A stretch of 20,292 bases of DNA. It comes from a virus. How positions within the stretch are numbered: position 1 is the first letter of the stretch; each line of letters starts with the position of its first letter. The DNA is taken from positions 1 through 20,292 of IMG/VR virus record IMGVR_UViG_3300030328_005535. One strand, written 5' to 3'. Below, piece by piece: positions 1-20,292 of this stretch. The notes below the pieces were generated by a model that was given only the letters and a program-made list of their open reading frames with translations, was not told the origin of the DNA and did not search any database. A program made the translations under genes and the position numbers.

Positions 1-974
1 TTTCTGGTAGTACCACCAACAGTAACCTGTAACCAACAAGGCAAACCAAGTCTTTCTCCTGTTGTTGAATCAAAGTTTTTATTCCAAAAGATTGCTTTTC
101 TGTATCCTTCCCACTGAGGTGATTTTTTATCATTACTCTGATAGGCATCGGCAAAGATTGTATTACCATCCCAAGATAAGAACGTTACATTTAAACCGCC
201 TGAATCTGTTGTGATTTGTACGGTTTTAGGTTCCGAAAGAGGAGATAATTTACCATCCTTGACAAAAGCCCAACAAAGCTCATAATAACCAGTTGAGAGA
301 GAGCCTGAGGTTGTTGCAATTGATAGAGTCTCAGCTGCTTGTATTGGTATTGTTGGAGATGGTATGTAGGCTTCAGCATAAACATTATCATAATCGACGC
401 GCAAGCCATAGCTCTCATCGTGACGAGGTAAAATTGCTGTTGCTTTACCGTACGGAGGATAAGCACCGGAATTGTTATTGTACGGGTAATCTCTATGACC
501 TAGATACAAAAGCTCAGCGCAATCTTCAGGCAGCTGATAGTATCTTTTTTTAATCTTCCAGGTTGTAAGAGTTGCAGCAGTATCACCCTCGAAGGCTGTT
601 GTTAAAAGTATATGTTTGTTATTGTCAATCCTTGAAATGATATACTCATTACTATTGATTTCAATCGGTGCACCTTCCCAATCATCAACAGAATCAAGTC
701 GACCAATAGAATGAGATAAAACAACTCTTCTATCTCCATTCGTTACGGATATAGTTACAGCAGCTCCAGCCGAAAACTCAGTATCAGTATCACTGGTAAT
801 GTCAGGAAGAAAATCAATGAAATCAATTTTGGTTGCAAAATTCCATCTCTTCATTGACCACAAAGCATAATAAGCATCATTGAGGAGCTCATCGAGCTGG
901 TCATTGAATTGCTGTAATTCAGGAGAATAATCTGTAATGTTTTTTACTTTTTGTCTAAGAGCTATCAAATTCAT
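1..974 (-). CDS. Head-tail connector/adaptor-like virion protein, 3' end outside window
   Basis: An open frame of about 324 codons starts at ATG 974-972 and runs to the left edge without a stop, so the C-terminus is missing. A GGAG Shine-Dalgarno lies seven bases before the start. The N-terminus (MNLIALRQKVKN...) is helical and followed by a beta-rich region; WKIKKRYYQLPEDCAELLYLG (about residues 130-150) resembles the 'YxLPxD' segment I associate with phage neck/adaptor proteins. A later part (GYYELCWAFVKDGKLSPLSEP) looks like a fibronectin-type beta-sandwich. Position directly after capsid and decoration genes fits a connector joining portal and tail. It is separated from the decoration gene by an intrinsic terminator, so its expression probably depends on read-through or another promoter. 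The specific family is inferred from position and general style, not from a decisive motif. Confidence 0.6.
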   Translation of the reverse strand, partial: MNLIALRQKVKNITDYSPELQQFNDQLDELLNDAYYALWSMKRWNFATKIDFIDFLPDITSDTDTEFSAGAAVTISVTNGDRRVVLSHSIGRLDSVDDWEGAPIEINSNEYIISRIDNNKHILLTTAFEGDTAATLTTWKIKKRYYQLPEDCAELLYLGHRDYPYNNNSGAYPPYGKATAILPRHDESYGLRVDYDNVYAEAYIPSPTIPIQAAETLSIATTSGSLSTGYYELCWAFVKDGKLSPLSEPKTVQITTDSGGLNVTFLSWDGNTIFADAYQSNDKKSPQWEGYRKAIFWNKNFDSTTGERLGLPCWLQVTVGGTTR

Positions 975-988
975 TTTATCTCCAAAAT

Positions 989-1022
989 AAAAAAAGGAGG
1001 TCGAGTATGCCCCCAACCTCCT
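989..1022 (-). terminator. Intrinsic terminator after the capsid decoration gene
   Basis: Read on the minus strand, a 7-bp stem AGGAGGT (1022-1016) pairs with ACCTCCT (1001-995) across a 14-nt loop and is followed at once by six T residues (994-989). It lies 22 bases after the decoration gene stop and just ahead of the next gene's ribosome site. It would reduce transcription from the capsid genes into the connector gene, giving more capsid than connector transcripts. Confidence 0.75.
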
Positions 1023-1043
1023 CTAGTGTATATCAGTATCTAA

Positions 1044-1508
1044 TTAACAGAAAGAATTGATAATGTAAACATCCGCTTTGTTAGCAGTATCAGCTTCAAG
1101 AGCAAGAGCTACAATTGGAAGAAGATTGAACGTAGCAGCTCCACCTTCATTAACAGCAGTAGTACGAACTTCAAGTCGACCAGCTGTTGATCCAATTTGT
1201 AACAAAGATCCCTTTGCAGTTGTGCCGCTTACGTCAGCACCTTCAAAGTATCCACCAATACAAACTTTTACTTTCTCTCCAGCAGCAGCAGCACCAAAAG
1301 CGATACCAACAGGAAAAGAAGTATCAGCAGCATCAACATCAGCAGGAAGAACATACAGAGCTCTATCTGAATCAGTTTTAGCAGCATCAAGAGAAACAGT
1401 TTGACCAGCAGTAATCGCAGAAGTCGCAAGAAAATACTCATATTGAGCGCGATTCATTGTTTCCTTGTTAGCTGAATCCAATCGTTGAATTAAGTTTTGA
1501 GTAGCCAT
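1044..1508 (-). CDS. Capsid decoration/stabilisation protein (DUF2190-like)
   Basis: A 154-residue product starts at ATG 1508 with AGGAGG five bases upstream. It is rich in Ala, Gly, Thr and Val. The pattern of short beta strands (AITAGQTVSLDAA, YVLPADVDAADTSFPVGIAFG, EKVKVCIGGYFEGADVSG, GSLLQIGSTAGRLEV) is typical of small capsid decoration proteins of the DUF2190/lambda gpD functional class, which bind the surface of expanded capsids and stabilise them. It sits 15 bases after the major capsid gene, the usual place for such a protein, and shares that gene's promoter. An intrinsic terminator follows, so these two genes form the most strongly expressed late unit here. The decoration role is inferred from composition, size and position; no catalytic motif is expected. 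Confidence 0.65.
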   Translation of the reverse strand: MATQNLIQRLDSANKETMNRAQYEYFLATSAITAGQTVSLDAAKTDSDRALYVLPADVDAADTSFPVGIAFGAAAAGEKVKVCIGGYFEGADVSGTTAKGSLLQIGSTAGRLEVRTTAVNEGGAATFNLLPIVALALEADTANKADVYIINSFC

Positions 1509-1523
1509 ATCAGCCTCCTAAAT

Positions 1524-2549
1524 TTAGTATGCGTCACCGTCAAAGATAACAACGTTAGAGCCTAAGTGATCAGCAATCAACTGCATCTTGACATATAAGT
1601 CAGCAGCTCGAGCAACCGTACCAGAAACCTTTTCAAAAGGAGATACAGCAAAATCACAATCTTTGTGGAAAATCATTTTGATAGCATCAAAGTTGAGCAT
1701 ATAACCAGACAACGGACCAGCACCAAAATCAGTAGAAGTGTAAGAAGTACCAAGATAAGTATCTTGCTCAACAACAGCACCACCAAAAGCAAGCACCATA
1801 CGACCGGCATCAAGAGTTTTTTCATCGATATAACGCTCTTGAGCAAAGAGAGAACGACGATAATTCGCCATAGCATTCTCACTCATAATAACGCAATTGA
1901 TTTGTCCCATAGGAGCAACAGAACCAGCTTTGATCGATCCTTGTTGCATCAATCGAATTCCGTTCGTACCAAAAGCACCTTGTACATCAATCGCTTGATT
2001 TTGCCAACCAGTTGTAGAAGAGTAAGTTGCTTTTGAAATACCACCAACAGTATTGTTTTGGTTACCACCAGCAGCAATCTCAGCTTCTAAAAATCCACCA
2101 GTTTGGAAACCATTAAGCGTATTTACATCAGTAAGAACAGTTGAAGATCCGTCAAGAATTTGCTTATTCAGCTCACGTCTCAACATTCCCATAACAGAAC
2201 GCATACGAGCTTCAACGATCTTTACGATAGCAAGCTCACCTTTATTCTCTGTCTCCTCTTTACGAGTGATAACGATAGGAGCACCGAAATCAGCCCAATT
2301 GTAAACAGCTGGTTGCATAACGTCTTTTACAGCAAGATTCATCGGTTCATATCCAGTAGTGAACTGAGAAATTGTACTGTGCTCCTCAAGAGCAAGTGGA
2401 CGTTGAATTTTAATACCGCCATCTTCATACTCAACACCGCCAAGTCTTTTGGCATTGTCAAGGAAGGCGACCTTTCTAAATAATTCGTCAACCTCTCCAT
2501 CTCGAATAGAGTAAAGGGTTGACGAGAGTAATTCATTTGAAATAGCCAT
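1524..2549 (-). CDS. Major capsid protein, HK97-fold type
   Basis: A 341-residue protein starts at ATG 2549 behind GAGAGG. The N-terminal region (about 40-65, VEYEDGGIKIQRPLALEEHS) fits an E-loop. The mid part (about 105-155) has the long spine-helix pattern RMRSVMGMLRRELNKQILDG, then TLNGFQTGGF (144-153), a motif I associate with a group of environmental phage capsid proteins. The C-terminus (FDAIKMIFHKDCDFAVSPFEKV...VKMQLIADHLGSNVVIF) matches the P-domain/A-domain strands typical of HK97-fold subunits. It lies between an amidase and a decoration gene and has its own promoter at 2660-2688 with a leader of roughly 100 bases. There is no N-terminal delta domain or fused protease; the separate scaffold gene at 3110-3922 explains this. 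The subfamily is not certain, but the role is. Confidence 0.88.
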   Translation of the reverse strand: MAISNELLSSTLYSIRDGEVDELFRKVAFLDNAKRLGGVEYEDGGIKIQRPLALEEHSTISQFTTGYEPMNLAVKDVMQPAVYNWADFGAPIVITRKEETENKGELAIVKIVEARMRSVMGMLRRELNKQILDGSSTVLTDVNTLNGFQTGGFLEAEIAAGGNQNNTVGGISKATYSSTTGWQNQAIDVQGAFGTNGIRLMQQGSIKAGSVAPMGQINCVIMSENAMANYRRSLFAQERYIDEKTLDAGRMVLAFGGAVVEQDTYLGTSYTSTDFGAGPLSGYMLNFDAIKMIFHKDCDFAVSPFEKVSGTVARAADLYVKMQLIADHLGSNVVIFDGDAY

Positions 2550-2653
2550 AGCTATAACCTCTCATTAAAGTTTAAAATAATCATTATCATTGACGTGCTT
2601 CAAAGAAGTGTCGAGTTATCTCAAGATGTTCTCGAAATGAGAGGCTCAAGATT
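2550..2653 (-). promoter_or_regulatory. Capsid mRNA leader with possible stem-loops
   Basis: This stretch holds no ORF with a ribosome site. It contains short inverted repeats: TCGAG (2631-2635 region on the complement) against CTCGA near 2610-2614, and TCTC/GAGA around 2630-2645. They could fold at the 5' end of the capsid transcript and protect it from decay. The stems are only 4-5 bp, so the structure is tentative. Confidence 0.3.
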
Positions 2654-2659
2654 TATCAA

Positions 2660-2688
2660 AGTATAAAGCAAATTATAGAAATTGACAA
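2660..2688 (-). promoter_or_regulatory. Sigma70-like promoter for the major capsid operon
   Basis: On the minus strand, TTGTCA (2688-2683) and TATACT (2665-2660) are separated by exactly 17 bases, each one mismatch from consensus. The -35 box and much of the spacer overlap the last codons and stop of the amidase gene. Predicted transcription start is near 2653, leaving a leader of about 100 bases before the capsid start codon at 2549. Confidence 0.75.
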
Positions 2689-3113
2689 GTGTTTTTATCT
2701 CGCTCAAGGACCAGCTCTTTAAACAAAGCCTCTCCAGGACACAAAGAAGAGCCTAATTCTCTATGACCATACACATCAAACCAGGATAACTCATATTTCT
2801 CAAGCAGCTCCTCAATCAAACCAAACAAACCAGGAGTACCTTCGATACCAAACTTCTGAGGATCGGTAACAGGTTCAATCTCAAAGTTTCCAGCAACACA
2901 AATACCAATCGAACCAGTATTATGATTTTTGCAGTGAGCTCCTGTTTTGTTGAGAGCTCTTCCTTTATTGACAGAGCCATCAGGATAAATGACAAAATGA
3001 TAACCAATACCAGACCAGCCTCTTTCTTTGTGCCAACGATCTATTTTTTCCACAGTAGTAACAGCACTACCAGAGGCAGAATGATGCACAACTATTTTGT
3101 TTATGTGCCTCAT
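2673..3113 (-). CDS. N-acetylmuramoyl-L-alanine amidase, T7-lysozyme/PGRP type (endolysin)
   Basis: The 146-residue product is a zinc amidase (Amidase_2 fold) that cuts the MurNAc-L-Ala bond in peptidoglycan. Visible motifs are VVHHSA (zinc His10), GYHFVI (Tyr38, matching T7 lysozyme Tyr46), VNKGR, GAHCKNHN, and GHRELGSSLCPG (zinc His117 and Cys125). The length matches T7 lysozyme (about 150). The residue two before the zinc Cys, Lys128 in T7 lysozyme, is Ser here. I chose the start at 3113 over an in-frame ATG at 3140: it has AGGAG correctly spaced and its ATGA overlaps the scaffold stop; the longer form adds only MAQSTTGAQ. No signal peptide is seen, so release needs a holin, presumably the one at 13953-14270. 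An amidase between scaffold and capsid genes is an unusual position. Confidence 0.9.
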   Translation of the reverse strand: MRHINKIVVHHSASGSAVTTVEKIDRWHKERGWSGIGYHFVIYPDGSVNKGRALNKTGAHCKNHNTGSIGICVAGNFEIEPVTDPQKFGIEGTPGLFGLIEELLEKYELSWFDVYGHRELGSSLCPGEALFKELVLERDKNTCQFL

Positions 3114-3922
3114 TTGCGCTCCTGTTGTGCTTTGTGCCATTGATAAGCCTCAACCGCGCTTCTAAACTTTGGAGTCCCCTTTGGAGCTGTTGAGCTACCT
3201 GTACTTGTTTTGTTGAGCGTACTTCTTCTGCTCTTCTTTTTAGCTGCTTGATCAGATCGTATCTTTGCTGCTTTCTCAGAGTCAATACGACCCCTAACAA
3301 TCCAGTAAGCATCTTCAAGCCTCAGCTCTTCTCGTTGCTGCATCAATTCATAAATAGGAAAACGATACTCATCATCAGTAATCTCAGGATGCGACGTTTT
3401 AAATTGTTGGAGCTCAACTTGCCTTCTCTCCAACTGTACTTTTTCTTGAGCTGGCTTAAGCATATCTTGGAGCATCAAAGCAGCTTGTTTTTTGATCTCT
3501 GCTTTCATTCCCTCCTCAGTATATATATCGTGCTCATCATCAGTAATATATCGCTCTGTTTCAGATAAAACCGGGTTATTAATTGCAAGCTCTTGTTGTT
3601 CTCTCAGAGCTTCAACTTGTTGCTCAAGCTGTTTCCTCATCTCAGCAAGCTCCTGAGTTTTACGAGTATATGATGCTCTCATATTTGCGATATGTTTTCG
3701 AACTTCTTCAGGAGTATGTTCGAGCCATTCGTGCAGAGGTTTCATCCCTTTATGTTGAGCCTCTTCTTCAAACTCAGCAAAATCTTCTTCTGTTAGTCCC
3801 ATCAAATCATCAATAGTAAGAAGCTCTTCTTCAGGCAAATCTTCTGTTTCTACTTCTTCTAATGTTTCCTCTTGAGCAACCTGCTCTTCATTTGTTTCTT
3901 CAACTTGTACTTGTTCTTCCAT
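3110..3922 (-). CDS. Capsid scaffolding protein
   Basis: A 270-residue, strongly charged and helical protein. The N-terminal third is a run of Glu-rich acidic sequence (EEQVQVEETNEEQVAQEETL, then EDLPEEELLTIDDLMGLTEED). The middle, about residues 75-125, is a long coiled coil (RKTQELAEMRKQLEQQVEAL). The C-terminus is basic (AAKKKSRRSTLNK...), the usual capsid-binding end of scaffolds. This architecture, together with a place between portal and major capsid genes, identifies a scaffold that templates procapsid assembly and is then lost. The start at 3922 has GAGG five bases upstream; an in-frame ATG at 3991 would overlap the upstream gene much further and lacks a ribosome site. The stop overlaps the amidase start as ATGA. 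Confidence 0.8.
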   Translation of the reverse strand: MEEQVQVEETNEEQVAQEETLEEVETEDLPEEELLTIDDLMGLTEEDFAEFEEEAQHKGMKPLHEWLEHTPEEVRKHIANMRASYTRKTQELAEMRKQLEQQVEALREQQELAINNPVLSETERYITDDEHDIYTEEGMKAEIKKQAALMLQDMLKPAQEKVQLERRQVELQQFKTSHPEITDDEYRFPIYELMQQREELRLEDAYWIVRGRIDSEKAAKIRSDQAAKKKSRRSTLNKTSTGSSTAPKGTPKFRSAVEAYQWHKAQQERK

Positions 3923-4061
3923 ACTTGCCTCTTTTTTTCTTGTGTTGTTGTTGTTGAGATGCTTTGATTGCTTTGAGTCTCTTCTCAGCATCTTTTTTAT
4001 TTGGATGATAGCCCTTAACGTTCTCTATCTTCCAACCTCTTGGAGTCTGATATATCGGCAT
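3900..4061 (-). CDS. Small basic protein, 53 residues, unknown function
   Basis: The product starts MPIYQTPRGWKIENVKGYHP and is followed by KKDAEKRLKAIKAS and a Lys/Gln-rich tail ending RGKYGRTSTS. The 'W-x-I-x-N-V ... AE-x-RLKAIKA' pattern resembles short peptides found in many phage morphogenesis clusters; no function is known to me. It begins at ATG 4061, which shares one base with the previous gene's stop (TAATG), so it is probably translated by coupling. AGGAGG lies 12 bases upstream, a little far. Its 3' end overlaps the scaffold start by 23 bases. A strongly basic tail could bind DNA or the acidic scaffold end, but this is speculation. Confidence 0.6.
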   Translation of the reverse strand: MPIYQTPRGWKIENVKGYHPNKKDAEKRLKAIKASQQQQHKKKRGKYGRTSTS

Positions 4062-4354
4062 TATTTTGCAACGCCTCCTTTCGTTCCTGTGGTTTTTTTG
4101 GGTCCTCCTGGACTCCAAAGTTTTTTACAAGCCCAGTACGATGCAGAGAGCTTACTTTTGCGTTGATCACATTTATGACGAGCACGAAAAGAACGACGTG
4201 CAGAAGAAGAATAATTATGACCATACCCAGAAGCACCAAAGTGAATAACGCGCTCTTTTCCATCTTCACAACCCTTTACAACCATTTTCTTCTCAGGTTT
4301 CGGAGATCTCTTTGGTTTGTTGCACTTCATCTTTGATTTATCGAGTCGTTTCAT
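4061..4354 (-). CDS. Conserved phage small cysteine-containing protein (SFRARHKC...YWACKKLW family)
   Basis: The 97-residue product is very basic. An N-terminal Lys/Pro-rich segment (about 1-25) precedes a recognisable core: ERVIHFGASGYGHNYSS, then SFRARHKCDQ, then SYWACKKLWSPGG. The spacing of H, C, W and C in this core resembles a family of small proteins encoded in structural regions of marine and gut phages; I recognise the pattern but know no assigned function. Two of the Cys residues and the His could form a metal or disulfide site. The ribosome site is weak (GAGAAG). The stop overlaps the next start as TAATG. Its place between portal-proximal genes and scaffold suggests a virion or assembly role. 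Confidence 0.65.
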   Translation of the reverse strand: MKRLDKSKMKCNKPKRSPKPEKKMVVKGCEDGKERVIHFGASGYGHNYSSSARRSFRARHKCDQRKSKLSASYWACKKLWSPGGPKKTTGTKGGVAK

Positions 4355-4412
4355 TTTCTTCTCTTGTGTTGATATGAGATTTTTTTGGAGCTGGTCTTTT
4401 CACCCTTGAATC

Positions 4413-4946
4413 TTACATCCTACTCATAAACATTTTATCCATCTCGTCAGAGGTAGGCATTGATACTTCTTCTTCCATCTCTTCTTCAGTCTCCTCTTCA
4501 AACTCAGGAGGAGGATTCTGCAAAAACTTTTTGAACTCTCTATCTTGAGAAAGCTTTGTAATTTTACCGGCTAAGAGCATAATACTTCTGTCATCAGTTA
4601 TATCCTCAAGCTCAAAATCCATCTCCTCATCAAGATCACCAGAATCAACCGCATAATTTACAGCAGCTTGGAACATCCCGATAACTCGTACAAACTCATT
4701 TGGAAAAACCTGTATATCCTCATCAAACATAGGATAATCAGGAGTTTGCTCAAACAATGGTAATAATCTGTTTGCAGCAGTAACAAGATTGTTGAGAGCC
4801 TTTTTTGAGAACTTACCTCGAGGAGCAAGCTGATTGTACATATCTTCATCAATCTCCTCAGCTTTACCAATCTCTATCGACAAGTCAAGCTCTTGAGGTT
4901 CTCCACTCATACCGAGCATTTTCATTTCTTCTTTATTCATAGCCAT
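4413..4946 (-). CDS. Acidic head-module protein of unknown function
   Basis: A 177-residue, strongly acidic protein starting at ATG 4946 with a perfect AGGAGG five bases upstream. The core (about 45-110) is helical: SKKALNNLVTAANRLLPLFE, then MFDEDIQVFPNEFVRVIGMF. The C-terminal third is an acidic, Pro-containing tail (NPPPEFEEETEEEMEEEV) that ends SDEMDKMFMSRM. It lies between the zinc-ribbon protein and a basic 97-residue protein, in the portal-to-scaffold interval. The charge pattern (acidic, next to very basic neighbours) suggests an assembly partner or chaperone. I do not recognise a named family. A 58-base gap follows before the next start, with no clear terminator. Confidence 0.65.
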   Translation of the reverse strand: MAMNKEEMKMLGMSGEPQELDLSIEIGKAEEIDEDMYNQLAPRGKFSKKALNNLVTAANRLLPLFEQTPDYPMFDEDIQVFPNEFVRVIGMFQAAVNYAVDSGDLDEEMDFELEDITDDRSIMLLAGKITKLSQDREFKKFLQNPPPEFEEETEEEMEEEVSMPTSDEMDKMFMSRM

Positions 4947-4955
4947 TACAGCCTC

Positions 4956-5444
4956 CTAAATTTTATCACTCCAAAGAGTATCGGTTTTTCCAGATTTTAT
5001 ATCTTCAGTAGGAGCAAGCTCAACAGCAGCCTCTTGCTTACTCTTTCCATCTTCTATAGCATTATTATATCTTGCAATATATTGATCTTGCTCAGAAATT
5101 CTATCTTTTATCTTTTGTGTTTTATCGTCCCAAAAATGAGGAGCAAGATCCGCCTCGCAAACAAAACCTTTCTTCTCCATTATTTTTTGCTCAGCAGCTG
5201 GAGAGTCGACATGCTTACCAAGAGCTTTCGAGTAATACCCGTCAACGCCATATCGATGAGTTTTACTAGTTGAGTCAAGAGCGAAAACAGATATTTTTGC
5301 TATCCAATTTACATCTGAGCAATTATCACAAGTAGTTTTTTCCTCATTTATCAGGATTTCTCTTTGGTGAAGAGTGAGCAACTCAAAGAAAAGCTCCTCC
5401 TGATAATGATTGCAGGTTTTACATTTAAACATGTATATAGGCAT
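4956..5444 (-). CDS. FmdB-like zinc-ribbon protein
   Basis: The 162-residue product begins MPIYMFKCKTCNHYQ, the start typical of FmdB-type zinc ribbons, with CxxC pairs at Cys8/Cys11 and Cys39/Cys42. After the ribbon comes HRYGVDGYYSKALGKHVDS (about 62-80) and an alpha-helical charged segment (AEQKIMEKKGFVCEADLAPH). Proteins with this arrangement are common next to phage portals, often labelled 'putative regulatory protein'; their role in the virion or in assembly is not established. The start overlaps the portal stop as TAATG and has GAGAGG upstream, so the two are probably co-translated. Confidence 0.75.
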   Translation of the reverse strand: MPIYMFKCKTCNHYQEELFFELLTLHQREILINEEKTTCDNCSDVNWIAKISVFALDSTSKTHRYGVDGYYSKALGKHVDSPAAEQKIMEKKGFVCEADLAPHFWDDKTQKIKDRISEQDQYIARYNNAIEDGKSKQEAAVELAPTEDIKSGKTDTLWSDKI

Positions 5445-7078
5445 TATCCTCTCCCTTGTAATACTTGAGCGAGCTGCTCAGCAGGTAACTCACCACCAGC
5501 TCCAATCTCTCTTTGTTCTTCTGGTGGTGTTGTTGGTTGGATAGGAGATTGAGGTTGAGCTTCTTCTTCCAGGAAGTCTCGAGGCAGATCATACAATCGA
5601 ACAATCTCCTCTTTTACCTTGCTCATCGGAACACCTAACCCCTGAAGAATAGGCAGAAGCTGCACAAGATTGTTTTTCTTGATTGCTTCGGAGAGAGGAG
5701 TGCTGGACTGGTCAAGAGCAACAATCTTAAATTTTGCATCTAAATCATCAGCAGTAATAATCTTTGGTACTCCGTTCACCTCGATTGTAGCAAGCTCATT
5801 TTCTTCAGCAAGGAGAGCAATCATTCTAAGATATACGAGAGCGATCTGCTCGATAGCTCCATCTCTTTCTCGAGCCAACTTACCAATCTCAGAAGCGGAG
5901 TATTGAGCCAGAGCTGTTATCTCTGTTGCTGTTGCTTTTGTTGCTTCTCCTCTCGAAAAAGGAGCCAAGATTGAGCCTCGATTTATATCCTGTTCGATAT
6001 AGTTTTGATACCTATCGAAGTTAGTTGAGATAGGCTCAACACCAACCGAAGCAATCAAACCAGCAAGACTCTCCTCATCGACAGCAATCATAGCACCATC
6101 AACACCAGAAGTAATTTTTGCAAGAGCCTCCTCATCAAAAGACCCTTCTTTGTATAGGTATTGCCTCGAGTCTCTTCTTACTGCATTTGCCCAGTATGTT
6201 CTCAATATATTCTTCTCATAAAACTGGTCATACACTCGAGCAACAGCACTCAAGCCACACATTGGTTTTTCAGGTTTTTTCGAGTAGTACAATGGAACGA
6301 TAGGAGAGAGAGGTTGATCATCATAGGTACGAAGAGGTATTTGTTCTCTGAGCAAGAGCTTCTCACCTTGAGCATAATTATGGGACCAAAAATAAACCTG
6401 GTCATATGCAAAATCATAGAGCTCAACAATCTTGATATACAGATAATCATCAGGCAGATCTTGTATTTTACCTGAGTATTTTTTATCAGCTGCTTTAAAA
6501 TAATCTTCTTTGGGTATCGGATTAAACTTCTTATTACCAAATCTTTCTCGAGCCTGAGGCAAACTCAAATAATAGACGTGACCAGAAAACCGCTGAGAGC
6601 TCCAGCTGCTTGCATCCATATCAACTATAATCTCCCAACAAGGAAGAGCTCGTATTGAAACACGCTCAAGCAAATCATCAGATTGTTGAGGAGAGAACTT
6701 GAAGAATGAGCACGGATAAATCAAGCCGAGCCTCGAGCCGTTTTCAAGATGCTCACGTTTATCAAAGAGGAATCTATTTGCAACTTCTTGAGCAAGATCA
6801 GGAGTACCCTCAATCATAGCAGCATCTTTACCAACAACAACAGCAGGATTGCGAGAGAACAAAGAAGCAATAAAACCTTCTACATATGAGAAGCAATCTG
6901 CAGTCTCAACACGTATCATACTGGTGTTCACCTGAGATGCTGAAGAGCTCCAAAACTCATTCTCATAAACATCTCGATAACGCTTGAGGTTTGATCTCTC
7001 TTGTTTCCAGTAATCCTCATGTTCTGATAATATGGTTTGAATGAGCTTGATAATCTCTTTCTCGTTTTGTCTCGCCAT
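5444..7078 (-). CDS. Portal protein
   Basis: The 544-residue protein is of portal length and lies immediately downstream of the large terminase, sharing a TGATG stop/start overlap with AGGAG in front. Portal traits include a helical N-terminus (IIKLIQTILSEHEDYWKQER), the clip/wing beta region (VSIRALPCWEIIVDMDASSW; YLYIKIVELYDFAYDQVYFW) and a long helix-rich crown-side part (about 370-430, ATKATATEITALAQYSASEI and GKLARERDGAIEQIALVYLR) like the stem and crown helices of phage portals. The C-terminus is Pro/Gln-rich and disordered (EEEAQPQSPIQPTTPPEEQR). Portals form the dodecameric DNA channel at one capsid vertex and bind the terminase and the connector. No single diagnostic motif exists; the call rests on position, size and pattern. 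Confidence 0.87.
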   Translation of the reverse strand: MARQNEKEIIKLIQTILSEHEDYWKQERSNLKRYRDVYENEFWSSSASQVNTSMIRVETADCFSYVEGFIASLFSRNPAVVVGKDAAMIEGTPDLAQEVANRFLFDKREHLENGSRLGLIYPCSFFKFSPQQSDDLLERVSIRALPCWEIIVDMDASSWSSQRFSGHVYYLSLPQARERFGNKKFNPIPKEDYFKAADKKYSGKIQDLPDDYLYIKIVELYDFAYDQVYFWSHNYAQGEKLLLREQIPLRTYDDQPLSPIVPLYYSKKPEKPMCGLSAVARVYDQFYEKNILRTYWANAVRRDSRQYLYKEGSFDEEALAKITSGVDGAMIAVDEESLAGLIASVGVEPISTNFDRYQNYIEQDINRGSILAPFSRGEATKATATEITALAQYSASEIGKLARERDGAIEQIALVYLRMIALLAEENELATIEVNGVPKIITADDLDAKFKIVALDQSSTPLSEAIKKNNLVQLLPILQGLGVPMSKVKEEIVRLYDLPRDFLEEEAQPQSPIQPTTPPEEQREIGAGGELPAEQLAQVLQGRG

Positions 7079-8610
7079 CAGTATCTCCTATGTTCAGCAA
7101 CTGAAGCCCCAGTATATTCTCTTATACTCTTGCTTCTTCTTGTTTTCAACCATCCAGGTAAAAAACTATCTGTTTTCAATCGTACCTTTTTGAGTGCTAG
7201 GTTGGCAAGAGCTAAGGCCATAGCATTATCACAGTGAGATTTTCCATTGTGACCAAATTTAACTAAACCATTGTCATCAATCAAAATAGATCTCAAATCT
7301 CCAACCGTCTCAGAGTCAAGCACGTTGATTCTTTTCGAGCGTATATCCTTGGCTAAATCCTCAAAAATCATAATCTTGTTGCTTGCATTTGTAGCAAAGT
7401 CTCTTCCCTTCTCATCCTTCCAGATATGCGAGTATCCAGAATGACGAAGCTCATTGAGAACAACCAATCCTTGAGTCATAGCTTCGACAAGCACAGTCGC
7501 TTTATTATACCTGATTGCGGCATTGACAATGTACTCAGCAAAATCTTCAGGTTTGATCGTGTTGCTCCGAAACTGGAGAACAACCTGGTTAGTTTTTTTG
7601 CTCATAATCACAAAAGCAGATTTATCGCGACCAACTCCAGCAGCTGCATCAGCACCAAGCGCATACTCATCATCCTCTTGAGGTTCAGCATAGGTAACCC
7701 ACTGTTGACCGTCATAGGTTTGAACAATCGTAAGCTCTTGAAAATCAGCATACTCGAGGAGAGTTGAGCCAGTTGTTTGATAAGCCTCCTCAACTGTTGA
7801 AGGGTATTCTCTTACAAACTTTGATTTATTGGTTTGCGCGATCTTTGCACGTCTCCAACATAATTGCTCATCAGTGAGCTCAAATCTTCTCTTCAGCTCC
7901 TGCTCTTCTATCGTTGTTTTCCAGTCTCCAGTAAGAGATTTTTGATAGGTGGAATGTTTGAACCAAGCGAAGAAGAGAAAGCTCCAATCGTGATGCGAGT
8001 GCTCTTTATTTAAAAACTTACCAATCTCAGTATCAAGAGCATCTCCTGGAAAGTTGGCTGTTGATTCATAAATCAAAGTACCATCATTCACCGCAGACGT
8101 AGCAGCAGCCAGCAGCTCCTCAGGTTCTTTCGCAAACGCAAACTCAGATATATGCACCATTTCAGCAGTAAAAGAGCGCGTGGTACCATCAGCTCGAGCA
8201 CTCATACCGAGTATCCTAGCTCCAGTCTCAAACTTGAGCTCAAGCTGATTGTTTATCTCGAGTCTGTTGAGAGCTTGAACTTCTCCAGGAAGAGAGTTGT
8301 AATAGGTGTGGTGCATCCTCATTATTTGTTTTGTCGCGTCGCTCTTGTGAGTGAGCACAACGATTGTAATTGGATGAACGGACGTAAAAGCTTTTGCAAA
8401 CAACCAAGCAGATATACCAGTTGAAGCACCAACTTGACGAGGTTTCAAGATGATAACGCTTTTGCCAGTGTTGAGCTGCTCAATAATCTGCTCTTGCTCA
8501 TCGTTGAGATGGAGAAAAGCTTTCTTTCCTCCTTTGGTGATGATAGTGAGTTTCTCAATAAACTCATCGAGATGCTTACTCAAAAAATCAAGAGCATTGA
8601 AATCAGGCAT
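7078..8610 (-). CDS. terL: Terminase large subunit (packaging ATPase/nuclease)
   Basis: A 510-residue two-domain packaging motor. ATPase domain: Walker A LKPRQVGAST (about 55-64) and Walker B MVHISEF (151-157) with catalytic Glu156; TIVVLTHKSDATKQIM (about 82-97) fits the strand-helix that follows Walker A. RNase H-like nuclease: GADAAAGVGRDKSAFVI (Asp321), TVLVEAMTQG (Glu376) and HCDNAMALALANLAL (Asp461) provide the three acidic metal ligands. It cleaves concatemeric DNA and pumps it into the procapsid through the portal. The start at 8610 has AGGA eight bases upstream and overlaps the small subunit gene by eight bases. All key residues are present and the gene is intact. Confidence 0.95.
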   Translation of the reverse strand: MPDFNALDFLSKHLDEFIEKLTIITKGGKKAFLHLNDEQEQIIEQLNTGKSVIILKPRQVGASTGISAWLFAKAFTSVHPITIVVLTHKSDATKQIMRMHHTYYNSLPGEVQALNRLEINNQLELKFETGARILGMSARADGTTRSFTAEMVHISEFAFAKEPEELLAAATSAVNDGTLIYESTANFPGDALDTEIGKFLNKEHSHHDWSFLFFAWFKHSTYQKSLTGDWKTTIEEQELKRRFELTDEQLCWRRAKIAQTNKSKFVREYPSTVEEAYQTTGSTLLEYADFQELTIVQTYDGQQWVTYAEPQEDDEYALGADAAAGVGRDKSAFVIMSKKTNQVVLQFRSNTIKPEDFAEYIVNAAIRYNKATVLVEAMTQGLVVLNELRHSGYSHIWKDEKGRDFATNASNKIMIFEDLAKDIRSKRINVLDSETVGDLRSILIDDNGLVKFGHNGKSHCDNAMALALANLALKKVRLKTDSFLPGWLKTRRSKSIREYTGASVAEHRRY

Positions 8611-8974
8611 TGAGCCAATCCTGGAGACTCAAGGAGCTGCTCTGCTCAGTAATCTCTTCATATCGCTCAAGAATATATTTTGCCGCATCAACTCGAGCTT
8701 TCTCATTTTGTCCATCTCGGAGAATCTCAGATAAACACGAATGAGCATCCTTTATCAGAGCTTGTACTAATTCTTCTGGTGTTGTTTGTGTTGTTGCGAG
8801 ACGGAGCGTTTTTTCTTTTACTTTTTGATCTTCGAGATAATCCTGGAAATCTTGTATTTTTGTCCAGCGGTGAACAGTAACGCGATTTACTTCAAGCATT
8901 TTAGCTATATCGGTTATCGTATGACCTCGAGCCAACATTGAAGCCGCCTGCTCTTGTTTGGGTGATAGGTGCAT
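8603..8974 (-). CDS. terS: Terminase small subunit
   Basis: The 123-residue product has an N-terminal helix-turn-helix (residues about 17-38: GHTITDIAKMLEVNRVTVHR) of the homeodomain-like type found in small terminases, followed by helices (VDAAKYILERYEEITEQ) suited to ring oligomerisation. Small terminases recognise the packaging site and load the large subunit. Its position directly upstream of terL, overlapping by eight bases, supports the call. I chose ATG 8974 because GGAG lies six bases upstream; an in-frame TTG at 8992 would place that ribosome site inside the gene. Transcription probably starts in the short space between this gene and the terminator at 9026-9057. Confidence 0.85.
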   Translation of the reverse strand: MHLSPKQEQAASMLARGHTITDIAKMLEVNRVTVHRWTKIQDFQDYLEDQKVKEKTLRLATTQTTPEELVQALIKDAHSCLSEILRDGQNEKARVDAAKYILERYEEITEQSSSLSLQDWLNA

Positions 8975-8992
8975 TTTTGTCTCCTGTTGCAA

Positions 8993-9022
8993 TTTGTATC
9001 AGTGTAACATTTTTTATAACAA
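8993..9022 (-). promoter_or_regulatory. Possible promoter for the packaging/head operon
   Basis: On the minus strand, an extended -10 TGATACAAA (9001-8993) follows TTGTTA (9022-9017) with an 18-base gap. The match is moderate. Its position is persuasive: it lies between the control-operon terminator and the small terminase start, where a head-operon promoter is needed. The -35 box adjoins the terminator's T run. Confidence 0.35.
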
Positions 9023-9057
9023 AAAAAAAACAGCTAGTCTCCGTTCCAGCTGTTTTT
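9021..9057 (-). terminator. Intrinsic terminator of the leftward control operon
   Basis: A 10-bp perfect stem AAAAACAGCT (9026-9035) / AGCTGTTTTT (9048-9057) encloses a 12-base loop. On the minus strand the stem ends in a run of ten T residues (9030-9021), so it stops transcripts coming from the HTH/methyltransferase operon. The stem is flanked by A/T on both sides and may also stop plus-strand transcription. Confidence 0.85.
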
Positions 9058-9064
9058 CCCCTGC

Positions 9065-9084
9065 TTGAGATCCTAAGATCTCAA
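9065..9084. repeat. Perfect 8-bp inverted repeat, possible operator or 3' hairpin
   Basis: TTGAGATC (9065-9072) and GATCTCAA (9077-9084) are exact inverted copies around CTAA. It lies between the stop of the second HTH gene and the intrinsic terminator. There is no adjacent T run, so it is not itself a terminator. It could be an operator for one of the HTH proteins or an extra stabilising hairpin at the transcript end. Confidence 0.5.
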
Positions 9085-9100
9085 ACAACCCTCTTTGTAA

Positions 9101-9370
9101 TCATAACAACAAATCACCTCTTTTGTAATCATTTTCCACAATAATGCGAGCATTCTCTTCCCATTTTTTACCATTGACAAGAGATAAGGCTTGACAGATA
9201 GCAACAAAGCTCGACATTTTGGGCTCGTGTTTATCATTCATATAATAGTAAAACAAACCAGTATCAACACCAGCTTTTTTGGCAAACCAGGCAACATCTT
9301 TATTTTTTGCGGTAAGAGTATCTCGTACATATTGCCAACCAGCTCGATAACGCTCCTGACCAAAAATCAT
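9101..9370 (-). CDS. Small HTH (XRE/lambda-repressor-like) regulator, control operon gene 4
   Basis: The 89-residue protein carries a helix-turn-helix of the XRE type at about residues 25-45 (DVAWFAKKAGVDTGLFYYYM), followed by SSFVAICQALSL, the usual fourth helix with its 'ALS' end. There is no peptidase domain, so unlike CI of lambda it would not be cleaved by RecA. It starts at ATG 9370 behind GAGGAGGAG, and ATGA overlaps the methyltransferase stop. As the last gene of the leftward operon it may autoregulate the operon or set late transcription. The DNA target is not visible, though the inverted repeat at 9065-9084 and the central operator at 10542-10564 are candidates. Confidence 0.75.
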   Translation of the reverse strand: MIFGQERYRAGWQYVRDTLTAKNKDVAWFAKKAGVDTGLFYYYMNDKHEPKMSSFVAICQALSLVNGKKWEENARIIVENDYKRGDLLL

Positions 9371-9990
9371 CTCTCCTCCTCAATCCAGCGAAAGATTGTA
9401 TCTCCAGTGTAATCTTTTTCGAAAACAATCCAAGCATATGATACAGCATTACCAGCTCCAAACTCTCCATTTTTACCGATGTTGATTCTGTAACTATACT
9501 GATAAACATATCGAGGAGGATGCTGAGAAAATATATCTTTGTAGCGTTGTTTTCCTTCTAGGTATCGAACAGGCAATAGAAAGAACAATCTTGAGCCAGA
9601 ATGAATCCGATTCATTCCTGCATCAAAAAACTCACTAAACAAAGAATAAGGGGGGTTAGTTACTATTTCTCCACACCATCTTTTTGGATGATCAAGTTTA
9701 TTTCTCACTTCTGCAGACATAAAAAGAGGAGAGATAAAATCGTGCTGCACAACTCCAGGAGCTCTCACAATCAAATCAGAGCTGAAAACATAATGACCAG
9801 CCTCTTCTAAAACATTTGAAATATGTTTCTCTCCAGCTGCACACTCCCAAAGACGATGCGACATTCTAATATTGTCTCTTTTGAGAGCAGCAAGGAAAGC
9901 TCTAACGTCCTTTGGATGAGTAGCGTAAAAATCATCCTTTGCTCTCTCCTCTCCAGTATGACTCGAGGAGCCTAATGTTTTGATGCTCAT
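9367..9990 (-). CDS. DNA N6-adenine methyltransferase (phage Dam-like)
   Basis: The 207-residue product has DDFYATHPKDVRAFL (about 19-33), an N-terminal segment I associate with phage adenine methylases. It also has a motif-I-like SAM-binding segment LWECAAGEKHIS (47-58), acidic SSDL (70-73) and the catalytic motif IV NPPY (112-115) after EIVT. It transfers a methyl group from SAM to adenine in a short DNA site. No restriction nuclease is adjacent, so it is an orphan enzyme, likely for protection from host restriction or for regulating promoters. I chose ATG 9990: it has GGAGGAGAG upstream and overlaps the previous stop as ATGA; an upstream in-frame codon at 10023 lacks a ribosome site. It is sandwiched between two HTH genes. 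Confidence 0.85.
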   Translation of the reverse strand: MSIKTLGSSSHTGEERAKDDFYATHPKDVRAFLAALKRDNIRMSHRLWECAAGEKHISNVLEEAGHYVFSSDLIVRAPGVVQHDFISPLFMSAEVRNKLDHPKRWCGEIVTNPPYSLFSEFFDAGMNRIHSGSRLFFLLPVRYLEGKQRYKDIFSQHPPRYVYQYSYRINIGKNGEFGAGNAVSYAWIVFEKDYTGDTIFRWIEEER

Positions 9991-10214
9991 CTCTCCTCCA
10001 ACATCAAAAACACCTCCGACCAAAGCAGAACGGGATCTTGATTTGTCTCCTCAGCAATAAGCTGAACAACCTGATAAGCGCGTAACAAAGTCGGATCGCT
10101 CCTTGTTTTCCAATAGTTTATCATCGAATGAGAAACTTTTGCTTTTTTAGCAAGCCAGGTTTTTGTCAATCTATTTTTTTTGAGCAGCTGCTCTAACCAC
10201 ATACCAAAATTCAT
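9987..10214 (-). CDS. Small HTH (XRE-family) repressor-like protein, control operon gene 2
   Basis: The 75-residue protein is mostly one DNA-binding domain. The helix-turn-helix covers about residues 16-36 (LTKTWLAKKAKVSHSMINYW), followed by a helix that fits the Cro/CI fold (LLRAYQVVQLIAEETNQDP). It starts at ATG 10214, eight bases after GGAG, and overlaps the preceding stop as ATGA. It is encoded near the divergent control region and is the best candidate for the protein that binds the rightward operator. It has no dimerisation or protease domain of its own beyond the C-terminal helix. Confidence 0.78.
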   Translation of the reverse strand: MNFGMWLEQLLKKNRLTKTWLAKKAKVSHSMINYWKTRSDPTLLRAYQVVQLIAEETNQDPVLLWSEVFLMLEER

Positions 10215-10456
10215 TTTATTTTCTCCGAAATAGTATTCTTAATTGTCAATATTAGAAGTTTTGTATACCTAATTTCAAACGTCTCTTTTTCTGTTGCTTG
10301 ACCGTTTTTATCTTGTACAGCTCGCTCTAATCTAAGAAGTTCTTGCTTTAATTTAAGAAGTTCTTGTTTCATCGCTGATGAATAATCAAGTGGTTCAGCA
10401 ATTTTTAATTTGGGATTATAAATCTTACCGTTTCCATCTCTATATATATTTTTCAT
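10211..10456 (-). CDS. Small coiled-coil protein, first gene of the leftward control operon
   Basis: The 81-residue product starts at ATG 10456 with GGAGG four bases upstream. A short N-terminal part (MKNIYRDGNGKIYNPK) precedes a clear coiled coil (about 28-50, AMKQELLKLKQELLRLERAV) and a hydrophobic C-terminal helix (TKLLILTIKNTISEKIK). I do not recognise a family. It sits first after the leftward promoter and is translationally coupled to a repressor-like HTH gene (ATGA overlap), so it may modulate that protein by coiled-coil contact. It may equally be an unrelated early protein. Confidence 0.65.
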   Translation of the reverse strand: MKNIYRDGNGKIYNPKLKIAEPLDYSSAMKQELLKLKQELLRLERAVQDKNGQATEKETFEIRYTKLLILTIKNTISEKIK

Positions 10457-10484
10457 TTTTCCTCCAGGATAGAATTGCAGTAAA

Positions 10485-10513
10485 AGAATAATCCTTTCTT
10501 AATTTATTTACAA
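10485..10513 (-). promoter_or_regulatory. Leftward control-operon promoter
   Basis: On the minus strand TTGTAA (10513-10508) and TATTCT (10490-10485) are exactly 17 bases apart. It faces the coiled-coil/HTH/methyltransferase operon and would give a leader of only about 20 bases. It lies back to back with the rightward promoter 30 bases away. Confidence 0.6.
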
Positions 10514-10541
10514 GTTTTTTTGTATAAAACTGAAATAATAC

Positions 10542-10570
10542 TTGCATATGTTGCATAAATGCAATATAAT
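10542..10570 (+). promoter_or_regulatory. Rightward early promoter with built-in operator
   Basis: TTGCAT (10542-10547) and a perfect TATAAT (10565-10570) are 17 bases apart. The spacer contains the inverted repeat TTGCAT-AA-ATGCAA (10551-10564), and the -35 hexamer is a third copy of the same half-site. A protein bound to this repeat would block RNA polymerase, so this is a probable repressor-operator. The promoter drives the replication operon that begins at 10593. Confidence 0.8.
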
Positions 10571-10592
10571 ATATATATAGAAGGAAGGAAAA

Positions 10593-10937
10593 ATGGAAAA
10601 CTTGAAACCAGTCTTAGAATTTATCATCAATAACTTTAACCAAGATTGTGCTGAAGAGCTTTACAGAGAGAGAGCTGCTGTAAAAATGGAGCAAGTCAGA
10701 GAGCAAATGATCAGTATCAATAACAATCAAGGTACCATTGTTGCTCGAGCTCGACGAAGCAAGCCTAGCTTCGAGGGTAGTGAGTATTGCATTACTATCA
10801 GTGATAATCATTTTCACTGCAGCTGTATGGCGTTCCAAACCAGCAAGCGCGATGAGTTCAACCTCAAAAAACCTTGTAAACACATCATCTTTACCGCCAG
10901 TGCAGTCGCTGTACATATGGCAAAACAAACAAAATAA
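10593..10937 (+). CDS. SWIM zinc-finger protein, first gene of the rightward operon
   Basis: The 114-residue product has a SWIM-type zinc site CxC-x16-CxH (Cys76, Cys78, Cys95, His97: HFHCSCMAFQ ... PCKHIIF). The N-terminal half is helical and charged. SWIM domains bind DNA or proteins; small phage versions occur in early regions but have no agreed function. It is the first product of the rightward promoter, with an AAGGAAGG ribosome site just before the ATG, so it is probably made immediately on infection or induction. It might act in recombination or as a host-takeover factor, which is not shown by the sequence. Confidence 0.75.
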   Translation: MENLKPVLEFIINNFNQDCAEELYRERAAVKMEQVREQMISINNNQGTIVARARRSKPSFEGSEYCITISDNHFHCSCMAFQTSKRDEFNLKKPCKHIIFTASAVAVHMAKQTK

Positions 10938-10959
10938 CAACCAAAAAACGGAGTACAAA

Positions 10960-11349
10960 ATGAAAATTAAATTAAACCAAAAAAATGAAACTAAAATTAA
11001 AAAAGCTATAAAAACTGGACTAGAATGTTCGTTTGATTTTGATGATGTTATCAAAATGGGAGATGAATTTGAAAAAATTATAGATGAAATGGGACTACCA
11101 AAAATTCATCGAGTAGGCATACAAGTTATTATTCCATTTGGAGCAAGCCCTCTTCCAAATTCGTACAAATGGAGAAAAAAAGAACAAACTGTATTGATTC
11201 AAAGATTCCCTTCAGGATGGTTTTTAACTGGTGTTTCAGATTTTGATATTCCTAAACGACCAAGAGGAAGAGGCAACGGAAATCAATATAAAATCATAAT
11301 GAATGAAGATCAGAAGAAAAAACTCCTTTTAGCTATGAAAATTTATTAA
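10960..11349 (+). CDS. AT-rich orphan protein, unknown function
   Basis: The 129-residue product starts at ATG 10960 after GGAG (six-base spacing). It begins MKIKLNQKNETKIKKAIKTG and contains a helical acidic part (DFDDVIKMGDEFEKIIDEMG), a beta-rich middle (HRVGIQVIIPFGASPL; TVLIQRFPSGWFLTG) and a basic segment KRPRGRGNGNQYK before a helical end. I do not recognise it. Its base and codon use are much more AT-rich than its neighbours (many AAA, ATT and AAT codons), and it lacks the CTCGAG and GAGCTC words found elsewhere in the window. This suggests recent acquisition. A longer in-frame extension upstream overlaps the SWIM gene and is rejected. Confidence 0.7.
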   Translation: MKIKLNQKNETKIKKAIKTGLECSFDFDDVIKMGDEFEKIIDEMGLPKIHRVGIQVIIPFGASPLPNSYKWRKKEQTVLIQRFPSGWFLTGVSDFDIPKRPRGRGNGNQYKIIMNEDQKKKLLLAMKIY

Positions 11350-11360
11350 GGAGCTGTAAA

Positions 11361-12122
11361 ATGATCACTCTTAATCTTCCATCTGGTCTTGTTCTTGGAG
11401 CAAGACCATACAACACACTAACAGCTCTCTATCATTATGCTGTTAGTGATGGTTCTTTTACTGTTGAGCAGTATGCAAACGAGTGGGGATGGTCTTTACT
11501 GGAGACTTATACTTTTATCGAAAATAATCTTGCTGCAACTGCAACAAAACCAACACTAGAAATACAATGGCATAACTCTTGCAAATTAAGAATTAATTAT
11601 AATAACATGTATACTAGTAATACAATTCCTAGTATTACTAGTGTTGTTGGTGTACATGAGAATTTAAATTCTAAAAAAGGTATAAAAACTCTAATCCTCA
11701 ATGAAATCACTTTTGAGGTAGATCCGAACACCGATTCCAAACTTTGGTCACACGTTGAGCAATCAGAAGAGGTACAGCAGCTGCTTGAGTGTTGGGTAAT
11801 CCTCCACAAAGAGGCAGGGTTCACCACCAATATGCTAACAGCTCAAGATTTATCTGCAGCCTCCTCAGCGATTTACGATGAAAATGCAGAAAAAGCGATT
11901 GCTGTTTTTGAATGGCTATTCAATTCTGAGCACTATCGAGCCAAATACTTGCGCGACAGAAAGATGATCAGACCAGCAGTAGTCATTTCAAGAGCCAAAT
12001 TGGTACCAAATTTCATTTTATCACAAGATAGCAGTCTCAATACTGCTCAAGACAATAACAACACAAAAACAACCCCTTCTCTGCTCGAATTTGATGAGCA
12101 GGGGAATCTCATCGAGGAGTAA
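11361..12122 (+). CDS. Putative replication initiator (O/DnaD-like organisation)
   Basis: A 253-residue protein starting behind AAGGAGCTGTAAA. The N-terminal part (about 15-60: NTLTALYHYAVSDGSFTVEQ...EWGWSLLETYTFIE) reads like a winged-helix domain. An AT-rich linker follows (about 77-104). Then comes a helical C-terminal domain (DSKLWSHVEQSEEVQQLLEC, then ENAEKAIAVFEWLFNSEHYR) and a disordered tail. This order resembles phage initiators such as lambda O and DnaD-like replisome organisers, where the N-terminus binds origin repeats and the C-terminus recruits a helicase loader. The gene precedes a putative loader gene, as O precedes P. A cluster of palindromes lies inside the linker-coding part, as in lambda. 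No motif proves initiation, so the call is contextual. Confidence 0.55.
   Translation: MITLNLPSGLVLGARPYNTLTALYHYAVSDGSFTVEQYANEWGWSLLETYTFIENNLAATATKPTLEIQWHNSCKLRINYNNMYTSNTIPSITSVVGVHENLNSKKGIKTLILNEITFEVDPNTDSKLWSHVEQSEEVQQLLECWVILHKEAGFTTNMLTAQDLSAASSAIYDENAEKAIAVFEWLFNSEHYRAKYLRDRKMIRPAVVISRAKLVPNFILSQDSSLNTAQDNNNTKTTPSLLEFDEQGNLIEE
11591..11672 (+). repeat. Palindrome cluster inside the initiator gene, candidate replication origin
   Basis: Within about 80 AT-rich bases there are AATTAATT (11591-11598), an 11-bp perfect inverted repeat ACTAGTAATAC (11613-11623) / GTATTACTAGT (11632-11642) with an 8-base loop, outer 6-bp arms CATGTA (11606-11611) / TACATG (11653-11658), and a 14-base palindrome AGAATTTAAATTCT (11659-11672). 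The location matches that of the lambda origin inside gene O. Confidence 0.5.
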
Positions 12123-12126
12123 AACG

Positions 12127-12750
12127 ATGGCAAAAGAAAGAACAATCAAAAACGGTCTTAAACTGTTTTGTGCAAATTTTAACAAATCCGATACTTGGAT
12201 GGAGTCAGTATTGCCTCTCTGGACGACAACACTCAAGCAATACAAGGATCAAGTGACATATGAGAGTATCGTTGAGATATGTCAAGAACGACACCAATAC
12301 ACTCCAAAGCTCGGAGATGTTGTTGATAAAATCAAGAGCAAAATCAAGCAAAAGAAAATCACTACTCATAATGATCGACGCTTTTGTGATGATTGTAGAT
12401 ACCATTCTGGAATCAGAATTACAGTTGCTCAGTATTATCGACGTGATCAAAAAAATAGGTGGGTAGCCTCGGAGCGAGTTTGCGCTTGTACTTGTGACGA
12501 CGGTAGACACACTCATCCAGGACTCCATACTTTTGAGGAGAGATTGCAGCTGCTGAAGGAAGATCCTCGAGTTGATTTGTATGCTTATCTCGTAACAAGC
12601 AAAAACAAAACAATCTTTGATTTTGAAGTACGCGATCCGGTTAGCTACTCGGAGCATATTGAATGGTTAGAGGAGCGCGAAAAAAGCGGCAAAACTATAT
12701 CAAATTTACAAAACATACTGAACAAAAAACGAAATAGAGGTGAACAATGA
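12127..12750 (+). CDS. Putative helicase loader-like protein with a cysteine-rich zinc module
   Basis: The 207-residue product starts at ATG 12127 with GAGGAG seven bases upstream. The first 70 residues (LKLFCANFNKS, W24, YESIVEICQERHQYTPKLGDVV) resemble the helical N-terminal domain of phage helicase loaders of the G39P type, which end in a 'P-x-GD/E' turn. After a basic linker comes a cysteine cluster: CDDC (87-90) and CACTC (119-123), fit for zinc. The C-terminal third is charged and helical. It follows the initiator-like gene, as loaders usually do, and overlaps the next gene by ATGA. I see no P-loop, so this is not a DnaC-type ATPase. Loader function is an inference from resemblance and position. 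Confidence 0.5.
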   Translation: MAKERTIKNGLKLFCANFNKSDTWMESVLPLWTTTLKQYKDQVTYESIVEICQERHQYTPKLGDVVDKIKSKIKQKKITTHNDRRFCDDCRYHSGIRITVAQYYRRDQKNRWVASERVCACTCDDGRHTHPGLHTFEERLQLLKEDPRVDLYAYLVTSKNKTIFDFEVRDPVSYSEHIEWLEEREKSGKTISNLQNILNKKRNRGEQ

Positions 12751-12983
12751 ACGGCTTTGCAAAATGGTTAAAGACTCAACTTACTGAAAATAAAATCTCT
12801 CAGGAGCAGCTTGTAAGAGCTCTTGACATCAACCGATCAACTTTACACAGATGGTTAAAAGCAGAGAGCTTACCAAATGCTTTACAGTGGAATGGTATCG
12901 CGTGTTTTTTATCTTTTGAAATCAAAAAAGAACTCAGTGAAATACTCGTAGAAATGTGTTTTAGCTTAACGGAGGTGGTGTAA
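12747..12983 (+). CDS. Cro-like HTH (XRE-family) regulator in the replication operon
   Basis: The 78-residue product has a helix-turn-helix at about residues 18-38 (SQEQLVRALDINRSTLHRWL) with the usual first helix MNGFAKWLKTQLTE. Small size and lack of other domains resemble Cro-type repressors. It overlaps the preceding gene (ATGA) and the next small gene (TAATG). Being made from the rightward promoter, it could repress the leftward control operon or its own promoter through the TTGCAT half-sites. It is the third small HTH protein in the window and the only one on the plus strand. Confidence 0.75.
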   Translation: MNGFAKWLKTQLTENKISQEQLVRALDINRSTLHRWLKAESLPNALQWNGIACFLSFEIKKELSEILVEMCFSLTEVV

Positions 12984-13099
12984 TGAATTCGAACAGAGAA
13001 ATTCTTTTGTCCTGTATTGCTGGACTAGGTCTTTATTTTACTATGAGAGCTCTGATTTATATCGGTTGTGCGATCTGCTTACTTCTGGAGATACAATGA
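12983..13099 (+). CDS. 38-residue single-pass membrane peptide
   Basis: The ATG at 12983 overlaps the stop of the HTH gene (TAATG) and has GGAGG seven bases upstream; the TGA stop at 13097-13099 overlaps the exonuclease start as ATGA. The peptide begins MNSNREILL and continues with an almost uninterrupted hydrophobic helix, broken only by Arg22 (about residues 8-36: CIAGLGLYF, then YIGCAICLLLE). It looks like a small inner-membrane protein. Function is unknown: membrane tethering of replication, superinfection exclusion and host inhibition are all possible. Coupling on both sides and a good ribosome site make it likely to be a real gene despite its size. Confidence 0.65.
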   Translation: MNSNREILLSCIAGLGLYFTMRALIYIGCAICLLLEIQ

Positions 13100-13680
13100 A
13101 ATACCTCGTAATTGATACCGAAACTTCTGGACTCAATCCAATGATACATGAGCTCCTTGCTTTTGGGGCTATCGTTTTAATAGATGGAGTAGTAACAGAA
13201 ACAATCGAAATCAAAATCAAACCAAAGCATCTCGAAAATGCAGATCCCGAAGCTCTCCACATAAACGGTTATAACGAAAGAACCTGGAGACGAGCTATGC
13301 TACCCGAGCAGGCTGTATATCGAATACAATCTTTTCTCTATCGTCATCAAGATGCTGTGACTGTTGGTCATAATTTCAGCTTTGATAAAAAGTTTATCCA
13401 GGCTCTTGCAAACAGACAGGAGCAGATTTTGCCGATCCCATATCCCTATCTTGATACAATGGACATAGCGCGTACAATCCTTGCTCCATACGGATTGCAA
13501 TCGATGAAACTTGAGGAGATTTGCAAATTTGTAGGTTGGAAACGAAGAAGAGCTCACTCAGCTCTTTCCGATTGCGAAGATTGTACAAAAATCCTTCTCA
13601 ACATGTCTCCTCCTACCTGGAGATTTATCTTGAGACTGAAAACAATGAGCAAAATCAAGAAGCTCAAAGAGTTGTTTTAA
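13096..13680 (+). CDS. DnaQ-like 3'-5' exonuclease (DEDDh)
   Basis: The 194-residue product has all five DEDDh residues: Asp7 and Glu9 in VIDTETSGL (ExoI), Asp97 in GHNFSFDKKF (ExoII), and His154 with Asp159 in RRAHSALSDCEDC (ExoIII). These bind two metal ions and cut single-stranded DNA or RNA from the 3' end. LHINGY is the segment typical of the DnaQ/epsilon family. The start at 13096 follows GGAG; an in-frame start at 13066 lies inside the preceding small gene and has no ribosome site. As a stand-alone proofreading-type exonuclease in a replication operon without a polymerase here, it may act in recombination or end-processing, or assist a polymerase encoded elsewhere. It is the last gene before the convergent terminator. 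Confidence 0.9.
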   Translation: MKYLVIDTETSGLNPMIHELLAFGAIVLIDGVVTETIEIKIKPKHLENADPEALHINGYNERTWRRAMLPEQAVYRIQSFLYRHQDAVTVGHNFSFDKKFIQALANRQEQILPIPYPYLDTMDIARTILAPYGLQSMKLEEICKFVGWKRRRAHSALSDCEDCTKILLNMSPPTWRFILRLKTMSKIKKLKELF

Positions 13681-13718
13681 ATTGAAAAGAGCAGGAGGCA
13701 AGTACACCCCTCCTGCTC
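13681..13718. terminator. Bidirectional-type terminator between convergent operons
   Basis: GAGCAGGAGG (13689-13698) and CCTCCTGCTC (13709-13718) form a perfect 10-bp stem with a 10-base loop. On the minus strand it is followed by TTTTCAATTT (13688 down to about 13681), a fair T-rich tail, so it best ends the late minus-strand operon. Lying eight bases past the exonuclease stop, it may also stop the rightward operon, though the plus-strand side has AAAA rather than T residues. Confidence 0.75.
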
Positions 13719-13749
13719 AAAACAAGTACAACACTACGACAAAAAAAAT

Positions 13750-13953
13750 TTATTCTTCTAAATCTTCAAGAATCTCAATACCAAGTTGTAACAAATCAGC
13801 TCCGAGCTCTCGGAGCTCTTCTTTTGTGAACCCGTCTTTTCCAAACTTGATCGCTTTTGCGAGCAGCTTTATGACTCTAAGCACTGAGACTTCAGTTTTA
13901 ATATTTTTCATATTTTTAATTCCTAATTTATTTATTTGAACTTTATCGAACAT
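13750..13953 (-). CDS. Small unknown protein following the holin-like gene
   Basis: The 67-residue product is helical and amphipathic: a basic front half (MKNIKTEVSVLRVIKLLAKA, from residue 15) and an acidic back half (TKEELRELGADLLQLGIEIL then EDLEE). The start at 13953 forms TAATG with the holin-like gene's stop and has GAGG upstream; ATG 13911 (residue 15) also has an AGGA and could be the true start. I know no family. Its place right after a holin-like gene suggests a lysis accessory or antiholin, but no membrane helix is clear, so this remains open. Confidence 0.55.
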   Translation of the reverse strand: MFDKVQINKLGIKNMKNIKTEVSVLRVIKLLAKAIKFGKDGFTKEELRELGADLLQLGIEILEDLEE

Positions 13954-14270
13954 TATCCAACCCTCAAAAATTTGGCTTTGATCTCTTGCACTATATCAAC
14001 AATATGATCAACTTTTTGCTCAAGCAAAGCCAATCTCCTCTCAACATCAGTTAAATCTTTTTCGAGAGATTGTCTAATTTTTTCCTCTTTATCCTGGTAA
14101 CCCTTGATCACATCATCATAACGACCGCGCAGATCTTTGATGTTTGCTTCATTTTTTGATTCGCGCTCATCAGCTCTCTTTTGCTGGTCCTTGTATTGCC
14201 AAAGAAGAAACATAGCAAAAGCCGCGTTTGCTCCTCCAGACATTAACAAATTTGTAATCGGTTCTTCCAT
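13953..14270 (-). CDS. Holin-like protein (BhlA/XhlA-type layout)
   Basis: The 105-residue product has an N-terminal membrane segment (about 5-24: ITNLLMSGGANAAFAMFLLW) followed by a highly charged coiled coil to the end (QQKRADERESKNEANIKDL ... VERRLALLEQKVDHIVDIVQ). One membrane helix plus a charged coiled tail is the layout of BhlA, UviB and XhlA-type holins and holin-associated proteins. It would open the membrane for the amidase at 2673-3113, which has no signal peptide. The start at 14270 has GGAGAGG close by. The gene is far from the amidase on this map. A structural coiled-coil membrane protein is the alternative. Confidence 0.7.
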   Translation of the reverse strand: MEEPITNLLMSGGANAAFAMFLLWQYKDQQKRADERESKNEANIKDLRGRYDDVIKGYQDKEEKIRQSLEKDLTDVERRLALLEQKVDHIVDIVQEIKAKFLRVG

Positions 14271-14286
14271 TTTCCTCTCCTGGAGA

Positions 14287-14313
14287 GAGCAAGGAGGTGA
14301 GAGCTCCTTGCTC
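14287..14313. repeat. Perfect 10-bp hairpin upstream of the holin-like gene
   Basis: GAGCAAGGAG (14287-14296) and CTCCTTGCTC (14304-14313) pair perfectly around a 7-base loop. It lies between the fibre stop and the holin ribosome site. There is no T run on either strand, so it is not a standard terminator; it may protect or pace the transcript. Its arms resemble those of the terminator at 13689-13718. Confidence 0.55.
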
Positions 14314-14339
14314 AGTTAGGAACATCAGATGAGTAAGAG

Positions 14340-15977
14340 TTAGCTCCAGAATAAAATTGATATGGTATCTCCATTGTTTGGAGCAGTACCGAAAGTAATA
14401 CGACCATTACCAGATCCACCAGTTGCAGAAACAGAATACTGATCTTGACCAGATGGAGAAGAGGCAACTTTTTGCATCGCCAAACCATTACGATAAGCAA
14501 CAACACCAGAAACGAAGTTTGCATCAATCGCAGCAGATACATCAAAAGTAGCAGCAGATCCGTTACCAGTAAAGCTCTCATAGTTTGGAGAGAAATTAAC
14601 CTTTGCAGAGGTTACGGCTCCATTGTTAATCTTATCGGTAACAATTGCATTGTTACGGATAGCAGCTGTCACAACAGCCTCAGAACCGCCAGACTGAGCA
14701 AGCATACCAGAAGCAATTCCACCATCAGCAACTTTAATACCTGAGCCACCAACAGCCAAAGAGGAACCATCAAGATCAATAGTAAGATCAGATACAGCAG
14801 CTGAACCGTTGTAACTGGTCATTGAGATTCCGTTTCCAGCAGTCAAAGCGTTTAGGTTTGCACCAAGAGCAACTCCTGAGATTGTGCTGTTTGCGAGCTT
14901 TGCGTTTGAAATGCTCCCAGCGAGCATCGAATCGCTAACACCTGCAGCCTTAATTCTTAGGCTATCAGAGTTTATTTCAAGCGAAGAATCATCAACATTA
15001 ACAGATAAAACTTGAGACGAGATACCAAGACCAGCTCCAGCAACACCAGAAGCAATTTCTAAATTTCCAGCATTATCAGCAAGTCCAGCTCCTTTATTGA
15101 TTTTCTCTGCTGTAATCGAACCGGCGAGCATCGCATTGCTAATTCCTGCAGATTTGACTTTTAAAGCATTTGACGAAATCTCAATCGAAGAACCATCAAC
15201 TTGAACAGCAAGATCAGAGCGAGCAGCTGAACCGTTGTAAGATGTCATAGCGAGAGCTGAACCACTAACAACACTCAACGTATTGAGATTGCTACCAAGA
15301 GCAATTCCTGAGATTGTGCTGTTGCTGAGCTTTGAATTCGCAATACTCCCGCCGAGCATCGCATTACTGATTCCTCCAGATTTAATTCTCAGGCTATCAG
15401 AAGCAATCTCAATAGAAGCATCGTCTACAGAAACAGCTAAAGTGTTTCCCGTTTTTGATAATCCATCTCCAGCAACGATAGTAGCAGCACCAGTGAACTC
15501 AGTGAATGTAATCGCTGTTGAGCCTAGAGTAACAGTATCATTCGTACAAACAAAACCAACGTCACCATTCAAAGTTCCTTGACGAACAAACAGAGCAGCT
15601 CCAGGAAACTCAGCTCCAGCATCTAAATCAGTTGAGCGCGTCCAGTTTGCACCAGCAGCGACGATATAAACGCCATTTTCAGAGCCTGTTGACTGGTCCT
15701 TAACTAAGACACGGTCGCCAGCTGATAACGATACACCATCAATTGTTTGCGTATTATTGAGCGTAATGTTTGCAGTTGTCGCAGCCTTAACAGAATCTTT
15801 AAAATGCAATCCAGCAGCGATGTTATCAACGTATGCTTTTGTAGCAACGTCAGAAGTTGCAGAAGGACTCGAAGCGCGAAGAGTACCGGACGAATAATCG
15901 AATGTTCCGGTTAAATCAATTTTTGCAGAGGTGACAGCAGTATTTTTCAACTGCTCCGTAGAAATTTGAATAGCCAT
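14340..15977 (-). CDS. Tail fibre/spike protein with internal repeats
   Basis: A 545-residue protein rich in Ser, Ala, Gly and Asn. The N-terminal segment (about 45-120: VATKAYVDNIAAGLHFKDSV, then GDRVLVKDQSTGSENGVYIV) is the common 'AYVDN...KDSV...VLVKDQ' fibre module. The middle (184-426) carries four imperfect repeats starting VDDASIEI, VDGSSIEI, VDDSSLEI and LDGSSLAV, each continuing with a LxIKxxGIxxxML pattern, as in trimeric fibre shafts. The C-terminus (about 470-545: AIDANFVSGVVAYRNGLAMQ, then ITFGTAPNNGDTISILFW) looks like a small beta-sandwich and is shared with the 85-residue product at 15996-16253. It probably contacts the host receptor. AGGAG lies ten bases before the start. CTCGAG and GAGCTC words, common elsewhere, are absent here. 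Confidence 0.82.
   Translation of the reverse strand: MAIQISTEQLKNTAVTSAKIDLTGTFDYSSGTLRASSPSATSDVATKAYVDNIAAGLHFKDSVKAATTANITLNNTQTIDGVSLSAGDRVLVKDQSTGSENGVYIVAAGANWTRSTDLDAGAEFPGAALFVRQGTLNGDVGFVCTNDTVTLGSTAITFTEFTGAATIVAGDGLSKTGNTLAVSVDDASIEIASDSLRIKSGGISNAMLGGSIANSKLSNSTISGIALGSNLNTLSVVSGSALAMTSYNGSAARSDLAVQVDGSSIEISSNALKVKSAGISNAMLAGSITAEKINKGAGLADNAGNLEIASGVAGAGLGISSQVLSVNVDDSSLEINSDSLRIKAAGVSDSMLAGSISNAKLANSTISGVALGANLNALTAGNGISMTSYNGSAAVSDLTIDLDGSSLAVGGSGIKVADGGIASGMLAQSGGSEAVVTAAIRNNAIVTDKINNGAVTSAKVNFSPNYESFTGNGSAATFDVSAAIDANFVSGVVAYRNGLAMQKVASSPSGQDQYSVSATGGSGNGRITFGTAPNNGDTISILFWS
14700..15428 (-). repeat. Four imperfect repeats of about 68-76 residues in the fibre shaft
   Basis: Units begin at residues 184, 260, 328 and 402 of the fibre, each with (V/L)D-x-(A/S)S and a downstream IKxxGI...ML core (last unit IKVADGGIASGML). 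DNA copies are visible: a GAACCGTTGTAA word near 14805 and 15230, and a CTGAGATTGTGCTGTT word near 14877 and 15309. Recombination among units could change fibre length. Confidence 0.7.
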
Positions 15978-15995
15978 TGTAGCAATTCTCCTATG

Positions 15996-16253
15996 TTAGT
16001 TTTCGATGTAGATAATCATTATATTATCGTTATTGTTTGGGGTAAAACTTGTTTGAAAAATTGTACTTGAGGTCTGAGTTATATCAGCTGGCAGTTGTAG
16101 TAAACCATTGTGATACACTTGCAGAGTATCAGATTTGTAAGCAGGATCAACCGTAAAATTTACAGTTGAGCCGTCGACTTGATCTGATATATCTGCAATC
16201 TTGTAATCAACAGTCTCAGCTCCTCCGGTCTTAAATGGAGAGGCTACTGGCAT
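15996..16253 (-). CDS. Small virion/tail-fibre-associated protein (beta-sandwich)
   Basis: An 85-residue protein, mostly beta strands: VNFTVDPAYKSDTLQVYHNG, LLQLPADITQT, and a C-terminal FTPNNNDNIMIIYIEN. The pattern 'VYHNGLLQ ... F-x-P-NN-x-D-x-I-x-I-x-Y' matches the last domain of the neighbouring fibre (YRNGLAMQ ... FGTAPNNGDTISILFW), so the two share a domain. Such domains usually cap fibres or bind sugars. The start overlaps the previous gene's stop as TAATG and the gene ends 18 bases before the fibre start. It may be a fibre-tip component, a fibre-attachment protein or a fibre chaperone. Confidence 0.65.
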   Translation of the reverse strand: MPVASPFKTGGAETVDYKIADISDQVDGSTVNFTVDPAYKSDTLQVYHNGLLQLPADITQTSSTIFQTSFTPNNNDNIMIIYIEN

Positions 16254-16681
16254 TACTCACTCCATACAATGTAAGAATTTGTAAGAGTGCATGTACCTTG
16301 ATCAATTTTGATGAAAAGATAAACTTGATCAGTATTTGCAAAATGTTTAAAGGGAAGCTTGAATTCAAACGCGGCAAATCCTGAAGTTGCTGTTGTAAGA
16401 CCTAAAGCCAATTGACCAGCTGTATCAGGGAAAAAAGTTAAATCTCCATCCGAATCACAACATAAACGCGCGGTTATTGTTGGAGTTGCTGAGCCTCCTG
16501 AGATGGTTTTTACATGTACATAGAATCCTTCAACCTTGTTTAAAAAGGGCCCAGAAGTATCTATAGTTTCAGCTTCTAACAAATTATGTAAATGAAATTT
16601 TGCTTTGTTAAACGAATTACCAATAAGAGTTACATCTCCAGTAACATCACTTGAGTGATAAAAATTTCCAGTTTTAGCCAT
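16253..16681 (-). CDS. Small structural protein upstream of the fibre genes
   Basis: A 142-residue, beta-rich protein starting at ATG 16681, seven bases after AGGAG. Visible strands include GDVTLIGNSF, KFHLHNLLEAETID, VEGFYVHVKTISGGSATPTI, FAAFEFKLPFKHFANTDQVY and LFIKID. There is no catalytic motif. It lies between the giant virion protein and the fibre-related genes and is coupled to the 85-residue gene, so it is probably a virion or fibre-linked component. I do not recognise the family. Like the fibre genes, it has no CTCGAG or GAGCTC sites and probably belongs to the same exchanged block. Confidence 0.6.
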   Translation of the reverse strand: MAKTGNFYHSSDVTGDVTLIGNSFNKAKFHLHNLLEAETIDTSGPFLNKVEGFYVHVKTISGGSATPTITARLCCDSDGDLTFFPDTAGQLALGLTTATSGFAAFEFKLPFKHFANTDQVYLFIKIDQGTCTLTNSYIVWSE

Positions 16682-16721
16682 TTTTCTTCTCCTTCTTCAA
16701 AATGGTTCAATCATTTATATA

Positions 16722-19700
16722 TCAAAGATCTATTATATTCAAATCATTATTATTTTCTGGTGGTGGTGGTGGTGTTGAGGTATCAAGACTTTTTTCAATC
16801 TTTTGCTCTTTACCTCCTCTCTGAATCCGCCTCAATTCCTTGATGCGATTCTCAAGCTCCTCCTCTCTCTTGATGAGCTGAAATAAATCAAAAGATTCAG
16901 TTTTTTGCATACCAAATGGAGTCGTAAAACCGATGAGAGAGGTGAGCTTACCAATCTCGCCAAGTTTTTGAGAGCTGGTTCCTTCAGTTGCAAAAAACTT
17001 GGAATAATCTTTGGCTGGTGTTCCAAGAAACAAATAATCAAGAGCATATTTTGAAAATACGTTCCATCGTTTTTGTTGAGCTGCATTGAGCTGATAAGTA
17101 TAAAAAGTTTCTTTTCCTTCTTTGGTAATACCACTAACACCACCTTTCTCTTCTCCTGTTGGAGTTGGTATAACCTGACCACCAACAACAACTTGAAGGA
17201 GAGAAGCGATCTCGTTTGGATCTTCAGAGTATGTATTTTTTATAATGTTCACATATTCAGAAGGAATTCTTTTTGCCCTACCAAATTCAGACTCCAACCC
17301 CAACAATCTTTTAAATTGAGGAGCGAGCTGCTTTTGTGTAACAGCCGAAATACCTTCAGAAGCGATTTGAGTTGCGAGTAATATTGCATCAATCGCAGGG
17401 ATCGGAGGAGTCGCCAAATACCAGTCCTTCTCTTGTCCTTTTTGCACATCAAGAACCGTTCTAAACATTGTGTACTCAGGAAAAAACGCTTGATGAGGAA
17501 ACCGTTTACCACCATTGAGCTCAGCAGCAAGAGCTTCAACACCACGATCAAACTTGAGCACGTTCATATATCTGTTTAATTTCTTTGTTTTTAATAAACT
17601 TTTTAAAAGAGTTGTAAAGTTTTGTCTGTTAAAACTGTAGAAAATAAAGAAATAAGAAGCTAAAGCCTTCTCAGCAGGAAACATATCATTATAATCAAAG
17701 AGAGAACGACGAGCCAACTGAGTTGCCTCTTCAATACTCCGCCCCTCTTCAAGAGCTTTGATCATCGCTCCAGCTCGAAAAACTAAATCTTCAGTAACAG
17801 TCAAATCATTGAGGTTACTTGGAGCATCTTTAATAAAATCAATAACTCTCTTTGAGATTCCTTCTCCTTTTCCTCCAGCTCGTTTTAACCAGGATAAAAA
17901 CGCGTCATCGTTTACCGCACTGGTCATAAATGAAAACTCAGAACGAACACCGGATCGACGAACAGCCTCATATATATCACCATAAGTGTACACAGCTCCT
18001 CCAGGAGCACGAACAGCAATCTCATTAACTTTACGAGCTCCAGGAGAAGAAGCAAAGAACGCAACATCAAAGCCCTTCTTTGTTGCTGATGCTCCTATAA
18101 CTTTACCGATTGTTGAGTACATGATAGCGTTTGCTGTTAGTACGTTTGCACCGTGAAAGCGTGGACGCATAGCAAGAAGTACAGTATAACGAAAAGAATT
18201 CATTTGATTGAAAAACTTCTTTACAGCAAGAAAACCTTTTGGAGTTGCAGAAACACTTCTCAAAAAAGTATCTAAATCTTTGGTCAAAGAAGAAGCGCGT
18301 CCTTCTGTCAGAGCTCTATTGATTTGAGAGTAGTATTCTTCTCCAACGATAGCAGCGGCAAACTTTTTATTACTACCATTGAACAAATCATCCAAAAGAC
18401 TTTTCATACCAGCAAGATCAAGATGAGTATAATCAGAGAGTCCGTTTTTCCTGGTAATTACCTCAGCATATTCAATCGCTTTGCGAGCAACATCAGGCTC
18501 CAAACCTATATCAAGCAAATTGTCATATATATACGAATATGGAACAATTCTATTATGACCGAGAAGAACAGCTTCTTTAACTGCATCCTGAAAAACTTTA
18601 TCATCAATATTTTTTCCAGGAAAAATTGCTGTTGTTGTTGTTGGTGTAAATTCTTTATTAATTACATTCAAGAGCTTCTTATCTTTGATGCGAGCCGTCT
18701 CAGCATTGTAAAACAAACCAAGTCCAATTTCACCTTTTACTTTCTCCAGTTCAGCAGCTTTAATCGTTTTAGGCTTAACATTTACATTAACAATTCTTTC
18801 ACCATCAACAACACCAGTATCAAGTTTTACTTTCCATCCTTCAATAAACTGCTCATACAATCTCCAAAAATCGCGAGGAGAATCAATAACTTGAGAAGCA
18901 AGATCCAAAGATTCTTTTCTTAGCATCCTCTTACCTGCTTGATTGAGTATATTGTTATCGTAAAGTTTTTGAGCTCCAATCACATTATCAATGATGTTTT
19001 CATAACTCTTTGAGTCATAAAACAGACGATCAAACGACCAACGGAAAACCTCATCAAGAATTTGCTTTTGTCTTGCCAGCCCTCGAGCATCTTGCCGAGC
19101 TCCAACAGTGATCACACCAAGAGCCTCCATCCTACTTATATTTATATCAGGATCTTGAACATATAAAGCACGTTGCTCAGCACTCTTAAGCAAACCATTG
19201 ATCTCTCTTTTAGCCTTTGTATCAAGCGTTGAAGCCTCCTGCTGAATCTCTTTTACCAATACTCTCAGCTCAACACTCGTATCCTTCATCGTTTGAGGTA
19301 TTGATGGAGTTGTATTGTTTTTGAGTATCTTTTTTGATGCAGCAGAATACAAATCTTTTAGTACATCAAAACCACCAAACGCGCGCTCTTGAGTCCCCTC
19401 AGCCTCCAGGAGCTTCTTTTGCTCTCTTGCTGGTAATCTTGATATATCCTCTCGAGTAGCTATATCCGATTGTAATGCTCTTGCTGTATTGTCTATATTC
19501 GTATCAATGAGCAACCTATAATCATCCAGGTACAACTTGCCCTCATCTATTGACGCAGCAATAAAACTCTTTTGAGAAGGAGGAAGATTGAGCTCCTGGA
19601 GAAGAGGTTTGAGAGCATCCTGTTGCTCTTCTGTAATCTTGAAAAAGTTTGTTGGTACTCCTTCTTTTGTTACCTTGCCTCTTTGATATGCAATACCAAG

Positions 19701-20292
19701 AGAAGATTGTGCTGGTTTTACATCTTTTCCAACCTTAGCAACATTCGAGATACTTGAGAGCTCACGACCGAGAGGAGACTCGAGAGAAGAAGCCAGTATA
19801 TCAGAAACTTTACTTTTATGACTCCAGGTATTACGAGTAACAGCAATCATATTCTCAAGAGATTGCAGGTTTGGAGTTTGCTCGAATACAACGGCTCTAG
19901 CGTATTGTTGATCAAGAAGCTTCTTTGCTTTTGTTACATCATCTCCAGCAGCACGAAGAGTATCCTCAATCACTCGAGGTTTTATTTTATAGCCTAAATC
20001 ATCAGCTCGAGCAGCTGCTTTACTCTTTCCAAATTGAGCAACATCATCAAGATAACGCTGAGAATCGTCGAGCTCTTTGAGCAAACTTTTTACCTCATCA
20101 GAAGGAGCGAGTTGCTCTTTGAGCCTGAGCTTTGCAGTATCAAAATCTTCTTTGATGAGCTGCTCATCAAGTGCTTTGCTGTATGTAGTCTCTCTTAATC
20201 CAACTTCTTCCAGTTGACGAAGAGCAGCTGCTTGATCAGGAGCCGCCTCAACTATTCTTTTCGCGTCAAGAGATTGAGCAAAATCATCAGCA
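16722..20292 (-). CDS. Giant virion protein, probable internal/ejection protein, 5' end outside window
   Basis: The frame stays open from the stop at 16722 to the right edge, giving at least 1190 residues; the start is beyond the window (a TTG at 20084 is not a real start because the frame continues upstream in the same style). The visible N-terminal half is charged and helical. About two-thirds along lie FRYTVLLAMRPRFHGANVLT and, further on, RRSLFDYNDMFPAEKALASY followed by FFIFYSFNRQNFTTLLKSLL; I associate 'LFDY-x-D ... F-x-x-x-R-x-N' with huge internal or ejected proteins of environmental podo-like phages. The C-terminus ends in a coiled coil (REEELENRIKELRRI) and a short poly-Pro tail. 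No lysozyme, protease or polymerase motif is seen in this part. It is first in the visible late block. Confidence 0.65.
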   Translation of the reverse strand, partial: ADDFAQSLDAKRIVEAAPDQAAALRQLEEVGLRETTYSKALDEQLIKEDFDTAKLRLKEQLAPSDEVKSLLKELDDSQRYLDDVAQFGKSKAAARADDLGYKIKPRVIEDTLRAAGDDVTKAKKLLDQQYARAVVFEQTPNLQSLENMIAVTRNTWSHKSKVSDILASSLESPLGRELSSISNVAKVGKDVKPAQSSLGIAYQRGKVTKEGVPTNFFKITEEQQDALKPLLQELNLPPSQKSFIAASIDEGKLYLDDYRLLIDTNIDNTARALQSDIATREDISRLPAREQKKLLEAEGTQERAFGGFDVLKDLYSAASKKILKNNTTPSIPQTMKDTSVELRVLVKEIQQEASTLDTKAKREINGLLKSAEQRALYVQDPDINISRMEALGVITVGARQDARGLARQKQILDEVFRWSFDRLFYDSKSYENIIDNVIGAQKLYDNNILNQAGKRMLRKESLDLASQVIDSPRDFWRLYEQFIEGWKVKLDTGVVDGERIVNVNVKPKTIKAAELEKVKGEIGLGLFYNAETARIKDKKLLNVINKEFTPTTTTAIFPGKNIDDKVFQDAVKEAVLLGHNRIVPYSYIYDNLLDIGLEPDVARKAIEYAEVITRKNGLSDYTHLDLAGMKSLLDDLFNGSNKKFAAAIVGEEYYSQINRALTEGRASSLTKDLDTFLRSVSATPKGFLAVKKFFNQMNSFRYTVLLAMRPRFHGANVLTANAIMYSTIGKVIGASATKKGFDVAFFASSPGARKVNEIAVRAPGGAVYTYGDIYEAVRRSGVRSEFSFMTSAVNDDAFLSWLKRAGGKGEGISKRVIDFIKDAPSNLNDLTVTEDLVFRAGAMIKALEEGRSIEEATQLARRSLFDYNDMFPAEKALASYFFIFYSFNRQNFTTLLKSLLKTKKLNRYMNVLKFDRGVEALAAELNGGKRFPHQAFFPEYTMFRTVLDVQKGQEKDWYLATPPIPAIDAILLATQIASEGISAVTQKQLAPQFKRLLGLESEFGRAKRIPSEYVNIIKNTYSEDPNEIASLLQVVVGGQVIPTPTGEEKGGVSGITKEGKETFYTYQLNAAQQKRWNVFSKYALDYLFLGTPAKDYSKFFATEGTSSQKLGEIGKLTSLIGFTTPFGMQKTESFDLFQLIKREEELENRIKELRRIQRGGKEQKIEKSLDTSTPPPPPENNNDLNIIDL

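Follow-up and report, generated by a model that had tools for sequence, protein, structure and literature searches.

The origin of phage lambda lies within the gene for its own initiator. Its sites sit in the middle of gene O beside an AT-rich tract, with the gene for loader P directly downstream; they are four iterons, each about 19 bp long and imperfectly inverted-repeat in structure (PMC7466680). In phage SPP1, oriL comprises repeats and an AT-rich DUE inside gene 38, which encodes a 256-aa origin-binding protein, and the gene for the loader gp39 follows directly (PMC6316719).

Here we describe a locus of related design in the 20,292-bp virus record IMGVR_UViG_3300030328_005535, the whole of which was analyzed and is called the window below. 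A cluster of sites lies mid-gene in a putative initiator gene and, as in lambda, is next to an AT-rich tract and directly upstream of a gene whose product has a predicted P fold. Gene order and AT tract likewise resemble those of SPP1, as does the length of the protein (253 aa against 256). The site layout differs from both, with three copies of 12-14 bp rather than a tandem row of at least four iterons, each about 19 bp, as in lambda, and with two direct copies and one inverted copy where SPP1 has direct repeats. The putative initiator is not recognizably O-like (no match in Pfam, PHROGs, NCBIfam or PDB sequences) and has no detected sequence relation to SPP1 gp38, while the loader, unlike P, carries an extra zinc ribbon. 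Neither the second SPP1 origin, oriR, nor its loader-adjacent DnaB-type helicase was seen in the 20-kb record. Because the initiator is not recognizably O-like and the iterons differ, sequence comparison places the element outside the lambdoid family proper.

Positions 11520-11678 are probably a phage replication origin, or its initiator-binding core, kept inside the initiator gene. Since constrained repeats and an AT tract in mid-gene before a P-fold loader match both lambda and SPP1, the most likely reading is an in-gene origin that works on the same principle as lambda O/ori and SPP1 gene 38/oriL, with an unrelated initiator sequence and a different arrangement of sites. It would add to such origins one from uncultured phages whose sites are compactly and palindromically arranged and whose initiator belongs to no known family, and support for it comes from selection on silent sites, beyond resemblance alone.

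A three-copy motif within the gene

The gene was found in three related contigs, L002 (96% protein identity) and L003 and L004 (75%), the latter two being 99.8% identical at the DNA level and counted as one lineage. The features discussed below are listed in Table 1.

Table 1. Genes and sequence elements of the window, with positions in the record
Feature	Position	Strand	Remarks
Terminase subunits, amidase, other probable structural genes		-	
Early operon		+	SWIM-like ORF, small ORF, ORF 11361-12122, loader-like ORF, HTH ORF, DnaQ-like exonuclease
Putative replication initiator gene, 253 aa	11361..12122	+	Contains the sites; directly before the predicted lambda-P-fold loader gene
S1, CACTAGAAATACAA	11554-11567	+	Position kept in all relatives
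AT tract, AAATTAAGAATTAATTATAATAA	11583..11605		96% AT; between S1 and S2; candidate unwinding element
Palindrome TACTAGTA	11612-11619		
S2, TACTAGTAATACAA	11612-11625	+	Kept in relatives; in L003, 11622-11623 reads TT for AC
Palindrome CTAGTATTACTAG	11629-11641		
S3, CACTAGTAATACTA (minus-strand reading)	11643-11630	-	Faces S2
Palindrome AGAATTTAAATTCT	11659-11672		Right edge of constrained stretch
Helicase-loader-like gene, 207 aa	12127..12750	+	Predicted lambda-P-like helical N-domain and C4 zinc ribbon
HTH (Cro/C1-type) ORF, early operon	12747..12983	+	Pfam HTH_26, E=1.5e-4
DnaQ-like exonuclease, early operon	13096..13680	+	Pfam RNase_T, E=3e-20; PHROG 192, E=3e-32

An earlier note on this DNA had proposed an origin at 11591-11672 from palindromes, nested outer arms and recurring CTAGTA-like words, all of which we found. 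The center of this symmetry is an 11-bp perfect inverted repeat (ACTAGTAATAC/GTATTACTAGT, 11613-11623/11632-11642, 8-nt spacer), the longest in the record with a loop of at most 20 nt. Outer arms (CATGTATAC/GTGTACATG) are also present, and the words are CTAGTA at 11614 and 11629 and CTAGTG at 11638. All relatives have T in place of G11660, which reduces palindrome AGAATTTAAATTCT to a 10-bp core. Arms of at least 11 bp arose in 2 of 300 synonymous and 4 of 300 dinucleotide shuffles of the gene and in 8 of 2,000 further synonymous shuffles, a rarity that taken alone would be modest evidence. The palindrome density of the best 82-bp segment of the gene was matched in none of the 300 synonymous and 2 of the 300 dinucleotide shuffles.

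The CTAGTA-like words proved to be parts of a longer repeated motif, CACTAGWAATACAA, 14 bp long and present in three copies (S1-S3) with no mismatch or one; elsewhere in the record nothing matches it with one mismatch or fewer. The palindromes are thus real, but the unit is this 12-14-bp motif in triplicate rather than a palindrome, and S1 lies outside the interval first proposed. S2 faces S3, and the pair therefore forms the palindrome at 11613-11642. Together the sites span codons 65-95 of 253 in a +,+,- arrangement with uneven spacing (starts at 11554, 11612 and 11643). The gap between S1 and S2 is 44 bp, and the CTAG spacings of 58/15/9 are identical across all relatives. None of 2,000 synonymous shuffles reached three copies of the core ACTAGWAATAC, a descriptive figure rather than an independent test because the motif was derived from the same copies. 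The AT tract falls in the top 0.025% of the record's windows of the same length and is unchanged in relatives. No 11-bp periodicity, 11-bp iteron array or tandem array was detected in the window or its close relatives.

Comparison with L003 separates the motif from its symmetry. Nine of 11 palindrome pairs are retained there; the two inner pairs that are lost have no compensating change, with the words retained, so that the motif words are better conserved than the pairing of the inner palindrome. This bears on a very improbable alternative, that the palindrome acts in mRNA as a hairpin controlling translation or stability. The region does fold better than shuffles (z of -3.4 on the plus strand, -3.1 on the minus strand and -4.3 for the core), but both strands fold well, as any palindrome would, and the best fold of L003 differs. 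Constraint moreover begins well before the hairpin, reaching S1 50 bp upstream, and Rfam gave no match. Insertion of a mobile palindromic element was considered and rejected; in IMG/VR the palindrome pattern occurs only at the same locus in relatives, and every homologue has it, giving no sign of insertion.

Silent-site constraint on 11520-11678

We next compared the window with L003 at codons that encode the same degenerate amino acid in both. Across codons 54-106 (11520-11678), 0 of 42 testable codons had changed silently, compared with 58 of 140 among the gene's other codons (Fisher P=8e-9). The 11 nucleotide changes that did occur in this stretch were split 7:3:1 over codon positions 1:2:3, against 35:33:86 outside it (P=0.003). 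The protein thus changes across 11520-11678 while the DNA words persist, which points to selection on the DNA itself, independent of the protein. No other run free of silent change is as long in any of the 11 shared genes, and 0 of 5,000 within-gene shuffles equaled it; the next most extreme, in TerL, covers 30 testable codons (within-gene P=0.01). Because silent sites are frozen despite amino-acid changes, to a degree unmatched in the other shared genes, the DNA of this stretch is constrained. The test of conservation at synonymous sites, which the earlier note had named as a check on its proposal, is therefore strongly positive, although the constrained element is larger than the symmetric region at 11591-11672. 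The closer relative L002, at about 5% DNA divergence, has three differences from the window within 11520-11678. Only the one at 11573, which falls in none of the motif copies, is silent.

The same comparison bears on two further explanations. Chance palindromes are to be expected at some rate in AT-rich coding DNA, and the 11-bp arm alone turns up in about 0.4-1.3% of shuffles; we give this account almost no credence, as it is contradicted by the silent-site freeze and by a three-copy motif kept in all relatives. A recent gene conversion could have swapped the stretch between lineages and left it too little time to diverge. Phage genomes are mosaic and TerL also has its shorter silent-free run, yet after a swap silent changes should come first, and the changes observed show the opposite bias over codon positions; we rate conversion as highly unlikely.

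Two other silent-free stretches were noted. The TerL run (codons 215-252, 7855-7968) might mark a packaging site, or stem from recombination or chance. The putative initiator gene has, towards its 3' end, a second and shorter stretch without silent change relative to L003, which covers codons 213-239 (11997-12077) and is T-poor and A-rich (CAATAACAACACAAAAACAACC).

The gene product, its loader and the early operon

The product of ORF 11361-12122 has few visible relatives. Searches of 50,697 phage records with tblastn, which could miss distant relatives, returned no match, and no homologue was found in bacterial genomes or in more distant relatives reached via the terminase (34% identity). Its AlphaFold model has a mean pLDDT of 41, with helices at 19-57, strands at 65-80 and helices at 126-199, all at low confidence. 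Residues 61-100 have a pLDDT of about 25-30, which is compatible with the earlier placement of the site in a linker between protein domains. Foldseek matches of the model were dismissed as noise and revealed no known-initiator fold.

The product of the gene directly downstream weakly matches PHROG 2289 (helicase loader, E=0.003), and four of its cysteines are invariant across 20 homologues. A model built with these homologues has a confident N-terminal helical domain (residues 1-70, block pLDDT 81-93), which VIA-align superimposed on lambda P in complex with DnaB (9oa1) at Z 8.4 and 2.6 A rmsd over 77 residues, the next match being at Z 3.9; by the tool's own note, helical domains can score a Z near 8 without this being remarkable. 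Foldseek returned the same entry at probability 0.90, yet with E=0.83, and a Pfam search gave no sequence match to lambda P. On this structural comparison, the case for a lambda-P-fold helicase loader is good but not final.

The motif copies, AT tract, silent-site constraint, predicted loader fold and gene order form the basis for a model of how the element would work. The 253-aa protein would act as initiator and bind S1-S3, and once bound may distort and melt the AT tract between S1 and S2. The predicted loader would then recruit and load a replicative helicase, either the host's or one encoded outside the record, and thereby give the element its activity as an origin. Several observations count against an origin. 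The presumed initiator matches no known initiator in sequence or fold, the site is carried by only two or three independent lineages, three sites are few and their spacing is uneven, and in most sister phages (below) iteron arrays lie outside the gene.

The main rival to an origin is an operator or internal promoter, at which a regulator (the ORF product or one of the HTH proteins) would control transcription of the loader, HTH and exonuclease genes from within the gene. Inverted sites are typical of operators, and the operon includes a Cro/C1-type HTH gene. Immediately ahead of S2 there is a TATAAT word (11598-11603), and overlapping the site is a single sigma70-like match (TTAAGA-18-TATACT, 9/12). 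However, no good -35 stands 16-18 nt from the exact TATAAT, and promoter-like sites show no excess, with 8 found and 9.0 expected from shuffles. The motif is also absent from the divergent intergenic region at 10457-10592, the expected seat of early regulation, and the freeze extends over the whole AT tract, beyond promoter-like words. We therefore regard regulation as an unlikely function of the sites, though less so than the RNA-level and conversion accounts above.

GC skew along the record tracks gene strand and is thus uninformative on the position of an origin. A DNA methyltransferase-like ORF on the minus strand (9367-9990; PHROG 799, E=4e-43) separates the packaging genes from the early operon. 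The ORFs that leave both ends of the record (1-1016 and 16722-20292) would share a reading frame in a circular form of the record, which by coincidence alone happens one time in three; IMG/VR detected no repeats at the ends.

Sister phages with iteron arrays

Using the exonuclease as a lead, we identified over 30 related loci. With a profile seeded from eight contigs, a winged-helix-like ORF was detected in 24 distinct contigs, those eight included. On every such contig that also carries the loader, the ORF is upstream of it on the same strand, directly adjacent in about 12 cases and otherwise within about 1.1 kb, the position that the putative initiator ORF holds in the window. The N-terminus of the 253-aa protein aligns with this family in the same order, at a non-significant E of 0.06-0.7, and we do not claim homology.

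Most sister phages encode a stand-alone winged-helix-like protein of about 75 aa and carry, in intergenic space near the exonuclease, two arrays that each comprise about five 11-bp iterons (mostly TTTGTGGGCNN), with 42-46 bp between the arrays. A second group (L020, L026, L029, L030, L034 and L052) encodes a longer protein, of about 200 aa, that includes a linker. The L020 gene (215 aa; 4072-4719, minus strand) abuts the loader gene and itself contains two 11-bp iteron arrays (GACTCNAGNGA) separated by about 45 bp; in L030 and L052 the 11-bp periodicity within the gene is weaker. The window shares with the array-bearing phages (L035, L019 and L020 among them) the exonuclease and loader families, and the S1-S2 gap is close to the spacing of the sister arrays. 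The arrays differ in consisting of direct iterons, mostly intergenic and unrelated in sequence to the window's motif.

The proposal of an origin inside an initiator gene thus draws support from the sister gene order and the in-gene iterons of L020, in addition to the silent-site freeze and the predicted lambda-P-fold loader downstream. We tentatively suggest, as a possibility that we hold to be somewhat doubtful, that in one group of related uncultured phages the replication site has shifted between an intergenic double array (with the 75-aa winged-helix-like protein), an in-gene array (215 aa, L020) and the in-gene three-site palindromic cluster of the window, with the lambda-P-fold loader constant throughout; such a natural series would trace the embedding of an origin in the gene of its initiator. 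Comparison of the sister loci makes it possible to test by what route, and for what reason, phages place origins in initiator genes.

The double array of direct 11-bp iterons is a conserved element, found at L018 3481-3616, L035 5494-5644, L044 4875-5021, L019 4804-4929 and about 15 further loci. Its first array is bounded by inverted ATTGCACTTTTT / AAAAATAAGTGCAATGATTACAGGGG, and the intergenic layout recalls that of the centromere parC of plasmid R1, or of an iteron origin.
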